A DNA stretch of 64,000 bases from positions 3,486,001 through 3,550,000 of the forward strand of contig NZ_CP126115.1 in assembly GCF_030123505.1 (NCBI RefSeq). Direction: 5' to 3'. Each line of letters begins with the position of its first letter. Position 1 is the stretch's first letter. Source of the stretch: Neobacillus sp. YX16 (GTDB taxonomy: Bacteria > Bacillota > Bacilli > Bacillales > Cytobacillaceae). Below are positions 1-64,000 of this stretch, piece after piece. A program made the position numbers and the translations under genes. The notes under the pieces were generated by a model. It did no database searches. It had not been told where the DNA came from and saw nothing but the letters and a program-made list of their open reading frames with translations.

Positions 1-482
1 ATCATTTTATGGAGGGTCTATGAATTACTGATCCACCCATACTTTAACTCGTAGTCTAGTTCATTAATGGGAACCAGGTAGAAACACTCAGACCGTATTA
101 CTGAGCATATACGAGTAATTTTATTAAGATTATTACTTTGTTAATATAACAAACTCACAAAAGTAAATCAACAAAAAGGTGAATGTTATTTATAAAAAAC
201 AGTCTATTGTTCGTGTTTTGTGATAAAAGTTACATTAAAATGGTAATTTTTCCTTGTTTTTTTGTGTTTTTTGATAAATAAATAAAAAAGCAACCCTCCG
301 GAATCGAAGAATTGCAGCAAACTCTATATAATATTACTTTGATTATGTATTTTCGGCTATTTTTCTGATTCCATAAAACTACCAGGGCAGTTAGAAGAAC
401 TATGTTGCTTCTAAAGAGTTTATTTGAAACCTTTGCCAATTGAAATCGTACAAATTGTTATATTCAAAAGGAGGAGACATAA
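1..482. other. Intergenic region, no supported gene
   Basis: I see no convincing gene here. Short open frames lack good codon structure or a convincing ribosome binding site. A possible 32-codon frame starting near 192 is AT-rich and featureless, and I do not support it. The last bases (around 470-478) hold the AGGAGG of the next gene. Confidence 0.5.
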
Positions 483-680
483 ATGTTTGAATACAAGTTT
501 GTTAAAATAGAGTTTAAAAAAATATCGGGTAAGCCAATTGAAGACTATCGAGAAGTAATTAAAAGTCACTCAGAACAGGGGTGGCGCTTTGTTCAAATTT
601 TCTCTCCTGACTTTGCAACTTCAGGAGTTGCAGTAGGTTCTTATTATGAATTAATCTTTGAAAGACCTTTACAACAGTAA
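483..680 (+). CDS. Small DUF4177-like protein
   Basis: A 65-residue protein preceded by AAAAGGAGGAGACATAAATG, a strong ribosome binding site at good spacing. It resembles the DUF4177 family: a short beta-strand start (MFEYKFVKIEF), a helix with an EQGWRFVQI motif, and a final strand ending YYELIFERP. Members are small cytosolic proteins of unknown function, common in Firmicutes. It has no signal peptide or membrane segment. It appears to be a single-gene unit ended by the terminator at 729. The family call rests on the GW(R/E) motif and the strand pattern; no biochemical role can be inferred. Confidence 0.7.
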   Translation: MFEYKFVKIEFKKISGKPIEDYREVIKSHSEQGWRFVQIFSPDFATSGVAVGSYYELIFERPLQQ

Positions 681-728
681 ACAGAGATTAGATACATGAT
701 TAATTTTTCGTAATTTGATAGAGTATAC

Positions 729-763
729 GGCTCAGTATAGTGAACTGAGCCATTTTCTTTTTT
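729..763 (+). terminator. Intrinsic terminator
   Basis: GGCTCAGT pairs with ACTGAGCC across a 7-base loop, followed by a T-rich run. It ends the DUF4177-like gene. Confidence 0.8.
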
Positions 764-785
764 CTTAGGGTAAAAATGTAGTTTC

Positions 786-923
786 CTATTTCAATTGCAC
801 AGGAGTAACTACCGCAAAAGAATTTTCAGATGGATCTGTTACGTTAATTTCAATAACCTTAAATCCATTTCCTCCAACATTACTCTCAATTTTAGTAGAT
901 TGTGTAATTACGTCAATATTCAT
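786..923 (-). CDS. Small hypothetical protein (45 aa)
   Basis: Read on the minus strand this gives a 45-residue frame beginning MNIDVITQSTKIESN and ending VVTPVQLK, preceded by a GGAAGGAAG ribosome binding site about 8 bases before ATG. The composition is that of a soluble, beta-rich peptide (alternating I/V/T) with a central GGNGF motif. It is unlike random AT-rich translation, which supports a real gene. I do not recognise the family. It is convergent with the DUF4177-like gene and shares no obvious operon partner. Confidence 0.5.
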   Translation of the reverse strand: MNIDVITQSTKIESNVGGNGFKVIEINVTDPSENSFAVVTPVQLK

Positions 924-1098
924 ATGTTTTTTCTTCCTTCCAATTAAAAAATTCTCACAGAAGTTATCTTATGTTGAAAATTCAAAAATGTGCATGAAAT
1001 TTTTCCAATCGAATGAAAAAATTAACAAGGAGGTGCATTCTGCTGTTTCTCAGTTTTTCAAAATAACTGATTTATGTTTCTTTTTTCCTATTTTTCGT

Positions 1099-1255
1099 TA
1101 TAATATAAATATGAGTATGAACATAAAATAAAAGACCGACATGGTGCAACATGTCAGGTCCTGCAATAGACGGTCCCCTTAAAAGGGTTGACTTGTTAAT
1201 GAGATTAAATAATCCACCTGAGACTGCAAAACTCAAGGGTGGATTATTTTTTTTG
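1099..1255 (+). ncRNA. Candidate antisense antitoxin RNA (RatA-like arrangement)
   Basis: A TATAAT box at 1099-1104 would start a plus-strand transcript near 1111. The transcript begins with a strong hairpin (GACCGACATG paired with CATGTC-GGTC, 1134-1160). It ends at the hairpin 1208-1248 followed by eight T, which lies over the 3' end of the toxin gene on the other strand. The two RNAs therefore overlap tail to tail, as in the txpA/RatA pair of B. subtilis. The transcript is inferred from promoter, structure and terminator; it encodes no evident protein. Confidence 0.5.
1208..1254. terminator. Bidirectional terminator shared by toxin mRNA and antisense RNA
   Basis: AATAATCCACC (1208-1218) pairs with GGTGGATTATT (1238-1248). 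A T-run follows on the plus strand. On the minus strand the same hairpin lies just past the toxin stop codon. Confidence 0.75.
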
Positions 1256-1327
1256 ACTAAACGTTAATACGGCTACGATTAAACTAGCAAACCCAATCAT
1301 AATCATAAACGTTTCGAAAATCGTCAA
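1244..1327 (-). CDS. Putative holin-like type I toxin (27 aa)
   Basis: The minus strand from a TTG start at 1327 encodes a 27-residue peptide: MTIFETFMIMIG, then FASLIVAVLTF, ending SQKK. This is the pattern of the small holin-like toxins (PF16935 type; the TxpA/BsrG group has a similar start). It has a short amphipathic start, one hydrophobic span and a basic tail. A strong GGGGGTG ribosome binding site lies 6 bases upstream, and a TATACT -10 element sits at 1397-1402. In these systems the peptide damages the membrane and an overlapping antisense RNA silences it. The fit of peptide and overlapping RNA is good, but toxicity is inferred. The gene is shorter than usual annotation cut-offs. Confidence 0.65.
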   Translation of the reverse strand: MTIFETFMIMIGFASLIVAVLTFSQKK

Positions 1328-1396
1328 ACAGCAACACCCCCTTTCTAATGGGAGCATGCCAACCGCCCTTGAGACAACCTTATCTATTGCCATTTA

Positions 1397-1402
1397 AGTA
1401 TA
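1397..1402 (-). promoter_or_regulatory. -10 element of the toxin promoter
   Basis: TATACT on the minus strand, about 70 bases before the toxin start. The -35 region is weak (TTCTTA-like). Confidence 0.35.
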
Positions 1403-1445
1403 GCATAAACTGCACTAAATAAGAACATACATTCGTAATTTACTT

Positions 1446-2342
1446 TTAAAGTAAATCCTCTAAGGCCGAGAGGATTGTTGGGAATCTGAATTCAAACCCA
1501 TTCTCTTGTAACACTTGAGGGATAACATGCTGCCCTTCCAGCACTAAGGCACATTTTTGCCCAAGGACCATTTTCATAGCGAACGAAGGAACGGGAAGCC
1601 AATGTGGACGATTTAAAACAGAACTAATACTTTTACCAAATTCGTTCATTCGAAGTGGAGCTGGAGCGGTTACATTGATGGGTCCACTTAAATGGTTACT
1701 AGTAATAGCAAAGAGAATGGCCCGCACTACATCCGTAACATGGACCCATGATACCCATTGTTCACCTGAACCCACTTTTCCGCCGACAAATAATCGATAT
1801 GGCATGGCCATGAGTGGCAGTGCACCTTCCTCTTTGCCAAGCACCACACCAAATCTCATGAATACTGCACGAATGGAAAATTTCTCAACTTGTTGGGCTT
1901 TATTTTCCCAGTCCCTTACAGTCGCCCCTAAAAAATCAGTCGCCGTTTCCAATGAATTTTCAGTGTAAACAGCATTTTTTGAGGATGGATAAATGCCAAT
2001 CGCACTGGCATTCACCAGGACAGAAGGCTTTGTAGAAAGTAATGAAATAATTCTATGTAGCTCATCCGTTGCGGTCATTCGACTTTCATAGATTTGCTTC
2101 TGATGGCTTTTACTCCATCTTCCGTCATTAATGGACACACCAGCCAAGTTAATAAACGCATCTGCATTCCCTATTTCTTTTTCAGGTGAAGCCCCTTCAA
2201 CCAGCCACCTTACAAATTCAATCTTTCCGGAAGATTTTCTTTCCTTCCTTGTTAAAATTACAACACTATGCCCTTCATCGAGCAGCAATTGTGTTAACGT
2301 CTGACCAATGAAACCTGATCCTCCAGCAATGACAATTTTCAT
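1446..2342 (-). CDS. TIGR01777-family NAD(P)-binding epimerase-like protein
   Basis: A 298-residue extended short-chain dehydrogenase/reductase of the TIGR01777 type (B. subtilis YfhF is in this family). The Rossmann motif GGSGFIG is at residues 7-13. The family signature NLAGVSI follows near residue 67, with a conserved GIYP motif in the middle and a C-terminal DUF1731-like part (LNRPHWLPVPSF). Family members resemble nucleotide-sugar epimerases, but their substrate is unknown; a role at the cell division or envelope level has been suggested only by homology. The start has a GAGGGGAAAA ribosome binding site. It stands alone between the toxin locus and a hypothetical gene. Confidence 0.85.
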   Translation of the reverse strand: MKIVIAGGSGFIGQTLTQLLLDEGHSVVILTRKERKSSGKIEFVRWLVEGASPEKEIGNADAFINLAGVSINDGRWSKSHQKQIYESRMTATDELHRIISLLSTKPSVLVNASAIGIYPSSKNAVYTENSLETATDFLGATVRDWENKAQQVEKFSIRAVFMRFGVVLGKEEGALPLMAMPYRLFVGGKVGSGEQWVSWVHVTDVVRAILFAITSNHLSGPINVTAPAPLRMNEFGKSISSVLNRPHWLPVPSFAMKMVLGQKCALVLEGQHVIPQVLQENGFEFRFPTILSALEDLL

Positions 2343-2656
2343 TTTTCCCCTCCAAAAGACTCTCTTCTATTTAGAAAATTATACCATTACTTACAATATA
2401 CTTTTCTAGATTTCCCAAAATAATCGCTGATATTTAATTTCCAAATAATCCTTGAATCTGCTTATTATTATTTCTGGAAAAAACCACCATGGTATTCGTG
2501 AAATGTTTCACAAAATATTCACAGACTACATCCATGATTGGTGTTAATATTCCACTGTAAACAACATAGCGATGTTGCAAATATATTTAATTACCTTTCC
2601 TTAGACGAGTTATTTCTACTAAATCATTACTCTGTTAAAAATAGGAGGTTACACAA
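2343..2656. other. Intergenic region
   Basis: It holds the leader of the next gene, whose ribosome binding site is AGGAGG near 2644. No convincing gene, hairpin or repeat was seen. A plus-strand frame starting near 2538 overlaps the real gene in another frame and looks like a shadow. Confidence 0.4.
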
Positions 2657-2893
2657 ATGTTTGATACGTATATGGTACACAAGTATTTTAAAGGTACTTT
2701 TATTGGAAAAACCTACTACCAGGGAGCTACAAAAAAATCATTGGAAAATTTCATGGCCAGAGGATATCGAGACGGTGAGTTACGCTCTTGGAAGACCGTT
2801 CATTTTGATGAGGCTAGAGTGTATAAGTTAATTGACGGTCAAGAAGAATATGTAAAGACAGTTACAAAATTTAAAAGCCTATCAATGGCATAG
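2657..2893 (+). CDS. Small hypothetical protein (78 aa)
   Basis: A 78-residue soluble protein starting MFDTYMVHKYFKG, preceded by AATAGGAGGTTACACAAATG, an excellent ribosome binding site. It is rich in Lys, Tyr and Arg, with no signal peptide or membrane helix. The first 12 residues resemble the N-terminal strand of the DUF4177-like protein at 483, and a later GYRDGELRSW recalls the GW-type turn of that family. A distant relation is possible but unproven. The 52-bp repeat array begins about 48 bases after its stop, so its mRNA may run into those repeats. Confidence 0.6.
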   Translation: MFDTYMVHKYFKGTFIGKTYYQGATKKSLENFMARGYRDGELRSWKTVHFDEARVYKLIDGQEEYVKTVTKFKSLSMA

Positions 2894-2940
2894 TATAAAG
2901 GACATCTGATTCCCGTCTAGATAATAAAACAGCCTTAGCG

Positions 2941-3512
2941 GTAACCTGAGACGCCTTCTGATTCCGGTACAGCTTAAAAATCAGCTTCAACGGTAACCTG
3001 AGACGCCTACTGGTTCCCGTACAGCTTATAAATCAGCGTCAGCAGTAACTTGAGACGCCTACTGGTTCCCGTATAGATTAAAAATCAGCGTCAGCGGTAA
3101 CCTGAGACGCCTACTGGTTCCCGTATAGCTTAAAAATCAGCGTCAGCAGTAACCTGAGACGCTCTCTGATTCCCGTATAGCTTAAAAATCAGCGTCAGCA
3201 GTAACCTGAGACGCCTTCTGATTCCCGTATAGATTAAAAATCAGTGTCAGCGGTAACCTGAGACGCCTTCTGATTCCCGTATAGATTAAAAATCAGTGTC
3301 AGCGGTAACCTGAGCGGCCTTCTGATTCCCGTATAGCTTAAAAATCAGCGTCAGCGGTAACCTGAGACGCCTTCTGATTCCCGTATAGCTTAAAAATCAG
3401 TGTCAGTGGTAACCTGAGCGGCCTTCTGATTCCCGTATAGCTTAAAAATCAGCGTCAGCGGTAACCTGAGAAGCTCTCTGGCTCCCGTATAGCATAATAA
3501 TCTGTCGAACCA
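2941..3512. repeat. Tandem array of eleven 52-bp units
   Basis: Eleven consecutive units of exactly 52 bp start at 2941, 2993, 3045, 3097, 3149, 3201, 3253, 3305, 3357, 3409 and 3461, each opening GTAACCTGAG or GTAACTTGAG. A partial unit flanks each end. Each unit can form two hairpins: CTGATT with AATCAG across CCCGTATAGCTTAA, and GCGTC with GACGC across the unit boundary. Variants include CTGGTT for CTGATT, which keeps pairing by G-U wobble. The period is not a multiple of three, so it is not a coding repeat, and there are no unique spacers, so it is not a CRISPR. It lies between the 78-aa gene and the terminator of ftsZ. Confidence 0.95.
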
Positions 3513-3582
3513 GTAACCAGGGGGTAACCTGATTCCAATCATTGATAAATAGTCACTTTAATCAGTAGTAAAACCGTATATG

Positions 3583-3613
3583 AAAACGCTTGGGATCCCC
3601 AAGCGTTTTTATT
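3583..3613. terminator. Bidirectional terminator after ftsZ
   Basis: AAAACGCTTGGG pairs with CCCAAGCGTTTT around a 3-4 base loop. It ends the minus-strand ftsZ and may also stop plus-strand transcripts coming through the repeat array. Confidence 0.8.
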
Positions 3614-3638
3614 TAGGTACGATTTCTACTTGATTCAA

Positions 3639-4856
3639 TCATCTAAAGGAACGTAAGCGCTTTTTTCGATTACGTAAGAACGTTGGTATATCACTAGAGT
3701 CGTCTAACTCTTCTGAGTGCTGCTCAAAAGGCTGTTCCTCTTCGACATAGTTGATTGGTTCAGGTTGTTCATAGTGTTGTTCGCGTTGATGATATTCGTA
3801 ATGCTTTTCTCTTTGCTGATGTTCATAATGTTGTTCTCTTTGATATGGAATACCCTTTTCTTCCGCTGGTGCTAGGGCAGGTTTATGTAAAACGGTATTC
3901 TCTTGCTCTGTGAATCCAGTAGCAATCACGGTTACAATAATTTCATCTGTTAAGTTTTCGTTAATGACCGAACCAAAAATCATATTTAATTCCTCGTTGG
4001 AAGCGGATGCCACGATTTCAGCTGCCTCCTGTACTTCAAAGAGACTTAAATTGTTGCCGCCGGTTATGTTCATAATGACACCATGAGCCCCATTGATAGA
4101 CGTCTCCAATAAAGGACTGTTTAGGGCTTTCTCTGCTGCTTCGGCCGCACGATTGCTGCCATTCGCAATCCCAATTCCCATTAAGGCCGTACCTTTATGG
4201 GACATAACTGTTTTTACATCTGCAAAATCCAGGTTGATTAAACCAGGCACTGCAATTAAATCGGAAATCCCTTGTACACCCTGACGCAGGACATTATCCG
4301 CTTCACGAAAGGCATCAATCATCGGTGTTTTTTTATCTACAATTTCCAATAAACGATCGTTGGGAATGATAATTAGGGTGTCTACGGCTTCCCTCATTGC
4401 GCTTATTCCACTTTCGGCGTTTTTTGCACGCTTGAAGCCTTCGAACTTGAATGGACGTGTTACCACCCCGATTGTCAGTGCGCCCATCTTTCGTGCGATT
4501 CTAGCAATGGCTGGTGCTGCCCCTGTTCCGGTACCGCCGCCCATTCCAGCTGTAACGAAAACCATGTCTGCCCCTGCTAAGACTTCTTCAATTTGATTTT
4601 TGCTTTCCTCGACCGCTTTTCTTCCTATTTCCGGATTTGCCCCTGCTCCTAAACCCCTAGTCAAAGAGGAACCAATTTGCATCTTGACTGCTGCTCTTGA
4701 TTGTTTGATGGCTTGTGAATCTGTGTTGACAGCGATAAATTCAACTCCACCAACCCCATCCTCAATCATGCGGTTGACAGCGTTATTACCTCCTCCGCCA
4801 ACACCGACAACTTTAATATTGGCTAAATTGTCCATACTTGTGTCAAATTCTAACAT
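3639..4856 (-). CDS. ftsZ: Cell division protein FtsZ (stand-alone copy)
   Basis: A 405-residue tubulin-like GTPase that polymerises into the division ring. The N-terminal [20 protein letters not shown] matches the Bacillus FtsZ start. The GTP signature GGGTGTG is at residues 106-112 and the synergy loop NLDFADV at 208-214. The C-terminal peptide DIPTFLRNR (from residue 389), which binds FtsA, SepF and EzrA, is intact but followed by an extra basic tail (KKRLRSFR). The linker carries three 9-residue repeats of the type xQREQHYEx (residues 338-364), rich in Glu, His and Gln. No ftsA is adjacent, whereas the main Bacillus copy sits in ftsAZ, so this may be a second paralogue. The ribosome binding site is GGGAGG. 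Confidence 0.9.
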
Positions 4857-5175
4857 GCTCTTTCCTCCCTGTTATCAAAATACTACTAACCTTCGTCTAA
4901 TATTGGTTTAGTAGATTAGGAGGTTAGATACCATACCCCCAAATAATTAGTAGAAAAATGATATAGTGTTTAGTCTACGGAACATTAATTTCATTGTCTA
5001 GTTAAGTGTTACCTATTATTTAGGGCTGAAAAATGGGAAAAAGCACACTCCTCAACATTGATAAATGCAGTTATTTTTTTCCATTTTGGGGTAGTATGGT
5101 CCTGTTTATATTCAAACTATTTCTATTATTAATGAAAGTTAACATTCTATTTACAAATAGATGACTATCCCTTGG
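4857..5175. other. Divergent intergenic region between ftsZ and the 31-aa peptide gene
   Basis: AT-rich leader region. It holds the ftsZ ribosome binding site and presumably its promoter, which I cannot place with confidence. The right part (from 5136) is the upstream half of the duplicated 0A-box promoter. Confidence 0.4.
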
Positions 5176-5208
5176 TTCGACAAATTTTTAAAAATGCCTT
5201 GATATAAT
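5136..5208 (+). promoter_or_regulatory. Promoter with perfect 0A box (copy 1)
   Basis: TTCGACAAA (5176-5184) is the perfect complement of the Spo0A box TTTGTCGAA. An extended -10, TGATATAAT, is at 5200-5208, with 20 bases between TCGACA and TATAAT. This is the layout of SigA promoters activated by Spo0A, in which the 0A box overlaps the -35 at long spacing. By hand alignment 61 of 73 bases match 9038-9110 without gaps. Confidence 0.7.
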
Positions 5209-5253
5209 GACATTGTCTTTGTGGAAATAGGAAAATGAAGAGAAGGAGGAAGT

Positions 5254-5349
5254 ATGGCGGAATTATTGCTTTATGTCGGTACATATCTCTCGGTTACTCT
5301 TTGTGTTGGATGGTTGATTACAGTCGGTTTTGATTTATTTATTAAATAA
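5254..5349 (+). CDS. 31-aa single-span membrane peptide
   Basis: A short gene starting ATG at 5254 after AGAAGGAGGAAGT, a very strong ribosome binding site. The peptide begins MAELLLYVGTYLS, is almost wholly hydrophobic (one predicted membrane span) and ends DLFIK. It is followed directly by an intrinsic terminator, so it is a complete single-gene unit: 0A-box promoter, ribosome binding site, 31 codons, terminator. This organisation makes it likely to be real although no family is recognised. From the promoter I infer expression at the onset of sporulation or in stationary phase; its job is unknown. Confidence 0.65.
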   Translation: MAELLLYVGTYLSVTLCVGWLITVGFDLFIK

Positions 5350-5354
5350 ATAGT

Positions 5355-5391
5355 AAAAACTCATTTGCGTCATAGTACAAATGAGTTTTTT
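5355..5391. terminator. Intrinsic terminator
   Basis: AAAACTCATTTG pairs with CAAATGAGTTTT followed by T-run. It ends the 31-aa peptide gene and, read on the minus strand, also follows the UvrA-like gene's stop region. Confidence 0.85.
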
Positions 5392-5403
5392 ACCATTATC
5401 CCT

Positions 5404-8400
5404 TTAATTATTTTGCTCCAATGCCTGGTATACCGCCATCATATCTCGTTTATTTAACTCGCGGATACGATTGAAAATGGGAATGTCACTAACTGCATCG
5501 GTAAGTAAGTTTTCAGCAACAAGCTCTTTTACTGTACCCGTGAGCCATGTTTGGACATCAATACCTTCGACGATTTCCTTTCGACCTTCGTCATTAATCC
5601 CGCTCGCATGACAACTTACACATGGAACAGATAGTTTGTGGACTCCTTCATGGAGACCATCTTCGGAAATGACTTTCTTTCCATTACAGAACGGACATTT
5701 ATGAGCGGCTTTAATTTTATTAATTTGAGTAACAATTTTTTTGTAGCCAAACGCCTCATAGACATACGTTAGTTTTTTGTATTTGCCATTGGTGAAATAT
5801 TTATCTATAATCGTTTCTCTGGTTTCGGTAATTGCGGAAAAATCACAAATGGTAAGTAGATTTTTGCTGCTTATGTCTTCGATATTGTTTCTAATTTTAT
5901 CCCAGAATGGTAAGGCATTTTGTAAAACCACTTCATAGCCGACAAAGCTTGCTAGTTCTAGTTCAAGCATCTTCAACGCTACTTGTGTTTCCCTAGGCAA
6001 TAAAGATACATCCTCAGTAAGTACCATATCTCCGCCAACAATAGCTTTAAGCTTTTCGAGTTCTGGTAAATTCCCTACTGTTTCGATAGCCTGATCAAGT
6101 GGCATTTGAATAATCTCACGAATATCACTTTCGCCAAATTTTAGTTTCTTGTGATGTTTTAGTACAGTTCCCTGGCAAATTGGACAGGTAATCATCTCTT
6201 TCGATTCTTTCATCTGCTCTTTAATAATCGATTTCGAAATAAACATATACCGACCGATAATGAGATTAAAGCCTTCCCACGTTCTCTGTGCCTTGCCCGC
6301 TTTATCGTAGAAGGACTTTTCCCAATATCCATATAAAAATGTATGCTTTTCTGCTTCTGTCATATCGTTAAAGCTCTTACTTATATCCTGACCCAGCTCA
6401 TTCTTGATCTCATCAAATAGGAATTGCAATTTTGAATATTGATACCATTTTAAAACCTCCATCACATCTGGATGTAAGAATCCATCCCAGAAAGGCACTG
6501 TTTTATCTTGGATCACAACATCAATATCAAACTTTTCGATTACTCTGCGACCCGAACAGCATGGACAATGATTCTCTTGATGGTAGAAATCAAAGCTTCT
6601 TGTATCTTTATTGGTGTGATGTGCAGCTATGATATGATTAATCAAGCCGCCAATTTCATAAAGAAAACTATATTGACTATACAAATGTCTTTCAAGGTCA
6701 ATGGCAATAACAGGTGCAATGGTGTCTGTTTCGTATTCGCCATAAATCAAACGGGCCATTGATGATAAGCTTTTTAAAATCCCGCCTTTATAAACGTTTT
6801 CTGCATTTTTAAAATAACCAATTTGGTTTTCTTCTACGTAGTTAATGCCCTGTTGCATATTGAGAGTAGAAGATATTTGGAAGGAAGCAGCATGAACATT
6901 ACTAGATTTATCACGATAATAATCATCATGACTTAAAACATCGAGATGATGTACAGGCTCCACCTGTCTTTTTCCAAAATCAACAATATAATCTGAGCTA
7001 TCCAGCATATAGGCATTGTGTTCGATCATCATAATGGAGACAGATTCATCCTGCAGAATCACCCTAACACTATCGATAAATTGGTTTAGGATGTTTTGCG
7101 ATAACCCTTTTGAAGGCTCATCAAAAATAAACAGTGTATGCGGATTCCTAGTGTTAGCAAACAGTTCTGAAACTAAATGTACACATTGAAATTCACCTGT
7201 CGATAAAGTTTGCGTCTTTCTCTCTAATGTTAAATAACCAAGACCAAGCTTAATTAATAGGCTCAAGCGTTTATGAGCAATGTCTTCATTTGGCAGCTCA
7301 TCAATGATATCTTCAATCGAACGCTGAAAAATATCATCAATATCTTCCCTGTATTTTGTGAGTTTTCTTTTTATATCAAGAAAGGTCGCAACGGTTGAAC
7401 GGCTGGTAATCGATTGGTTTCGATCCTGGCCTACGATTACCAATTTGTCTTTTGGATAACGCTTTAGAAAATCCTTAGCAATACATTCATTAACAAGCGT
7501 GGATTTACCACTTCCAGATTCACCCGTAAATGTGACAAGTCTGTTTTTCGGAATCTGAATTTCAGCCATTTGGATATTACGGAAGTAAAGATCTTTAAAT
7601 TGGTAATATTCTGTTGGCATAGACGGATTTCGTTCCCAGAGAATTGGTTTTGGACGTGGAGATTCTTCTACAATTTTACCTCCGTATTTACCACTCCCCG
7701 GACCAAAGAACAATTGTTCATCGCTTACATCAAGCACCGTGTCAGAATGGTCAATGAGCCAGATTTGATTCTTAAAGCCTAATTCTCTTATCTGATCCAA
7801 GATTTTCAATAATGTTTCGTGATCAAGACCCACGGAGATTTCATCAATAATAATAACTGTGTTTTCACTTGCAGCCATGAATTCAGCCAGGTAAAGCCGT
7901 GTTACTTCTCCACCAGACAAGGTACCCATGATCCGGTTTAAGGTTAGATACCCGATATTCATATTGGCAATATTTTTGAGAATATGTATTTTACCTTCAC
8001 TAAGATGTAAATCTTCAGCAAGTGAAAGAATGGATTCAATGCTTAAGTTGTTGATGTCGGAAATACTATGTGGCTGCTCGAATAATTCAAGCTTATGCTG
8101 CTCAACTTCTGGATTATAACGTCGGCCCTTACACTTTGGACATTCGTTATTTTTGGTCGTACCGCGTCCTTTACAATCTGGACACCATCCTAATGCATTA
8201 TTAAAAGAAAATACCTCTGGAGAAAGATTATATTTTTCCGCAAGCCTCTCGCGTATCTCTTTAAAAACACCCGTATGTGTTCCAATAGTGGAACGTGGAT
8301 TAGAAGATATAGATGATTTACCGAGGAAAAGGACTAAAGGCATGTCCTCCATCTTGATCGCACTGAAGTTCGTCTCCATGATGTTAGAAAACAGATACTG

Positions 8401-8574
8401 ATATTCAGCCTTTGGCAATAAGGAAACAAGGCGCTTCTTGGATTCCTCCCCTATCGTTTGACAGAAAGTCGTTTTACCAGACCCAGACAAACCCGCAATT
8501 CCCAATGATTTATCTACGGGTATGGAGGTATCTAATTTGTTGATATTGTTGGCAATTAATGAATTAATTTTCAA
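5404..8574 (-). CDS. UvrA-like ABC ATPase with a long zinc-finger C-terminal extension
   Basis: A 1056-residue protein with two UvrA-type ABC ATPase heads in its first 540 residues. Walker A motifs are GLSGSGKTT (28-36) and GESGSGKST (351-359), signature motifs LSGGE (219-223) and LSTGE (457-461), Walker B IIIDE (241-245) and LFIFDEP (481-487). A CxxC pair (131-134, 145-148) forms the usual UvrA zinc module. The long insert that carries the UvrB-binding domain in true UvrA is missing between Walker A and the zinc module. Residues 560-1056 are unusual: further CxxC motifs near 670, 797, 960 and 985, and a degenerate signature-like stretch (LLPRETQVAL, 858-867). It is therefore a non-canonical UvrA relative, perhaps for DNA protection or drug tolerance, rather than the excinuclease subunit. 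Start is TTG with GGAGAGG upstream. Confidence 0.75.
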   Translation of the reverse strand: MKINSLIANNINKLDTSIPVDKSLGIAGLSGSGKTTFCQTIGEESKKRLVSLLPKAEYQYLFSNIMETNFSAIKMEDMPLVLFLGKSSISSNPRSTIGTHTGVFKEIRERLAEKYNLSPEVFSFNNALGWCPDCKGRGTTKNNECPKCKGRRYNPEVEQHKLELFEQPHSISDINNLSIESILSLAEDLHLSEGKIHILKNIANMNIGYLTLNRIMGTLSGGEVTRLYLAEFMAASENTVIIIDEISVGLDHETLLKILDQIRELGFKNQIWLIDHSDTVLDVSDEQLFFGPGSGKYGGKIVEESPRPKPILWERNPSMPTEYYQFKDLYFRNIQMAEIQIPKNRLVTFTGESGSGKSTLVNECIAKDFLKRYPKDKLVIVGQDRNQSITSRSTVATFLDIKRKLTKYREDIDDIFQRSIEDIIDELPNEDIAHKRLSLLIKLGLGYLTLERKTQTLSTGEFQCVHLVSELFANTRNPHTLFIFDEPSKGLSQNILNQFIDSVRVILQDESVSIMMIEHNAYMLDSSDYIVDFGKRQVEPVHHLDVLSHDDYYRDKSSNVHAASFQISSTLNMQQGINYVEENQIGYFKNAENVYKGGILKSLSSMARLIYGEYETDTIAPVIAIDLERHLYSQYSFLYEIGGLINHIIAAHHTNKDTRSFDFYHQENHCPCCSGRRVIEKFDIDVVIQDKTVPFWDGFLHPDVMEVLKWYQYSKLQFLFDEIKNELGQDISKSFNDMTEAEKHTFLYGYWEKSFYDKAGKAQRTWEGFNLIIGRYMFISKSIIKEQMKESKEMITCPICQGTVLKHHKKLKFGESDIREIIQMPLDQAIETVGNLPELEKLKAIVGGDMVLTEDVSLLPRETQVALKMLELELASFVGYEVVLQNALPFWDKIRNNIEDISSKNLLTICDFSAITETRETIIDKYFTNGKYKKLTYVYEAFGYKKIVTQINKIKAAHKCPFCNGKKVISEDGLHEGVHKLSVPCVSCHASGINDEGRKEIVEGIDVQTWLTGTVKELVAENLLTDAVSDIPIFNRIRELNKRDMMAVYQALEQNN

Positions 8575-8660
8575 TGGCTAGCCTCTCCATTCTCTCATTT
8601 TCATTTATTAATAATAGCATACCTATTAGTTAATAAGTTAGTTATAGTAAAAACGTTTTC

Positions 8661-8708
8661 AAAGCCAAAAGGCACCTGAATAAGTCAGATGCCTTTTGGC
8701 TTTTTATT
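8661..8708. terminator. Bidirectional intrinsic terminator
   Basis: AAAGCCAAAAGGCA pairs with TGCCTTTTGGCTTT (arms extended by CTGA/TCAG), with T-rich flanks. It lies between the UvrA-like gene and the 56-aa membrane peptide. Confidence 0.85.
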
Positions 8709-8735
8709 TTATATATTTATTTTGCTTTTGTAAAA

Positions 8736-8906
8736 TTAAACTGCTTGTTTCATAGATTGTGTAGGATTCACAGTTATGTTTTGAAGTTGAGATTCTAACT
8801 GAGCTAAATCAGATTCATCTCTCTCCTTAAGTTTATCAAAAATAACAACCGTAATATAATAGGAACCTATGAAATAACCGATACACATCAACCAAGTAAG
8901 AAACAT
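8736..8906 (-). CDS. 56-aa membrane peptide, hypothetical
   Basis: Minus-strand frame starting ATG at 8906 after AAGGGGGAAATAAA, a strong ribosome binding site. The first 25 residues are one hydrophobic span (MFLTWLMCIGYFIG...). They are followed by a charged stretch (DKLKERDESD) and a polar Gln/Asn-rich tail ending KQAV. One N-terminal membrane anchor with a short cytosolic tail is the likely topology. The terminator at 8661 follows. No family recognised. It is divergent from the RacA-like gene. Confidence 0.55.
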   Translation of the reverse strand: MFLTWLMCIGYFIGSYYITVVIFDKLKERDESDLAQLESQLQNITVNPTQSMKQAV

Positions 8907-9037
8907 TTTATTTCCCCCTTTGTTAGTAACTTACGTTTATTTTAAGGGATTCCTACACCTCTCTGATGTGATATAAATCACGAAAAATAGTATTGAATGA
9001 AATTTTTTATCATTTGTTGTTTCTTTTTTATTAAGAG

Positions 9038-9110
9038 AAGTTAACATTCTAATTACAAATCGTTTACTATCTGCTGGTTCGACAAATTTAAAAAAATAGC
9101 TTGGTATAAT
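9038..9110 (+). promoter_or_regulatory. Promoter with perfect 0A box (copy 2)
   Basis: TTCGACAAA at 9078-9086, then TGGTATAAT (extended -10) ending 9110, with the same 20-base gap as the copy at 5136-5208 and long stretches of identity upstream (AAGTTAACATTCT). It drives the MerR/coiled-coil gene at 9170. Confidence 0.7.
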
Positions 9111-9169
9111 GGCTTTATCTTGCATAGAAGACTTTACATAAATATGTCTAATAGCGGAGGTGTATTGAT

Positions 9170-9727
9170 ATGTCGGAAATACATTCACCAAGTCACGTAC
9201 AAGAATTACTTGGAATCGATAGCCATACATTACGAAAGTATGCCACTCTATTAGAAGGACACGGTTATAAGATTTACCGCAATCATAGAGGCCACAGGGG
9301 ATATTTTGATAAGGATATTACAACGATTCGGAAATTTATTGAATTCACCGGTCAAGAGGGTATGACGTTGGAACTTTCAGCACAAGCGGTAATTTCGTGG
9401 AATTCTGAAGAAAATAAAAATGTCATCAGGACAGAAGAAGAAACGGTACAATCTCCCCCACCTGACCCAGAAATCATACAGAATAATAATCTTGATGAAT
9501 TGTTGGAAAGATTAGAACATTTGGAGCAAATTAACATGGATTTAATCAAACATCTGAAGGAGAAGGCAGTAAGGGAAGCTTATCTAGAAGAGAAGATTAA
9601 TCAAATAGTGAAGTATGTAGAACGTTCGGAACAACTGTTAGAGGAACGAAGCAAAATGATGTTGGAGGAAACAAGACAGCAAATTGCAGCCGCCCATCTA
9701 AAGAAATGGTGGAAATGGTGGAAATGA
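9170..9727 (+). CDS. RacA-like MerR-HTH coiled-coil DNA-binding protein
   Basis: 185 residues: an N-terminal MerR-type winged helix (residues about 5-70; DSHTLRKYATLLEGHGYKI, then an HRGYFD wing). An acidic/proline linker follows (about 85-105), then a long coiled coil (about 108-165, heptads rich in L, E, K) and a basic Trp-rich tip (KKWWKWWK). The layout matches RacA and DUF3967-type proteins; RacA bridges the chromosome origin to the cell pole at sporulation. The Trp/Lys tip could contact membrane. The upstream 0A box fits a sporulation-onset role, because racA itself is Spo0A-dependent. It may be a RacA paralogue rather than the orthologue. The ribosome binding site is GCGGAGGTG. Confidence 0.65.
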   Translation: MSEIHSPSHVQELLGIDSHTLRKYATLLEGHGYKIYRNHRGHRGYFDKDITTIRKFIEFTGQEGMTLELSAQAVISWNSEENKNVIRTEEETVQSPPPDPEIIQNNNLDELLERLEHLEQINMDLIKHLKEKAVREAYLEEKINQIVKYVERSEQLLEERSKMMLEETRQQIAAAHLKKWWKWWK

Positions 9728-10199
9728 GAAAGCAGTGGGTTGGATAAGCATGGTTTACAGGTCATGGAATCTATGATAAGAATAATGAACCAAGCAGCTC
9801 TTTTTTTCAAGTATTAATTTATTCTATACAGATATAACCTTATTTATTTACATTTTGCCTTTTATGTCATAATACAAAGCCACAATCACCTCAATACTAT
9901 TATCAATAGAACTTAGGCGTTCTCTTGAAACTGTTACCATTCATAAATAGAATTGGGCCGACAAAATATGTCTGAAACCAAAAGTATATCTATCATGAAG
10001 TTGGGAATTGACATAACTTACAACAGCAAGTTTCCCAGCTTTATTCAGAAATATCTTGAACTTCATTATATGGACAAATGATTCCGATCTCCATTTTATA
10101 TGTTTCAAACCAGTGCAGCTCATATAGGAAAAGGTTACCATTAATAATATCGCCAATGTTCTCCATCCTATAAAGGAAAATATATTTGGAGGTAATTTC
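9728..10199. other. Intergenic region
   Basis: Long AT-rich gap. A minus-strand frame over 9941-10360 overlaps the CBS gene and has no ribosome binding site, so I treat it as a shadow. The last bases hold GGAGG for the CBS gene. No clear terminator or repeat was found. Confidence 0.4.
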
Positions 10200-10634
10200 A
10201 TGGCACAATTAAGAGATATCATGACATCAAATGTTGTTACAGTTACCGAAACACAAACCGTACAGGAAGCTGCAGCGTTAATGAGCGAATATAATATTGG
10301 AGCTATCCCAGTAGTTAATAACAGCAGACAAATAGTTGGAATGGTAACGGATCGTGACATTACCCTTCGTACGACAGCACAAGGAGAAAATGCACAAACA
10401 CCAGTCTCTCAAGTAATGACTGCACAGCAAATCGTACAAGGAACACCTGATATGGATGTTCATCAAGCAGCAAACTTAATGGCAGAGCAGCAAATTCGCC
10501 GATTGCCGGTAATCGAAAATGGGCAAATAGTAGGAATGGTTGCTTTAGGTGATCTAGCAGTACAAAATCAATTTGCAAATGAGGCAGAACAAGCATTACA
10601 AAGTATTTCCACGCCTTCTGCACCTCAACAATAG
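10200..10634 (+). CDS. Tandem CBS-domain protein
   Basis: 144 residues with two CBS motifs. CBS1 (about 6-60): DIMTSNVVTV, AALMSEYNIGAIPVV, VGMVTDRDI. CBS2 (about 70-130): VMTAQQIVQGTPD, AANLMAEQQIRRLPVIE, VGMVALGDLA. It ends in a Pro/Ser/Gln-rich tail. It resembles the YhcV-type stand-alone CBS pairs of Bacillus, which bind adenine nucleotides and are often stress- or stationary-phase induced. No other domain is fused. Strong GGAGG ribosome binding site at 7-8 bases. It is a single-gene unit ended by the terminator at 10716. Confidence 0.85.
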   Translation: MAQLRDIMTSNVVTVTETQTVQEAAALMSEYNIGAIPVVNNSRQIVGMVTDRDITLRTTAQGENAQTPVSQVMTAQQIVQGTPDMDVHQAANLMAEQQIRRLPVIENGQIVGMVALGDLAVQNQFANEAEQALQSISTPSAPQQ

Positions 10635-10715
10635 TAAGAGTTTATTTTTAATGACATAAAATTATTAGCACAGATCAGGCTTTGGGTTGATGTTATGGAC
10701 CTTTTCTGGAGTATT

Positions 10716-10765
10716 GAAAAAAGCCCAATTTCTTAATTTAATGCTAAGAAATTGGGCTTTTTAAT
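10716..10765. terminator. Bidirectional intrinsic terminator
   Basis: AAAAAGCCCAATTTCTTA pairs with TAAGAAATTGGGCTTTTT, flanked by A and T runs. It separates the convergent CBS and patatin genes. Confidence 0.9.
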
Positions 10766-10815
10766 TTTGGTATTTCCTTAATATTGTAAATTCGAGTTTT
10801 GCTGGTGGTGCCACT

Positions 10816-11739
10816 TCATAAATTCCATATTGCTCTTTGCATTCTTTTAATCTTATGTTGATCAAAATCCCATTTTGATAAAAAGTCTTTTGTGGAAGTA
10901 TAGCCTGATTTATAGAGAATATCAATTTCAGCCTCACTCAATTCAAAATCAGTTGTGTTGATGTTCCCAGACCAAATTTTAATGGTACGTTCATTTGTTT
11001 CTTGGTTCAAATGTCGTAAATCATGGGCTTGAAGCATCGTTTTAAATATATTTTTGAAAAGGTGAAGCGGCGTTGGTATAACGGCATCTATGTTAACTTT
11101 ATCTTTCACAAGTCGAAAGCCAAACGTTGGAAACCGTGGGTTGTCCGTATCGAATATCCATATTGGAAAGTTACTAAGTAAGCCACCATCTAAAATATAG
11201 GATTTTTTACGGTCTTTTGATTTCCAAATAACCGGACGGAAGAAAAATGGTATAGAAGCGCTCATCATAACAGCCGTTGAAACTTTTAGATCTGAAGGCG
11301 TCATCCTATAACGATCTAAATCATCTGGCAAAATAAGCATTTGGCCATTCGAGACATCTGAAGCAATAATCTTTAACTTTCCATCTGGAAGATCTGCAAA
11401 TGTCTTAATTCCTTTTTCTGAAAGAAGTAAATCCACCCATGTTTCCAAATAATCATTTTTATAGATTCCAAGATTAATCATTAGTTCAAGCAAGCTGCCA
11501 AAAATGGGAATTCGATTCAAAATCGTCCTGCCACGAAGTTTTGAAAAATCAAGTTCTTTAAGATGCTTTCTAATCTCATAGCTTTTATAACCGCTTGCCA
11601 AAAGAGCAGCGATTACGGCTCCAGCTGATGTTCCAGCTATTCTTTGCCATTCTACCTTTTCCTCTTCCATCGCTTGAATCGCTCCAACAAAAGCAATCCC
11701 TCTAGCTCCACCACCTTCAAAAACAGCATCTGCCTTCAA
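10816..11739 (-). CDS. Patatin-like phospholipase
   Basis: 307-residue serine lipid hydrolase of the patatin/RssA class. It has the oxyanion motif GGGARG (9-14), the nucleophile elbow GTSAG (36-40, Ser38) and a DGG motif with the catalytic Asp in the middle of the protein (DGGLLSNFPIW). It has no signal peptide or membrane span, so it is probably cytosolic or peripheral. The substrate is unknown; the family hydrolyses acyl chains of phospholipids. Start is TTG with GAGGTGGG upstream. It is monocistronic, convergent with the CBS gene. Confidence 0.88.
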   Translation of the reverse strand: MKADAVFEGGGARGIAFVGAIQAMEEEKVEWQRIAGTSAGAVIAALLASGYKSYEIRKHLKELDFSKLRGRTILNRIPIFGSLLELMINLGIYKNDYLETWVDLLLSEKGIKTFADLPDGKLKIIASDVSNGQMLILPDDLDRYRMTPSDLKVSTAVMMSASIPFFFRPVIWKSKDRKKSYILDGGLLSNFPIWIFDTDNPRFPTFGFRLVKDKVNIDAVIPTPLHLFKNIFKTMLQAHDLRHLNQETNERTIKIWSGNINTTDFELSEAEIDILYKSGYTSTKDFLSKWDFDQHKIKRMQRAIWNL

Positions 11740-12002
11740 CTATTTCCCACCTCGCGATAAGTGTCATTAATTTGAAAATTATTGGGATCGTTAATAGATA
11801 AAATAAATCTTGATATTCCCCTTTACTCTCCATATTACAAATAATTGTTAAAACTTTAAAGCAATAAAAAAATTTATTATAGACTATAATAAAACAGAAC
11901 TGAGTACCTACTTAATTATTGATACCTCGGGGATTAATCCCTAGGCAATCAAACTAAAAGAGAGCGATTTTAAGATCACCCTCCTTTAAACTAGTAAAGC
12001 TA

Positions 12003-13583
12003 TTAACACCACAAACCTCCCAATAACCAAGGACGATTTCGATAGGGACCAATCGGAATTTGAATTAAGCTGGTTTTTCCTTGTGGGTCCATCTTGTAAA
12101 GTTCATCACACAGGTTGGAATCATATCCCAGGAGCGGGTGCCCCCCCATTCCACTTGCTGCTGCCAATAAGAGTAATCGTTGCACGAGCATCCCTGCCTC
12201 CATTTGTTGGATTCGATATCCTCTGTATCCGAGTGTAGTTTTATAATAATCCTTAACTCCTGTTACATGTATGCAGAGTGGCACTTGGAGCAAATTTACA
12301 TTATATAACGACATACCAGATTGCAGTAGGAGTCGATGATCTCCTAGATGGACCGGACGTAATGCATGGGCAGTGCTGTCATATTGATACGCACCATTAG
12401 GAATTCCTTCAACATTATACAAACAGACATTCAGTGACACACGCGGCTTATGCTTCTGATGGACAACCTCCAAATCATTTCGATACAAAAAGGAATCCAT
12501 TGCCTCGTGTAGCAGATTTGCCAGTTCGACTTGACTTACCTTTCCCAAAATGAAATCCATATCTGGAGAAAATCTCTTTCGGCAAACAGACCCCAAATCA
12601 TACGACAACCTCTCTGGATGTGGAAGAGCTACCGCTTTACCCTCACAATTCCCATTCTCCTTTGCCTCGATCAATGGAAACAAAGTTGTAGAATCCAGCA
12701 TGGACGCTTCATTTAACTTCGTTAACATCGGATACTCTTTAACCCTCTGTGACCGAACGTACTGGTTTGGTTGAATCTGTTTCAATTCTCTGCACAACTC
12801 CGCTGCAGAAACTATTCTGTCCTTTTCGCTTCCGTTAGCTGACCAAATGGTAGGTTCAACCGATAGGGGGATGACCGAATAGACGGTCTCCTCCTTCTCA
12901 GATAAACCAAGCAAATGATTCATGGCCCGATCTAGAAATTGGAAGTATACCCCCGTTTCGAAGCCAAACCTTTTCGATACTTCTAACAACTGTCCCATCA
13001 ACACACCTGCATCTAATCCCTGCAGTCTGTAGGCAAAGTTATTGTATTTAAAAAAATTTTTCCAAAACATGGTCGATACAAAAACCGTCCCAAAACATGC
13101 TGAAATGTCACATCGATTACCAAGTGCCCTGGCAATATAGGAATCAAAATTTCCTTCCCGCAGCAATACTAAGCGATGGTGTGCCACATCATAATGATAT
13201 ACCCCATTTGGCAAATCCTCGATTTTTAAATAAATGTATAATTCGTTTGGATACAGCGCTCCACCCGAGGGAGCAAACCTTCTGTACGATTGCATGACTT
13301 CTGTATGGTCTGTATCATCCAAGCTAAAGACAGATTGGCTAAATTGAGTAAGGCCGTAAACATACCAAAGGAAATGCCCGATTATCCGCTGGTCAGGCAT
13401 GAAGGGCTGCTTCAGTTCATCAAGTGTCAGTGGTACTTCTATGGATAATGGTACAACTGGTAATCCGCGGTATAGCTTATAAGGAAGTGGTTTATCCTCC
13501 CAATCCACATCCCAATTTGGAATGCTTGCCTTCTCAATATCAAAATGTAAATTGTGCAAAAACTCTTCTAGACTCATACTCAA
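12003..13583 (-). CDS. SagB/ThcOx-type azoline dehydrogenase, double domain
   Basis: 526 residues, about twice the length of a simple SagB. Two nitroreductase-fold regions appear in tandem: residues about 60-240 (RRFAPSGGALYPNELYIY, then GLDAGVLMGQLLEVSKRFG) and about 340-520 (NVCLYNVEGIPNGAYQYD, then QMEAGMLVQRLLLLAAASG). In such enzymes FMN oxidises thiazolines and oxazolines to aromatic thiazoles and oxazoles. It is the last gene of the bacteriocin operon, 18 bases after the YcaO gene, with AGGAGGGATTGAGT before ATG. The domain pairing matches enzymes of the thiazole-bacteriocin clusters of Bacillus. I did not verify which half keeps the FMN and base residues. Confidence 0.85.
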   Translation of the reverse strand: MSMSLEEFLHNLHFDIEKASIPNWDVDWEDKPLPYKLYRGLPVVPLSIEVPLTLDELKQPFMPDQRIIGHFLWYVYGLTQFSQSVFSLDDTDHTEVMQSYRRFAPSGGALYPNELYIYLKIEDLPNGVYHYDVAHHRLVLLREGNFDSYIARALGNRCDISACFGTVFVSTMFWKNFFKYNNFAYRLQGLDAGVLMGQLLEVSKRFGFETGVYFQFLDRAMNHLLGLSEKEETVYSVIPLSVEPTIWSANGSEKDRIVSAAELCRELKQIQPNQYVRSQRVKEYPMLTKLNEASMLDSTTLFPLIEAKENGNCEGKAVALPHPERLSYDLGSVCRKRFSPDMDFILGKVSQVELANLLHEAMDSFLYRNDLEVVHQKHKPRVSLNVCLYNVEGIPNGAYQYDSTAHALRPVHLGDHRLLLQSGMSLYNVNLLQVPLCIHVTGVKDYYKTTLGYRGYRIQQMEAGMLVQRLLLLAAASGMGGHPLLGYDSNLCDELYKMDPQGKTSLIQIPIGPYRNRPWLLGGLWC

Positions 13584-13601
13584 TCCCTCCTAGTGATGCG
13601 C

Positions 13602-15548
13602 TTATGGAAACGGATGCGGATGCGGATTAAGCTGTTCAGCGGTCAGTGGTTCTTGCGAATATCCAAGTTCCATAGGGACCCTGAATACCCTATCCAGCCC
13701 AGTTACGCGAGTAAGGTGATGTCCAAATGTCATTGGCAGCATCCCCGGAATCAGCACTTTTACGCAATACAATTCGTTTCGGGCCGTTTCCGGAGTCGTC
13801 TGGTCAACCACAATGACATCGAGATTTAATCTACGAAACACTTGAACTATATCCTGAAGATCATCGGTAAGATCTAAATGTGTTGACTTCCACTTAAATT
13901 CCTCATTAAAAGTTCGCAATGGACGACGATCGTCCAGCAAAAACTGCAGGCGCTCTTCTGCTTGCGGCAAACCGTACAGCATTCCATGATCATCCATTTG
14001 CTGCACCAAGGTAGAATCCTGCAGCATTCGAACATATTCCTCCTGGTTCGCCTCTAATTTCTCATCCAATGACAGCATCATACCAGCTAACTCGTGAACC
14101 GCCGTTTTCACTGCCCGTACTGGGTCCAAATGAGATCCGGCCGCACAAATAAGATTTATCCCTTTTTCCTTTCTGTTCTTCGCTATGGCCAAGATACTTG
14201 GAATTCCATGCTCCATCGTTGAGTTATACAAATGTAGATCATATTCCGCGACTGCACGCATCCGTTCTATCATTAACTGAAGCTCTTGGTCTTCAATGGA
14301 GGCTGGATCCAGACGTGGGAGGGGCATCTGCGCGTACCACGTCATCAGGAACGAATCACGTTCCACCACTTCCAAAATACCGTAGAGAATGGCCTCTTCT
14401 AGACTTCCGCCCAACGCACATCCATTAGAAGTTTCATAGACAAATCCTCGTGATCCCGAGCCCAAGCTATAATAAGCAAGCAGCTCTGGAACCAGAATCG
14501 GACGCTCTTGTAAAAACGAATATCCCCATACCCAATCAATCGGGCGATCTGGATCAAATTCTGTAAATGGAAAACCAGGTCTCTCATACTGTTCTTTTTC
14601 GTGCACACCAACCTCGATTGGATTGAGTGCTTGCTTTTTCAAATGATTATAACTGTCATGAACCACTGTCCGTTTTCCACGAGGCTCAAGTCCACAGTAC
14701 CGCTCCAACCCTTCTAAAATGGCCGTCAATTCACTAACAGCGAATGAGTTTGTACGGCCTGCTGTTCGTTCGTCCCCCTCGAATAAAGGCAAATTGACAC
14801 TTACATCAGCAAATGTGTGCACGAGGTTAACCATTTTATCATTCAAAAGGCCTGTTCGTTGATCAAGATAGTCATTAGCGAGAACCTCATTCAGGTCATC
14901 TAACGAACGGCTGCGATAACTGTCGCTGGTAACCTTCGGACTTTGCTGCAGAGAAATTCGAGCCATCTCTGGTGTATCTTCAGGTAATGAACTACAAACC
15001 TGACACAAGGGGACTGGCAGAAACCTGTGCCAGGAACTCTTCAATGTTTTCAGATTGAGAAAAAATACCTTTTCTTCAGATTGGGCCTGATTACCTCTAA
15101 TAATCTTTTGGACCTCAGCCAGTAATAGGTGCGCCAAGTGAAGAAGACTCGTACGTGTGGCCCAGGGTTCCTGCTGCATTTCTCCTGTTAACTCTAACCT
15201 CTTTTGTATTTCCCACATCTCTCTACGGTCGTGTCCTGTCATAAGACGCCTCATATCTGTACATTGTGAACAACCTTGTGTACCCGGACGAACAAGCGGA
15301 CCTATTACGCCCTCTCCAAATGAAACAAAACCTCTTAGCCAAGGAGTATGGGTTCGATAAAACACCTCTTCTGCTTTTTGATGAACAGAGGGATTCCATG
15401 CATCATGTAAAACCAATGCCAAATCAATCCTTCCGGGTACGATTGCCCCAAAATCGGTTTGGCGAAATACCAAGTATTGTGATGAAAGCTCCTTACACAT
15501 GTGGTCTGCCAGCAGTCCCTCTCCTACAACCAACATGACAGCACTCAC
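13602..15548 (-). CDS. YcaO cyclodehydratase of the bacteriocin cluster
   Basis: 648 residues. The N-terminal 200 or so form a leader-recognition and ThiF-like part (MLVVGEGLLADHMCKEL, a CSQCTDMRR motif and a CQVC motif). The rest is a YcaO domain that uses ATP to activate peptide amides for Cys/Ser ring closure. The C-terminus NPHPHPFP is the proline-rich PxPxP end typical of azoline-forming YcaO proteins. GTG start at 15548 with GAGGAGG; its GTGA overlaps the TGA of the upstream gene by 4 bases, so translation is probably coupled. It works with the products at 15545-17464 and 12003-13583 on the precursor at 17633. Confidence 0.88.
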   Translation of the reverse strand: MSAVMLVVGEGLLADHMCKELSSQYLVFRQTDFGAIVPGRIDLALVLHDAWNPSVHQKAEEVFYRTHTPWLRGFVSFGEGVIGPLVRPGTQGCSQCTDMRRLMTGHDRREMWEIQKRLELTGEMQQEPWATRTSLLHLAHLLLAEVQKIIRGNQAQSEEKVFFLNLKTLKSSWHRFLPVPLCQVCSSLPEDTPEMARISLQQSPKVTSDSYRSRSLDDLNEVLANDYLDQRTGLLNDKMVNLVHTFADVSVNLPLFEGDERTAGRTNSFAVSELTAILEGLERYCGLEPRGKRTVVHDSYNHLKKQALNPIEVGVHEKEQYERPGFPFTEFDPDRPIDWVWGYSFLQERPILVPELLAYYSLGSGSRGFVYETSNGCALGGSLEEAILYGILEVVERDSFLMTWYAQMPLPRLDPASIEDQELQLMIERMRAVAEYDLHLYNSTMEHGIPSILAIAKNRKEKGINLICAAGSHLDPVRAVKTAVHELAGMMLSLDEKLEANQEEYVRMLQDSTLVQQMDDHGMLYGLPQAEERLQFLLDDRRPLRTFNEEFKWKSTHLDLTDDLQDIVQVFRRLNLDVIVVDQTTPETARNELYCVKVLIPGMLPMTFGHHLTRVTGLDRVFRVPMELGYSQEPLTAEQLNPHPHPFP

Positions 15549-17464
15549 GTTAATCCCTCCTCTTGAACCAATACCCCAAATATCCCTGCCAATCCCTCTT
15601 TGAAAAATGGTTCTAGTTCGATTTCATATACCAACAGCTGCTTCCCGTTCCGTTCCAAGATTTCTATCGCATTCAGTAGGTTCTCGGATGGTCTTCTCTC
15701 TTCACAGGCAGGGATTTCAATGCTTAGCGGCACTTTTTCATCCAGAATCATGGATGACACCTCCAGGGATCGTGCCATAACGAATTCCTCTTCATTTTGC
15801 ACATTGAAAATTGCTTGTTGCAGAGCATTTCGTAATGCCATTGTGATATTCAAATCGACACTGCCATACCATCCATCGTCGGTACCAATCCACACAACCG
15901 GGAATCCACACACTTCCTCGCTAATTCCTATAGTCGGTGCTCCCCGCAACGTCTTTAGTGCCTGCAAATAATACTGACAGCGTTTATCTTCTACCATACT
16001 TAACTCCACAGGGAAGACAGAATACTCTTCTTCAAGGCTTTGTTTGATTAACTCCTCGTCTAAGAATCTTTGTAATCCCCGGCAAACACTTTCCGAGAAT
16101 GTTTCACCTGCTCCCACCTCCACTTCGGGAGGTAGATCGAGCGCTCCGACTAGTTGTGATGCATAATTTTCAATTCCGGACAAACCCGCTTCCCTTCTTG
16201 CCTCCTCATGTGTCAGACCTGTACAGACAATTTCACCCAATAGTTCAGCGGGCCTATATGCCAATGGGTTGACTGGCTGAACACGGCACTGAGCCAATGG
16301 CAGCTGCTTTAAGTCACCCTCCTCCCAAATGTGAAAAATTCCGGATACCTCAGATGTCAAATGGTTAAAGGAAAGGAGTAATTTACCCGGATCTCCTCTT
16401 TCGGTTCCTTGTGCTAATCGCTTATCTATATCTTCAACCAATCTAGAAGATGTTTGTCCTGTCACCAGCGGATGAGGCATAAATGAATGCCAGTTTCCTT
16501 CTAACGTTTCTAAATCTAGAAGATAAAATTGATTCTTCTGTTCCTTTTCGGTCACACCCGTAACATCTTTAAACAATTCAAATACGATGACATTTGCCAG
16601 CATGGCTAAAGGTGTCAAAGAAGGAGCATTATCTTTCTGTTCTCTTAAGAGAGCCCCTTGATGAATACGTCGCCATGCAGACTCCCAGTCGGCCTCTGAG
16701 TCTGAATGTACTAACGGACCCGCTAAACCCGCCTGCTCTAAACATATAGCAGGGAGAAACACTTTCTTCTCTTCCTTGCTAACCCTATGTAGAAGTCGGA
16801 GTTCCTCTACATCATCCTGTTCTGACACATATAAAATATAATCAAACGGTTTCACTATTTCCTCCCAAGAACTGTCGCCCTGCTTGTTTAGTGTGACCTC
16901 CTCTATCTCCACATCAGGGTCGGTTTTACGGGCATGTGCCACGAGTTCCATCAACCGCTGTCTATTGGTCTGATCACTGGCAGTAATCAACATTTGGAAC
17001 CGGGGCAATCCGGAATCAAGTAACGCCGCAGCCAACGAAACAAAAAAAGGACCAGAGCCAACTGCTAACACTTTTGTTTGACGATAGTTCTGAAAACGGA
17101 AACCACCTGAATCAAGCAAATTATCCACAAATTCAATTTGAGAGGCATACTTTTTTAGAACCTGTTCCTTCAATTGATGCGGACGGTCTTGGCTCACATC
17201 TCGAACAAACCCATTTCGATAAAGAGCTTCTGCAATTTCAAACACTCTATCTGAGTATGCAGCCGGTAAACCGTTTGTCAAATACTCCAAGGTGTACTCG
17301 CCATTAAACATGGGGATCAGCTTTTCAACCCATTGATCGATCATACTGCCTTCCATACGGAACGAGCTTACATTGTTCCGAAAAAACACACCATTGTTTG
17401 GATCAGGGAGAAAAAACGTGTCCCTTTTCACTTTCAGACGCATAGAAGGGTTCATATTCGTCAT
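15545..17464 (-). CDS. Thiazole-containing bacteriocin maturation protein
   Basis: 639 residues, first biosynthetic gene after the precursor. It matches the 'putative thiazole-containing bacteriocin maturation protein' type found beside YcaO genes in Bacillus. The N-terminal part (1-110) looks like a RiPP recognition or E1-like winged helix segment (MNPSMRLKVKRDTFFLPDP). It is followed by a Rossmann-like stretch (VLAVGSGPFFVSLAAALLDSG, about 130-150). No adenylation active site is evident. It probably recruits the leader peptide to the cyclodehydratase. The ribosome binding site is GGAGGAAACCA. It is separated from the precursor gene by an attenuator-like hairpin at 17554-17582. Confidence 0.8.
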   Translation of the reverse strand: MTNMNPSMRLKVKRDTFFLPDPNNGVFFRNNVSSFRMEGSMIDQWVEKLIPMFNGEYTLEYLTNGLPAAYSDRVFEIAEALYRNGFVRDVSQDRPHQLKEQVLKKYASQIEFVDNLLDSGGFRFQNYRQTKVLAVGSGPFFVSLAAALLDSGLPRFQMLITASDQTNRQRLMELVAHARKTDPDVEIEEVTLNKQGDSSWEEIVKPFDYILYVSEQDDVEELRLLHRVSKEEKKVFLPAICLEQAGLAGPLVHSDSEADWESAWRRIHQGALLREQKDNAPSLTPLAMLANVIVFELFKDVTGVTEKEQKNQFYLLDLETLEGNWHSFMPHPLVTGQTSSRLVEDIDKRLAQGTERGDPGKLLLSFNHLTSEVSGIFHIWEEGDLKQLPLAQCRVQPVNPLAYRPAELLGEIVCTGLTHEEARREAGLSGIENYASQLVGALDLPPEVEVGAGETFSESVCRGLQRFLDEELIKQSLEEEYSVFPVELSMVEDKRCQYYLQALKTLRGAPTIGISEEVCGFPVVWIGTDDGWYGSVDLNITMALRNALQQAIFNVQNEEEFVMARSLEVSSMILDEKVPLSIEIPACEERRPSENLLNAIEILERNGKQLLVYEIELEPFFKEGLAGIFGVLVQEEGLT

Positions 17465-17553
17465 TGGTTTCCTCCTTAGCCGAAGCTTTTTCTCATATTT
17501 ATCATCACTATCATCCTATGTATCGTAATTTGTCCCTTATGTTAATTGTTGTA

Positions 17554-17582
17554 GTGAAAAGCCCCTACAATGTTGTAGGGGC
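17554..17582 (-). terminator. Attenuator between precursor and modification genes
   Basis: GCCCCTACAA pairs with TTGTAGGGGC around a 2-base loop and is followed on the minus strand by only TTTTCA. A leaky terminator of this kind would make the precursor more abundant than its enzymes, a common arrangement in RiPP operons. Confidence 0.75.
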
Positions 17583-17632
17583 CCTTCACCTCTTCATATG
17601 CAATCGGAGTTTTCGTTAGAGATTGAAAACCA

Positions 17633-17974
17633 TCAACCGCCGCAACGATGGCCTCCGCCACCACAGCGATGACCGCCTCCGCAATTGTGTCCTCCACAGC
17701 GATGACCGCCGCAACGATGGCCTCCACAACGATGGCCTCCGCAGTTAAAACAATTAAAGCAATTGAAACAATTAAAGCAGTTAAAACAGCTAAAGCAACT
17801 AAAACATCGGCCAATACCGCCAATACCGCCAATACCACCAATACCACCAACACCGCCAAAACCACCAAATCGAGCTGGGTCATTATAGTACATGCTCGGG
17901 TCATACGGAACTGCCTGGGTCGCTTGGAAATCTCCAAGACTTAACCCCTGGAGTTGACTTTGGAAATCATTCAT
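17633..17974 (-). CDS. Heterocycloanthracin/sonorensin-type bacteriocin precursor
   Basis: 113-residue precursor from the ATG at 17974. An earlier in-frame ATG at 17980 is only 2 bases from GGAGG and so unlikely. The leader (MNDFQSQLQGLSLGDFQ...) matches the heterocycloanthracin/sonorensin leader. Then come a Gly/Ile-rich spacer (GGFGGVGGIGG repeats) and a core with 14 Cys in two blocks: eight spaced by F-S or F-N (CFSCFSCFNC...) and six as GGHRC or GGHNC repeats with growing Gly runs. YcaO/SagB enzymes next door would convert Cys (and two Ser) to azoles. The purely tripeptide CF(N/S) block and His-rich GGHRC block are the features to compare with relatives. The repetitive DNA suggests slippage-driven change in length. 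Confidence 0.9.
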   Translation of the reverse strand: MNDFQSQLQGLSLGDFQATQAVPYDPSMYYNDPARFGGFGGVGGIGGIGGIGGIGRCFSCFSCFNCFNCFNCFNCFNCGGHRCGGHRCGGHRCGGHNCGGGHRCGGGGHRCGG

Positions 17975-18212
17975 TTTCATTACCTCCTTATATATTTAAA
18001 CAAGGGCAGCAGCAACTTGAAATTAGAACAGAACAAACTTGAAAGTAGATAAATACCCTGCTTTTTAAAAACCTTCCCCAACAAAATATGTACATTGGGT
18101 GGGTATTGCTACTAATACAAAAGCCTATTTTTAAAGGTTTCGTTGAAAAATCCATTCGTATATTCTATCTTTAATCATTTTTCCGAAAAGGAATAAATCT
18201 TTTTCCAAAAAA
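17975..18212. other. Leader and promoter region of the bacteriocin operon
   Basis: It holds the GGAGG before the precursor and AT-rich sequence upstream. I cannot assign the promoter with confidence. No gene seen. Confidence 0.4.
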
Positions 18213-18290
18213 AAAACCCTTTTGTGTAGACAGTTCTAACTGTTTACACAAAAGGGTTTTTCAATCAGTCACCATAATAATGTTACTAGC
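18213..18290. terminator. Terminator of metallo-hydrolase gene; copy 1 of a dispersed repeat
   Basis: AAACCCTTTTGTGTA-GACAGTT pairs with AACTGT-TACACAAAAGGGTTT. The arm CCCTTTTGTGTAGACAG recurs in hairpins at 22913 and 28231. The sequence beyond the arm (CAATCAGTCACCATAATAAT) also resembles that at 22964. Confidence 0.85.
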
Positions 18291-18310
18291 ACCTAATCAT
18301 TTCGAATCAT

Positions 18311-19273
18311 TTATCGTTTTTTAACAATAGAACGAAAAAACAATTTACCGTCCCTTAGCTCACTATATACCTCATCATTCTTTTCAAGGTAAATGAGTCG
18401 AGTAATGGTTGCCAAAAATGGAGCAAAAAATTTGGTACTAGGTAGTAGACCATATATTTCCTGACAAACCTGCCATGATGTTTTTTCTTCGTCCCCAACA
18501 CATTGTAAAATCTGTTCCAAACGATGTTTGTGACCTGTGATCATGTCGTCTATCCGATCATTCAAGTTGTAAATGAGTTCTCCATGACCTGGGAGCGCTA
18601 TTTTGGCAGGATACGCTTTTAATTTTTCCAAAGAGGCAATGTTATCTTTTATTGGATTCAGGTCGTTTTCTGACCAAAGAGCAATGATGGGAGAAAGTCC
18701 CGCTAAAATATGGTCCCCAGTGATCATCACCTGTTGATTATGATTATAAAAACAGAAATGATCCGAAGAATGCCCTGGTGTCCAAATAGTTTCATACATT
18801 TCGTTCCCGAGCTTGATCGTTTGCTGGTTTTCAAAAAGTCCATCAGGTTCAAATTCATAAGCACCTTCTTCTAAATTCCCCATATTCCGAGGGATTTCAG
18901 GGCCACCATGTGTCTTTAATAAGTTGAGAATCCAATTTTGATTAGCATTGTTTCGCTTACTCTGAATTTCTTTAAATCCTAAACTTGAAATAAAGACAGG
19001 AACATGATGCTGTTGTTGAAACCATCTAGCTAGTCCAATATGATCTGGATGAGCATGGGTTAAGACTAATTTCTCAATTTTCATGCCCGAACCTAAAGTT
19101 TTCTCCCAAATATCGATAGATTCTTTCGCTTCACTACCAGTGTCAACAATCGTAAAGCCGTTATCTCCTTTAAACAAGAAGCTGTTCATTTCATACATTC
19201 CAAACGGATACCGAACGACAAGTTGATAAATGTCCTCCGAAATTTTCGTTAGCGTTGGGAACTGATCCACCAT
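18311..19273 (-). CDS. MBL-fold metallo-hydrolase
   Basis: 320 residues. The metal motif HAHPDH is at 73-78 (LTHAHPDHIG), a GH follows in WTPGHSSDH, then TGDHIL and a final LPGHGELIYN, completing the usual set of zinc ligands. Glyoxalase-II-like lactamase fold, with a C-terminal helical domain rather than a second catalytic module. It resembles B. subtilis YqjP-type proteins of unknown substrate. Cytosolic, no signal peptide. The ribosome binding site is GAAAGGGGTTTT. It may share a transcript with the hypothetical gene at 19325, about 50 bases upstream. Confidence 0.88.
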   Translation of the reverse strand: MVDQFPTLTKISEDIYQLVVRYPFGMYEMNSFLFKGDNGFTIVDTGSEAKESIDIWEKTLGSGMKIEKLVLTHAHPDHIGLARWFQQQHHVPVFISSLGFKEIQSKRNNANQNWILNLLKTHGGPEIPRNMGNLEEGAYEFEPDGLFENQQTIKLGNEMYETIWTPGHSSDHFCFYNHNQQVMITGDHILAGLSPIIALWSENDLNPIKDNIASLEKLKAYPAKIALPGHGELIYNLNDRIDDMITGHKHRLEQILQCVGDEEKTSWQVCQEIYGLLPSTKFFAPFLATITRLIYLEKNDEVYSELRDGKLFFRSIVKKR

Positions 19274-19324
19274 AAAACCCCTTCTTTCTTGTATGTACGA
19301 TTAAATTCTAAGTCTAGCTATTTA

Positions 19325-19759
19325 TTAAATGTTCGTTAATTGACCGTTTATTAATTTTTTATCTAATTCTCTTACCAGATCAAAAGACTGTAGGAGTACG
19401 TCCGGGACCAATGTTCTCCCATAAATCCAAGCATTCATCTCAATTTGAGTTTTTAACTTTGCTATTTCATCATCTTCACCATACTTGAAAGTCCTTAAAT
19501 CATGTTTATTTTTCTTAAAATCCAAGTAATAACCAATTACATGATACAGAATGATTTTTACAAGATTTTCATCTGTCTCTTTCATTCTAATTTTGGTAAT
19601 ATAACCGTTAACTTGAAGGTAATTAAATTTAATCGTATTTGTTGAAACGTTATAACTCATAGGTACAGGTAGTTTATTATTAATTTCATAGTCAATATTT
19701 AAATGGTGCTTATTTAATGTATCTTCAATGATTTTCTCAATATTCCAGATTTTCAGCAT
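19325..19759 (-). CDS. Hypothetical protein with a degenerate metallopeptidase-like motif
   Basis: 144 residues, soluble, charged. The central part (IILYHVIGYYLDFKKNKHD, then QIEMNAWIYGRTLV) has the spacing of the minimal IrrE/ImmA-type peptidase helix pair (HExxH ... E). The catalytic HExxH reads HVIGY here, so the metal site is lost. It is best described as a conserved hypothetical protein of Bacillaceae, possibly a catalytically dead peptidase fold. It lies about 50 bases upstream of the metallo-hydrolase, same strand. The ribosome binding site (AAGGGAAGTG) is near the start. Confidence 0.5.
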   Translation of the reverse strand: MLKIWNIEKIIEDTLNKHHLNIDYEINNKLPVPMSYNVSTNTIKFNYLQVNGYITKIRMKETDENLVKIILYHVIGYYLDFKKNKHDLRTFKYGEDDEIAKLKTQIEMNAWIYGRTLVPDVLLQSFDLVRELDKKLINGQLTNI

Positions 19760-19990
19760 ATTATGTACACTTCCCTTTATTAACTACTTCGTCATATTTT
19801 GAATTTTCTCTATACTTATCCATCTTACACATATTTTTTAAATCTTTAAAGCAATTAAATATTAACATACCGTAATTTAAGTTTGTCCCTATTTTGTTTT
19901 TTTGATTTCTATTGTAGGAAATGTAGGAAGGAAAAAATAGAGGGATTGATTTGCCAATGAGGTCTAAAAGTTACAGGATGTATAAAAATT

Positions 19991-20026
19991 TAAAAACCCA
20001 ACTTCAATCAAAGATTAAAGTTGGGT
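19991..20026 (-). terminator. Terminator of the Gfo/Idh gene
   Basis: ACCCAACTT pairs with AAGTTGGGT and is followed on the minus strand by TTTTTAAATTTTT. Confidence 0.8.
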
Positions 20027-20049
20027 ACAAACCTGCTATTAATCTAGCA

Positions 20050-21186
20050 TTACCAAGTTTTTTTAAATTTCACTGCGCTTCCACCAATTTTGGCAGACTT
20101 ATATGCAGCTTCAGCAATACCAACAACCGTTAGTGCAGTATCAATATCAAATCCTGGTAAATACTGATCCTTATTGGACTCATCTAGTACAAAATCAATA
20201 AATAAGTTTATTGGAACGGTGCCATCTGATCCATACACAGACGGATCAATTAAATTCATTCCTGCTTCCATCCCAGAAACATGTTTAGAATTCAGATAAA
20301 CAGATTCCTTACCTTCCACACCTAAAACTACTAGAATCCCATCTGTTCCGATTACTTCTAATGAATTTTCCATTATGCTTGTAACCATATTAGTATGAGC
20401 TGTACCTATAGCATTATTTTCAAACTCTAGCATAATGGTTGCACTATCTTCAACTTCTCTATTTGTCCAGTTTTTCATAAAAGATGACACTTTCGTAGGG
20501 GTTCCAGCAAGATATGTAAGCATAGACATACCATGTACACCTAGGTCAATTAAAGCCCCGCCTCCTGCCACTTCTTTGTCATACCAGCTTTCAGGCAGAC
20601 GATCTGTTTTAGCCATGCCATGTGCACGCCTAAAGTTAATGGCAACAATATCACCAAGACTGCCATCGTCAACCAATTTCTTTGCATATTGATAGGAACC
20701 AATCGGCAATGATTCATGTGAAACGACAAGTTTTACACCGTTTTCTTCAATTGCCTTTTTTACACTTAATCCATCTTTCACAGTAGGGGTTAATACTTTG
20801 TCAGTGAAAACGTGCTTTTTCGCATTTGCAGCGCGGATTATTAGATCTTTGTGTAAACTAGTTTCTGCTTCAATCATAACAGCATCTATGTTCTCATTAT
20901 CCAGGATTTTTTGATAATCAGCTTCATAAGGAACACCCAGCATATCTGCAAATTTCTTACCACGTTCAGCATCATGGTCATAAACCGCTACCCACTCCAC
21001 TTTACCAGCCGAAAGTTTAGCTATTTTTTCAATAAACATACTCGTATGCACATGCCAACCACCCACTAATGCAAGACGTACCTTTGAATTGTTTTGTGCT
21101 GCTGAAGGCGCCTCTGGGAAAATCGTACTTACGATTAGGGTTGTTAATAAAACTGTTGAGATTAAAATACCTAATATTTTTTTCAT
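20050..21186 (-). CDS. Exported Gfo/Idh/MocA-family oxidoreductase
   Basis: 378 residues from the ATG at 21186, chosen because GAGGAGG lies just upstream and the protein then opens with a clear Sec signal (MKKILGILISTVLLTTLIVS... ending near APSAAQ). The mature part is a Gfo/Idh/MocA enzyme: a Rossmann strand (VRLALVGGWHVHTS, with a modified GxGxxG), then DKVLTPTV, EKP-loop-like region and the C-terminal alpha/beta domain. Such enzymes usually act on sugars with NAD(P) in the cytosol; a secreted copy without a twin-arginine motif is unusual in Firmicutes. No lipobox Cys. Two perfect cre sites upstream indicate CcpA control, so carbohydrate use is the likely setting. Confidence 0.8.
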   Translation of the reverse strand: MKKILGILISTVLLTTLIVSTIFPEAPSAAQNNSKVRLALVGGWHVHTSMFIEKIAKLSAGKVEWVAVYDHDAERGKKFADMLGVPYEADYQKILDNENIDAVMIEAETSLHKDLIIRAANAKKHVFTDKVLTPTVKDGLSVKKAIEENGVKLVVSHESLPIGSYQYAKKLVDDGSLGDIVAINFRRAHGMAKTDRLPESWYDKEVAGGGALIDLGVHGMSMLTYLAGTPTKVSSFMKNWTNREVEDSATIMLEFENNAIGTAHTNMVTSIMENSLEVIGTDGILVVLGVEGKESVYLNSKHVSGMEAGMNLIDPSVYGSDGTVPINLFIDFVLDESNKDQYLPGFDIDTALTVVGIAEAAYKSAKIGGSAVKFKKTW

Positions 21187-21322
21187 AGCTTTGTACTCCT
21201 CCTCATTGTTTAATTTCCTAAAATACATGTACGAACTCCTGTTTTTTTTAATCCTCCCTTCTACTTCTATTTTCTTCTCCAATGTAATTCTAGACATGAT
21301 AATAGTTGTCTAGCCGACTTTT

Positions 21323-21336
21323 TGTAATCGATTACA
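21323..21336. promoter_or_regulatory. cre site 1 (CcpA operator)
   Basis: TGTAATCGATTACA is a perfect 14-bp palindrome that fits the cre consensus TGWNANCGNTNWCA at every position. It lies 137 bases before the start of the Gfo/Idh gene. Confidence 0.8.
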
Positions 21337-21352
21337 TTTTTTTGCTAAGGTC

Positions 21353-21390
21353 AGCGCTCCACTATTAACAAATTTTAATAGCAGAGCGCT
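21353..21390. other. Inverted repeat in the leader of the Gfo/Idh gene
   Basis: AGCGCTC pairs with GAGCGCT and CTATTA with TAATAG, with a 2-base mismatch between and an 8-base loop. No T-run follows on either strand, so it is not a simple terminator. Confidence 0.5.
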
Positions 21391-21484
21391 ACTCTTAGCC
21401 AAGGTATCCGGGCACCAAATTATGATAATATCTATTATGATTCTATAGACTTTTCACGTTTATTAAACATTATTAAATAGTAAC

Positions 21485-21498
21485 TGAAATCGATTACA
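21485..21498. promoter_or_regulatory. cre site 2 (CcpA operator)
   Basis: TGAAATCGATTACA also fits the full cre consensus, 162 bases from cre site 1. It sits between the divergent Gfo/Idh and HAD genes and could serve either. Confidence 0.75.
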
Positions 21499-21737
21499 TT
21501 TTAAATGTTAATCTATTAAGAATTGTCTGTCAATATGTTTCTTTAATATTTTATCTTACTATATATATGGATAATCAGGTTTATATATTTATCGTTGCCT
21601 AACACAAGCAAAAAAGCACAGAAGGATATGACACTATTAATAGATATTCGATTCAATGAAGAACAATGGTAATATCGATAAAATCATGATAAAGTAATAT
21701 TTTTGATAGTGTTTAGACTAAACAAATGAAATGAGGG

Positions 21738-22322
21738 ATGAACTTGAACATATTATGGGATTTTGATGGTACACTTTTTGATACATATCCGGCACTGGTT
21801 AAAGGTTTTATAGAATTAAGTCAGCAAGACCTTGATCATGTTGAAGTCTTAAAATGGCTAAAGATTGATTCCTTAACAGCATTTAAACAATATGGGATTG
21901 ATGAGGACAAGCGCGCAGAGTATAAACGGATTGATAAACAGTACTCCAAAGAATACAGTAAGCCTTTTGAGCACTTAGAGGAAGTTTTATCAACCGTTGA
22001 TAACAATATTATTGTGACGCATCGCGATATGGAATCTACGATGTATCTTCTTGAGAAATATCATTTAACCCACTACTTTAAAGAAATTGTATCTGTTGAA
22101 GAACAAGGATTTGACAGAAAACCCCATCCTTCTTCTTATGAATATGTTCTGAAAAATGATCAAATTGATTTAGTCATTGGTGATAGAGAATTGGATTTAC
22201 TTCCAGCCAGAAAATTAGGGATTAAAACCGTGGCCTTCCAAAATCAGAACATCGAAGCTGATTTTCATTTAGAAAGCTACAAGGATTTTATTTCTACTGT
22301 ACTCAATAAAAAAAGCTTGTAG
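21738..22322 (+). CDS. HAD-IA hydrolase, phosphoglycolate phosphatase-like
   Basis: 194 residues. Motif I DFDGTLFD (residues 8-15) carries the nucleophile Asp; motif II is VTHRD, the motif III region FDRKPHPSSYEYVLK and motif IV VIGDRELDL. A small helical cap lies between motifs I and II. This is the layout of HAD subfamily IA phosphatases such as phosphoglycolate phosphatase. The substrate cannot be told. Cytosolic. The start is either ATG at 21738 or TTG at 21744, which is better spaced from GAGGG. Ends in its own terminator. Confidence 0.85.
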   Translation: MNLNILWDFDGTLFDTYPALVKGFIELSQQDLDHVEVLKWLKIDSLTAFKQYGIDEDKRAEYKRIDKQYSKEYSKPFEHLEEVLSTVDNNIIVTHRDMESTMYLLEKYHLTHYFKEIVSVEEQGFDRKPHPSSYEYVLKNDQIDLVIGDRELDLLPARKLGIKTVAFQNQNIEADFHLESYKDFISTVLNKKSL

Positions 22323-22358
22323 AATGGTCTTTAGCGACTTTTCTACAAGCTTTTCTTT
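22311..22358. terminator. Intrinsic terminator
   Basis: AAAAGCTTGTAGAA pairs with TTCTACAAGCTTTT, with T-run. It serves the HAD gene and lies next to the end of the convergent Usp gene. Confidence 0.85.
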
Positions 22359-22370
22359 TATAATAGAGAT

Positions 22371-22808
22371 TTATTTTACAATAAACACTGGGCATGGTGC
22401 CTTTTGAACGACATAATGGCTGACGCTACCTAAGAATAGCTCCTTCAGTCCGCTTAATCCTCTGCTACCCATTACAACAAGGTCAGCATCATTTTGCTTC
22501 ACAAACTCAACAATCATGACTCCTGGATTACCTTCCATGACCACAGATCTTGTTTTATTTGGCAGCGACTGAATTTCTTCCTCAATTTCTTTACGTATGG
22601 CATTAACTTCCTCACGTTGAGAGTCCTGGATTGCCTCAAATGCATAGCCATATGAGTAAACGATGGGTCTTGCAGGCTGCATGACCATAAAAACTAATAA
22701 TTCAATTTGGTTATCTAGTTTTGCTAGATTCATTGCCATTTTCAAAGCCTTTTTACTTAAATCAGAATGGTCATATGCTACTACGATTCTTGAATAATCC
22801 GTTAACAT
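22371..22808 (-). CDS. Universal stress protein (UspA family)
   Basis: 145 residues from the ATG at 22808, chosen because GAGAGGATGAG lies upstream at proper distance; a longer frame to 22907 has no ribosome binding site. UspA fold: start SRIVVAYDHSDLSKKAL, end VVMGSRGLSGLKELFLGSVSHYVVQKAPCPVFIV. The GxxGx9GS motif is present, so ATP binding is likely. Members help cells through stress and growth arrest; the exact role is unknown. It is a single-gene unit. Confidence 0.9.
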   Translation of the reverse strand: MLTDYSRIVVAYDHSDLSKKALKMAMNLAKLDNQIELLVFMVMQPARPIVYSYGYAFEAIQDSQREEVNAIRKEIEEEIQSLPNKTRSVVMEGNPGVMIVEFVKQNDADLVVMGSRGLSGLKELFLGSVSHYVVQKAPCPVFIVK

Positions 22809-22912
22809 TCTTCTCATCCTCTCAAGAATAAAAACTTTATTTCCTACTATTATTATACGTCTGTTATTTTTATTTGTGGTATCTAGATAGTGACAACTTT
22901 GTTCCAATTTTT

Positions 22913-22990
22913 AAAAAAATCCCTCTGTGAGACCGGTGCCTACCTGTCTACACAAAAGGGATTATCAATCAGTTAACATAATAATATTAT
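22913..22990. terminator. Terminator of the thiamine operon; copy 2 of a dispersed repeat
   Basis: On the minus strand AATCCCTTTTGTGTAGAC pairs with GTCTCACAGAGGGATT, then seven T. Arm and flank resemble 18213-18290. Confidence 0.8.
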
Positions 22991-23015
22991 TAGTCAATGT
23001 GTATTTGAAAATAAT

Positions 23016-23507
23016 TTAACTATAAAACAATGCCACTTTTTTCTTAAAAAAGATTGAGAGAATGATTGCGCCAATCAATGCACCTGCGATCGAGCTAAAT
23101 ATGAATAACGGAATAAATCCAAATAACGCTGCTTTTTGACCAAGTAGTAGGGTCGCAATTGGATAGCAAAGAATCGCTCCAATAATACCGGTTCCAATTA
23201 CCTCACCTGTAAAAGCCATATAGATTTTTTTTGTTTTCATAAAAAGCAGCCCAGCCAATAAGGCCCCAACCATACTTCCTGGAAAAGCAAACACTGAACC
23301 AGTTCCCATGATATTCCGTAAGATTGAGACACATAAAGCCTGTGCAACTGCATAAAACGGCCCTAACACTACGGCAGATAAAACATTTAAGAAATGCTGT
23401 ATCGGAAAAACCTTTGTGACTCCAATTGGAATAAACAATAGATTACTTGTGAGTGCACCAATCGCAATCATCATCGCTGTCAATGTGAGTTTATGCGTAT
23501 TTCTCAT
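23016..23507 (-). CDS. thiW: ThiW, S component of a thiazole/thiamine-precursor ECF transporter
   Basis: 163-residue integral membrane protein with about five or six hydrophobic spans, starting MRNTHKLTLTAMMIAIGALTS. ThiW proteins are substrate-binding S components of energy-coupling factor transporters and are found in TPP-riboswitch operons, where they are predicted to take up hydroxyethylthiazole. Typical ThiW features are the early F(I/F)P(I)GVTKVFPIQHFLNVLSAV region and VLGPFYAV. The ATPase and T components are not here and would be shared from elsewhere. Last gene of the operon; its neighbour thiM phosphorylates the same thiazole, which supports the call. Confidence 0.85.
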   Translation of the reverse strand: MRNTHKLTLTAMMIAIGALTSNLLFIPIGVTKVFPIQHFLNVLSAVVLGPFYAVAQALCVSILRNIMGTGSVFAFPGSMVGALLAGLLFMKTKKIYMAFTGEVIGTGIIGAILCYPIATLLLGQKAALFGFIPLFIFSSIAGALIGAIILSIFFKKKVALFYS

Positions 23508-23545
23508 AAAAAAACTCCCTCCCCTTTCTAAAGGATTTCACAAAT

Positions 23546-24196
23546 CTAAAAGACACTTTTTCTTAACTCCTTAGCGGCTTTTGTAACACAATTAGCATGG
23601 CTGATTGCGGTAATAACCGAAACACCGTCAGCTCCTGCTTGAATAACAGTCCCAGCATTGTCAGAGGTAATTCCGCCAATTCCAACAACCGGAATGCTTA
23701 AGCCTCTCTCTCTCAATACCTTGATAAGCTTTGTACCATTTGAGGGTTTGGCGTCTTCTTTTGTCTTTGTTGGAAAAACAGGCCCAATCCCAAAATAATC
23801 GGCTCCCCCATCAACCGCGACCATCGCTTCTTCGTAACTATGTACAGAAACACCAATAATTTTATCGCCAATCTTCTTTCTTACATCCTTGACAGGTTCA
23901 TCCTCCTGCCCAATATGAACTCCGTCCGCATTGAGGGCGATCGCTAATTCGATATCATCATTGACGATGAAAGGAATTTGATGCTCTCGGCATATTTGTT
24001 GGAGTTCTTTGGCCAATTCAACCTTTTTATCCCCCGTAAAAGCTCCGGTTCCCTTCTCACGGTATTGAAAAAGGGTAATTCCGCCTTCAATGGCTTCCCT
24101 CAACACTTGGGCAGGATGCACCCTGCAGTTCGGACTGCCCATGATAAAATAGACCTTCAATGAATCTCTCAAACTCTCCGTATTGAGAATGGTCAT
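23546..24196 (-). CDS. thiE: Thiamine-phosphate synthase
   Basis: 216 residues, TIM-barrel ThiE. It joins HMP-diphosphate with thiazole phosphate to give thiamine phosphate. Motifs seen: YREKGTGAF, VNDDIELAIALNADGVHIGQED, IIGVSVHS, ADYFGIGPVFPTKTKEDA and VVGIGGI near the C-terminus. The length is normal. It follows thiD by 9 bases, so co-translation is probable. The ribosome binding site is AAGGTAGGGAATCAGC, upstream of ATG. Confidence 0.95.
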   Translation of the reverse strand: MTILNTESLRDSLKVYFIMGSPNCRVHPAQVLREAIEGGITLFQYREKGTGAFTGDKKVELAKELQQICREHQIPFIVNDDIELAIALNADGVHIGQEDEPVKDVRKKIGDKIIGVSVHSYEEAMVAVDGGADYFGIGPVFPTKTKEDAKPSNGTKLIKVLRERGLSIPVVGIGGITSDNAGTVIQAGADGVSVITAISHANCVTKAAKELRKSVF

Positions 24197-24205
24197 GCTG
24201 ATTCC

Positions 24206-25012
24206 CTACCTTTTCCGTTCATTTCTCTTTCGATATGCCCAGTGATTGGTTGGACCATGCCCCTGACCAATCTGGAATTGATCTTCAATCGCAGCTTGGA
24301 TAAAATTCTTTGCTTTTGATACCGCTTCATTCACAGGTAAACCTTTGGCAAGTTCCGCTGTAACAGCTGCTGAAAACGTACAGCCGGTTCCATGCGTGTT
24401 CTTTGTCTGGACTCTTTTGCTCGAAAAGGTCATAAATGCGTTCCCATCAAACAATAAATCGATCGACTCATTTTGATTTTCATCATGACCGCCTTTTATG
24501 ACTACATTCTTAACGCCTAAATCATAAAGGCGTTTCGCGGCTTCCTGTTTATCAGTATCGGTTCGAATTGACATACCCGTCAAAACCTCTGCCTCAGGAA
24601 TATTTGGTGTAATGACCATGGCTAGGGGTAACAAATATTCTTTCATCGCCGAAATGGCTTCGATTTGGAGCAAGGATGCTCCGCCTTTTGCAATCATAAC
24701 GGGATCGACCACTACATTTTTCCATTTGTAGTATTCTATTTTTTCAGAAACGGCTTTAATGATTTCTGCATTAAACAGCATTCCTGTTTTCAGGGCGTCT
24801 GTACCAATATCTTCGCCGATTGCTTCAATTTGTCTGCATACTGCTTCAACAGTCATCGGAAATACAGCTTGAACTCCTAGTGTATTTTGAGCTGTTACAG
24901 CTGTTAAAGCTGACATACCGAATACCTCTAACTCCTGAAAGGTCTTTAAATCAGCCTGAATTCCTGCACCGCCGCCGCTGTCTGAACCAGCAATCGTTAA
25001 TACTTTTTTCAT
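24206..25012 (-). CDS. thiD: Hydroxymethylpyrimidine (phosphate) kinase
   Basis: 268 residues from the ATG at 25012, which has AAGGAG 8 bases upstream. A GTG three codons earlier overlaps that ribosome binding site and is less likely. Ribokinase-fold ThiD: start KKVLTIAGSDSGGGAGIQADLKTF, middle VVVDPVMIAKGG, end TKNTHGTGCTFSAA with the anion hole and catalytic Asp. It phosphorylates HMP and HMP-P for thiamine assembly. Part of tenA-thiM-thiD-thiE-thiW. Confidence 0.95.
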   Translation of the reverse strand: MKKVLTIAGSDSGGGAGIQADLKTFQELEVFGMSALTAVTAQNTLGVQAVFPMTVEAVCRQIEAIGEDIGTDALKTGMLFNAEIIKAVSEKIEYYKWKNVVVDPVMIAKGGASLLQIEAISAMKEYLLPLAMVITPNIPEAEVLTGMSIRTDTDKQEAAKRLYDLGVKNVVIKGGHDENQNESIDLLFDGNAFMTFSSKRVQTKNTHGTGCTFSAAVTAELAKGLPVNEAVSKAKNFIQAAIEDQFQIGQGHGPTNHWAYRKRNERKR

Positions 25013-25024
25013 GGTGCTCACTCC

Positions 25025-25831
25025 TTATACTTGGCTGAATAACGCTAATTGATGGAGATCCTCTGATGATACAAGAGCAAGTTGATTTATGAATTCGATT
25101 TGGAAACTGCCTGGCCCTGTATTGCCCACCTTTTCGAATGATTTTTCCGCTGCAATGCCATAATAGGTTAAAGCAGATAATCCAGCGAGTAACAGGTTCT
25201 TTTCCACCCCTGCAAATGCTCCGATTACAGAGGTTAATAGGCAGCCGGTTCCGGTCACTTTTGTTAACAGTGGATGTCCATTAGAAACTAAATAGGTCGT
25301 CTCTCCATCTGTCAGCACATCGTCTTTCCCGGTAATCACCACAATGGTATGGAGCTTTTGTGCAGCAGTTATAGCCAATTCCATACTATTCCCTTGTTGT
25401 AACCCGGCATCAACGCCCTTGATTTCCCACTTCTCTCCAATCACATTGGCAACTTCAGCAGCATTTCCTCTAAGAACGGAGATCTTCACTTCTTCCATCA
25501 CCTTTTGTGCCATTTCTGTTCGGAATGGGGTTGCACCTGCTCCAACAGGGTCGAATATAACTGGAATTCCAAGCTCATTAGCTGTTTTTCCAGCCAAAAT
25601 CATCGAGTCGACCACTTCCCTGCTTAAGGTACCGATGTTAAGGACGAGAGCACGAGAAATTCGTACCATGTCTGCCACCTCTTCTGGAGCATAGGCCATA
25701 ACAGGGGATGCCCCAAGGGATAAGAGTCCATTTGCAGTGAAATTAGTGACCACCACATTGGTAATATTATGTACGAGCGGATTTTCCTCTCTTACTCTTT
25801 GTAAAATTGAACCTAAATCGCTGCTATTCAT
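25025..25831 (-). CDS. thiM: Hydroxyethylthiazole kinase
   Basis: 268 residues. ThiM salvages the thiazole alcohol by phosphorylation. Signature regions: [20 protein letters not shown] at the start, [24 protein letters not shown], and [17 protein letters not shown] with the catalytic Cys of the family. Preceded by GAAGGAGGAAC. With ThiW it forms a salvage route for hydroxyethylthiazole. Confidence 0.95.
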
Positions 25832-25879
25832 TACAGTTCCTCCTTCTTATGTAACTTTTGTAGAGTTCCTCTAAATCTA

Positions 25880-26551
25880 TTAAACCCTTACTGGCCATTC
25901 TTCGAGTTTATACGCCATATCCCAAAACTTATATTCAAGCTGACAACTGATTATGAAATGTTCCTTCATCTTTTCCTTTTCTCTCTCAGTTGCTCCCTCT
26001 GCCCATTCATCTAGTCGGGCACAAAACTTAGTTGTAATCGAATCGGTAATAGTACCATAAAAGCTGATCCATTCATAAAAAGGATGAGAAGGCTCTGGAT
26101 TCACCTCAGTCAATAATCTTTTCCCAATTTCCCAATACGTCCACGGACACGGCAATAACACCGCTAAGATTTCTCCTAAAGATCCTTCGTGTGCGACAGT
26201 AAGCATATGACGAATATATTGATGTGCAGATGGCGAAAGTGGAAATCCATGTAATTCCTCGTAAGGAACACCTGCAACTTGGCAAAAGTTATTATGAGGA
26301 TGGATTTCGCTTTTTAAAATAAATGAAATCTGTTGATTAAACATCTCCATATCTTCACGACTCTCACACTTAGAAACTGCGATTCCATAGATTCGTATAA
26401 AGGAATTCAAATATTCAAAGTCCTGTTTTACATAATGAATCAATTGTTCGCTTGTTAATTCCCCCTTGGCAATTCCCTGAACAAAAGGATGTTTAAAAAT
26501 CGCTTGAAAGATAGGATTTGCTTCTTTTCTTAATTCTGCTGAAAAACTCAT
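25880..26551 (-). CDS. tenA: TenA-type thiaminase II / aminopyrimidine aminohydrolase
   Basis: 223 residues from the ATG at 26551 (AAGGGGGAAAATAGT upstream; a longer frame would run into the riboswitch terminator). All-helical TenA fold. Start AELRKEANPIFQAIFKHPFVQGIAKG, then YVKQDFEYLNSFIRIYG, LLPCPWTYWEIG with the active-site Cys (CP), and YEWISFYG. The enzyme hydrolyses aminopyrimidine breakdown products of thiamine to HMP for salvage. First gene of the riboswitch-controlled operon, which lacks thiC and thiG and so looks dedicated to salvage. Confidence 0.93.
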   Translation of the reverse strand: MSFSAELRKEANPIFQAIFKHPFVQGIAKGELTSEQLIHYVKQDFEYLNSFIRIYGIAVSKCESREDMEMFNQQISFILKSEIHPHNNFCQVAGVPYEELHGFPLSPSAHQYIRHMLTVAHEGSLGEILAVLLPCPWTYWEIGKRLLTEVNPEPSHPFYEWISFYGTITDSITTKFCARLDEWAEGATEREKEKMKEHFIISCQLEYKFWDMAYKLEEWPVRV

Positions 26552-26616
26552 ACTATTTTCCCCCTTATTGGTTTTAACAGGGCAGACACTAGAGGGTGGT
26601 TGACATTTCAAACACG

Positions 26617-26760
26617 AAAAAACCGCCCCATAAATGGAGCGGCTGAATAGTTATATATCCAAACACAGACTCCACTTTCCTACGCTAGTATGAACTAGAT
26701 CAGGTTCAAAGGGTCCAAGATAACTCTTGTCTCAGCCATAAAACGGCTCCCCTAGTGGTC
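26617..26760 (-). promoter_or_regulatory. TPP riboswitch with terminator (tenA leader)
   Basis: On the minus strand: ACTAGGGGAGCC, then GGCTGAGA, then GGACCCTTTGAACCTGATCTAG and TAGCGTAGGAAAGTGGAGT. This is the conserved TPP (THI-box) aptamer (26671-26758). A terminator hairpin follows (CCGCTCCA with TGGGGCGG, then TTTTTT; 26617-26644). Thiamine diphosphate should stop transcription before tenA. Confidence 0.97.
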
Positions 26761-27531
26761 TACCTATTAATTTAATTTTCACTTTACACTCACATTTTAG
26801 TAAAGTCAATCAATTTACCTCTTAAGCTTAAAAGATAAACCGAATGTTTTACGAAGGTAGGAGCATATGCTCCTATACATTTATATCGAGGTTAACTCAT
26901 TCACTTATGGTATGGTTCACCGCAGCGAATCAAAATGAGGTTCTCTTGGATTTCTTTGAAATAATAAAAAGATCAGCTTTAAAAGGCCCGTCTCACTTTC
27001 ATTTAAATAAGAAGTCTTGTCCTCAACTATGTAACCAACGAAGGGAAAATAAGCGGAGATTTTCCGGTTAGATACAGAGTGAAGCTCGTTTGGGGGGTAT
27101 ATAAGCGGAGGTTTTCCGTCTATGCCACGCAAAATCCTCCATTTTCACGTTTTTCGAGTCAATAGGCGGATTTTCTCCGTCTATTTAGGCTATTTTTATT
27201 TTATTTACTAACTAAGCGGAATTTCTCCGTCTATTTATCAGATAGGGTGCTTAACCTGATCCCCCAATTATCAATCCATTTACTTTACATTTGTGACAAA
27301 ACCATTCTTATCACTTCTATTTCCGTTAAGAAAACTTATTCTGTTCTAGCCTCCCCAACCTTAAGGAGAAGTATTTGGCAAAAAAGCCTCGTTCACTTAT
27401 GGTATGGTTCAACGTGGTGTATGTAAATGACGTTTTACGATTTTAAAGAACGTTTAAAACCAAAGTCTTCTATATTTTATAAAAGTTTAACAAATACTAA
27501 GTACATCTTGTTTTCTGATGGAGTGATTTGA
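26761..27531. other. Long intergenic region with short repeats, no supported gene
   Basis: About 770 bases without a convincing gene; the short frames here have no ribosome binding site. It holds two kinds of repeats. A 20-base sequence TTCACTTATGGTATGGTTCA occurs at 26900-26919 and 27392-27411. A second motif, listed separately, recurs four times at 27048-27240. Confidence 0.6.
27048..27240. repeat. Four copies of AAGCGGA(N)TTTTCCGTCTAT motif
   Basis: Copies near 27048-27067, 27101-27123, 27161-27187 and 27212-27236. Each has GCGGA, a T-rich centre and (T/C)CCG, so each is an imperfect palindrome (CGGA...TCCG), often followed by TCTATTTA. Confidence 0.8.
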
Positions 27532-28152
27532 GTGTCACGTAAAAACGGAAGTTCGATACATTTTTTCTTGTTATTTGTTGTTATGCTTGTTATTATTTGG
27601 GCCCTAATTAAACCTGAGGAAGGTTATAAGGTTTTGTTGATGGAGGTTTTACCTTCAGTATTAGTTTTAGTATTCTTGATATCAAGATACAATCAGTTTC
27701 GCCTTACCACGGTTTCCTATGTCATTATTACCCTTCTTGTCATTTTAACGTTTATTGGAGGGCATTATTCTTACTCCAAAGTTCCTCTCTTTACATGGAT
27801 CAAAGATTATTTTGATTTACAAAGAAACCACTATGATCGGTTTGGTCATTTTCTTAAGGGGCTTATGGTCATAGTTATAATAGAGATATTATTAAGGAAA
27901 ACAGTTTTATTGAAAAGTAAAACGACAAATTTTATTGCTCTTTGTATCACACTAGCAATCGGTGCTTTCTATGAGATTATTGAGTGGGCAAGTACAAAAA
28001 TAGGGAAAGAAGGGAAAGTCACAAAAGATTTTTTAGGCATGCAGGGAGACATATGGGACGCCCAGTGGGATATGACACTTTTATTAGTAGGTTCCATTCT
28101 TTCGCTTATTTTCACAAGGATCCTTTATAAAGGATTGGAAAAATCTAGATAA
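27532..28152 (+). CDS. DUF2238 membrane protein (YjdF-like)
   Basis: 206 residues with about five or six membrane spans. The DUF2238 signature is seen as GGHYSYSKVPLF, NHYDRFGHFLKGLM, FYEIIEWASTKIG and GDIWDAQWDM. Inner-membrane family of unknown function, also called YjdF. Start is GTG at 27532 with GGAG upstream. Single-gene unit, convergent with sstT, whose terminator lies at 28231. Confidence 0.85.
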   Translation: MSRKNGSSIHFFLLFVVMLVIIWALIKPEEGYKVLLMEVLPSVLVLVFLISRYNQFRLTTVSYVIITLLVILTFIGGHYSYSKVPLFTWIKDYFDLQRNHYDRFGHFLKGLMVIVIIEILLRKTVLLKSKTTNFIALCITLAIGAFYEIIEWASTKIGKEGKVTKDFLGMQGDIWDAQWDMTLLLVGSILSLIFTRILYKGLEKSR

Positions 28153-28230
28153 CGAGTTGATATCACATAATACGTAGTGTCCCACCTAATTCAATAGGTA
28201 TTAAAGTTAAAGATTTATAAGATTTCTTTA

Positions 28231-28282
28231 AAAAAATCCCTTCTGTGTGACGGCGCATGCCTGTCTACACAAAAGGGATAAT
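28231..28282. terminator. Terminator of sstT; copy 3 of a dispersed repeat
   Basis: On the minus strand ATCCCTTTTGTGTAGAC pairs with GTCACACAGAAGGGAT, then seven T. Same arm as copies at 18213 and 22913. Confidence 0.85.
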
Positions 28283-28284
28283 TA

Positions 28285-29523
28285 TTATGCTACTTCCTTG
28301 ATATCTACTTTTTTACCTTCTTTTAACTGCTTCTTATAATCTGCTGTTGCTGTGAAAAGAACGTCTGTTGATGAGTTAAGTGCTGTTTCAAAGGAGTCTT
28401 GTAAAACACCGATGATAAAGCCTACTCCAACTACCTGCATCGCAACATCATTAGGGATTCCGAATAAGCTGCATGCCAACGGAATTAATAAAAGTGATCC
28501 ACCTGCAACGCCTGAAGCGCCACATGCACAAATAGCTGACACCACGCTAAGGATAATAGCTGTTGGGATGTCCACATGAATGCCAAGTGTATGAACGGCG
28601 GCAAGTGTCAGTACAGAAATCGTAACAGCTGCACCAGCCATATTAACAGTTGCACCTAATGGAATCGATACTGAATAAGTATCTTTATCTAACCCTAGTT
28701 TTTCACATAGTTTCAAATTAACCGGTATGTTGGCAGCGGAGCTACGTGTAAAGAATGCTGTAATACCGCTTTCCTTGATACACGTGAATACAAGTGGGTA
28801 TGGATTCTGACGTAAGTTCACCCAAACCATGAGTGGATTGACAACCAAAGCCACAAATAGCATACATCCAATCAGAACGACAAGTAATTTCCCATAGCTT
28901 AATAAAGACTCGAGTCCGTTTGTTGTAATCGAATCAATAACTAGACCCATAATTCCTAATGGAGCAAGCTTGATTACCCATGTAACCATTTTGGAAACAG
29001 CATCTGAAAAATTAGAAATCATTGTTTTCGTTGTATCAGGAGCATTTTTTAAAGCCAAACCTAGGATGATCGCCCAAGCTAAAATACCAATATAATTTGC
29101 ATTTGCAATGGCATTAACAGGATTATCAACTACATTCAGCAGCAATGCTTTGAGAACTTCCACCACACCGCCTGGAGCTGCCAAATCTTCAGCACCCTTT
29201 GTAAGGTTGATACTTACAGGAAAAATAAAACTTACAATGACAGCAATTAATCCAGCTAAGAACGTTCCTAAAAGATAGAGAGAAATAATCGATTTCATAT
29301 TCGTTTGCTTCCCACTCTTATGCTGAGCAATAGCAGACATTACTAGGAAGAGTACCAGTACAGGTGCAATAGCTTTTAAAGCACCTACAAATAATGATCC
29401 TAAAATGACAATTGGTTTTGCCACTTCTGGAATCGCGACAGCCAGGATAATACCAATTAATAAACCAATAGATATTTGTTTTACCAGACTAATTTGATTC
29501 CACTTTTTCAATAGATTTTTCAT
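28285..29523 (-). CDS. sstT: Sodium:serine/threonine symporter SstT
   Basis: 412 residues from the ATG at 29523, chosen for GGGAGGGG upstream. DAACS family transporter with about eight to ten membrane spans and two hairpin loops. Seen motifs: [26 protein letters not shown] (first hairpin), [18 protein letters not shown] (the NMAG sodium/substrate motif) and [16 protein letters not shown]. SstT takes up serine and threonine with sodium. Normal length. Monocistronic. Confidence 0.93.
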
Positions 29524-29938
29524 AGATGTACCCCTCCCAATTGTATACACTCTCCGGTGCAAAGGAACATTAAGGTGTGTTCCTATGTATCTCTTAATGA
29601 ATTCCCCTGCCCCATAAATTCTAATAATAAGAATTATAGAGAATATTTAGATATATTACAATAGCTTATCGTTTAGAATAGTATAACAACTTCATAATCG
29701 TTAATCAATAAGAGATGAACAATTAACAAATAAATTTTATAATCATTCGGATATTAATATATAATTAGGTGTCATACTTCTTAAATCGTTCGCCTTTTAA
29801 GCGTTATCATAAAAAATCACTATTCGTATTTCACTATTCCTTTGCAAATGATTTGATATAGGTAGAAAGACCAAAGGAAAATAGTAGGATTTACTTTCTT
29901 CTAACATCTCTTAAAATACTTAATGGGAGGTTCGTCCA
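29524..29938. other. Intergenic region between sstT and a divergent small gene
   Basis: About 415 bases of AT-rich DNA; it holds both promoters. I see no hairpin typical of a riboswitch or T-box. GGGAGG near 29921 is the ribosome binding site of the next gene. Confidence 0.4.
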
Positions 29939-30247
29939 ATGTTCAAAAAAACAATCATCCTCGGAATACTCTTATCTATATTACTTGTGTTAGTTATCAT
30001 AAAATCACAAACTAGTACTCCTGTTACCAATTTAGACAATGAAAATTCTGAATACAAAACAGTAGAATACAAAATCAGCCAAATGAAAGAGGATCAATAT
30101 TACGGGCAAAGTGATGATGGAACTAAGATTGTCTTTTCTGCTGAAAGCATCGACTCTAGTGAGAAAATACAAGTCGGTGATGTGGTCATATGTTATTTTG
30201 AGAAAGATAATGTTGGAAAAGGGTTAGTAAAAGTTGAAAAAAAATAA
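29939..30247 (+). CDS. Small membrane-anchored hypothetical protein
   Basis: 102 residues: an N-terminal hydrophobic anchor or signal (FKKTIILGILLSILLVLVII, residues 2-21) without a lipobox Cys, then a soluble part of about 80 residues. The soluble part (YKISQMKEDQYYGQSDDG, VGDVVICYFEK) alternates strand-like segments and could be a small OB-like barrel, as in DUF3221-type proteins, but I cannot confirm this. Probably outside the membrane. Single-gene unit with its own terminator. Confidence 0.6.
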   Translation: MFKKTIILGILLSILLVLVIIKSQTSTPVTNLDNENSEYKTVEYKISQMKEDQYYGQSDDGTKIVFSAESIDSSEKIQVGDVVICYFEKDNVGKGLVKVEKK

Positions 30248-30306
30248 CCTAGCAGGTAACAGAGTCGTATCGTACTCTTAGACATTTTTAGAGATAACAT
30301 ACCAAG

Positions 30307-30342
30307 AGCCATTCTCCATTGAGAATGGCTTTGCTGTTTTTT
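30307..30342 (+). terminator. Intrinsic terminator
   Basis: AGCCATTCTC pairs with GAGAATGGCT across CATT, followed by TTTGCTGTTTTTT. Confidence 0.85.
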
Positions 30343-30509
30343 GAACACTTTTAAAATAAAGGCTTCATATGGACCTTTTATACTAAAGTATAGTTCGGTT
30401 AAGGTTTTATAGCTTTGTGGTATAATATACCGTTTTTTGTTAATTCGTTATAATATACTGCTTGGATGTGAATCATGGTAGAAATATAAACGATTTGGAA
30501 GTGTTACCG

Positions 30510-32009
30510 ATGGAGCATAATATGACCTGGACCTATAATGATTACTGGTTCGTTTTTTCCATACTGCTTGGCATTCTTTTTTCATACATAGCGTTAGATC
30601 TCCGCTGGAAAATGATTATTTTTAAAAATTTCAAATATAATCTATGGTTATTAGGTTGTGCGATTGCAATGGGAATTGGGATTTGGACCATGCACTTTGT
30701 TGGTATGCTTGCGATGGATTTGCCAATTCATAGTGAGTATGATGCTAGGATGGTATTGCTTTCACTTCTAATTTCCATTGCAGGCACTGGGCTCGCCTTC
30801 TGTATGATGAAAATGAATCATGTTAGACTCCTTTTATCTAGTCTTTTAATGGGTGGAGGAATCGTTGGTATGCACTATTTAGGTATGGAGGCAATGCATC
30901 TAAACTTCTCCATCACCTATAACACAGCAATCGTGCTATTGTCGTTATGTATTGCTTTCACTGCTGCGTTCGGTTCTTTATGGGTACTTTTCTTTTTTAA
31001 TCATCACCGTTCGATGAATTTCCATTGCCGGGTATTGAGCAGTATGCTAATGGGCATCGGAATCGCTGGAATGCATTACATTGGGATGTGGGGAACGAAT
31101 CTTCACTTTGAACCATCTCTCAAAACTTCAGCTGCCTATTACTCCGTTAGTTCCAGTACCTTGAGTTCTTTTATCAGTGTTCCTGCAATTATTGTCGTGC
31201 TGATTATGTTATTATCTAGTGCCTTCTTAGATAAAAAGCTAATTGCTCAAATGAAGGATTTAAATCATCATGAGAAGAAGCTTAGAGAATCTGAAAAGCT
31301 ATCACTGGTTGGAGAACTTGCAGCTGGTGTAGCCCATGAAATTAGAAATCCTTTAACGACATTAAAAGGGTTTACGCAGATGATGAATGAAAATACCGAT
31401 CCCGAAGCCAATAAACGATATTCCAAGATTATGATTGATGAAATAAATAGGATCAATTTTATCGTAAGTGAGTTTATGGTCCTTTCAAAACCACATATAG
31501 TTCAATATTCCTTAACGGATATCTCACAAAGTATTAAAAATGTGATTACCCTCTTAAATACACAGGCAATCATAAATAATATTGAAATCATTCCGGAATT
31601 TATGGGAGAGAGATTTTTAATTAAATGCGAAGAAAATCAAATTAAGCAAGTTATAGCCAATCTGATCAAGAATTCAATAGAAGCCATGCCGCAAGGAGGA
31701 AAAATTCAGATTAGGATGGAACAACAAGATACGAATCTTGTCATTTCGGTGATTGATAACGGTGTGGGGATATCGAGGGAAAATCTACAACGATTAGGTA
31801 CCCCCTTTTATACAACAAAAACAGAGGGAACCGGTTTGGGGCTAATGGTGAGCAAGAAAATTATTCAAAATCACAATGGGAAATTTGAAATAAAAAGTGT
31901 GCCAAACATCGCTACAACTGTAACAATCACCTTGCCCACAGAACTTAGCCATTTAGATTATGTAAAAATGAATAGCAAAGATGATCCCACTTTATCCGAA
32001 TCTTCGTAA
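30510..32009 (+). CDS. MHYT-domain sensor histidine kinase
   Basis: 499 residues from the ATG at 30510, with GGAAG upstream; a TTG at 30462 lies only a few bases after a TATAAT box and is improbable. The N-terminal 240 or so residues have seven membrane spans with three MHYT-type motifs (TMHFVGMLAMDLP, GMHYLGMEAMHL, GMHYIGMWG), which are thought to bind metal and sense oxygen, CO or NO. Then a HisKA box (GELAAGVAHEIRNPLTTLKG) and a HATPase domain (N box KNSIEAM, G1 VIDNGVGI, G2 GTGLGLMV). The His box is very close to those of the Bacillus sporulation kinases (KinA-E). No response regulator is nearby, so it is an orphan kinase that may feed the Spo0F phosphorelay. Confidence 0.88.
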   Translation: MEHNMTWTYNDYWFVFSILLGILFSYIALDLRWKMIIFKNFKYNLWLLGCAIAMGIGIWTMHFVGMLAMDLPIHSEYDARMVLLSLLISIAGTGLAFCMMKMNHVRLLLSSLLMGGGIVGMHYLGMEAMHLNFSITYNTAIVLLSLCIAFTAAFGSLWVLFFFNHHRSMNFHCRVLSSMLMGIGIAGMHYIGMWGTNLHFEPSLKTSAAYYSVSSSTLSSFISVPAIIVVLIMLLSSAFLDKKLIAQMKDLNHHEKKLRESEKLSLVGELAAGVAHEIRNPLTTLKGFTQMMNENTDPEANKRYSKIMIDEINRINFIVSEFMVLSKPHIVQYSLTDISQSIKNVITLLNTQAIINNIEIIPEFMGERFLIKCEENQIKQVIANLIKNSIEAMPQGGKIQIRMEQQDTNLVISVIDNGVGISRENLQRLGTPFYTTKTEGTGLGLMVSKKIIQNHNGKFEIKSVPNIATTVTITLPTELSHLDYVKMNSKDDPTLSESS

Positions 32010-32047
32010 GCTGTTCTGCTTTACCAGTCGAACAGGTAAAGCCTTTA

Positions 32048-32467
32048 TCATTGATTTCGAAAAATAATCATTCCAATAATCATCGGCACTATCATTAATA
32101 GGCCCACCGCTAGAGTGGGAATGTATAATCGACTTGCAAAAATGGCACCAAATTCTCCAAGAAAGCCACCAATCAAAAAAGGGATGGCGGATTTTGTTTT
32201 GTCTGCATTTGGCTTTGCAAAATACCAGGCATCCCAAACCGTATAGGCATAAAATCCCGGATAAAATAACACATACTGAAAATTGGCCGCCTCTAATGCT
32301 TTTTGGTGGAAGCCGTTAAAATCAAGATGAATCGCAGTGTTGATTCTTCCATAAACATTATCATAATGTTCGACGAAGAGAAGAAATACACTCTTTAGAA
32401 ATTGTCGATTATAGAGTTGACCAAATCCAGGCATGAGCATGGAAAATAAAGCAGCAAGATTCCTCAT
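32048..32467 (-). CDS. Membrane protein, TM2-like, hypothetical
   Basis: 139 residues with about three or four hydrophobic spans. The start MRNLAALFSMLMPGFGQLYNRQ has the G-x-GQ(L/F)Y(N/L) motif of small TM2/DUF5683-like membrane proteins, followed by FLLFVEHYDNVYG and a C-terminal pair of spans. Function unknown. AAGGAGAG ribosome binding site. It overlaps nothing and is convergent with the MHYT kinase, whose stop is 38 bases away. Confidence 0.6.
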   Translation of the reverse strand: MRNLAALFSMLMPGFGQLYNRQFLKSVFLLFVEHYDNVYGRINTAIHLDFNGFHQKALEAANFQYVLFYPGFYAYTVWDAWYFAKPNADKTKSAIPFLIGGFLGEFGAIFASRLYIPTLAVGLLMIVPMIIGMIIFRNQ

Positions 32468-32636
32468 GAAACTCTCCTTTGTTTCTGTGATGGTTAATCC
32501 CGTAAAATGGAAGTGTTTATTATAATTTCCAATTATATGGAAATAAAACGAAATATAAAATTACAAAATTCGACATTATTCGAGCGAATTACAAAATAAT
32601 AAAAAAACCTAAAGTTGGCCAAACAGCAACAATAAT

Positions 32637-32664
32637 AGAACCTCAGTTCCCTATCTGAGGTTCT
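32637..32664. terminator. Terminator-like hairpin after the acyltransferase gene
   Basis: AGAACCTCAG pairs with CTGAGGTTCT over an 8-base loop. Flanking T-runs are weak (TATTATTG on the minus strand). Confidence 0.55.
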
Positions 32665-32701
32665 ACTTCATGAAATGTGATTTTTCATTCAGGCAATATA
32701 G

Positions 32702-34486
32702 TTACTCCTTGATATGTTCCACTAATAGGTTGGCGTATGTTTCGCCCCCTATTTTTGTTAAATGAACACCATCATTTGCAAAATATTCCGGATGACCCGC
32801 ACTGGCACTATACCAATCTATCAGAACGGTATGAGGCACACTTTTAACGACTTCTTCTAATGTTTGGTTCACGTTCGTTTCCCAGGGCCTAGGTACTCGG
32901 CAATTTACTAAGTAAACTTTTCTATTGCCCAGACTTTTGATTATATTTATTAAGTCCGATTTGACAAAAGATCCATTGGTCCCAAGCTGAATAATCACAT
33001 ATTCCCCTAATTGCCCACTGCCCTCTTGCATCTTAATCACCTCTGGCACCTCTGACATTTGCCGGCCGACACGGTAATCAATCGTCGCTTCGGGGTAATG
33101 ATTTTTAAAGTATGGTGCGACATCATGAAGAATGGAATCCCCAATTACAGTAATAGTCTTCACATGAGGGTCTGGTTTCGTGATATCCTCTTCAAGTTCT
33201 GGCTCTTTGGCTGGTTCCTCGTTAAAATCTATCTCATTAAATGCTTCTACAGTTAACGCTTCTTGATTCGTAACCACGACGGTAGTTTTCGAAGCAAATA
33301 CGACGCCTATTCCTACTAATGAGGCAATGAATACAGCACAGCTTGCTATGACAAGCCTTTTCTGATTATTTGGCAGATCTTTGAATCCTATTAGAAACGA
33401 TTTTAACTTCCCCGACCGTATCGGTACTTCCACAAATCGATAGGATAACTCTGAAATAAACAATGTAGAAACTATCTGTAAGGTTATTCTCCAGAAGTTT
33501 AATCCATCTGTATAAACAATCGGTGTTGTTAAGATAATAATCGGATAATGCCATAAATAAATACCATACGAACGAATCCCTATCCATTGGAGCGGCTTTA
33601 CACTGAGCCATTTTGCCAGCTTACTAGCAGGATGAGCTAATGCCGCTACTACTAAAATGGTAATTATAGATAAAAGAAGCATGCCCCCCTGATAATGAAA
33701 CGGGTCAAATTGCGATGTGATTACAAATAGTGAGACAATCAGCAACAATCCTGTTATTCCTGCTATTTCAAGAACGAAACTAGCATGCCTTGGTAATGTT
33801 TTAGATAATCGTTGGCTTGGCCAAACGAAGGCAAGCGCGGCTCCTAACAGAAGGGAAAAAGCTCTTGTGTCTGTTCCATAATACACACGAGAAGGATCCT
33901 CTCCTGGTATATAGAGGACTGCCATTAACCAAGCAGAAATGACGACTCCGGCCAGGATAGCTAAAACTCGAAACTTTTTTCTTTTTATAAAGGGTAAACC
34001 AAGAATCATAAGCAGCGGCCAAATAAGATAAAATTGCTCCTCAATAGCCAGTGACCATAAATGCGTTAAGGGTGAAGCAGGACCGAAGCTATCAAAATAG
34101 GATACTTCATGAAAAATGTACCACCAATTTGTAAGATATAAAATGGAGGGTAAAAAATCTGAACGTAATTTTTCAAACGAAGGATGATTCGTAACCATCA
34201 CCCATAAGGTTACAATAAATATCATCACTAATACAGCCGGAGCCAGTCTGCGAAAACGCCGAATCATGAAGCGAAGGAAGTTAATTTTATTGTTTTTATT
34301 CCATTCATCAATAAGAATATCTGTAATCAAGTAACCTGACAAAACAAAGAAAACCGTTACACCTGAAAACCCACCCTCAAACCAAGGGATATTTAGATGG
34401 TAGAGAATAACACCCAAGACAGCTACCGCTCTAAGTCCATCAATGCCCGGCATATATCTGCGCTTATCATTGCTTGGGACTTCCAT
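32702..34486 (-). CDS. OatA-like O-acetyltransferase (acyltransferase-3 plus SGNH)
   Basis: 594 residues from the ATG at 34486 (AGGAGAGGATGAA upstream). The N-terminal 400 or so form the Acyltransferase_3 membrane domain: YMPGIDGLRAVAVLGVILYHL with the catalytic His, GVTVFFVLSGYLIT and WSLAIEEQFYLIWPL. The C-terminal extracytoplasmic SGNH esterase-like domain has GDSILHD (Ser), GTNG (Asn) and DGVHLTKIG (Asp/His). This is the OatA layout; OatA adds O-acetyl groups to MurNAc and confers lysozyme resistance. Other members (YrhL) modify other wall polymers, so the acceptor is not certain. Monocistronic. Confidence 0.87.
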   Translation of the reverse strand: MEVPSNDKRRYMPGIDGLRAVAVLGVILYHLNIPWFEGGFSGVTVFFVLSGYLITDILIDEWNKNNKINFLRFMIRRFRRLAPAVLVMIFIVTLWVMVTNHPSFEKLRSDFLPSILYLTNWWYIFHEVSYFDSFGPASPLTHLWSLAIEEQFYLIWPLLMILGLPFIKRKKFRVLAILAGVVISAWLMAVLYIPGEDPSRVYYGTDTRAFSLLLGAALAFVWPSQRLSKTLPRHASFVLEIAGITGLLLIVSLFVITSQFDPFHYQGGMLLLSIITILVVAALAHPASKLAKWLSVKPLQWIGIRSYGIYLWHYPIIILTTPIVYTDGLNFWRITLQIVSTLFISELSYRFVEVPIRSGKLKSFLIGFKDLPNNQKRLVIASCAVFIASLVGIGVVFASKTTVVVTNQEALTVEAFNEIDFNEEPAKEPELEEDITKPDPHVKTITVIGDSILHDVAPYFKNHYPEATIDYRVGRQMSEVPEVIKMQEGSGQLGEYVIIQLGTNGSFVKSDLINIIKSLGNRKVYLVNCRVPRPWETNVNQTLEEVVKSVPHTVLIDWYSASAGHPEYFANDGVHLTKIGGETYANLLVEHIKE

Positions 34487-34726
34487 TTCATCCTCTCCTC
34501 TCTTCATTTTGAAAGGATTGAATATCATTAGAGGTTTCCCATTGTGCCCCTATTGTTTTTTATATGTTTAATTCCGGGTAATCATTCCCTCAAAAATTTC
34601 AGATAATCTAACCTCAAATTTTACATATATGGACAATCCCTGTACGATGTTAGTGAGAACAAAACAATCATTAAAATCAAACTATTTTCGATAAAATTTC
34701 AAGTAAAAAATGGGAGGCAACTGAAT

Positions 34727-35380
34727 ATGAAGGTCCTACTTTTTGGGGCAACGGGTATGGTGGGACAAGGTGTGCTGCGTGAGTGTCTGCTCGATGAAAG
34801 TGTCCAAAGTGTTCTTACGGTTGGAAGAAGTATTACCGGGCAGCAGCACGAGAAACTAAGTGAACTGAAACATGATGATTTCATGAACTTGGCAAATATA
34901 GAAAGTGAATTAACAGGTTATGACGCTTGTTTCTTCTGTCTTGGTGTCTCTTCCGTAGGAATGTCCGAGGAAAGTTATCGAACAATCACCTATGATTTCA
35001 CCCTTTCTGTCGCTCAAACACTAGCGAAACTAAATCCTCATATGACCTTTGTCTATGTGACAGGGACGGGAACAGACAGTTCGGAGAAAGGTCGCATTAT
35101 GTGGGCGAGGGTTAAAGGTAAAACAGAGAATGATTTACTGAATCTGCCATTCAAGGCTGCTTATATGTTCCGGCCAGGTGTGATACTCCCACTTCATGGT
35201 GTGAAATCAAAAACAAAATTGTATCAGTTCTTCTATAATCTCATGGGGCCAATTTATCCAGTCCTAAAAAAATTCAATTCGATTACAACAACCGAACAAG
35301 TTGGTCGAGCGATGATAAACGTTGCCAAATCTAGTTATCCGAAACCATTCCTTGAGAACAGTGACATTAATTCCATCTAA
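34727..35380 (+). CDS. NAD(P)-binding Rossmann protein (atypical SDR)
   Basis: 217 residues. The Rossmann motif GATGMVGQG (residues 8-16) is at the start, then CFFCLGVSSVGM, TFVYVTGTGTDSSEKGRIMWARVKGKTE (the VKGKTE stretch is typical of this atypical SDR group) and YMFRPGVILPLHG. Enzymes of this kind are NmrA/epimerase-like and often annotated only as NAD-dependent epimerase/dehydratase. Substrate unknown. AUG with GGGAGG. Single-gene unit. Confidence 0.85.
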   Translation: MKVLLFGATGMVGQGVLRECLLDESVQSVLTVGRSITGQQHEKLSELKHDDFMNLANIESELTGYDACFFCLGVSSVGMSEESYRTITYDFTLSVAQTLAKLNPHMTFVYVTGTGTDSSEKGRIMWARVKGKTENDLLNLPFKAAYMFRPGVILPLHGVKSKTKLYQFFYNLMGPIYPVLKKFNSITTTEQVGRAMINVAKSSYPKPFLENSDINSI

Positions 35381-35567
35381 ATAGAAAAATGAGCAAGGCA
35401 CCTCGGATGGACAAGGTTGTCGCATTTACTTTTACTAAGATTTCATTTTTTGGGTGAATTGGTTTATTGACCGCTATTATTTGAGGACGTCAGGACTGTC
35501 ATACTTTGTGAAAACGATCACTTTCATACTCCCTTTTCTCCAATTCGCTAGTAGATTAAACTCTTAA

Positions 35568-35603
35568 TAAATCCCCGATTAAAGACTGAACTCGGGGATT
35601 TTA
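35568..35603. terminator. Intrinsic terminator-like hairpin
   Basis: AATCCCCGA pairs with TCGGGGATT with a 12-base loop, then TTTAAAAG. It probably ends the Rossmann-protein transcript. The stretch 35381-35567 before it shows no gene. Confidence 0.65.
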
Positions 35604-35658
35604 AAAGTATATAGATACAGTTTAAAATATGACTTATTTCTGTGTAAAAAACTAGGTC

Positions 35659-35896
35659 TCAATGACAGACTACTCGATCTCCTATTTTCCACTGGTGACC
35701 CCCTTCACCAATCTCTGCCACTATAACTGCTACGTCTAAACTCGGAAATATGAGGATAAGTCCAATTGGGATTGCCACCAATAGCTGTTTTATAATCAAC
35801 AGGATTTAACCCCATCGCATATACCTCAACTAATATCTCCCCTGGACCGGGACTTGGTGTTTCAACTTCTCTACCTTCATGTCTTTCCTTTGACAT
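35659..35896 (-). pseudogene. Remnant of a zinc-type alcohol dehydrogenase/quinone oxidoreductase
   Basis: The minus strand begins MSKERHEGREVETPSPGPGE, then ILVEVYAMGLNPVDYK, the N-terminal GroES-like part of an MDR alcohol dehydrogenase. After WTYPHI the frame shifts: another frame continues LDVAVIVAEIGEG and QWKIGDRVVCH before a stop. The rest of the enzyme (about 250 residues) is missing. So this is a frameshifted and truncated remnant. Another oxidoreductase remnant lies at 36566, on the other side of the MarR gene, which suggests that an older gene set here has decayed. Confidence 0.8.
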
Positions 35897-36013
35897 TTTT
35901 CACGCAATAGCAATGCTTTCATTTATTTCATACTTTTCATGTAATCTTACTAAGTTTTAGAACAAAGTTTATAATATATACTAATCTGATGGAAACAAGA
36001 AAATATGATTTAT

Positions 36014-36054
36014 TTGACCTTGGAATAATTTCGTGTTAATTTGTATATGCAAAT
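36014..36054 (+). promoter_or_regulatory. marR promoter with overlapping operator
   Basis: TTGACC (36014-36019), 17 bases, TAATTT (36037-36042). The near-palindrome ATTTGTATATGCAAAT (36039-36054) covers the -10 and start point, as expected for autorepression. Confidence 0.65.
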
Positions 36055-36073
36055 GAAAAAAAGGATTGATTAC

Positions 36074-36508
36074 ATGAATGAAGAAGAACAGGTATTAATA
36101 CATTGTCTTTACTTTACAGCTAGTCGCTTTGCTCGAAATATAACAAAATTAACCGAAAAGACATTTGATTTTGGTGACCTTGCTCCATCGTATCTTTACA
36201 TGATTATGATTGTGAAATTCCATCCAGAAATCACACAGAAGGAACTATGCCACAAGTTATCTATTGCTCCTTCCACAAGTACGAGGTTTATTGATAAACT
36301 TGAAAAATTAAAACTGGTTACCAGAAAAATGGATGGAAAACAAACACTGATTTCTTTAACGGAGGAAGGAGAAAAGGTGTACCTCCAGTTTCGGGTTTCT
36401 TTAAAAGAATTGTTTAACAGCTATTCCGAAATCTTGGGACGCGAGTTCAGTAAAGATTTAAGTAAAACTCTTCATGAAGCGAGTAATAAGTTAGAAAGAG
36501 AAATGTAA
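36074..36508 (+). CDS. MarR-family transcriptional regulator
   Basis: 144 residues from the ATG at 36074 (AAAAGG upstream; the earlier TTG/ATG codons lie inside the operator). Winged helix: ITQKELCHKLSIAPSTSTRFIDKLEKLKLVTRK followed by the wing MDGKQTLISLTEEGEKVY. Flanking helices for dimer contact. One palindromic operator lies on its promoter and two lie between it and the oxidoreductase genes at 36767 onward, so it probably represses itself and this reductase set and responds to a quinone or electrophile. The ligand is inferred from the neighbours. Confidence 0.85.
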   Translation: MNEEEQVLIHCLYFTASRFARNITKLTEKTFDFGDLAPSYLYMIMIVKFHPEITQKELCHKLSIAPSTSTRFIDKLEKLKLVTRKMDGKQTLISLTEEGEKVYLQFRVSLKELFNSYSEILGREFSKDLSKTLHEASNKLEREM

Positions 36509-36524
36509 TTTTTTTTACCCATTC

Positions 36525-36540
36525 ATTTGTATATACAAAT
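36525..36540. promoter_or_regulatory. MarR operator candidate (perfect palindrome)
   Basis: ATTTGTATATACAAAT is a perfect 16-bp palindrome 16 bases after the marR stop codon, matching the operator at 36039. Confidence 0.65.
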
Positions 36541-36565
36541 ATTTAGGAAGCTTACTTATTCAGAA

Positions 36566-36634
36566 AAAATATTGCTAATTGTCGGTGCTGGACCAGGGAT
36601 TAGTTTAAATACAGCAAAGAAATTCGAAAATTAA
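36566..36634 (+). pseudogene. Remnant of an SDR gene (N-terminal fragment)
   Basis: In one frame it reads KILLIVGAGPGISLNTAKKFEN then stop. VGAGPGIS...TAKKF is the NAD(P)-binding start of a short-chain dehydrogenase. Only some 22 codons remain, with no proper start codon and no ribosome binding site. It sits between two MarR operators, so it was probably a target gene that was lost by deletion. Confidence 0.7.
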
Positions 36635-36679
36635 ACTGAAACAGAAACTATTTTTGAAGAAAAGTAAAATTTTTTATTA

Positions 36680-36703
36680 TTACATTTGTATGTACAAATG
36701 TAA
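36680..36703. promoter_or_regulatory. MarR operator candidate (24-bp inverted repeat)
   Basis: TTACATTTGTA-TG-TACAAATGTAA, the longest of the set, 64 bases before the first reductase gene. A weaker half-match (TGTTTACGTGTACAAACA) is at 37358-37375 before the second gene. Confidence 0.65.
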
Positions 36704-36766
36704 TAAATTCTCCGAATAAAACAATAAGTAAAACCAAATCAGAATTAGTCAAAAGGAGCATTACTA

Positions 36767-37303
36767 ATGAAAACTCTTGTAATTATCACCCACCCTAATT
36801 TAGGCCAATCTCGAATAAACCGCACTTGGATGCAGGAATTGAAAAAACACGAAGAAATTACGATTCATACTCTTTATCAAGCGTATCCAGATGGGAAAAT
36901 AAATGTAGCTCACGAACAAAGTCTATTAGAATCACATGACCGTATTATTCTCCAATTTCCATTCTACTGGTACAGCACCCCTTCTTTGTTAAAACAATGG
37001 CAGGATGAAGTGCTCTCCTACGGATGGGCTTATGGCGAAGGCGGCGACAAGCTTCACGGTAAAGAACTAGGTCTTGCGATTTCAACCTTTGGGCCAGAAG
37101 ATTCCTATCAGCCTACTGGCTATAATCATTTTACCATGGAGACCTTAACAACTCCTTTACAGCAAACAAGCAACCTCATTGGTACCCGTTTTATGCCGTT
37201 ATTTGTGCTGAATGGTGTAATGCATGTACCAGATCAACAACTTATAGAAAATGCAAAAGCTTATGTAAATCACGTTCTTCAGCCATCCTTGATTAAAGCT
37301 TAA
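36767..37303 (+). CDS. NAD(P)H:quinone oxidoreductase, flavodoxin fold (YwrO/KefF-like), copy 1
   Basis: 178 residues, Flavodoxin_2 fold. It starts MKTLVIITHPNLGQSRINRTW, a phosphate-binding loop for FMN/FAD; the central motif ILQFPFYWYSTPSLLKQWQD holds the substrate/flavin loop; then YGWAYGEGG and GLAISTFGPEDSYQ. It matches YwrO/general stress protein 14-like quinone reductases and the KefF ancillary proteins. Two-electron reduction of quinones or electrophiles is the likely reaction. It has a close paralogue next door at 37393 and three MarR-type operators nearby. Confidence 0.88.
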   Translation: MKTLVIITHPNLGQSRINRTWMQELKKHEEITIHTLYQAYPDGKINVAHEQSLLESHDRIILQFPFYWYSTPSLLKQWQDEVLSYGWAYGEGGDKLHGKELGLAISTFGPEDSYQPTGYNHFTMETLTTPLQQTSNLIGTRFMPLFVLNGVMHVPDQQLIENAKAYVNHVLQPSLIKA

Positions 37304-37392
37304 TTAAGATATTTAATTAAAGGTATTTCTTCCACTGTAATACCTATTAACGATTATTGTTTACGTGTACAAACATATGAAAGGTGATCAAG

Positions 37393-37917
37393 ATGAAAAC
37401 ATTAGTAATTGTAGCCCATCCAAACTTGGAAAAATCGAAGGTAAATAGAACTTGGTTGAACCGTCTTCAACAAGAAGAAAATGTTACGGTCCATAATCTC
37501 CATGCACATTACCCAACATTTGAGATTGATGTGAAAAAAGAACAGCAGCTTCTATTGGAGCATGATCGTATCGTTTTTCAATTCCCATTCTACTGGTACA
37601 GTTCACCCGCATTGTTAAAACAATGGCAGGATTTGGTTCTTACTTACGGTTGGGCTTATGGGTCAGAAGGAACAAAATTACGCGGCAAAGAGTTTATGTT
37701 AGTAATTTCAACAGGCGGACCTGAAGAAGCATATCAAGCTGGCGGATACAATCACTTCAGCATAAGCGAGTTAACCAAACCATTTCAGGCAACAGCCAAC
37801 TTGACGGGCATGCGGTTCTTGCCCACTTTTACGAAACAGGGAGTGCGCTTCTTAACGAACGAACAAGTACTCGAAAGTGCTGAAGATCTGGTATGTCATC
37901 TGAAAAATAACTATTAG
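37393..37917 (+). CDS. NAD(P)H:quinone oxidoreductase, flavodoxin fold, copy 2
   Basis: 174 residues from the ATG at 37393 (AAAGGTGATCAAG upstream; a GTG three codons earlier overlaps this ribosome binding site). It starts MKTLVIVAHPNLEKSKVNRTW and shares VFQFPFYWYSSPALLKQWQD, YGWAYG and LVISTGGPEEAYQ with copy 1, so the two arose by tandem duplication and have since diverged. The aldo-keto reductase gene starts 15 bases after its stop, hence an operon. A half operator-like dyad precedes it at 37358. Confidence 0.88.
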   Translation: MKTLVIVAHPNLEKSKVNRTWLNRLQQEENVTVHNLHAHYPTFEIDVKKEQQLLLEHDRIVFQFPFYWYSSPALLKQWQDLVLTYGWAYGSEGTKLRGKEFMLVISTGGPEEAYQAGGYNHFSISELTKPFQATANLTGMRFLPTFTKQGVRFLTNEQVLESAEDLVCHLKNNY

Positions 37918-37932
37918 AAAAGAGGTCTTGTA

Positions 37933-38955
37933 ATGAATTATAAATTGTTAGGAAGAAGCGGCTTACGAGTATCTGAATTAGCTTTAGGTACTATGACGTT
38001 TGGGGAAGACTGGGGATTTGGTGCTTCTAAGGACGAAAGCAAAAAAATCTTCAATGCTTTTGTTGAAGCTGGTGGGAACTTTATTGATACGGCTGTCAAT
38101 TATACGAATGGAACAAGTGAAAAATATGTTGGGGAATTTATTCATGAAAAGCGTGAACAGTTTGTCGTTGCGACTAAATATACACTGAACACTCGTCCAC
38201 ACGATCCAAATGGCGGCGGAAACCATCGAAAAAATCTCGTTCAATCTGTTGAAAAGAGCTTAAAACAGCTTCAGACCGATTATATTGATTTACTTTGGCT
38301 TCATGCTTGGGATTTCATGACACCGGTCGAAGAAGTGATGCGTGCACTTGACGATTTAGTTCGTTCCGGAAAAATTCTTTATGTAGGAGTCTCGGATACA
38401 CCTGCTTGGATTGTTTCACAAGCTAATATGCTGTCCACACTCCGCGGTTGGACTCCGTTTATCGGTTTGCAAGTGGAGTACAATTTGTTGCAGCGGACTC
38501 CAGAAAGAGATTTATTACCAATGGCACGCGCTTTAGATATTGGAGTTACTGCATGGGCACCAATGGCTGGCGGTGCACTAACGGGAAAATACAGTAATCC
38601 TTCATCTGAAAAAGGGAGATTATCACCTCAAAGTGCACGCTTAAATGAACGCAACCGGGCGATTGCTGCAGTTGTGGAAGAAATCGCAAAAGAAATAGGA
38701 GTTTCCCCTGCCCAAGTTGCACTAAACTGGGTCCGTCAACAAGCTGGTACCGTCATTCCGCTAATTGGTGCAAAACGAGAAGAACAAATGAAAGACAATC
38801 TTGGAAGTTTGGCTTTCCGGCTTTCAGAAACGCATCTTACCCAATTAAATGAAGCTAGCAACATTGAAATGGGATTCCCACATGATTTTCTTGCATCTGA
38901 ATCTGTGTTAAATGCCATCCATGGAAAAACGTTTGAAAAGATTGAAAATAAATAA
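37933..38955 (+). CDS. Aldo-keto reductase
   Basis: 340 residues, (beta/alpha)8 barrel. MNYKLLGRSGLRVSELALGTMTFG, then the catalytic region NFIDTAVNYTNGTSEKYVGEF (Asp and Tyr), VVATKYT (Lys) and LLWLHAWD (His). NADPH-binding end: VIPLIGAKREEQMKDNLGSL. This is the AKR9/11-like group common in Bacillus, using NADPH on carbonyls. Third gene of the operon behind the two quinone reductases, in keeping with a detoxification role. The ribosome binding site AGAGGTCTTGTA is of medium strength. Confidence 0.92.
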   Translation: MNYKLLGRSGLRVSELALGTMTFGEDWGFGASKDESKKIFNAFVEAGGNFIDTAVNYTNGTSEKYVGEFIHEKREQFVVATKYTLNTRPHDPNGGGNHRKNLVQSVEKSLKQLQTDYIDLLWLHAWDFMTPVEEVMRALDDLVRSGKILYVGVSDTPAWIVSQANMLSTLRGWTPFIGLQVEYNLLQRTPERDLLPMARALDIGVTAWAPMAGGALTGKYSNPSSEKGRLSPQSARLNERNRAIAAVVEEIAKEIGVSPAQVALNWVRQQAGTVIPLIGAKREEQMKDNLGSLAFRLSETHLTQLNEASNIEMGFPHDFLASESVLNAIHGKTFEKIENK

Positions 38956-39097
38956 TACTGGTTTGCTGCAAAGAAACAGAAACTACTGAAGCTGCAAATG
39001 ACCAGGATTCTGCCAGGAAATTATGGGATATCAGTATGATCTTAATCAAGCCTGGAATCCTCTTTTAAGGGCACCAAATTTTTTGTAAAAAATCACC

Positions 39098-39128
39098 TTG
39101 ACCTCAACTAAGGTTTAGGTTGTATCTT
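39098..39128 (+). promoter_or_regulatory. MerR-type promoter with 19-bp spacer
   Basis: TTGACC, then exactly 19 bases, then TATCTT. The spacer holds a dyad CCTCAAC-TAAG-GTTTAGG (one mismatch). A long spacer with a dyad is the hallmark of promoters activated by MerR proteins, and a MerR gene lies in this transcript. Confidence 0.7.
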
Positions 39129-39172
39129 TTTAATTGTATCTAATCAAAATAAAATATTGGAGGAAATAAAAT

Positions 39173-39883
39173 ATGACAAAATTCGCTTTTGTAACTGGTG
39201 CTAATAAAGGTATTGGCTATGAGATTGTCCGTCAATTAGCAGAAAAAAATTATCACGTATTTTTAGGAGCCCGAAATGAAAAACTCGGACAAAAAGCTGT
39301 ACAATCTTTAGGCTTATCGAATGTTTCATTTGTTCAAGTTGATCTTTCAGACACTCAATCAATTCAAAACTCAAAAAATAAAATCCTTGAAGTTACGGAT
39401 CACTTAGATTTGTTAATAAATAACGCTGGTATTGCACTCGATTTCGGTATATTGCCTAGTGAATTAAAAATAGAAATCCTGCGTCAAGAATTTGATGTTA
39501 ACTTCTTTGGTACATTTCAAATGATCCAAACCTTATTACCACTAGTAAAAAAATCTCAGGATGGGAAAATTGTAAACGTCACTACCGATATGGCTTCGCA
39601 AACGATGTTTGACAATGGTGATGCTGGACAACTAAATATATTAGGCTATAATTCATCAAAAACCGCTGCAAATTCTTTAACATTAGCCTTTGGTAAAGAA
39701 TTTGGTATGAACGGTCCTGAGATTTTTGGAGTTACTCCTGGTTTTACCACTACCGACCTTAATGGCAATGCCCCAGGGGGCAAAACACCTGCGGAAGGTG
39801 CACAAATCATTGTTAAATACGCCTTAAGCGAAACAAATTATAATGGAAAAATCCTTAATAATAATGGGATTATTCCATGGTAA
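39173..39883 (+). CDS. Short-chain dehydrogenase/reductase (carbonyl reductase-like)
   Basis: 236 residues, classical SDR. TGANKGIG (residues 8-15) for the cofactor; DLLINNAGIA; VNVTTDMAS with the Ser region; YNSSKTAAN as the catalytic Tyr-x-x-x-Lys. It resembles carbonyl reductases of the CBR type (ANKGIGYEIVRQLAEK). NADPH preference is probable but not shown. First gene behind the 39098 promoter; the MerR gene follows 20 bases after its stop. Good GGAGG ribosome binding site. Confidence 0.9.
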   Translation: MTKFAFVTGANKGIGYEIVRQLAEKNYHVFLGARNEKLGQKAVQSLGLSNVSFVQVDLSDTQSIQNSKNKILEVTDHLDLLINNAGIALDFGILPSELKIEILRQEFDVNFFGTFQMIQTLLPLVKKSQDGKIVNVTTDMASQTMFDNGDAGQLNILGYNSSKTAANSLTLAFGKEFGMNGPEIFGVTPGFTTTDLNGNAPGGKTPAEGAQIIVKYALSETNYNGKILNNNGIIPW

Positions 39884-39902
39884 ACACCATATTGGAAATC
39901 CT

Positions 39903-40265
39903 ATGAATTATACGATCGGACAAGTTGCAAAAATCAATCATTTATCCATTTCGCAATTACGCTACTATGATAATCAAGGACTGTTCCCCTTTCTCAAAAG
40001 AACTGAAAAAGGGGACAGAGTTTTTGACGAAGATGCACTTAAATTTCTGGAAATTATCCTATGTTTAAAAAATACCGGAATGCCAATAAAGGACATTAAA
40101 GGGTTTGTAAATTGGTCAATGGATGGGACTGATACTCTTCCTCAACGACTAGAAATGATGAAACAACAAGAAATCAATGTTCTACAACAAATTCGTGATA
40201 CCGAAAAAAATTTAATAAAAATTCAACAAAAAATTGCTAGACTTGAACGTGAGTTGAAAAAATAA
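39903..40265 (+). CDS. MerR-family regulator
   Basis: 120 residues from the ATG at 39903. The start of the MerR fold, MNYTIGQVAKINHLSISQLRYYDNQGLFPFLKRTEKGDRVFDEDALKF, is at residue 1; a longer frame into the SDR gene is not needed. Then KNTGMPIKDIKGFVNW and a C-terminal coiled coil (about 80-118). No Cys pair for metal binding, so it is of the AdhR/YraB-like class that responds to aldehydes or other electrophiles. The promoter at 39098 is probably its own target. It ends in a good terminator. Confidence 0.87.
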   Translation: MNYTIGQVAKINHLSISQLRYYDNQGLFPFLKRTEKGDRVFDEDALKFLEIILCLKNTGMPIKDIKGFVNWSMDGTDTLPQRLEMMKQQEINVLQQIRDTEKNLIKIQQKIARLERELKK

Positions 40266-40268
40266 TAG

Positions 40269-40303
40269 AAAAAAGACCAACGTCACACATTTGGTCTTTT
40301 TGC
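40269..40303. terminator. Intrinsic terminator
   Basis: AAAAAGACCAA pairs with TTGGTCTTTTT, T-run on both strands. Confidence 0.85.
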
Positions 40304-40448
40304 AATATTTTGTAGATTTATATAAAAATATCCTAGGCTCCCAAGGGGCTTCGTGTCGTCCGTCAATTAATGCTTACTTGAGGAATTATTTCAAATGATT
40401 CTGTCAAAGAACTTAACACCTTAGTAAAATTTTTTATTCCACTTTTAA

Positions 40449-40491
40449 TAGTTTGAAACATTAATAAAAGAAGAGAGTTTTTGCACCATCT
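40449..40491. repeat. Imperfect direct repeat, left copy
   Basis: TAGTTTGAAACATTAATA... ending TTTTTGCACCATCT. A matching copy is at 43128-43168 in the same orientation, so the LysR/MFS pair lies between the two. The gap 40304-40542 otherwise shows nothing. Confidence 0.55.
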
Positions 40492-40542
40492 AATTGAACT
40501 CCCTCCGTTTGATACGAATATTTAAATCTACACAATCTCAAC

Positions 40543-41454
40543 TCAACAAGTAGTCTCCTCACATGACCAGTCTCTTGCATGTTTCAAAGTAATATCGATA
40601 AACATTGATAATGCAGGGGAAATCCACTTGTTTTTGTGATAAGCGACTTGGGAAAAAATCTGATTAAAACCACCAACGCAGGGAATAATTTTTAACCTTC
40701 CTGCCTTGATTTCATCATTTACTGTCATTAAAGGTAAATAAGCAATACCAAGCCCACTCATTACACACCGTTTCATCGCTTCTATACTCCAAAGTTCCAT
40801 TGTGTGGGAAGGTATGATTCCCCGTTCACCAAGGTATTCTTCAAACATCGTTCGGTAACTGCATTCTTTCTCATTCATGATCAAACACTGATTTATCTTT
40901 TGATTTTCGTAGCCATTATCTAAAATATTCAGAGGACAGTCAGGGCTGCCAACAAGGACAATAGGTTCGTCTAACAACGAATGGACGATTAAATCTGAAT
41001 CCTGCAACTGTGGCAACATGACAAATGCAATATCTGCACTACCATTAAGAATTAATCTCTTGTTATCTCCGCAGGTGGCGTTACTTAAGCTGATGCGTAC
41101 ATGAGGAAATTTCTTTCTATATTCTCTTAATATTGGTTCTAGGCGGTAAACCGTTAGAGATTCCGGAGCCGCAATCTTTAACTCCCCTCTCATATCGTCT
41201 CCATCACTGGTAATGCTTTCGATTTTCCCATAGGTATCTAAAATCTCTTTAGTATAGGGCAACAACTTCTTGCCAATATCAGTCAATCTTACCTTTCGAC
41301 CCATCCGATCAAACAGAGGTCCACCTAAATGTTCTTCAAGTGCCTGAATATGAGAAGTCACCGTGGATTGAGTGTAGCCTAAATGTTCTGCTGCTTGTGT
41401 GAAGCTACCCGTTTCAATGACCTTATTGAACGTAACAAAATGGCGTATTTCCAT
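40543..41454 (-). CDS. LysR-family transcriptional regulator
   Basis: 303 residues. N-terminal winged helix: MEIRHFVTFNKVIETGSFTQAAEHLGYTQSTVTSHIQALEEHLG (residues 1-45), then GGPLFDRMGRKVRLTDIG. The rest is a periplasmic-binding-like effector domain. It is divergent from the MFS transporter remnant at 41602 and probably controlled it. Effector unknown. It has a good ribosome binding site (AGGTGAAATA). Confidence 0.92.
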   Translation of the reverse strand: MEIRHFVTFNKVIETGSFTQAAEHLGYTQSTVTSHIQALEEHLGGPLFDRMGRKVRLTDIGKKLLPYTKEILDTYGKIESITSDGDDMRGELKIAAPESLTVYRLEPILREYRKKFPHVRISLSNATCGDNKRLILNGSADIAFVMLPQLQDSDLIVHSLLDEPIVLVGSPDCPLNILDNGYENQKINQCLIMNEKECSYRTMFEEYLGERGIIPSHTMELWSIEAMKRCVMSGLGIAYLPLMTVNDEIKAGRLKIIPCVGGFNQIFSQVAYHKNKWISPALSMFIDITLKHARDWSCEETTC

Positions 41455-41601
41455 TATTTCACCTACTTATATTTTACTCTTACTTTTATACTATCAAAAA
41501 AATCAATGGATAACTTCATAAACTTCAATTTTACTAATAATTAGTTGCAAGTTATTATTAAGAAAAAAACATTATATGAGGACAACGGAGGCACTTGAGT
41601 T

Positions 41602-42876
41602 TTGAAACGTATACACTATAGCTGGGTTATACTTACCATAACATTTTTATCCATTATTGTTGCCGGAATTGTCATGTCGTCATAAGGGGTTTTCATAGAC
41701 CCCTTAGAAAACGAATTTGGCTGGGATCGATCGATTATTGCACTTGCTTTTGCCATTAGTCTTTTTTTATATGGTATATCAGGACCGTTCATGGCAGCAT
41801 TATTAGAAGTGATTGGACTAAAAAAAATGATGATCGTTTCAATGATAACTTTGCTGACAGGTATCATTCTCACTTTATTTATGAACCAGTCATGGCAGTT
41901 GATCATTATTTGGGGCGTTATAATTGGACTGGGAGCAAGTCTTTTTTTAACGGTAGTAAGTCCATATGTGGCGAATCATTGGTTTGAGAAAAGAAGAGGT
42001 CTTGCAGTAGGAATATTAACGGCAAGTACAGCGACAGGTCAGTTAATTCTACTTCCTGTCTTAGCGGCTCTAATCGATAATTATTCGTGGCGCTGGGCAA
42101 TTGGGTTATTTTTGATCCTTAGTTCCATTATGGTTATCATAATCCTTTTATTTATGAAAAACACACCAAAGGATGCTGGTATTCTTCCATATGGACTTGA
42201 AAAGGAAATACCAGAGAGGAATAAAGTAGAAAAGAAAAATCCTATTGTTTTAGCCTTCAATGGCTTATTAGAAGCTGTAAAAGTGAAAGAATTTTGGTTA
42301 TTAGCTGGTAGTTTCTTTATTTGTGGGCTTTCAACGAGCGGTTTAATTGGTACCCATTTTGTTTCTTACTGTATAAGTTTTGGCATCCCTTTAGTGGCAG
42401 CAGCTTCGTTTCTTTCGTTTATGGGAATTTTTAATCTAGTAGGAACAACCCTTTCCGGCTGGCTGTCAGATCGTTTCGATAATCGATGGCTATTATTTTG
42501 GTACTACGGTTTAAGAGGGGCTTCTCTTCTACTCCTTCCTTATGCATTAAATGAAGGTTCCACAACTATGCTAGTTATCTTTACAGTCTTTTATGGATTA
42601 GATTGGATTGCAACAGTTCCCCCTACTATTAGTATCTCAAGACAAATCTTCGGGACGACTAAAAGTGGTATCATTTACGGTTGGATTTTCGCATCTCATC
42701 AGGTAGGTGCTGCAGTAGCTGCATATGGCGGGGGTCTAATCTATAAATTTTTCAACACTTATACTTGGGCCTTCTTCTTGGCAGGCGTTTTCTGTTTAGT
42801 TGCAAGCTTATTTGTCATTATTATTAAAAAACAACATTCAAGTCAATTATCTAAAGAAGGAATAATGAATATATAG
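41602..42876 (+). pseudogene. MFS transporter (OFA/MCT-like) with in-frame stop
   Basis: The frame from TTG at 41602 (ACGGAGG upstream) reads LKRIHYSWVILTITFLSI, IVAGIVMSS, then TAA at 41683-41685, then GVFIDPLENEFGWDRSI without any frameshift. The stop stands where these transporters usually have Ser (MSSSGVFID), so a single TCA to TAA change explains it. The rest (12-span MFS, with GWLSDRFDNR as the loop motif) is open to 42876, and re-initiation at ATG 41791 would lack two spans. It is either a recent pseudogene or a sequencing error. Substrate: small carboxylates are usual in the family. Confidence 0.85.
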
Positions 42877-43009
42877 CAATTCGTAGAAAAAAAGTGGTAT
42901 TTATTTTTCTCTTAAAGCACTAGATACCTTATCTGACAAAGTGTTTATTGATTCTGGCAATCAACCTATATTCAATAGAATATATATTTTAGTTATAACT
43001 TGAAGTTCT

Positions 43010-43056
43010 AAAGCCAAATTTCTAGGTGCTGCAATAAGAAATTTGGCTTTTTTATT
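43010..43056. terminator. Intrinsic terminator
   Basis: AAAGCCAAATTTCT pairs with AGAAATTTGGCTTT, then T-run. It ends the MFS transcript. Confidence 0.85.
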
Positions 43057-43127
43057 TGAATTCATTTAAATGACGGACAGCTGTCCCATTTGGCTTAAAA
43101 AATGAATAATTATTTTTTCCCCATTTT

Positions 43128-43168
43128 TAGTTTGAAACATTATTAATAGAGAGGTCTTTGCACCATCT
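43128..43168. repeat. Imperfect direct repeat, right copy
   Basis: TAGTTTGAAACATTATTAATAG... CTTTGCACCATCT. See the copy at 40449. Confidence 0.55.
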
Positions 43169-43245
43169 TTTTGTACTAACCTGCGCGTTGATTACAGCAA
43201 TAAGATCGTACCACTATTGAGGCAATTTTTAGTGTAAAATGAAAA

Positions 43246-43278
43246 AATGAGACGGATATGATCCGCCTCATTTTTTTA
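43246..43278. terminator. Intrinsic terminator
   Basis: AAAATGAGACGGAT pairs with ATCCGCCTCATTTT (one mismatch), then T-run. It lies between the MFS and the small minus-strand gene. Confidence 0.8.
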
Positions 43279-43307
43279 CGTGCGCGCGATTAAGTTTGTC
43301 CATATTT

Positions 43308-43455
43308 TATAAATGGCGGCGTTTTCCACAGCCGCAACCACCTTGTTTTATGATTTGAATTGATTTTTTACAATTGGCTGAGAATCTGATGATCTTATAG
43401 GGTTGGCGTTTTGTTGGTTGGCTTCATTTTGCTCATTGTTGCCTTGTTCATTCAT
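43308..43455 (-). pseudogene. Small Asn/Gln-rich, Cys-tailed protein gene with a frameshift
   Basis: From ATG at 43455 (GTGGGGGACAAACT upstream) the frame reads MNEQGNNEQNEANQQN, then RSSDSQPIVKN and stops soon after. Adding one base in the run of six A (GTAAAAAATC) joins it to a frame ending IIKQGGCGCGKRRHL. I infer a small protein of about 49 residues with a Cys-rich basic tail, now split by a one-base deletion in a homopolymer. This could be a sequencing slip or programmed. It is co-oriented with, and downstream of, the spore-surface-like gene at 43536. Confidence 0.55.
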
Positions 43456-43535
43456 AGTTTGTCCCCCACTTTAAAAAAAGACAGCATTTTGCAGTCTTTT
43501 CCAGTCAATTAAATGCTTTCCCTGATTGAACGTGA

Positions 43536-44291
43536 TCAACAAGTTCCAAAGGAAAAACTTGCTACTGGTACTGGAATTAGGGTTGGTGTTTCCAGTAAAG
43601 GTATTCCTCCGCTGGTTAAGGTTACAGAAACTGTACCATTATTATTAATTCTAATAGTAAAATCAACCATTTCCGCGGTTAGACCAATGAGTACATTTGC
43701 AGTACCCCTAATGGTCACTCCTGTAGCGTCACACGCAATACTTGTGATGTCTGCTGTAGAAATATTAAGAACGACTGGTGTAATTTGAGTGCCAGAGGTA
43801 ATAAATGTTAAAGTGAAAAATGAACCGTTTGCTGAACAGTTAGGACAAATGCTGAAATCTAGCAAACCTGTAGCAGAGAGGAATGCACCTCCCAACACAA
43901 TTTCCATAGGTCCCCATGAAATGGGACCACCTAAAATAGCAGCATTACACCCACATGCTGGACCTTCACCTCCTGAAGAAGTAGAACCGATTAAATCCAG
44001 CACATTTTCAAATTTGAATTCCAAGAGCATTTCCTTCTTGATCACGTCACGAAGAGTACTTCGAACACTAGTATTCACATCAAGAAGATCCCCTAATGAA
44101 ACCTCAGCAGGAGTAAACGTAACTTCTGTTTCTAATGTGCCTAGAACAAATTGAAGCTTTTCTGCCTCAGCGTTCATGATATGGGCAAGAGCAAATTCTT
44201 CCAAAGCAATGGAAGCTAAAAGTAGAGGAATCGTCTGCTCAGTAGTGACAGAAATCAATGGAGTAATGTTCGGAATAATTGGGAATGACAT
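43536..44291 (-). CDS. Probable spore-surface-type protein
   Basis: 251 residues. The N-terminal part (SFPIIPNITPLISVTTEQTIPLL, then ALEEFALAHIMNAEAEKLQ) resembles the N-terminal segment seen on several Bacillus spore or exosporium proteins and collagen-like proteins. A short Gly/Ser/Cys stretch follows (STSSGGEGPACGCNAAILGG). The second half is a Thr/Ile/Val-rich beta domain (CPNCSANGSFFTLTFITSG...), ending FGTC. No signal peptide. The role is inferred from the N-terminal motif alone. AGGAGGTG ribosome binding site. A perfect 17-bp hairpin with a T-run precedes it (44324-44371). Confidence 0.55.
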   Translation of the reverse strand: MSFPIIPNITPLISVTTEQTIPLLLASIALEEFALAHIMNAEAEKLQFVLGTLETEVTFTPAEVSLGDLLDVNTSVRSTLRDVIKKEMLLEFKFENVLDLIGSTSSGGEGPACGCNAAILGGPISWGPMEIVLGGAFLSATGLLDFSICPNCSANGSFFTLTFITSGTQITPVVLNISTADITSIACDATGVTIRGTANVLIGLTAEMVDFTIRINNNGTVSVTLTSGGIPLLETPTLIPVPVASFSFGTC

Positions 44292-44323
44292 TATTATTCA
44301 CCTCCTTGGTGATATATGGTAAA

Positions 44324-44371
44324 AAATAATAGGGAATAAAAGCTTGTACAAACCTTTATTCCCTATTATTT
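44324..44371 (-). terminator. Perfect 17-bp hairpin in the leader of the spore-surface-type gene
   Basis: AAATAATAGGGAATAAA pairs with TTTATTCCCTATTATTT with a 14-base loop; read on the minus strand it is followed by TTTTTT. It lies about 14 bases before the ribosome binding site, so it could act as an attenuator of this gene. Confidence 0.7.
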
Positions 44372-44911
44372 ATATTCAAGTAAAATTTAAGAGATTGTGT
44401 ATTCGTCTGTTTTTTCGCATAAACTAGAAAAAAGTCTTTCTCCCATGCGGTTAATAGTTTGGTCTTACCCAAATACCCCTAATATTACTACCCCTATATA
44501 ATTTTATACTACTATTTTCTTTTGGTGGTGCATTCCCTTAAGTAAATGATAGCTGAAATATTCATATATTCGTAAGAAACTAAAAACAAAAGTAAAAGTC
44601 AACGGACAAGCTTCCTACATCTTCCTATCCCATCGCCCGGGGCTTCCTCCCCTTATATTTAAATATTTCTAAGGAATCATTCGGCTCCCGTAAAGGATAC
44701 TATTTTACAGCTTATGTTATTTTAGGTCTAATTTGCAATTTCCGCTTTTCATAATAAAGTTCCTGTCAATAGAATCAGAAGGAACCTCCTTTTGATTCTA
44801 TTGACAGGAGAAATAAGTTTATAGATTGGGACATGTACCGTTACTTCTTTTGCATAACTTAAATATACTATTTCGAAAGTGAATCTATATTATAAAGGAG
44901 GTGAATGACGA
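44372..44911. other. Divergent intergenic region with two long hairpins
   Basis: Between divergent genes at 44291 and 44912. Apart from the hairpins (44324 and 44761) I see no gene. The plus-strand ribosome binding site AAAGGAGGTG is near 44896. Confidence 0.5.
44761..44809. other. Perfect 17-bp hairpin upstream of the 120-aa gene
   Basis: TCCTGTCAATAGAATCA pairs with TGATTCTATTGACAGGA; the 15-base loop itself holds AAGG and CCTT. No T-run on either strand. About 100 bases before the plus-strand gene. Confidence 0.7.
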
Positions 44912-45274
44912 ATGGATAGAATCCCTTTCACCTTTTCTGCTCTAAACCCTTGTAATGGAGAATTTGTCGATTTTGAGGGTACATTAAGCTCCTTTGTTAA
45001 ATCACATATTACCCCATCTGGAACTGTTCACAATAACATTCATTTTTATTTACATGGAAAGAGTGTGAACAACGATTATGTTTTAAATGATATAAGGATT
45101 AACGTAGCGAACGCAAACAAGCAATCCGAAATTTCATCGAACTTCTCCATGAATATCATTTCAAAGGGACCTGCACCAAATTTTACGATACATGCAGTTC
45201 TCCATACGACGTTTAACGCCAATGGAGAGGTTACAGCAGAAGTCGCAGTATTGAAAACAGAATGTAGGGGATAA
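44912..45274 (+). CDS. Hypothetical protein (120 aa)
   Basis: 120 residues starting MDRIPFTFSALNPCNGEFVDFEG, with alternating hydrophobic/polar residues (HNNIHFYLHGKSVN, FTIHAVLHTTFNANG) that fit a beta-sandwich. Two Cys only. No signal peptide. I do not recognise the family. It is the divergent partner of the spore-surface-type gene and, like it, preceded by a perfect 17-bp hairpin. Excellent AAAGGAGGTG ribosome binding site. It ends in its own terminator. Confidence 0.6.
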   Translation: MDRIPFTFSALNPCNGEFVDFEGTLSSFVKSHITPSGTVHNNIHFYLHGKSVNNDYVLNDIRINVANANKQSEISSNFSMNIISKGPAPNFTIHAVLHTTFNANGEVTAEVAVLKTECRG

Positions 45275-45302
45275 GATTGAATAAAACTTTGTATTTTATG
45301 TT

Positions 45303-45331
45303 CAGGCGTAAAAGATTACGCCTGATTTTTA
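45303..45331 (+). terminator. Intrinsic terminator
   Basis: CAGGCGTAA pairs with TTACGCCTG, then TTTTT. Confidence 0.85.
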
Positions 45332-45366
45332 TTATTAAATTATAATGACATTTTTTTATTAAGCTA

Positions 45367-47464
45367 GTCGAGTAGAAAGGAACCTCTCTACCTTACGGTA
45401 GATTGTGTTCCTCCCCCTCACAGAACCGTGCTTGCGCTATTAACGCACACGGCTCCTCCAAATTATCATTCACAGAATATAGCTAATTTCTTTTCTTAAA
45501 TCATAAATATTCACTTTGATTCTTGGTGAAGGTAGTGGATATTTATTAAGAAAGAGCCTGAATTTGTCCCAAGTAAAGGATTTCCTTTGGCTTCTTCTGT
45601 TTAGCCATTTGTATAGTAAGCATTCGATTTTCTCTTTAAAGTTGTTAACAGTTTGGGTATTATCTGTGATGCAATAATAGTTGTAGTAACCTATTAGTGA
45701 GCGTTTAAATCTATCCATAATCATATGAATATCTTTATTCCTATTATTCTTCAGCCATTCTTTAGTTCCTTTTAGTTTGCCTTGGACTTTCTTCCTGCTC
45801 GTTTTCCGCTTTACTCGGAATTTCCCGTGCTTACTTATCCCACAATAGTGAGTAAATCCAAGGAAGTCGAAGGTACCCGGTTTGCCAATTCCGTCACGTT
45901 TTGCATTCTTCTCCGCAAACCGTCCGAAGGGAATTATTTTAGTTTTATCCTCGGCTATTTCTAGGTTAAATTTCTTTAATCTCGCTTTTAATGAATGAAA
46001 GAATTGCTCGGCTTCACTTTTATTCTGAAAACAACAAACAAAATCATCTGCGTATCTTACTATATACGCCTGGCCTTTACATTGTTTCTTAACCACTTTT
46101 TCAAACCATAGATCAAGAACGTAATGGAGATAGACATTGGCTAATATCGGAGATATCACTCCACCTTGCGGTGTACCATTGTCTGTCTTGTATTTCTTAC
46201 CTTCCTCCATGTATCCACCTTTAAGAAACCTGCTGATTAGTCTCAGTAGGTTAGTGTCAGTGATTCGGAGTTTCAAGAATTCCATCATCCATTTGTGGTC
46301 AACGTTATCAAAGAAGCCTTTAATATCTACATCTACTACATAGCTTATTGCTCTCTTCTCAATATAATGATTCAGTATTTTCAGTGCATCGTGGCAGTTT
46401 CTATTTGGACGGAACCCAAATGAGCAGTCTAGAAAGTCATTTTCATAGATGGCATTTAGTATTTTCGTAATGCCTTTTTGAACAATTTTATCTTCTTGTT
46501 CCGGTATTCCCAATGGTCTCATCTTGTTTGAGTTGAGCTTTGGGATATACATTCGTCTTACTGGAACAGGACGATAACTTTTGCTTTTGAGCCTACTTAC
46601 TAAGTCCTCTATGTTTTCTTCTAAACTTTCATCGTATTGCTCTTTAGTAGTACCGTTAATCCCAGTTGCCTTCTTATTGGGTAGTTCAAGATGGCATTGA
46701 ATTAATGCTTCCTTATCTAAAAGATGTGCAAGAGATGTAAATTTCATTTTAGGATTAGATTTTGCTAATTCTGCTATCCTTAGTAGTTTTGTTTCCATTT
46801 ATTTATACCTACCTCTGTGTGTAGTAAATGTGTCCCTAGTAAGGGTGATAACTGGTAGCTAGCCTTTCCTCCATCGGCATTACCCAACTTCATTGGTACT
46901 ACGCTGCTATCCGACTCCCTACACGGCATTTGGTTTCCTCGCTTTTTATCACTTGTAGACCATACTCTTCTATTAAAATAAGAAAAGACCGGTAGGGTCT
47001 CCCGAGTTGCCGTATCATATCAATGTGTAACGTGCCAAGGTCTCTGACCCCAGAGAGGTTTTACCCTTCTTGCCATTAACGAAAGATAAAATGTAGCTTT
47101 CTGAACGCAGGTATGTCATCAGCCCTCTCGATTTTCTAACATTATGGAGCTCAATCCCTTCAACCCTTGGGCTTTCGGCCCGCCACCTAACTGTCTACGC
47201 TTAAAGACTAAAGTTACCTTTAGTCCTTCAAGACTCGCTACGAGCGAATGGCTAGTTCTTACTCGACGGGAATCCCACCCGCTATATGATACGACCTATG
47301 CTCGGCCGCACACCTGCCAGTTACTTCAATAAGAAAAGCCGCAAAAATGGCAGCCCGATCTTCCGCAAAAGCACCCGTTCGTAATATAAGGTTAGCCAGA
47401 TTTTTCTGGTTGACCTTTTTTCATATGGTCTTATGATTACGGTAGTCGGGGTAGAACGTCGCAC
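45367..47464 (-). mobile_element. Group II intron 1 (with maturase)
   Basis: On the minus strand the element starts GTGCGACG at 47464, the standard 5' GUGYG sequence. It holds a maturase gene and ends with a domain V hairpin (GAGCCGTGTGCG, then GCACGGTTC; near 45417-45455), domain VI, and CTACTCGAC at about 45367. Length about 2.1 kb. It lies antisense to the IS110 gene that follows and just inside that gene's leader. Exact ends are inferred from consensus and could be a few bases off. Confidence 0.8.
45470..46798 (-). CDS. ltrA: Group II intron reverse transcriptase/maturase
   Basis: 442 residues. Reverse transcriptase blocks are present: KSYRPVPVRRMYIPK, RPLGIPEQEDKIVQKGI, FGFRPNRNCHDAL, VVDVDIKGFFDNVDH (catalytic Asp), GTPQGGVISPILANVYL, and YADDFV (catalytic YADD). 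A C-terminal maturase X domain follows (LIGYYNYYCI). It has no HNH endonuclease, so it probably uses DNA replication primers for mobility. It differs clearly from the class C maturase at 56278. It acts with the intron RNA that surrounds it. Confidence 0.95.
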   Translation of the reverse strand: METKLLRIAELAKSNPKMKFTSLAHLLDKEALIQCHLELPNKKATGINGTTKEQYDESLEENIEDLVSRLKSKSYRPVPVRRMYIPKLNSNKMRPLGIPEQEDKIVQKGITKILNAIYENDFLDCSFGFRPNRNCHDALKILNHYIEKRAISYVVDVDIKGFFDNVDHKWMMEFLKLRITDTNLLRLISRFLKGGYMEEGKKYKTDNGTPQGGVISPILANVYLHYVLDLWFEKVVKKQCKGQAYIVRYADDFVCCFQNKSEAEQFFHSLKARLKKFNLEIAEDKTKIIPFGRFAEKNAKRDGIGKPGTFDFLGFTHYCGISKHGKFRVKRKTSRKKVQGKLKGTKEWLKNNRNKDIHMIMDRFKRSLIGYYNYYCITDNTQTVNNFKEKIECLLYKWLNRRSQRKSFTWDKFRLFLNKYPLPSPRIKVNIYDLRKEISYIL

Positions 47465-47626
47465 CCGTGGGATTCAATCCCGTTAGCTAAACTGTTCACC
47501 CCCTACTTGTATAAACATGTTTCAGGCTGGTTGGGACATAGATCCCGTTTAACAAGCGAACCTATGACATTACAAGAAGCCTTAGGGGATACCGACTAAT
47601 ATTGCATTTCAGGGAGGAGATAAAGT
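47465..47626 (+). ncRNA. Candidate IS110 left end / bridge RNA region
   Basis: IS110-family elements carry a non-coding bridge RNA next to the transposase gene. This leader has two similar hairpins, GGGATTCAATCCC (near 47471) and GGGACATAGATCCC (near 47534), each followed by CGTT, separated by AAACATGTTT. The structure and role are inferred; guide loops cannot be matched by eye. The group II intron abuts the left side. Confidence 0.4.
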
Positions 47627-48865
47627 ATGAATCCAGTCATTGGTCTGGATGTATCAAAAGGGGAAAGTCAGGTACAAGCTTTTTTAGATAAAGGTAAGCC
47701 ATACCGTAAGAGCTTTAGTATTAATCATGATCTTGAGGGTTTGGGGAATTTATTAGATTTCCTTCAAGAAGTTGAGAAATCAGCAGGTGGTCATCAACCT
47801 TCGGTCGTTTTAGAATCCACTGGGCACTATCATATTCCCGTTATTCAGTTTTTAGAGGAACAAAAATATGTTTATATTATCGTCAATCCTCTTATCTCAC
47901 ACAGAGCCAAGAGCTCAAGCCTAAGAAAGGTAAAAACAGATGCAATCGATGCTTATCACCTTTGTGAATTGTATTATAAAGAAGAATTAGAGCCTTACAA
48001 GAAGCGTGGAGTTCAACTCTTAAACCTTCGTAATCTAACAAGACAACAAGAGAGTATTGCAGAAATATCAGCGAAAACAAAGTTACAGCTTCATTCTTTA
48101 ATCGATCAGGTATTTCCAGAGTATCGAGGTGTATTTGGAAGCCTATATTCGAAAGTATCATTGCTTACTTTACTAGAGTTCCCTACTTCTAAGGCTGTAT
48201 TAAGTGTGAGTGAAAAAGAGTTAACGGATACAATAGCTTCATTATGCATGAGTCGTTCGGAGTCATGGGCAAAGGAAAAAGCACAGAAGTTAAGAGAAGC
48301 AGCCCTTCGTGATCCTTTTCAAAACAATCTCTATGATAGTCATATTTTCAACCTTGAAATTTTGGTTAAGATTGTTCTTCAATACCAAGAGCATCTATCC
48401 AATATTGCGGATGAAATAGATGCCCTCGCTAGCGAAATTGAAGAATATGAAATCCTTCAATCTATCCCTGGAATCGGAGAAAAAATCGCTGCAACGATTA
48501 TTTCTGAAATCGGAGAGATAGATCGGTTTAATGGTGCCAAGAGGTTGGTTGCATTCGCTGGAATAGATCCTAGTGTGTACTCTTCAGGAAAGTTTACTGC
48601 ATCGGTAAACCGAATAACCAAACGTGGCTCGTGTAGGCTTCGCCACGCCTTGTATATGGCTGTTCAAAGTGGTATTCGGGATTCCCGTAAAAAGAAAACG
48701 ACTGATGAGATTATTCCACGCAATAGAAGACTACGAGAGTTTTACGATAAGAAACGAGAAGAAGGAAAACCCTTTAGAGTAGCGATCATTGCCTGTACAA
48801 ATAAGCTCTTACATTGGATTTACGCCTTATTAAAAAGCAGATCTACTTTCCAAGATATAGCTTAA
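47627..48865 (+). CDS. IS110-family transposase
   Basis: 412 residues. The N-terminal DEDD (RuvC-like) domain starts MNPVIGLDVSKGESQVQAF (Asp), then VVLESTGHYHIPV (Glu) and KVKTDAIDAYHLCELYY (Asp/Asp). A middle coiled segment follows, then the Transposase_20 domain: LQSIPGIGEKIAATIISEIGEIDRF, ASVNRITKRGSCRLRHALYMA with the serine-recombinase-like Ser. This is the IS110/IS1111 architecture; such elements insert by bridge RNA guidance without terminal inverted repeats. Full length. GGGAGGAG ribosome binding site. Confidence 0.95.
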   Translation: MNPVIGLDVSKGESQVQAFLDKGKPYRKSFSINHDLEGLGNLLDFLQEVEKSAGGHQPSVVLESTGHYHIPVIQFLEEQKYVYIIVNPLISHRAKSSSLRKVKTDAIDAYHLCELYYKEELEPYKKRGVQLLNLRNLTRQQESIAEISAKTKLQLHSLIDQVFPEYRGVFGSLYSKVSLLTLLEFPTSKAVLSVSEKELTDTIASLCMSRSESWAKEKAQKLREAALRDPFQNNLYDSHIFNLEILVKIVLQYQEHLSNIADEIDALASEIEEYEILQSIPGIGEKIAATIISEIGEIDRFNGAKRLVAFAGIDPSVYSSGKFTASVNRITKRGSCRLRHALYMAVQSGIRDSRKKKTTDEIIPRNRRLREFYDKKREEGKPFRVAIIACTNKLLHWIYALLKSRSTFQDIA

Positions 48866-48891
48866 AATCTATATCTAACTAAATACAACAA

Positions 48892-48924
48892 AACCTTCCA
48901 AAAAGAGCATAACGGAAGGTTATT
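48892..48924 (+). terminator. Terminator-like hairpin in the IS110 right end
   Basis: AACCTTCC pairs with GGAAGGTT over a 14-base loop, then TATTT. Confidence 0.6.
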
Positions 48925-49013
48925 TGGCATGAATATTTTTAGTATAACATGAGGTTATTAAACTTTTAATTGAAAAATGTTGACAAACTATTAGCTGGTT
49001 TAGCTCAATAACA

Positions 49014-49046
49014 AAAAAGGAATTGCAGTCACAATCCCTTTTCTTA
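49014..49046. terminator. Terminator-like hairpin
   Basis: AAAAGGAATTG pairs with CAATCCCTTTT (one mismatch) across CAGTCA. Between the IS110 element and the YjcZ remnant. Confidence 0.6.
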
Positions 49047-49071
49047 AAAACTCCTTATTACCTCGAAATAA

Positions 49072-49206
49072 CCTATCTTAATCGTTCTTCTGCCATTTTT
49101 CTTCATTCGGCTTTTTTATGGCTATGGTGGCTATGGCGGCAGTAGCTTTGTATTAATCATTGTATTGTTCATTCTGTTGATTATCGTACTTTCCAGTTGG
49201 TGTTAA
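49072..49206 (+). pseudogene. YjcZ-type spore peptide, no start codon
   Basis: The frame from 49072 ends with GYGGYGGSSFVLIIVLFILLIIVLSSWC and a stop at 49206, the typical YjcZ layout of a Gly/Tyr start and one hydrophobic span. No ATG, GTG or TTG lies at the proper place, and the residues before GYGG are not YjcZ-like. I read it as a copy that lost its start. An intact relative is 44 bases downstream at 49250. Confidence 0.65.
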
Positions 49207-49249
49207 TGTTCAAACCGCCTTTTTTAAGTAAATGATGGAGGTGATATAC

Positions 49250-49345
49250 ATGGGTGAAGAAAGAGGATTAGGATTTGGATTTGCTTTAATTATTGTATTG
49301 TTTATTCTTCTTATCATTGTAGGAGCTTCTTTTATGGGTTACTAA
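49250..49345 (+). CDS. YjcZ-family sporulation peptide (31 aa)
   Basis: ATG at 49250 after ATGGAGGTGATATAC (strong ribosome binding site). 31 residues: a short polar start MGEERGLGFGF, then the hydrophobic span ALIIVLFILLIIVGASF and MGY. YjcZ/SscA-type peptides are made late in sporulation and help coat assembly. Annotated here by sequence pattern; it is too short for usual gene finders. Confidence 0.85.
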   Translation: MGEERGLGFGFALIIVLFILLIIVGASFMGY

Positions 49346-49425
49346 ATTGTACGGAACAAAGGGCAGGTTAAATTCATCTGTCCCGTTGTCATATAGACTT
49401 CCGAAATGATAGGAGGATGAATTAG

Positions 49426-49620
49426 ATTCCATTTTTTGGATTTGACCGAAGAGATCGGTTTTTTCGTGACGACTTTAGAAGAAGACGGTTTTTCCCCTTT
49501 GATATCGATATCGAAATAGAGAGAAGGAGAAGGAGACGGTTTTTCCCTATTGAAATTGAAATCGAAATCGAGAGAAGAAGACGGTTTGAAATCGAGAGAA
49601 GAAGAAGACGCAGATTCTAA
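49426..49620 (+). CDS. Arg/Phe-rich repeat protein without ATG
   Basis: An open frame of 64 codons from ATT at 49426 to TAA at 49620, placed 9 bases after AGGAGG. The only ATG next to that site (49417) is followed by AAT TAG. The product starts IPFFGFDRRDRFFRDDF and alternates RRRR with FFP and IEIEIE segments: three Arg blocks and two Ile/Glu blocks, extremely charged. The repetitive but in-phase pattern and strong ribosome binding site argue for a real gene; it either uses an ATT start or is newly broken. It follows the YjcZ peptide, so a spore role is possible. No family recognised. Confidence 0.5.
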   Translation: MPFFGFDRRDRFFRDDFRRRRFFPFDIDIEIERRRRRRFFPIEIEIEIERRRRFEIERRRRRRF

Positions 49621-49736
49621 TTAAGCATAAGCAAATGATTTAAACAGTTTTTCTAGGAGCCTACTGGTAAGAACGTGCTGCCATCAAAGGCAGCTATTCT
49701 TATTGAGCTAAGAAGCTAGTGGAAGAAGGCTATTGT

Positions 49737-49759
49737 AGGACCTAATGGGGTCCTTTTTG
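49737..49759. terminator. Intrinsic terminator
   Basis: AGGACC pairs with GGTCCT across 6 bases, then TTTTT. Confidence 0.7.
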
Positions 49760-49815
49760 TTTTGAGTAAGTATCAAAATTAATACCTTATTCAACTATAC
49801 TGACCGTTAGTACAA

Positions 49816-49842
49816 CAAGAAAAGCTGCCAAAATGACAGCTT
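49816..49842 (-). terminator. Terminator of the Ktr operon
   Basis: On the minus strand AAGCTG pairs with CAGCTT (CA/TG extends with one mismatch) and TTCTTG follows. Confidence 0.55.
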
Positions 49843-49872
49843 CGATTTTTCGGTATAGAACTCTCTTGTAAA

Positions 49873-50529
49873 TTAATTTATATTTACAAAATCGTTTAAA
49901 TCTTCTCGATGTCCAATCAATACTAGCTTATCACCATTTTGAATAATCTGGTCAGGAGAAGGAGATATAATTAAATTTTCATTACTCAAGATCGCAATTG
50001 CATTGACATTATATTTAGCTCGTAAATCAAGCTCCCGTAAACTTTTTCCCTTCATACTTGGGGGAATAATGATTTCCTCAATATTGTATTCTCTTGAAAG
50101 TTCTATATAGTTCAACACATTTGGTGAGAGAAGCTGATGTGCAACACGCTCTCCCATGTCTCTTTCAGGATGTATTACCCAATCTGCTCCAACTTTTGTT
50201 AATACTTGTCCATGGCGTTTATTGAGAGCTTTTGCAATAACCTGTTTTACTCCCATTTCTTTTAAAAGCAAGACAGTTAAGATACTAGCTTGCATATCAT
50301 TACCTATTGCCACGATTACATAATCAAAATTACGAATCCCAACTGATTTAAGTGATTCCTCTTCTGTAGAATCAAGTACAACTGCGTGAGTGACCAATGA
50401 TTTCCCATCTTCTACACGTTCATTGTCTATATCAATTCCCATTACTTCCTGCCCAGCTTCAGATAACTTCGACGCAATACTTGTTCCAAATCTCCCTAAC
50501 CCGATTACAGCATAACTTTTTTTGGCCAT
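49873..50529 (-). CDS. ktrA: Potassium channel regulatory subunit, KtrA/KtrC type
   Basis: 218 residues. The RCK_N domain starts AKKSYAVIGLGRFGTSIASKLSEAGQEVMGIDID, a Rossmann fold with GxGxxG and the acidic residue that favours nucleotide binding. A C-terminal RCK_C (TrkA_C) lies at about 135-218 (IEEIIIPPSMKGKSLRELDLRAKYNVN). KtrA octamers bind ATP/ADP and, at RCK_C, c-di-AMP, to gate the KtrB membrane channel. It is 40 bases downstream of the membrane subunit, so one operon. Whether it is KtrA or KtrC cannot be told by eye. Confidence 0.9.
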   Translation of the reverse strand: MAKKSYAVIGLGRFGTSIASKLSEAGQEVMGIDIDNERVEDGKSLVTHAVVLDSTEEESLKSVGIRNFDYVIVAIGNDMQASILTVLLLKEMGVKQVIAKALNKRHGQVLTKVGADWVIHPERDMGERVAHQLLSPNVLNYIELSREYNIEEIIIPPSMKGKSLRELDLRAKYNVNAIAILSNENLIISPSPDQIIQNGDKLVLIGHREDLNDFVNIN

Positions 50530-50569
50530 CGTTCATCATTCACCCCGAAAGAATCAATTTTTAAAATCT

Positions 50570-51916
50570 CTAGCCGATTAAAATTTTTTCTTCTGCATAT
50601 CTAACCTTTGCATCTTTCCGAGTATTTAAGAGTGCAAAAGCCATGGTTAACGGTCCGAGCCTTCCAATAAACATCATGATGGTTATTAAGATTCTTCCAA
50701 AAGGTGACAGGTCAGGTGTGAAATTTGCAGACAAACCTACTGTTCCAAAGGCAGAAATTGTTTCAAATAAAAGTTTGCTCATATCTGCGTTCTCGGTAAA
50801 GGTTAATAAAAAGAAGATGAGGAAGATAAAAAACATTCCAGCTACCACTATCGATAACGATTTATTTACCAATTCCCAAGAAATTCTGCGTTTAAAAATA
50901 TTCACATCGTTCCGATTCGTTACTACTGTCCAAAAAGCTAAAATAATTATGGCAAAGGTCGTTACTTTGATACCACCACCAGTAGACCCTGAAGATGCAC
51001 CAATAAACATCAGTGCCATCATGAAAACAAGGGAAGAAAGGTTCATGGCTCCAATATCAATCGTATTAAAACCAGCAGTCCGTGTTACAACACCTTGAAA
51101 GTATGAGGCCCACAACTTATCACCCAAGGACAAACTTCCAAAAGTTGCTGGATTATTATACTCCGATAAAAAAATAATTAAAGGTCCTACAATGATAAGA
51201 ATTAGTGACATAAGCAGTGCAACTTTAGAATGAAGGGATAATTTACGAATGGATCTTTTATGAAAAAGGTCGAGAATTACAGTAAAACCAATACCCCCAG
51301 TGATGAAAAGAAGGGTAATCATTATATTAACAGTCGGATCACCTACCCATTTACTCATATTGTCAGGCTCAAGACCAAACCCAGCATTATTAAAGGCTGA
51401 AATAGAGTGGAATATACCATAGTAAATTGCTTTCCTCAATGGCATTTCAAATGACCAACGAATGGCTAAAGTAGTAGCACCAATTAGTTCCACAATAAAA
51501 GTAATAAGGATTATACGTTTAACTAGGTTGACTACTCCTGATAGTGAAAATACATTTAATGAATCTTGCAGTAATAAACGTTCCTTTAGTCCAATTTTTT
51601 TTCCTAAGATAATAAACATAAATATACCTGTGGTCATAAATCCCCAACCACCAATTTGAATCAAACAGAGAAGAACAATTTCACCAAATAATGTAAAGGT
51701 TGTCCCCGTATCAACCACTGCCAAACCTGTAACACAGACAGCAGAAGTTGCTTCAAACAATGCATCAATAAAGCTAAGTCCACGTCCCTTTTCATATGTA
51801 GCAATTGGCAGCATGAAAAGAAGGGTGCCCAATAGTATTAGAGTACCGAAACCTAATACTAGTATTTGGGCAGGGTGCAAACTAACTAAATTCCCTTTTC
51901 TTTTAAACAATTCCAC
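50570..51916 (-). CDS. ktrB: Potassium channel membrane subunit, KtrB/KtrD type
   Basis: 448 residues with eight main membrane spans in four pore repeats, the TrkH/KtrB fold. Pore loops are seen as TSAVCVTGLAVVDTG, SISAFNNAGFGLE, VTRTAGFNTIDIG and ISAFGTVGLSANFTPD. The Gly of each filter is conserved. It takes up potassium, coupled to sodium in Ktr systems, when bound by the RCK ring. Start GTG with AAGGGAG upstream. It lies between the antiporter gene (upstream) and the RCK gene, all minus strand. Confidence 0.92.
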   Translation of the reverse strand: MELFKRKGNLVSLHPAQILVLGFGTLILLGTLLFMLPIATYEKGRGLSFIDALFEATSAVCVTGLAVVDTGTTFTLFGEIVLLCLIQIGGWGFMTTGIFMFIILGKKIGLKERLLLQDSLNVFSLSGVVNLVKRIILITFIVELIGATTLAIRWSFEMPLRKAIYYGIFHSISAFNNAGFGLEPDNMSKWVGDPTVNIMITLLFITGGIGFTVILDLFHKRSIRKLSLHSKVALLMSLILIIVGPLIIFLSEYNNPATFGSLSLGDKLWASYFQGVVTRTAGFNTIDIGAMNLSSLVFMMALMFIGASSGSTGGGIKVTTFAIIILAFWTVVTNRNDVNIFKRRISWELVNKSLSIVVAGMFFIFLIFFLLTFTENADMSKLLFETISAFGTVGLSANFTPDLSPFGRILITIMMFIGRLGPLTMAFALLNTRKDAKVRYAEEKILIG

Positions 51917-52029
51917 AATATTGACTCCCTTAACTATTCATAGTAAATGCCGACATTTGTGCCAAATTAGCACTTCACCAAGTAACACACTAACATACTA
52001 TTTATTTTCACACCTTGAATTTTTAATGC

Positions 52030-53607
52030 TTAGTGTAACTCTTCTAATTTTACTAATTTGTCTGTAATTTGGTTGTGTTCTTGCTCAGCAACTTCACTAG
52101 TAATAATATCTTCTTTAATCAATTTTTCAATTGCTTCGTGTTGTGCATACAATGCATGTTTTTGTAGGATGGATTGTTGGTTTTCTTTTAGACTGGGATA
52201 CTTCACAAAAAGTTTCTCTATTTTGATCTGTAATGCTGATAGTTCTTGTTCGTATTGTTTAATGATCTCTTCTGAAACTGTTTCTGTAATGAACAATTTT
52301 TTTCTTACTGTGTGGATTTCCGTTATGGCCGATTCGAATCGATGTCCCCGTGCAATAAGTTCTTCATACTCCTTAAAACCTTCTTCTTTCTTATTAACCC
52401 CTAAGAAAGATAAAAGCGATTTTATTGAAAGTCCTTGGAATATTAATGAGAATAATACCACACTAAACGCTATAATTAAGATTTCCTCCCGTCCTGTAAA
52501 ATCACGAGGGAGACTTAAAACAAGAGCAATGGATAATGAGCCCTTTAGACCTCCCCAATTGATAATGTGCTTCCAGCTGGTTGGAAAATTCTTGATGAAT
52601 AATAGACTTGCATATACGGAAATGCTTCTTGCAATAAGTACAATTAAAATGGCAGGAAAAATGTATCCCCATTTGTCTGCTAAGTTGATCCTGGTTATTT
52701 CCAACCCTACCATTAGAAAAACAATTGAATTGGCTAGGAGTGCAGTAACTTCCCAAAAATTATTAATATTTAACTTCGTCGTCGGGCTCATTCCAATTTT
52801 CGCCCCATAATTTCCAAAAATGAGGGCAGCCACAACAACAGCAATGACACCTGAGGCATGAACCGCTTCAGCCAGTAAGAACGAACCGTAAAAAAGAATG
52901 ATACTAAAGATAATTTCCAACGGGTAATCATCATAATAACTGGTTAATTTTGAGAAACCATAGCCAAGTGCACCGCCTATGATGAGTCCAAGTGAGATTA
53001 CCCTAATAAATTCCCATAATCCATAGCCCGCACCAACAACACCAAGTTCAAGATATGTTAATAAATAAAAGGCGGAAATTTTAAAAAGGACTACCGCAAG
53101 TCCATCATTAAATAAACTTTCTCCTTCAATAACAGTTGCCAGCCTTTTGTTTACCCCGACACTTTTAAAAATTGATATAACGCTTACAGGATCAGTGGCA
53201 CTCATTAAAGCAGCAAAAACAAATGCTGAAGGAATCGAAAAACCTAAAACCCATATCGTAGAAAAACCGACAATCAGAAAGGATAAAAGAGTTGCTCCAA
53301 AAGCTAGTGCTAGAATGGGCTCTTTATTTTCTTTTAAATGGGAATAAGGCAATTTCAAAGCCGCTTCACCTAATAAAGCAGGCAAGAACAGTGTAATGAT
53401 GACAAAGTTGAAAACTTCACCTTCTGTAATAAAATCCTTTAAAGGATCTAATATTGGAATGTTTATAAGACCAACAATAGCCCCAACAATAACTAATGCA
53501 ATAGGGTAAGGTTGCTTGAGTTTTTTTGCAATAGCGGTAATCCCAGCTGCAATCATAACTAAAATAAGACCAAGTTTAAAAATATGGTGTAAATCTAGGT
53601 CATGCAC
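52030..53607 (-). CDS. Cation:proton antiporter (CPA1/NhaP-like)
   Basis: 525 residues. About 12 membrane spans in residues 1-410: start HHIFKLGLILVMIAAGITAIAKKLKQPYPIALVIVGAIVG, the Asp-containing core ATDPVSVISIFKS and EGESLFNDGLAVVLF (the ND motif of electroneutral CPA1 exchangers). The C-terminal 110 residues are a cytosolic charged helical tail, probably coiled coil. It exchanges Na+ (or K+) for H+. With KtrAB downstream on the same strand it forms a potassium/sodium and pH homeostasis group. GTG start, AGGAGG somewhat distant (12 bases). Confidence 0.9.
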   Translation of the reverse strand: MHDLDLHHIFKLGLILVMIAAGITAIAKKLKQPYPIALVIVGAIVGLINIPILDPLKDFITEGEVFNFVIITLFLPALLGEAALKLPYSHLKENKEPILALAFGATLLSFLIVGFSTIWVLGFSIPSAFVFAALMSATDPVSVISIFKSVGVNKRLATVIEGESLFNDGLAVVLFKISAFYLLTYLELGVVGAGYGLWEFIRVISLGLIIGGALGYGFSKLTSYYDDYPLEIIFSIILFYGSFLLAEAVHASGVIAVVVAALIFGNYGAKIGMSPTTKLNINNFWEVTALLANSIVFLMVGLEITRINLADKWGYIFPAILIVLIARSISVYASLLFIKNFPTSWKHIINWGGLKGSLSIALVLSLPRDFTGREEILIIAFSVVLFSLIFQGLSIKSLLSFLGVNKKEEGFKEYEELIARGHRFESAITEIHTVRKKLFITETVSEEIIKQYEQELSALQIKIEKLFVKYPSLKENQQSILQKHALYAQHEAIEKLIKEDIITSEVAEQEHNQITDKLVKLEELH

Positions 53608-53721
53608 TTTTTATAACAACCTCCTTTTAAGTTCCTAGTATTCCATATGAGAGTAATTAGTATCATTTTTTTCGTTAAAACAAAAAGAAAAGTACCATTC
53701 CCACTGTTAATGATGCTTTTC

Positions 53722-53934
53722 TTATTGCATGCCACCAACTACTTCACCTTTATCCTCAGCAACAATTACCTTGTAGCGACCATTATGCTTTTCAAACCAA
53801 TCCGTCATATAATCGTAATCTTTTATTTCTGTTTCTAAGGTAGCAATTCTATCCTCAATTCCTTGATTGTAAATATTTTGTATTGATTTTATGTCTCTTT
53901 CACTTGATTCTCTTATGAAATACTCTTCTAACAT
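53722..53934 (-). pseudogene. GNAT acetyltransferase remnant (N-terminal)
   Basis: From the ATG at 53934 (GAGGAGACAAGAA upstream) it reads MLEEYFIRESSERDIKSIQNIYNQGIEDRIATLE, then a tail ending VIVAEDKGEVVGGMQ. This is the start of a phosphinothricin-acetyltransferase-like GNAT. The protein stops at VVGGMQ, just where the acetyl-CoA-binding half (VVGWASLNPY...) should follow. So only about 70 of 160-170 residues remain. Confidence 0.75.
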
Positions 53935-54126
53935 TTCTTGTCTCCTCACTTTTTGAGCACTGTCATTATCAGCTTTAATGTATTTGTCTATTAAATATTT
54001 TATATTGAAGCGATCCCTATCGATAAATATATGTAGTAACTTTACTTAAATAATATTACTACAGTATTAAGTATACTAGTATTAAGGTACATATTAGTTT
54101 TGCCAAATGCACTAGAATTTCCAAAA

Positions 54127-54155
54127 AACAAGGAGCCAGCAATTGGCTCCTTGTT
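54127..54155 (-). terminator. Intrinsic terminator of the cupredoxin gene
   Basis: AACAAGGAGCCA pairs with TGGCTCCTTGTT, a perfect 12-bp stem, then TTTTTT on the minus strand. Confidence 0.9.
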
Positions 54156-54186
54156 AAGCGTTAAATCATTATTAAAAAGAAAAATT

Positions 54187-55044
54187 TTAATCTGTTACAG
54201 TAATTGTTCCTTTATACATCCCCATTCCGCATGCATAGTGGTAAGTTCCTGGTTTTAGGGATTTGATATTAACATAATTATTTGTATTTTCCTTCAATGT
54301 AACGTTAAACCCAAGTTCCTCCGATAGGACTATACCCGTACACCCTACTTCTTCTGTTTTAAAGTTGATTATAGCTGGTGTTCCTGCTTTCAATACAATA
54401 TCATTTGGAGTGTATTCAGTTGGTTTAACCAGAACTTCATGAATCTGGCTGCTTGTTGGTGTGAATTTGATATCATTAGGTTCAGCTGATACCTGTTCAC
54501 TATTATTTTGAAATAAAGTACCTTTTCCCATCAAAAGGATTCCCATAAATGCTAGAAGAGCAATTAAAATAAATGGATTTGCTATTAACGGTTTTCTATT
54601 ATTGGATTCATTTTTCTCAGTTTTTGTTTCTTCATCAATTAGTCGAATGAGTAAAACTAAAACCAATACATACACAATATCAATAAAATAAATCATCACT
54701 TCAATGGACTTTGGTTGTAACATAACACCTAACATGGACCCCATCATTCCACCCATTATGCCCGCCGTTAATCCATCGATAGAAGCCATAAGAGATACAG
54801 GTCTGCCAGTCATATATCCCACAACCAAACCGATTGAAACGGATACTATAGTGGGTATGGTTAGATCTTTATCCTGTATAAAGGTGCCTAGAATGGCTCC
54901 CAGTGAAATACTTGCCATCATGGCATTTGTCATAGCTATCATCATGCCAGCCATGCATGTAAGCCTTTGTTTATTTCGGTATGTGTAATATATAACGTAA
55001 GTGGTCAAAAGCACAATCAATGAAATACTGGTATATAGTAACAT
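54187..55044 (-). CDS. Membrane protein with C-terminal cupredoxin domain
   Basis: 285 residues. The first 170 or so hold about five membrane spans (TSISLIVLLTTYVIYYTY, MIAMTNAMMASISLGAILGTF, GYMTGRPVSLMASIDGLTAGIMGGMMGSMLG ...). Residues about 195-285 form a plastocyanin-like cupredoxin: TPSSQIHEVLVKPTEYTPNDIVLKAG, EEVGCTGIVLSEELGFN and GTYHYACGMGMYKGTITV. The C-x-x-x-M end is the usual copper loop; a Cys in GCTG replaces the common first His, so copper binding is likely but of a modified kind. It follows the TauE/CcdA-like gene in the same operon. Probably copper handling or redox at the membrane. Confidence 0.8.
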   Translation of the reverse strand: MLLYTSISLIVLLTTYVIYYTYRNKQRLTCMAGMMIAMTNAMMASISLGAILGTFIQDKDLTIPTIVSVSIGLVVGYMTGRPVSLMASIDGLTAGIMGGMMGSMLGVMLQPKSIEVMIYFIDIVYVLVLVLLIRLIDEETKTEKNESNNRKPLIANPFILIALLAFMGILLMGKGTLFQNNSEQVSAEPNDIKFTPTSSQIHEVLVKPTEYTPNDIVLKAGTPAIINFKTEEVGCTGIVLSEELGFNVTLKENTNNYVNIKSLKPGTYHYACGMGMYKGTITVTD

Positions 55045-55076
55045 TCTGTTTCCTCACTTCACTATTTAAAAAGTTG

Positions 55077-55806
55077 TTAAGACCAATAGGTGATAGTATC
55101 CAAGATTCCAAGCAGTATCATAACTACCCCAACTATTCGTTGAACAATCAGTCCAAAACTTCTCCCTTTTTTTATCAGAACTCCACCCATTTCTAAATAC
55201 CAGATAAGCAAAATAGATAAAGAAAGTGGGATTGCCGTCCCAATTGCAAATAAAGGCGGGAGAACATATCCGTATGAGCTGGACAATGCCATAGGCATTA
55301 AGGTGGCGAAAAATAATATGAACATTGTGGGACAGAATGCTAGGGATAAACCAAAACCTAAAAAGAATGAGCCAAGTGGTATGTGGTGATTACCTGCATT
55401 TAAAGGCTTTATTAATTCAATAGTCCATTTGAATTTAATAAACCCCAACATAAATAACCCGATTAAAATTAACATTGGGCCTACAATCTTTCTAAGCCAT
55501 GGAAAATAAAATGTAAGATTTTGATTAATTTCATTTCCTAGCAGCCAAATCAACAGAAAAGGCAACAATTTTGCCAAGTATAAAGCTAAGTATGTTCTTC
55601 CACCTAATTTCCCTTTGTAGGGAATGGTTACCGTAAAGCATTATGGCACTAATATTTCCAGTAAACTGACAAGGAGCAAGAGGTCCTACTAGACCTAATG
55701 TAAATGCAAATAAGATAGGCAATGTTTCCAAACTATACGCTACATTTAGAAACGGTCTGCTTAACCACACACTGATTTCGTTAAAAAAACTATACAAACT
55801 AATCAC
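55077..55806 (-). pseudogene. Sulfite exporter TauE/CcdA-like membrane protein, frameshifted
   Basis: Two minus-strand frames join into one gene. The upstream one starts MISLYSFFNEISVWLSRPF and has FAFTLGLVGPLAPCQFTGNISAIMLYG and SFILGKIVAFS. The downstream one picks up at LIWLLGNEINQNL and runs to GIVLLGILDTITYWS-like end. The switch lies near 55547-55558 and needs one base. Six or seven membrane spans as in the CcdA/DsbD-type family with a single PC motif. Either a real frameshift mutation or a sequencing error. It precedes the cupredoxin gene by 32 bases, so both would be translated from one mRNA. Confidence 0.75.
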
Positions 55807-56203
55807 CTATTCATTCATCTTCATACAATTATATACCTTAAAACGAAATTTTGAAGATATAATAATTTGATATATTGTAAAAATAAATTTTGTCAAAAGA
55901 AAACAGCCCTTTTACGGCTGCTTAATAGTTTTATTGGTTATTTACGCAATAAACAATTATTTAATATTTGCTTTAGGAAATGGGATAATCTTCTGGTATT
56001 CTATACCCTGTCCCGTTCTAATACATTTGACAGTTTCTTATTTTGTTTCTTCAAATGGCATCTTAAATATTATTGAACAAACTAAAAAACACATCATTTA
56101 TTTGTAACGGGTTCCTTTTTAGGAGAGAAAAATGCTGAATAAAACATTAAATAACGATATAAATAACATCTAATTTAGCATAAAAATCGATTTAATAATA
56201 TCA
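55807..56203. other. Intergenic region beside the group IIC intron
   Basis: It contains a terminator-like hairpin near 55903-55921 (CAGCC with GGCTG, then TTTTC on the minus strand). I see no convincing gene; a plus-strand frame 55867-56076 is AT-rich without a ribosome binding site. Confidence 0.5.
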
Positions 56204-58089
56204 ATCGAGTAGGAGGGGGTGACTAACCCCCGACCTCTCACACCACCGTACGTACCGTTCGGTATACGGCGGTTCTATTAAGATTGACGTAAAGTTTCAT
56301 AACGGTTATATAGACTTTTCAACCCTCGTTGACTCCAATATGAGTTATCGAGGGTTTTGTGTAATATTGGGCTACAGGCGATTCTCCAGTATTTCTTTCT
56401 GGAGTTGCCCCATTCGTGCGCCTTGTAACCAGGGACGCCTAAACCAATCAGTTTTCTAACTCTAGTTTTAGATTTCTTCCACTGTTTCCATTCGCACATT
56501 CTTAGCCTTCTTCTTATCCATTCATCAAATTCTTTGAATTTGCTTGGAGTGTCCGCTAAAGCGAAGTACCCGCACCATCCTGTAAGATAGCGGTTTAACA
56601 TTTCAATTCTTACCTCAAGTGGGATAGGTTTTGACCGAGAGGTAATTTCTCGAATCTTCGTCTTAAAGCGTTTAATGCTTTGTTTCGCTATTCGCACCTT
56701 CGGTTCTTTATTAAATGTGAAACTGAAACCAAGAAATTTCCGTTTCCACGGACGGTCGATTGCCGACTTATCCCTGTTTACCTTCAATTTTAGTTTCTGC
56801 TCAATAATCGTCGTAATGGATTCCATCACACGTTCCCCTGCTTTTAATGACTTAACATAAATGTTGCAGTCATCCGCATAACGGACAAACTTATGCCCTC
56901 TGGCTTCCAATTCTTTATCTAATTTATCAAGAATTATGTTTGAAAGTAGTGGACTGAGAGGTCCCCCTTGCGGAGTACCTTCCTCCGTTGATTGTACGAC
57001 CCCATTAAGCATTACACCTGATTGAAGGTATTTCCTGATTAGTTTGAGAAGAATGCGGTCTTCAATTCTCTTAGCGAGTATTCCCATCAGTATGTCATGA
57101 TTAACCTTATCAAAGAATTTCTCTAAGTCCATATCAATTACCCAGCGGTAACCTTCTTTGATATAACCCTTTGCCTTTCTTACCGCATTATGGGCGCTCC
57201 TGTTAGGTCGGAAACCATAGCTGTTTTCAGAAAATGTTGGATCAAAGATTGAGGTTAATACTTGGGCGATTGCCTGTTGGATGAAACGGTCTGTCACAGT
57301 CGGTATGCCTAAAAGCCTTATCCCTCCGCCTGGTTTCGGGATTCCGACACGGCGAACAGGAGAAGGTTGATAGTTACCTGTTCTCAAAGTTTCCCGAAGG
57401 GAATCCCAGTTTTCATAGAGATGTCGTCGTAGGAATTTTACGGACATTCCATCTATGCCGTGACTTCCTTTGTTCTGCTCTACCCTTTTTAGGGCAGTTA
57501 AGAGATTTTCCCGTGATAGAATTAGTTCCATTAACATGATGTTATCCTTTCTACGTGAATGAAGGTTCTGTTTATGCCGACTTTTGCTCCACCCTCCTAG
57601 AGTCCCCAACGGATTCACCGCTTCCTCCTTTAGGTAGGTCCTTTCGGATTGTCTGTGTTCAATGCAATCACCGAATGTGCAGACTTCATTCTTTCTTAAT
57701 AGTTCAGTCCTTCCCATTCTTTCTCGAGTAAGAATGGTACTATGACTTCTGCTGACTTCTGATTGTTCAGCTATCCATTGCTAGATAGTTTACCAAGTGT
57801 ACTTGGCTTATCAATCAGATCTCCCCGGGTAAGAGTACAGTCTTTCCCTCCATCTATCTGCTTCATTTACTCTGTACCACCTTCGGCAGTAAGGACTTTG
57901 TTTTGTGTTGCAAACTCATCCAATGATACCTAGCCTTATATGAAGTTCGTGTTCCTCAGACCGGAGGTTTGCCGCTCGCTTCCTTCAGATTCCGCGTCAC
58001 CGCGGACACCCTTGCGTTAGGCTAACCATTACTACTGCCTTCATGGTTCGGGACTTTCACCCTAGAGACTGCACCCATGCCGGGCGCAC
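56204..58089 (-). mobile_element. Group IIC intron 2 (with maturase), inserted at a terminator
   Basis: On the minus strand it starts GTGCGCCCGGCATGGGTGCAG at 58089 and ends CTACTCGAT at 56204. Domain V (GAACCGCCGTAT..., near 56230-56275) and domain VI (GGTCGGGGGTTAGTCACCCCC) precede the end. Length about 1.9 kb, usual for class C. The 5' exon is the terminator hairpin of the response regulator gene (58095-58121), the preferred target of class C introns. Confidence 0.9.
56278..57537 (-). CDS. ltrA: Group IIC intron reverse transcriptase/maturase
   Basis: 419 residues from the ATG at 57537 (AAAGGATAACATC upstream; a longer frame to 57717 runs into intron RNA structure and is doubtful). Opens MLMELILSRENLLTALKRVEQN, then GSHGIDGMSVKFLRRHL, the GFRPNRSAHNAV and GTPQGGPLSPLLSNIILD motifs, and YADDCN for catalysis. 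The maturase X domain is at about 320-370. It has no endonuclease domain, as is usual for class C. It acts with its own intron RNA. Confidence 0.93.
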   Translation of the reverse strand: MLMELILSRENLLTALKRVEQNKGSHGIDGMSVKFLRRHLYENWDSLRETLRTGNYQPSPVRRVGIPKPGGGIRLLGIPTVTDRFIQQAIAQVLTSIFDPTFSENSYGFRPNRSAHNAVRKAKGYIKEGYRWVIDMDLEKFFDKVNHDILMGILAKRIEDRILLKLIRKYLQSGVMLNGVVQSTEEGTPQGGPLSPLLSNIILDKLDKELEARGHKFVRYADDCNIYVKSLKAGERVMESITTIIEQKLKLKVNRDKSAIDRPWKRKFLGFSFTFNKEPKVRIAKQSIKRFKTKIREITSRSKPIPLEVRIEMLNRYLTGWCGYFALADTPSKFKEFDEWIRRRLRMCEWKQWKKSKTRVRKLIGLGVPGYKAHEWGNSRKKYWRIACSPILHKTLDNSYWSQRGLKSLYNRYETLRQS

Positions 58090-58094
58090 AACAT

Positions 58095-58121
58095 AAAAAG
58101 CATCCATTGTGGATGCTTTTT
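58095..58121. terminator. Terminator of the response regulator gene; class C intron target
   Basis: AAAAAGCATCC pairs with GGATGCTTTTT over ATTGT. On the minus strand ATGTT separates it from the intron GTGCG. Confidence 0.9.
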
Positions 58122-58630
58122 CAGCCTGTCGGCAACTTTATTTTATCCATAATAGATGTTAGATAGTTTTTGACAGATCCTTTATTGATACTTTGAGAAG
58201 ATTTCTGGGAGAGCGGATCAGCATTTGCATCACTGATATCCTCATCCATGAGTTCTTTAGAATAAATTCGCTTACCATCCATAATGCTCCGAATAGAAGA
58301 GGCTAACTCCTCACTCGGATTGTCCTTAAGTAAATATCCTCTCACATCCGCTTTCAATGCACGTTCAAAATATCCTGGTCTCGCAAAGGTTGTTAGAATA
58401 ATCACTTTACAGCCATCGAGCTGTAAAAACTCTGCAGCCTCTAGTCCACTTTTTTCAGGCATTTCTATATCCATAATACACACGTCCGGCTGTAATTGGT
58501 TCACAAGCACTATAGCCTCTTCCCCATTGACTGCAGTACCAACAACTTCGATATCATCTTCAAGATTCAGCAGATTGCCCATGGCCTCTAACAGCAGTTC
58601 CTGATCCTCTGCGATAACAATTCGAATCAT
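58121..58630 (-). pseudogene. desR: DesR-like response regulator with damaged HTH
   Basis: 169 residues from the ATG at 58630 (AAGGAGAGATAGG upstream). The receiver domain is intact: MIRIVIAEDQELLLEAM, PDVCIMDIEMPEKSGLE (phosphorylated Asp), VIILTTFARPGYFERALKADVRGYLLKD. The C-terminal LuxR-type HTH is broken: after NADPLSQ it jumps to KSSQSINKGSVKNYLTSIMDKI and ends KLPTG. The stretch that would hold the first helices (about 20-25 residues) and the last residues are missing. The partner kinase desK is also absent between this gene and des. So the DesKR thermosensor has decayed. Confidence 0.75.
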
Positions 58631-58671
58631 TTTCCTATCTCTCCTTATCAGGCTGCTGCTACAAATCATGC

Positions 58672-58696
58672 AGAGACTCCCCAAAAGGAGAGTCTG
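58672..58696. other. Hairpin between des and the response regulator
   Basis: AGACTC and GAGTCT with CCCC/GG pairing inside, no T-run. It may mark the end of des mRNA or the site where desK was deleted. Confidence 0.4.
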
Positions 58697-58711
58697 CCAA
58701 GTTGTGTGACA

Positions 58712-59746
58712 TTACAATTCTGGTTTTGCTTGAACAGAAATACGTTTTTTAGCTAAAGCTTTAACGTCTTTAAAAGCAACGAAGTTTTTCGCTTTTTCAT
58801 CCCATAAACGGAAACGAAGCGACTTTAAGCTTGTTGCAAGTGAAATCGTTGGTACGTTTTGTAATGGAGTCGTTTCATTATGAGCCTCTTCTAGTTTATA
58901 ATTAGGAACCCTTGGGCTTAAGTGGTGAACATGGTGGAAACCAATATTACCAGTTAAAAATTGCAGAAGTTTTGGAAGCTTGTAAAAAGAACTTCCTTCT
59001 ACTGCTGCCTTAACATATTCCCAGTCTTTGTCTTCTTCAAAGTAAGAATCCTCAAAAGTATGCTGCACATAAAATAACCAAATACCTGCTGAACCAGAAA
59101 TCATGAAAATTGTACCTTGTACGAGTAGAAATGACTGCCAGCCAATTGCCCAGCAAAGTAATGCAATCAAAGCAACTAGAATCACGTTTGTTAAATAAGT
59201 ATTCATACGTTCTTTCTTTCGAGCACCTTTTCTGTTGAAACGATTCTTAAGCATGAATACATAGATTGGTCCTAACCCAAACATAACTATTGGATTGCGA
59301 TAAAAACGATACGCTATACGTAATTTAAGCGGAGCTGCCAAATATTCATCTACTGTTAGTGTCCATATATCCCCTGTGCCACGCTTATCTAAGTTACCAC
59401 TCGTTGCGTGGTGGACGGAATGTTCATGTCCCCACTGATCAAATGGGAATAATGTTAAAACTCCCATCGCCGTACCAACTGCTCGATTTGCAGTTCTGTT
59501 TTTAAAAAATGAATGATGGGTACAATCGTGGAATATGATAAAAATTCGTACTAAGAATCCTGCTGCAAGCACAATTGGTACTAATGCTAACCAATAGGAA
59601 ACGGCTAAGCTTTGATATGCAAGGAACCAAAATAAGATAAACGGTCCAACCGTGTTAATGATTTGCCATACACTTTCTTTTGTTGTTGATTTTTCAAAAG
59701 GAGCAACTTGTTTTCGTAAACTTTTTGTATTTTCTTGTACAGACAT
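58712..59746 (-). CDS. des: Membrane-bound fatty acid desaturase
   Basis: 344 residues. Three histidine boxes bind the diiron centre: HDCTHH (73-78), HEHSVHH (107-113) and HHVHH (near 275). Six or so hydrophobic spans. The layout fits the Bacillus Des acyl-lipid desaturase, which adds double bonds to phospholipid acyl chains when membranes stiffen in the cold. In B. subtilis it is controlled by DesK/DesR. The operator is still visible at 59819-59847, but the regulator gene at 58121 is broken and desK is lost, so the gene may be constitutive or controlled from elsewhere. Confidence 0.9.
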   Translation of the reverse strand: MSVQENTKSLRKQVAPFEKSTTKESVWQIINTVGPFILFWFLAYQSLAVSYWLALVPIVLAAGFLVRIFIIFHDCTHHSFFKNRTANRAVGTAMGVLTLFPFDQWGHEHSVHHATSGNLDKRGTGDIWTLTVDEYLAAPLKLRIAYRFYRNPIVMFGLGPIYVFMLKNRFNRKGARKKERMNTYLTNVILVALIALLCWAIGWQSFLLVQGTIFMISGSAGIWLFYVQHTFEDSYFEEDKDWEYVKAAVEGSSFYKLPKLLQFLTGNIGFHHVHHLSPRVPNYKLEEAHNETTPLQNVPTISLATSLKSLRFRLWDEKAKNFVAFKDVKALAKKRISVQAKPEL

Positions 59747-59818
59747 TTTTTTAATTCCCTTCGGTTTGTGTCGTTAAACCAAGTATAGGGAAATAAAATC
59801 ATTACAGTAAGTACCAGG

Positions 59819-59847
59819 TGTCATGTGCAGAGTATGACAAATGTCAC
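59819..59847. promoter_or_regulatory. Candidate DesR-type operator
   Basis: TGTCAT, 9 bases, ATGACA (inverted repeat, 59819-59839), then a third half-site TGTCAC (59842-59847). It lies about 73-100 bases before des. The call as a DesR site rests on gene context. Confidence 0.5.
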
Positions 59848-59886
59848 ATACAGGTTGTCTCTTGCCCCAAAAATTCAAATCTGTGC

Positions 59887-59892
59887 TATAAT
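59887..59892 (+). promoter_or_regulatory. -10 element of the 59971 gene
   Basis: TGCTATAAT (extended -10). A TTGCCC lies 19 bases upstream. Confidence 0.45.
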
Positions 59893-59970
59893 AAAATAAT
59901 AATGTTTTAATCAACTAACGCAGTGGTGTGAGGAATTAGACTACTGTTTAGAACAAAAGGGTGCTAATAA

Positions 59971-60366
59971 ATGAAAAATCAAATTGATACAATTTATATT
60001 TTAGAAAATCCCGAAAAGAGTATTATTAAATTTGCAACTGGCTACCAGCTTAAGTATGATGACATCATAAAAGATGTTTTTGGGGTTGCCTGCCTCAATG
60101 ATTTACAAATGATGATCCAGTTTAACAAGCCATTCCAGGATAGCATCTGTAACAGTAAAAGTATCAACTTAAAAGAGCTCTCCTTAAAACAAGTGATTCG
60201 GATTGCTTCGAGAAATGAACTCCTTCAATTAAGAGAACAATTGATGGAGCAGCTGGGAGATTTACCGATACCTTGTCCTTTTGATACAACCATTCAACTG
60301 CAAGAAGGTATTTTTCACTGGGATGAAACCAACTCTTTATACATTTCAGAAAAAATTGGTGCCTAA
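59971..60366 (+). CDS. Hypothetical protein (131 aa)
   Basis: 131 residues starting MKNQIDTIYILENPEKSIIKF, preceded by AAAGGGTGCTAATAA. Charged, mostly helical by look, with a LKQVIRIASRNELLQLREQLMEQLG helix pair in the middle and a PFDTTIQLQEG strand near the end. No membrane span. No family recognised. The flavin oxidoreductase gene follows 71 bases later on the same strand, so it may be co-transcribed. Confidence 0.6.
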   Translation: MKNQIDTIYILENPEKSIIKFATGYQLKYDDIIKDVFGVACLNDLQMMIQFNKPFQDSICNSKSINLKELSLKQVIRIASRNELLQLREQLMEQLGDLPIPCPFDTTIQLQEGIFHWDETNSLYISEKIGA

Positions 60367-60437
60367 ACTAAGTAACCTCTTGGGGTTGCTTTTTCTATTG
60401 GCCTTTTTATTAATTTTTATGGCAGGTGGTAACTTTC

Positions 60438-61769
60438 GTGTCTTCAAAAAATACTGCAATTATTATTGGCGGGGGGATTTCTGGAAAATTAGCAGCACGT
60501 GTATTATCAGATCATTATAAAGAAGTAATTATACTTGAGAGGGATCAAGTTCAAGTAAATCCTTCTCCAAGAAAAGGTGCCCCTCAAGGTGAGCATTTAC
60601 ATGCCCTGCTTCATGCAGGTGAGTCTGGCCTTGAGGAATTATTTCCAGGAATAACAGAGCACTTTTACCATAGCGGCGCTATTAAAATCAACTCAACCAT
60701 TGATCTCGCTTGGTTTCACCATGGTGGTTGGAAGATTCGTTATGAAGGCGGCTACAGTACCACACTACAGACGCGACCGCATTTAGAATGGCATATTGAC
60801 CAATATATCAAAAGAATTCCTAATGTTGCATTTTATTTCAATCAAGTAGTACAGGATTTGTTATATAATGAGGAACAAAATCAAATTATCGGTGTTCAAC
60901 TAAAAGATGAATCAATCTTGGCTGACCTAGTGGTGGACGCCAGTGGAGTTAGCAGTCTAACGTCAAGTTGGTTAAACAAAAGAGAGACTCTGGTTCATGA
61001 TGAAAAAATAGAAATCAACCTGAGTTATATTAGTAAACAATATAAACTAGCTGATCATCAAGATAGAGACTGGAAGATTAAGATGGTGTATCCTAACCCT
61101 CCCCATCAAAAAATGGGTGGAACCATCTCAAAGGTAGAAGGAAATCGTTATATAGTCACATTGATGGGATACCATCATTCTTTTAATGAAAATGAAGTTT
61201 TGAAAAGTGATAAAGGCTTTATTGAACTAGCAAAAAAACTGCCAAAATTAGATATTTATCAGGAAATAGCAAATGGTATGCCACTAACCAAAACATCTAT
61301 TTATCGAATCCCAAAAATAGTTTGGAGACGATATGATAAATTAAAGAATTTACCGAATGGTTTACTCCTAATAGGTGATACAATCTGCAGAATTGACCCC
61401 GTTTTTGGCCAAGGAATGAGTATTGCTATTTTAGAGGCTCTTGAACTCCAAAAGCTGTTACAGAAACATAAAGATGAATTACCTCTCGTTCCAGCGGAAT
61501 TTCACAAAAAGGCCGCGAAAATCATTTCTCCGATTTGGAATATGGTTATTACAGAAGACTTCCGGTATCCTGCTACCAACGGGAAAAGGCCATTTGGTCT
61601 TTTTATACAGCAATGGTACGCAAGAAAAATCTTTCTTTTATCATCGCAAAATAAAGAAGTCTATGACGCTTTTGTCAAAGTGATGAACCTTGTTCGACCG
61701 ATTTCATCCTTGATGACACCGAGAATCATCAAAAGTGTCCTGTTTCATGCATTATTAAAGAGACCATAA
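60438..61769 (+). CDS. FAD-dependent oxidoreductase (UbiH-like monooxygenase fold)
   Basis: 443 residues from the GTG at 60438, which has AGGTGG 8 bases upstream (an in-frame GTG at 60426 overlaps that site). Dinucleotide-binding start TAIIIGGGISGKLAARVLSDHYKEVIILERD, followed by PRKGAPQGEHLHALLHAGE. The FAD-binding DG motif: GLLLIGDTICRIDPVFGQGMSIAILEALEL. This matches the PHBH-type FAD monooxygenase fold (UbiH family, or geranylgeranyl-reductase-like). Substrate unknown. Soluble. It ends at the terminator at 61791. Confidence 0.8.
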   Translation: MSSKNTAIIIGGGISGKLAARVLSDHYKEVIILERDQVQVNPSPRKGAPQGEHLHALLHAGESGLEELFPGITEHFYHSGAIKINSTIDLAWFHHGGWKIRYEGGYSTTLQTRPHLEWHIDQYIKRIPNVAFYFNQVVQDLLYNEEQNQIIGVQLKDESILADLVVDASGVSSLTSSWLNKRETLVHDEKIEINLSYISKQYKLADHQDRDWKIKMVYPNPPHQKMGGTISKVEGNRYIVTLMGYHHSFNENEVLKSDKGFIELAKKLPKLDIYQEIANGMPLTKTSIYRIPKIVWRRYDKLKNLPNGLLLIGDTICRIDPVFGQGMSIAILEALELQKLLQKHKDELPLVPAEFHKKAAKIISPIWNMVITEDFRYPATNGKRPFGLFIQQWYARKIFLLSSQNKEVYDAFVKVMNLVRPISSLMTPRIIKSVLFHALLKRP

Positions 61770-61790
61770 CCTATTAGGTACCACATTAAT

Positions 61791-61826
61791 GGACAAGCTT
61801 CGTAAAATGAAGTTTGTCCTTTTTTG
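61791..61826 (+). terminator. Intrinsic terminator
   Basis: GGACAAGCTTC pairs with GAAGTTTGTCC, then TTTTTT. Confidence 0.9.
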
Positions 61827-61994
61827 TTTTACATACTTTTTATATATTTTTTATATTACTAAAGTCACAATATAGGGAATTTATAGAATATTCTATTGAA
61901 ATATCAACCTATATTATTTTATACTTTTAATGTCATCTTGTTATACAACATTTGAAATTGTAATCAATTAATACATAACACAAGGAGGTATTCT

Positions 61995-63470
61995 ATGTTT
62001 GAACAACTCGTTACCAGCATTAACGGTTATTTATGGAGTGCGCCGCTCATCATCTTTATTTGTGCAGTTGGATTGTACTTTAGTGTACGGACAAGATTTC
62101 TGCAGATTCGTCATGTAAAGGAAATGGTTCGTCTACTATTTTCTGGCAAAAGCTCCAATGAGGGTGTCTCTTCCTTTCAAGCATTGGCAATGTCTTTATC
62201 AGGTCGTATTGGTGTCGGGAATATCGCCGGAACCGCAACGGGGATTGCCTTCGGAGGGCCAGGAGCTGTATTTTGGATGTGGATAATCACCTTTATCGGT
62301 GCAGCATCTGCATTTGTTGAGTCTACCCTTGCCCAAATCTATAAAGAAAAGCAAGATGGAGAGTATCGAGGCGGTCCTGCCTTCTATATTGAAAAGGGAC
62401 TTGGGTGGAAATGGTTTGCCGTGATTTTTGCCGTTGCGACACTCCTCGCAATGGCTGTACTCATGCCAGGTATTCAGGCGAATGCAATTGCTGAGGGTGT
62501 TAGCAATGCTTTTGGAATTGAAAGTTCCATTACTGGTTTAGTAGTAGTCTTACTTATGGGACTTATTATTTTTGGCGGCGTTAAGCGGATCGCGAGAGTT
62601 GCGGAATTTCTCGTGCCTTTTATGGCGGCCGGATATTTACTTGTCGCCATAGCAATTATTGCGGTGAATTTCGATAGAATTCCAGAAGTATTTACTCTGA
62701 TTTTTAAAAGTGCATTTGGCGCTGAGGGAATGTTCGGTGGTATTCTAGGTTCAACCATTATGTGGGGTGTAAAACGTGGTCTATATGCGAATGAAGCAGG
62801 ACAAGGAACAGGTGCTCACCCTGCAGCCGCCGCAGAAGTATCACACCCAGCAAAACAAGGATTAGTACAAGCATTCTCCATTTATCTAGATGTGTTCTTA
62901 ATCGTTACAGCGACTGCTTTTATGATTTTATTTACAAATTCGTACAATACCGTAAATGAAAAAACGGGTGAAGTCTTAGTGGAAAATCTGAAAGGCGTTG
63001 AAAGTGGTCCTGCTTACACTCAGGCAGCCGTTGATACAATTATTCCAGGGTTCGGATCAGGATTTATTGCGTTGGCATTATTCTGCTTTGCCTTCACGAC
63101 GATTTTTGCTTATTACTATATTGCAGAAACCAATCTTGCTTATCTAGTTAAAGGCAAACATAGAAAATCAGCTATGACCATATTAAAAATTGTTCTCTTA
63201 GGTTCCACTTTCTATGGATCAATAAAGACGGCAGGGACAGCTTGGGCAATGGGTGATATCGGACTTGGAATCATGGTATGGTTGAATTTAATTGCTATAC
63301 TTTTATTATTCAAACCAGCGAATATTGCTCTAAAGGATTATGAAGCCCAGCTGAAGCAAGGCCTGGACCCTAAATTTAATTCTACAAAATTAGGTATTAA
63401 GAATGCAGAATTCTGGGCTGACGGTTATCAAACAGATAAAAAAGATGAAAGAAAACGTGCTGCAAACTAA
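61995..63470 (+). CDS. alsT: Sodium:alanine symporter (AGCS family)
   Basis: 491 residues with about 11 spans. Signature: IFICAVGLYFSVRTRFLQIRHV, SFQALAMSLSGRIGVGNIAGTATGIAFGGPGAVFWMW, NEAGQGTGAHPAAAAEVSHPAKQG, and AFCFAFTTIFAYYYIAETN-type core. The GTAPHAAAAAEVxHP-like motif is typical of AGCS carriers. It imports alanine or glycine with sodium. Normal length. AAGGAGG ribosome binding site. Single-gene unit between terminators. Confidence 0.93.
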   Translation: MFEQLVTSINGYLWSAPLIIFICAVGLYFSVRTRFLQIRHVKEMVRLLFSGKSSNEGVSSFQALAMSLSGRIGVGNIAGTATGIAFGGPGAVFWMWIITFIGAASAFVESTLAQIYKEKQDGEYRGGPAFYIEKGLGWKWFAVIFAVATLLAMAVLMPGIQANAIAEGVSNAFGIESSITGLVVVLLMGLIIFGGVKRIARVAEFLVPFMAAGYLLVAIAIIAVNFDRIPEVFTLIFKSAFGAEGMFGGILGSTIMWGVKRGLYANEAGQGTGAHPAAAAEVSHPAKQGLVQAFSIYLDVFLIVTATAFMILFTNSYNTVNEKTGEVLVENLKGVESGPAYTQAAVDTIIPGFGSGFIALALFCFAFTTIFAYYYIAETNLAYLVKGKHRKSAMTILKIVLLGSTFYGSIKTAGTAWAMGDIGLGIMVWLNLIAILLLFKPANIALKDYEAQLKQGLDPKFNSTKLGIKNAEFWADGYQTDKKDERKRAAN

Positions 63471-63489
63471 TAATTTATAGAATCTATCG

Positions 63490-63530
63490 CAAAAAGCCGT
63501 TTTCTTTTTAAAAGAAAACGGCTTTTTGTA
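63490..63530. terminator. Bidirectional terminator
   Basis: CAAAAAGCCGTTTTCTTTT pairs with AAAAGAAAACGGCTTTTTG. It serves both the symporter and the convergent MFS gene. Confidence 0.9.
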
Positions 63531-63537
63531 TTTCCTT

Positions 63538-64000
63538 CTAATTTGTGCTTTCTTTTACTAATGGTTTACCAGCTTCAAGTAGAACCTTACTGCCAACCAA
63601 GAAGAATCCTTGGATAAACATTAGAATTCCAGTCCCAATCAGCAGCCATTCTATGTCGATAATGTCTGAGATTGGTCCAAATATGAGCATTCCTAGTGGC
63701 ATCATGGAGGTTGAAATCATTCCTAGTACACCAAAGACTCTTCCTAAATAATCTCCCTCCACTTTTTCTTGTAACAGTACAGTGGATGGTGTGTTAAAGA
63801 TTGGCATCGCCACACCTACGAATCCCATGAACACGATATAAATCCAAAAGTTAGGGATAATGCCTAGCGCAAACGTACAGGCACCCATTACTAGGGCAGC
63901 TAATGTCATCGTATGAATCTTGTTTTTAAAGCCACCCCACGATGCCATAAGCACACCACCTAGCATCATTCCAATTGAAAAGGTAATTTCGATGGCAGTT
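63538..64000 (-). CDS. MFS transporter, C-terminal part (cut by the window end)
   Basis: The frame is open to base 64000, so only the last 150 or so residues are seen. At least four membrane spans; motifs include MMLGGVLMASWGG, LVMGACTFALG, FVGVAMPIFNTPSTVLLQEKVEGDYLGRVFGVLGM (a macrolide-efflux/MefA-type MFS motif). So it probably belongs to the group of MFS drug exporters; the N-terminus and substrate cannot be seen. It ends at the terminator 63490. Confidence 0.85.
   Translation of the reverse strand, partial: TAIEITFSIGMMLGGVLMASWGGFKNKIHTMTLAALVMGACTFALGIIPNFWIYIVFMGFVGVAMPIFNTPSTVLLQEKVEGDYLGRVFGVLGMISTSMMPLGMLIFGPISDIIDIEWLLIGTGILMFIQGFFLVGSKVLLEAGKPLVKESTN

Follow-up and report, generated by a model that had tools for sequence, protein, structure and literature searches.

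Conserved promoter-like sequences suggested that the heterocycloanthracin/sonorensin-type azole operon described here is probably wired to the mother-cell sporulation programme. The operon was located in Neobacillus sp. YX16 (contig NZ_CP126115.1), in a 64,000-nucleotide stretch (positions 3,486,001 to 3,550,000 of the forward strand) that we call the window and whose numbering is used throughout. The novelty is the conserved promoter-like DNA around the operon; the operon itself looks much like others of an already described azole peptide family.

The operon and its closest known systems

The minus strand carried a complete operon between positions 17974 and 12003, with genes for a precursor, an F protein, a fused YcaO protein, and a SagB protein. 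These genes, and the hairpin between the first two, were as follows.

17974-17633, minus: precursor peptide, 113 aa, with a heterocycloanthracin-type leader and a 14-Cys core (TIGR03601, 53.2 bits; cut-off, 35)
About 17583-17560, minus: terminator-like hairpin of 10 base pairs (RNA fold)
17464-15545, minus: F protein (ocin-ThiF-like, leader binding predicted), 639 aa (TIGR03693, 755.5 bits; cut-off, 561.9)
15548-13602, minus: fused cyclodehydratase of 648 aa, joining a C-domain remnant to YcaO (TIGR03604, 428.9 bits; cut-off, 219.25)
13583-12003, minus: SagB-type dehydrogenase with two domains, 526 aa (TIGR03605, 201.5 bits; cut-off, 78.4)

All four genes scored above the cut-offs of their family models, which placed the matches beyond chance in the profile search. 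The gene order, the single strand, the overlaps or short gaps, and the residue counts were as the first-pass annotation had given them; the F and YcaO genes overlapped by 4 bases, and 18 bases separated the YcaO and SagB genes. Its claim that this was an azole operon was also upheld, by the family models and by YcaO and SagB motifs that aligned with those of TruD/LynD and McbC. The fused YcaO protein matched TIGR03882 at residues 68-235 (162.5 bits) and TIGR03604 at residues 264-648, ended in NPHPHPFP, and was aligned with TruD, LynD, and MusD, with its motifs lining up with those of TruD/LynD. TIGR03605 matched SagB in two stretches, and the alignment with McbC indicated that the FKY motif was retained in domain 1. 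Residues 12-90 of the F protein matched the solved PbtF chain (E 7e-07). The results supported the identification of a heterocycloanthracin/sonorensin-type azole peptide operon, for which azole formation is predicted and antibacterial activity is possible.

The family search that had been proposed for the precursor returned the TIGR03601 leader match listed above. An alternative ATG was present at 17980, six bases upstream, and almost touched the ribosome-binding site AAGGAGG; because of this closeness, 113 aa was a better call than 115 aa. Block 1 of the core contained eight Cys residues at strict three-residue spacing (CFSCFSCFNCFNCFNCFNCFNC), and block 2 contained six (GGHRC, GGHRC, GGHRC, GGHNC, GGGHRC, and GGGGHRC), for a total of 14, in agreement with the first-pass description of eight such Cys followed by six in GGHRC-type repeats. 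The accompanying label "unusual" was rejected because the arrangement of a CF(S/N) block and then a GG(H)RC block recurred in many relatives. When 63 precursors were sorted by rule, 21 were aromatic-then-Gly, 7 were Gly-then-aromatic, 25 were Gly only, and 10 were CFxC only, and the number of repeats varied freely among relatives. The core repeats of sonorensin presumably differ from those found here.

The precursor and F models each matched 133 of the 193 genomes of the host's taxonomic family. For the 51-nt stretch containing the hairpin, the fold energy was -19 kcal/mol (z -2.33), and both sides of the stem changed among relatives (judged by eye, uncounted). The three flanking genes were one patatin-like gene, one gene of the metallo-beta-lactamase fold, and a third that had no match in the model and Pfam searches.

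Thiopeptides of the thiocillin and micrococcin type share the F protein and fused YcaO with this operon, but no dehydratase or macrocyclisation genes were recognised by eye in these loci. We rejected a thiopeptide operon as a candidate, having found no such genes among the flanking genes (models) or among other window ORFs and recurrent neighbours (by eye). SapB/AmfS of Streptomyces are developmental lanthipeptides, that is, modified peptides made for a developmental stage; the chemistry and the bacteria are different, and the likeness is one of analogy only. Among the closest systems was heterocycloanthracin, which, in the available text of two studies (PMC2674419; PMC4603692), has the TIGR03601 leader, a Cys-Xaa-Xaa core, an F protein, SagB, and a truncated fused YcaO, with an exporter not obligatory. 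The repeated Cys-Xaa-Xaa core features in the title of Haft 2009 (PMC2674419). In contrast to heterocycloanthracin, whose core is mainly CGG, the precursor gene described here adjoins its enzyme genes and encodes a core of CF(S/N) and then GGHRC blocks. Sonorensin of Bacillus sonorensis belongs by name to the same precursor family, and the sonorensin text (PMC4544038) nowhere uses the word "thiazole".

Promoter-like elements of the precursor and maturation genes

Two conserved non-coding elements, E1 and E2, whose letters were checked, were absent from the first-pass annotation.

18130-18070, minus: E1, candidate precursor promoter, conserved in relatives, with the layout that the genus has at cotD
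18130-18119, minus: GerE-type box of E1, AAATAGGCTTTT
18109-18107, minus: -35 of E1, GCA, followed by a 16-base spacer
18090-18083, minus: -10 of E1, CATATTTT
17541-17506, minus: E2, promoter-like element of the F-D-B genes (pattern counts across F upstream regions)
17541-17538, minus: CATA of E2
17537-17528, minus: SpoIIID-like box of E2, AGGGACAAAT
17520-17513, minus: CATAGGAT of E2

According to the available part of PMC517825, sigma-K and sigma-E promoters have a common -10 and differ at position 4 of the -35, which is C in the former and T in the latter. Because E1 and E2 differ in this way, E1 is sigma-K-like and E2 is sigma-E-like by that rule.

In the host's taxonomic family, 109 precursors were found by rule, and 107 of them had E1 upstream; the exceptions were L050, the second precursor of a tandem pair, and L121, an orphan. 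The sigma-K pattern RCA-N15-17-CATANNNT fit 119 of 122 equal-length unique E1 sites, 94 of the 122 had the GerE box as well, and the sigma-E pattern fit none of the 122. Similarly, a -35 with C at position 4, a spacer, and a -10 of CATAnnnT were present in 138 of 142 unique E1 sites, and 113 of the 142 contained, upstream of the -35, the box RWWTRGGYNNYY, which we take to be the GerE consensus. Among 45 diverse sites, eight columns were invariant, and seven of these were the -35 CA, the -10 CATA, and its T. No column permutation of 5000 reached the fit values of E1 and E2, a result to be read in light of consensus strings that were picked after both elements had been seen and of sites that share descent.

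A strict GerE/sigma-K composite was present in 78 of 89 unique precursor upstream regions, whereas none of the 570 other genes of these loci had it; a loose version also preceded 10 of the 570. When a sequence-only E1 model was run on six genomes, each had one strong site (57-63 bits), located at the precursor, and the next best site scored 20 bits. A loose GerE plus sigma-K scan of the host's own genome gave 8 matches versus 11 with the reversed pattern; four of the 8 were within other ORFs, and two were before putative iron-transport and Mur-ligase genes. Outside the order, the E1 model found 5 of 26 precursor loci. In 20 distant precursors that lacked E1, the GerE box was present in 9 (shuffle mean, 0.67; 0 of 2000 shuffles reached 9), and the sigma-K pattern was weak (3 of 20; 79 of 2000 shuffles reached 3). 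In its layout, E1 resembles sigma-K promoters that carry a GerE box, and the expression that this layout predicts is read from its letters.

As a promoter control, we used cotD of the host genus, an inner spore coat gene whose protein is unrelated to the precursor. The GerE/sigma-K composite was present in 29 of 29 unique cotD upstream regions (30 loci; shuffle mean, 0.21), and the layout of GerE box, sigma-K -35, and -10 was that of the precursor gene.

Of 80 unique F upstream regions from the host's taxonomic family, 72 contained the E2 pattern, versus 0 of 570 other genes. A sigma-E pattern (-35 ATA, spacer, and -10 CATAnnnT) fit 88 of 90 E2 sites; in a second count, 88 of 89 sites fit sigma-E and none fit sigma-K. 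WWRRACARNY, presumably the SpoIIID consensus, fit only 26 of 90 sites. In 40 distant F loci outside the order, any E2 match was found in 26 and the -35 CATA was kept in 6. A loose sigma-E/SpoIIID-like scan of the host's own genome gave five matches versus two when reversed, and the remaining matches were not near recognised sporulation genes. E2 has the look of a sigma-E promoter, with a box that resembles a SpoIIID site, and this likeness is weaker outside the order.

The sporulation reading and its rivals

Judging from the promoter sequences, sigma-E and SpoIIID would switch on the F-D-B genes first, and sigma-K and GerE would switch on the precursor gene afterwards, with the terminator-like hairpin dividing the two units. 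Operon layout and family biochemistry suggest that the F protein would bind the leader and pass the precursor to the fused YcaO, whose cyclodehydratase would convert core Cys, and perhaps some Ser, to azolines, which SagB would oxidise to azoles. The finished peptide would end up on the spore surface, or in the surroundings upon mother-cell lysis. Because the producing mother cell lyses, no exporter and no lasting immunity would be needed.

The first-pass annotation had noted that the operon lacked exporter and immunity genes, and none was consistently linked within a few kilobases in 80 operon loci, including that of the window, when ORFs of at least 80 aa (at most six per side) were named by eye. 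The most frequent cluster of neighbours, which by eye were ABC-type ATPases, occurred in 16 of the 80 loci at variable positions. The exported bacteriocin that the annotation implied was unsupported, since the conserved promoter-like elements point to the sporulating mother cell.

A purely structural or protective role, in which a modified Cys/Gly/His-rich peptide without antibiotic activity is placed in the coat or outer layers, is a distinct possibility that we hold only tentatively. The promoter layout common to cotD, the high frequency in spore formers (the 133 of 193 genomes noted above), and the free variation in repeat number are consistent with it. However, the precursor matched no Pfam family at E 0.01 and therefore has no coat-protein homology, and sonorensin is described as bactericidal in the available part of PMC4544038. 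Strength, light or oxidant shielding, and metal binding are conceivable roles for such a component, which has the mother-cell step in common with the sporulation reading. The rod-like run of azoles and the metal-binding tail put forward in the first-pass annotation are likewise conceivable.

A conventional azole bacteriocin of growing or stationary cells, with transporter and immunity encoded elsewhere and with E1 and E2 serving another regulator, is unlikely. The family name and the literature suggest such a product: sonorensin, in the available part of the same paper, was purified from culture and kills by membrane damage (PMC4544038), which is not in itself proof of release with spores. A putative family member was also up-regulated alongside other antimicrobials in B. 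cereus biofilms, but sporulation genes rise in those biofilms as well, at 24 and 48 h. The fit of both elements to mother-cell promoter rules and to cotD, and the 80 loci without a consistently linked exporter, argue against it. That E1 is a structured leader RNA or riboswitch is very improbable: E1 and the stretch just past the -10 are conserved, and the leader has GAGAG and CTCTC blocks that might pair with each other (by eye), but no RNA family was found there at the Rfam gathering threshold, the invariant columns are promoter letters, and cotD has the same layout.

A literature search with the GerE and SpoIIID consensus strings returned no title concerning either protein among the matches listed, and where the GerE string turned up in the text searched, it was given for PedR alone, a cyanobacterial regulator of the LuxR type. 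Nothing among the matches listed tied the heterocycloanthracin/sonorensin family to sigma-K or GerE, and the mother-cell promoter reading is absent from Haft 2009 (PMC2674419) and from the available part of Cox 2015 (PMC4603692).

Returning to the sporulation reading, we lean toward the view that the entire heterocycloanthracin/sonorensin family is a developmental mother-cell peptide, in which the enzymes come first (sigma-E/SpoIIID), the precursor comes last (sigma-K/GerE, from a cotD-like promoter), and the azole-bearing product is deposited on the spore or set free as an antibiotic at mother-cell lysis. Heterocycloanthracins have been annotated since 2009, and their role, their export, and the reason that the genes are so common had stayed open. 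If true, the developmental reading would replace that of an exported vegetative bacteriocin across the family and would account for the lack of genes for an exporter, a protease, and immunity. The mother-cell promoter fit points the search for the product to sporulating cultures and spores instead of growing cells, and a widespread peptide family would shift from a secreted weapon to a spore part or a weapon of the dying mother cell.

Operon layout, enzymes and surroundings

The operon was laid out as the first-pass annotation described it, with the precursor, the hairpin and three further genes all on the minus strand.

17974-17633, minus strand: precursor gene
Between the precursor and F genes, minus strand: hairpin
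17464-15545, minus strand: gene for F, an ocin-ThiF-like leader-binding protein
15548-13602, minus strand: gene for D, a fused YcaO cyclodehydratase
13583-12003, minus strand: gene for B, a SagB-type dehydrogenase

Profile searches matched four NCBIfam models above their cut-offs in the operon. Residues 12-90 of F matched the solved PbtF chain, and the best named F relative was a Neobacillus niacini protein (90% identity). On alignment, the YcaO shared SNGxAxG...EEAI...E.VERD with TruD, LynD and MusD, and the C-terminus of this protein, PHPHPFP, confirmed the reported PxPxP end and resembled the PxPxPF found at the termini of TruD and LynD. Domain 1 of SagB, aligned with McbC, retained the FKY motif, of which we take the Lys-Tyr to be the active pair; the second domain, where it aligns with a solved relative, has YKTTLGYRGYR and no FKY.

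The two-block core had been called unusual, but it proved to be one of several styles in the family. The order seen here, a CF(S/N) block and then a GG(H)RC block, recurred, with variable repeat number, in 24 protein-database relatives and in precursors from the fetched loci, and other members had the Gly block first or only CGG or CGGMM repeats. The precursor of L032, a locus from a same-species strain, contained 15 Cys. Cys spacing of three residues is the trait by which the family was described (PMC2674419). One genome, G127 (loci L054 and L112-L114), had seven precursor-model matches versus one F match, and its single enzyme set may serve many cores. Orphan precursors with Met-rich, CGGMM-type cores and the upstream element E1 (see below) were found at L113, L114, L116, L119 and L122, with no F, D or B within the fetched stretches. 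Another orphan (L121, 5014-5415, minus strand; 133 aa, 8 Cys) had a long Gly/Tyr tail and no E1.

Across 80 operon loci, including that of the window, the constant unit was F-D-B with the precursor before it. The commonest neighbor cluster, ABC-type ATPases named by eye, occurred at varying positions in only 16 of the 80, so that no exporter was consistently linked within the few kilobases fetched. This lack of constant neighbors agrees with the available portion of PMC4603692, in which the cyclodehydratase, F and B alone were common to all clusters. Downstream, a UvrA-like ATPase ORF (by eye; 5404-8574, minus strand, 1056 residues) was also present near three other operon loci. Elsewhere in the window, 1136-1390 (minus strand) matched the BsrG RNA family (115 bits), presumably a type I toxin-antitoxin region. 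Two group II introns of different Rfam families (45367-47275 and 56204-58006, minus strand) held reverse-transcriptase-like ORFs, as judged by eye, and a short response regulator adjoining a fatty-acid desaturase (58121-58684, minus strand) appeared by eye to have a shortened end beside a group II intron.

Two conserved upstream elements

Alignment of upstream regions revealed two strongly conserved non-coding blocks.

18130-18070, minus strand: E1, upstream of the precursor gene, putative sigma-K promoter with GerE box
17541-17506, minus strand: E2, upstream of the F gene, putative sigma-E promoter with SpoIIID-like box

E1 lay within 260 bases of 107 of the 109 rule-found precursors in the Cytobacillaceae, and its end was about 50-120 bases from the precursor start, orphan precursors included. 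The two exceptions were the L121 orphan and the second precursor of a tandem pair in L050, the upstream region of which is the first precursor. Of 80 unique F upstream regions, 72 contained the E2 pattern, usually 35-50 bases from the start. Models from the Cytobacillaceae detected E1 in 28/28 new order-sample precursor loci, 24 of them from other families. For distant precursors from other orders, the E1 model found 5/26 (E below 1e-5). Among the other 21, 20 upstream regions had a placeable start; 9 of these contained a GerE box (shuffle mean, 0.67; 0/2000 shuffles reached this count) and 3 contained a sigma-K pattern (shuffle mean, 0.76; 79/2000). At distant F loci, any E2 hit was found in 26/40, GACAAAT with a following CATA in 17/40 and the -35 CATA in 6/40.

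The E2 region (17506-17545, and in relatives) ended in a one-frame stop run, TGA TAG TGA TGA, and in one database protein, P0022, a frame change within the core was followed by read-through of an apparent E2 stretch. At relatives' loci, the leader downstream of the E1 -10 contained conserved GAGAG and CTCTC blocks, which could pair as a 5' stabilizing hairpin.

For the GerE box we used what we take to be the GerE consensus. In the accessible literature the same string was found only for PedR, a LuxR-type regulator (PMC13421787). The sigma-K pattern RCA-N15-17-CATANNNT matched 138 and the GerE box 113 of 142 unique E1 sites, and the sigma-E pattern ATA-N15-18-CATANNNT matched 88 of 90 unique E2 sites. 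Permutation tests were run on equal-length sites, 122 for E1 (sigma-K, 119; GerE, 94; both, 94; sigma-E, 0) and 89 for E2 (sigma-E, 88; sigma-K, 0). None of 5000 column permutations reached the pattern counts, which are not independent events because the sites are related by descent and which come from consensus strings applied only after E1 and E2 had been seen. Eight columns were invariant in 45 diverse E1 sites: the -35 CA, one spacer C, CATA and T. According to the available part of PMC517825, sigma-K and sigma-E promoters share a -10, differ at -35 position 4 (C versus T) and have best spacings of 15 and 12, respectively, plus or minus one. As putative promoters, E1 and E2 fit these rules, and the E2 assignment is the weaker of the two. 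The promoter tests covered loci outside the B. cereus group, in which the precursor lies apart from the enzymes (PMC2674419).

A loose GerE/sigma-K pattern occurred 8 times in the window's genome and its reverse 11 times, so the loose pattern is no proof on its own. Apart from the precursor site, one intergenic hit shared the layout; it lay 23 bases ahead of an ORF start as drawn, and the product of this ORF matched the family of inner spore coat protein D (PF11122, 64.4 bits). In B. subtilis, cotD is under sigma-K and GerE. Genus-wide, cotD was matched in all 60 genomes, and the 29 unique upstream regions from the 30 best loci all contained the GerE box, the sigma-K pattern and the composite (shuffle means, 0.57, 1.33 and 0.21; 0/2000 shuffles reached these counts). 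The strict composite was found in 78/89 unique precursor upstream regions versus 0/570 for other genes in the same loci, and the loose composite in 86/89 versus 10/570. The exact E1 pattern occurred in 93 stretches of the species collection, and the 80 listed all bore names of Bacillales-type bacteria. These 80 held 83 matches, of which 63 preceded a precursor by rule, 18 more did so by eye in the reading frames, and 2 were at a contig end; an alternative rule placed a precursor at 74.

Distribution and proposed expression in the mother cell

The precursor model (TIGR03601) and the F model (TIGR03693) each matched 133 of 193 Cytobacillaceae genomes, 132 each above cut-off, and by eye these were the same genomes. 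In the order-wide sample they matched 61 and 76 of 299 genomes, respectively, so F occurs without a found precursor; in the class-wide sample the counts were 42 and 50 of 250. In each of the 36 class-sample genomes with F above cut-off, TIGR02846 was matched with an E-value of 1e-76 or lower, which is the range of sigma-K or of the paralogous sigma-E. By hand count, 71 of the 250 genomes had no match at this level (best E 1e-19 to 5e-17), and one genome, G482, was intermediate. Among the 71, F matched only in G645 (34 bits) and the precursor model only in G531 (22 bits, with internal stops). Given this co-occurrence, the family is restricted to spore formers within the class-wide sample.

The operon is conserved, as are its two elements, which fit published mother-cell promoter rules, and the same layout is present at cotD in the genus. 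In the available text of PMC6962202, B. cereus biofilm cells up-regulated a putative heterocycloanthracin/sonorensin member, and sporulation genes rose in these cells at 24 and 48 h; these data are compatible with expression in the mother cell but are not proof of it. Sonorensin is described as a membrane-damaging bactericidal peptide in PMC4544038, the text of which does not contain the word thiazole. Lysis of the mother cell is a late, GerE-timed event, according to the accessible part of PMC517825, and any fate proposed for the product is conditional. We infer that the genes would be transcribed by sigma-E and then by sigma-K, with GerE acting at E1 and perhaps SpoIIID at E2, in which case the enzymes would be made first and their substrate after.
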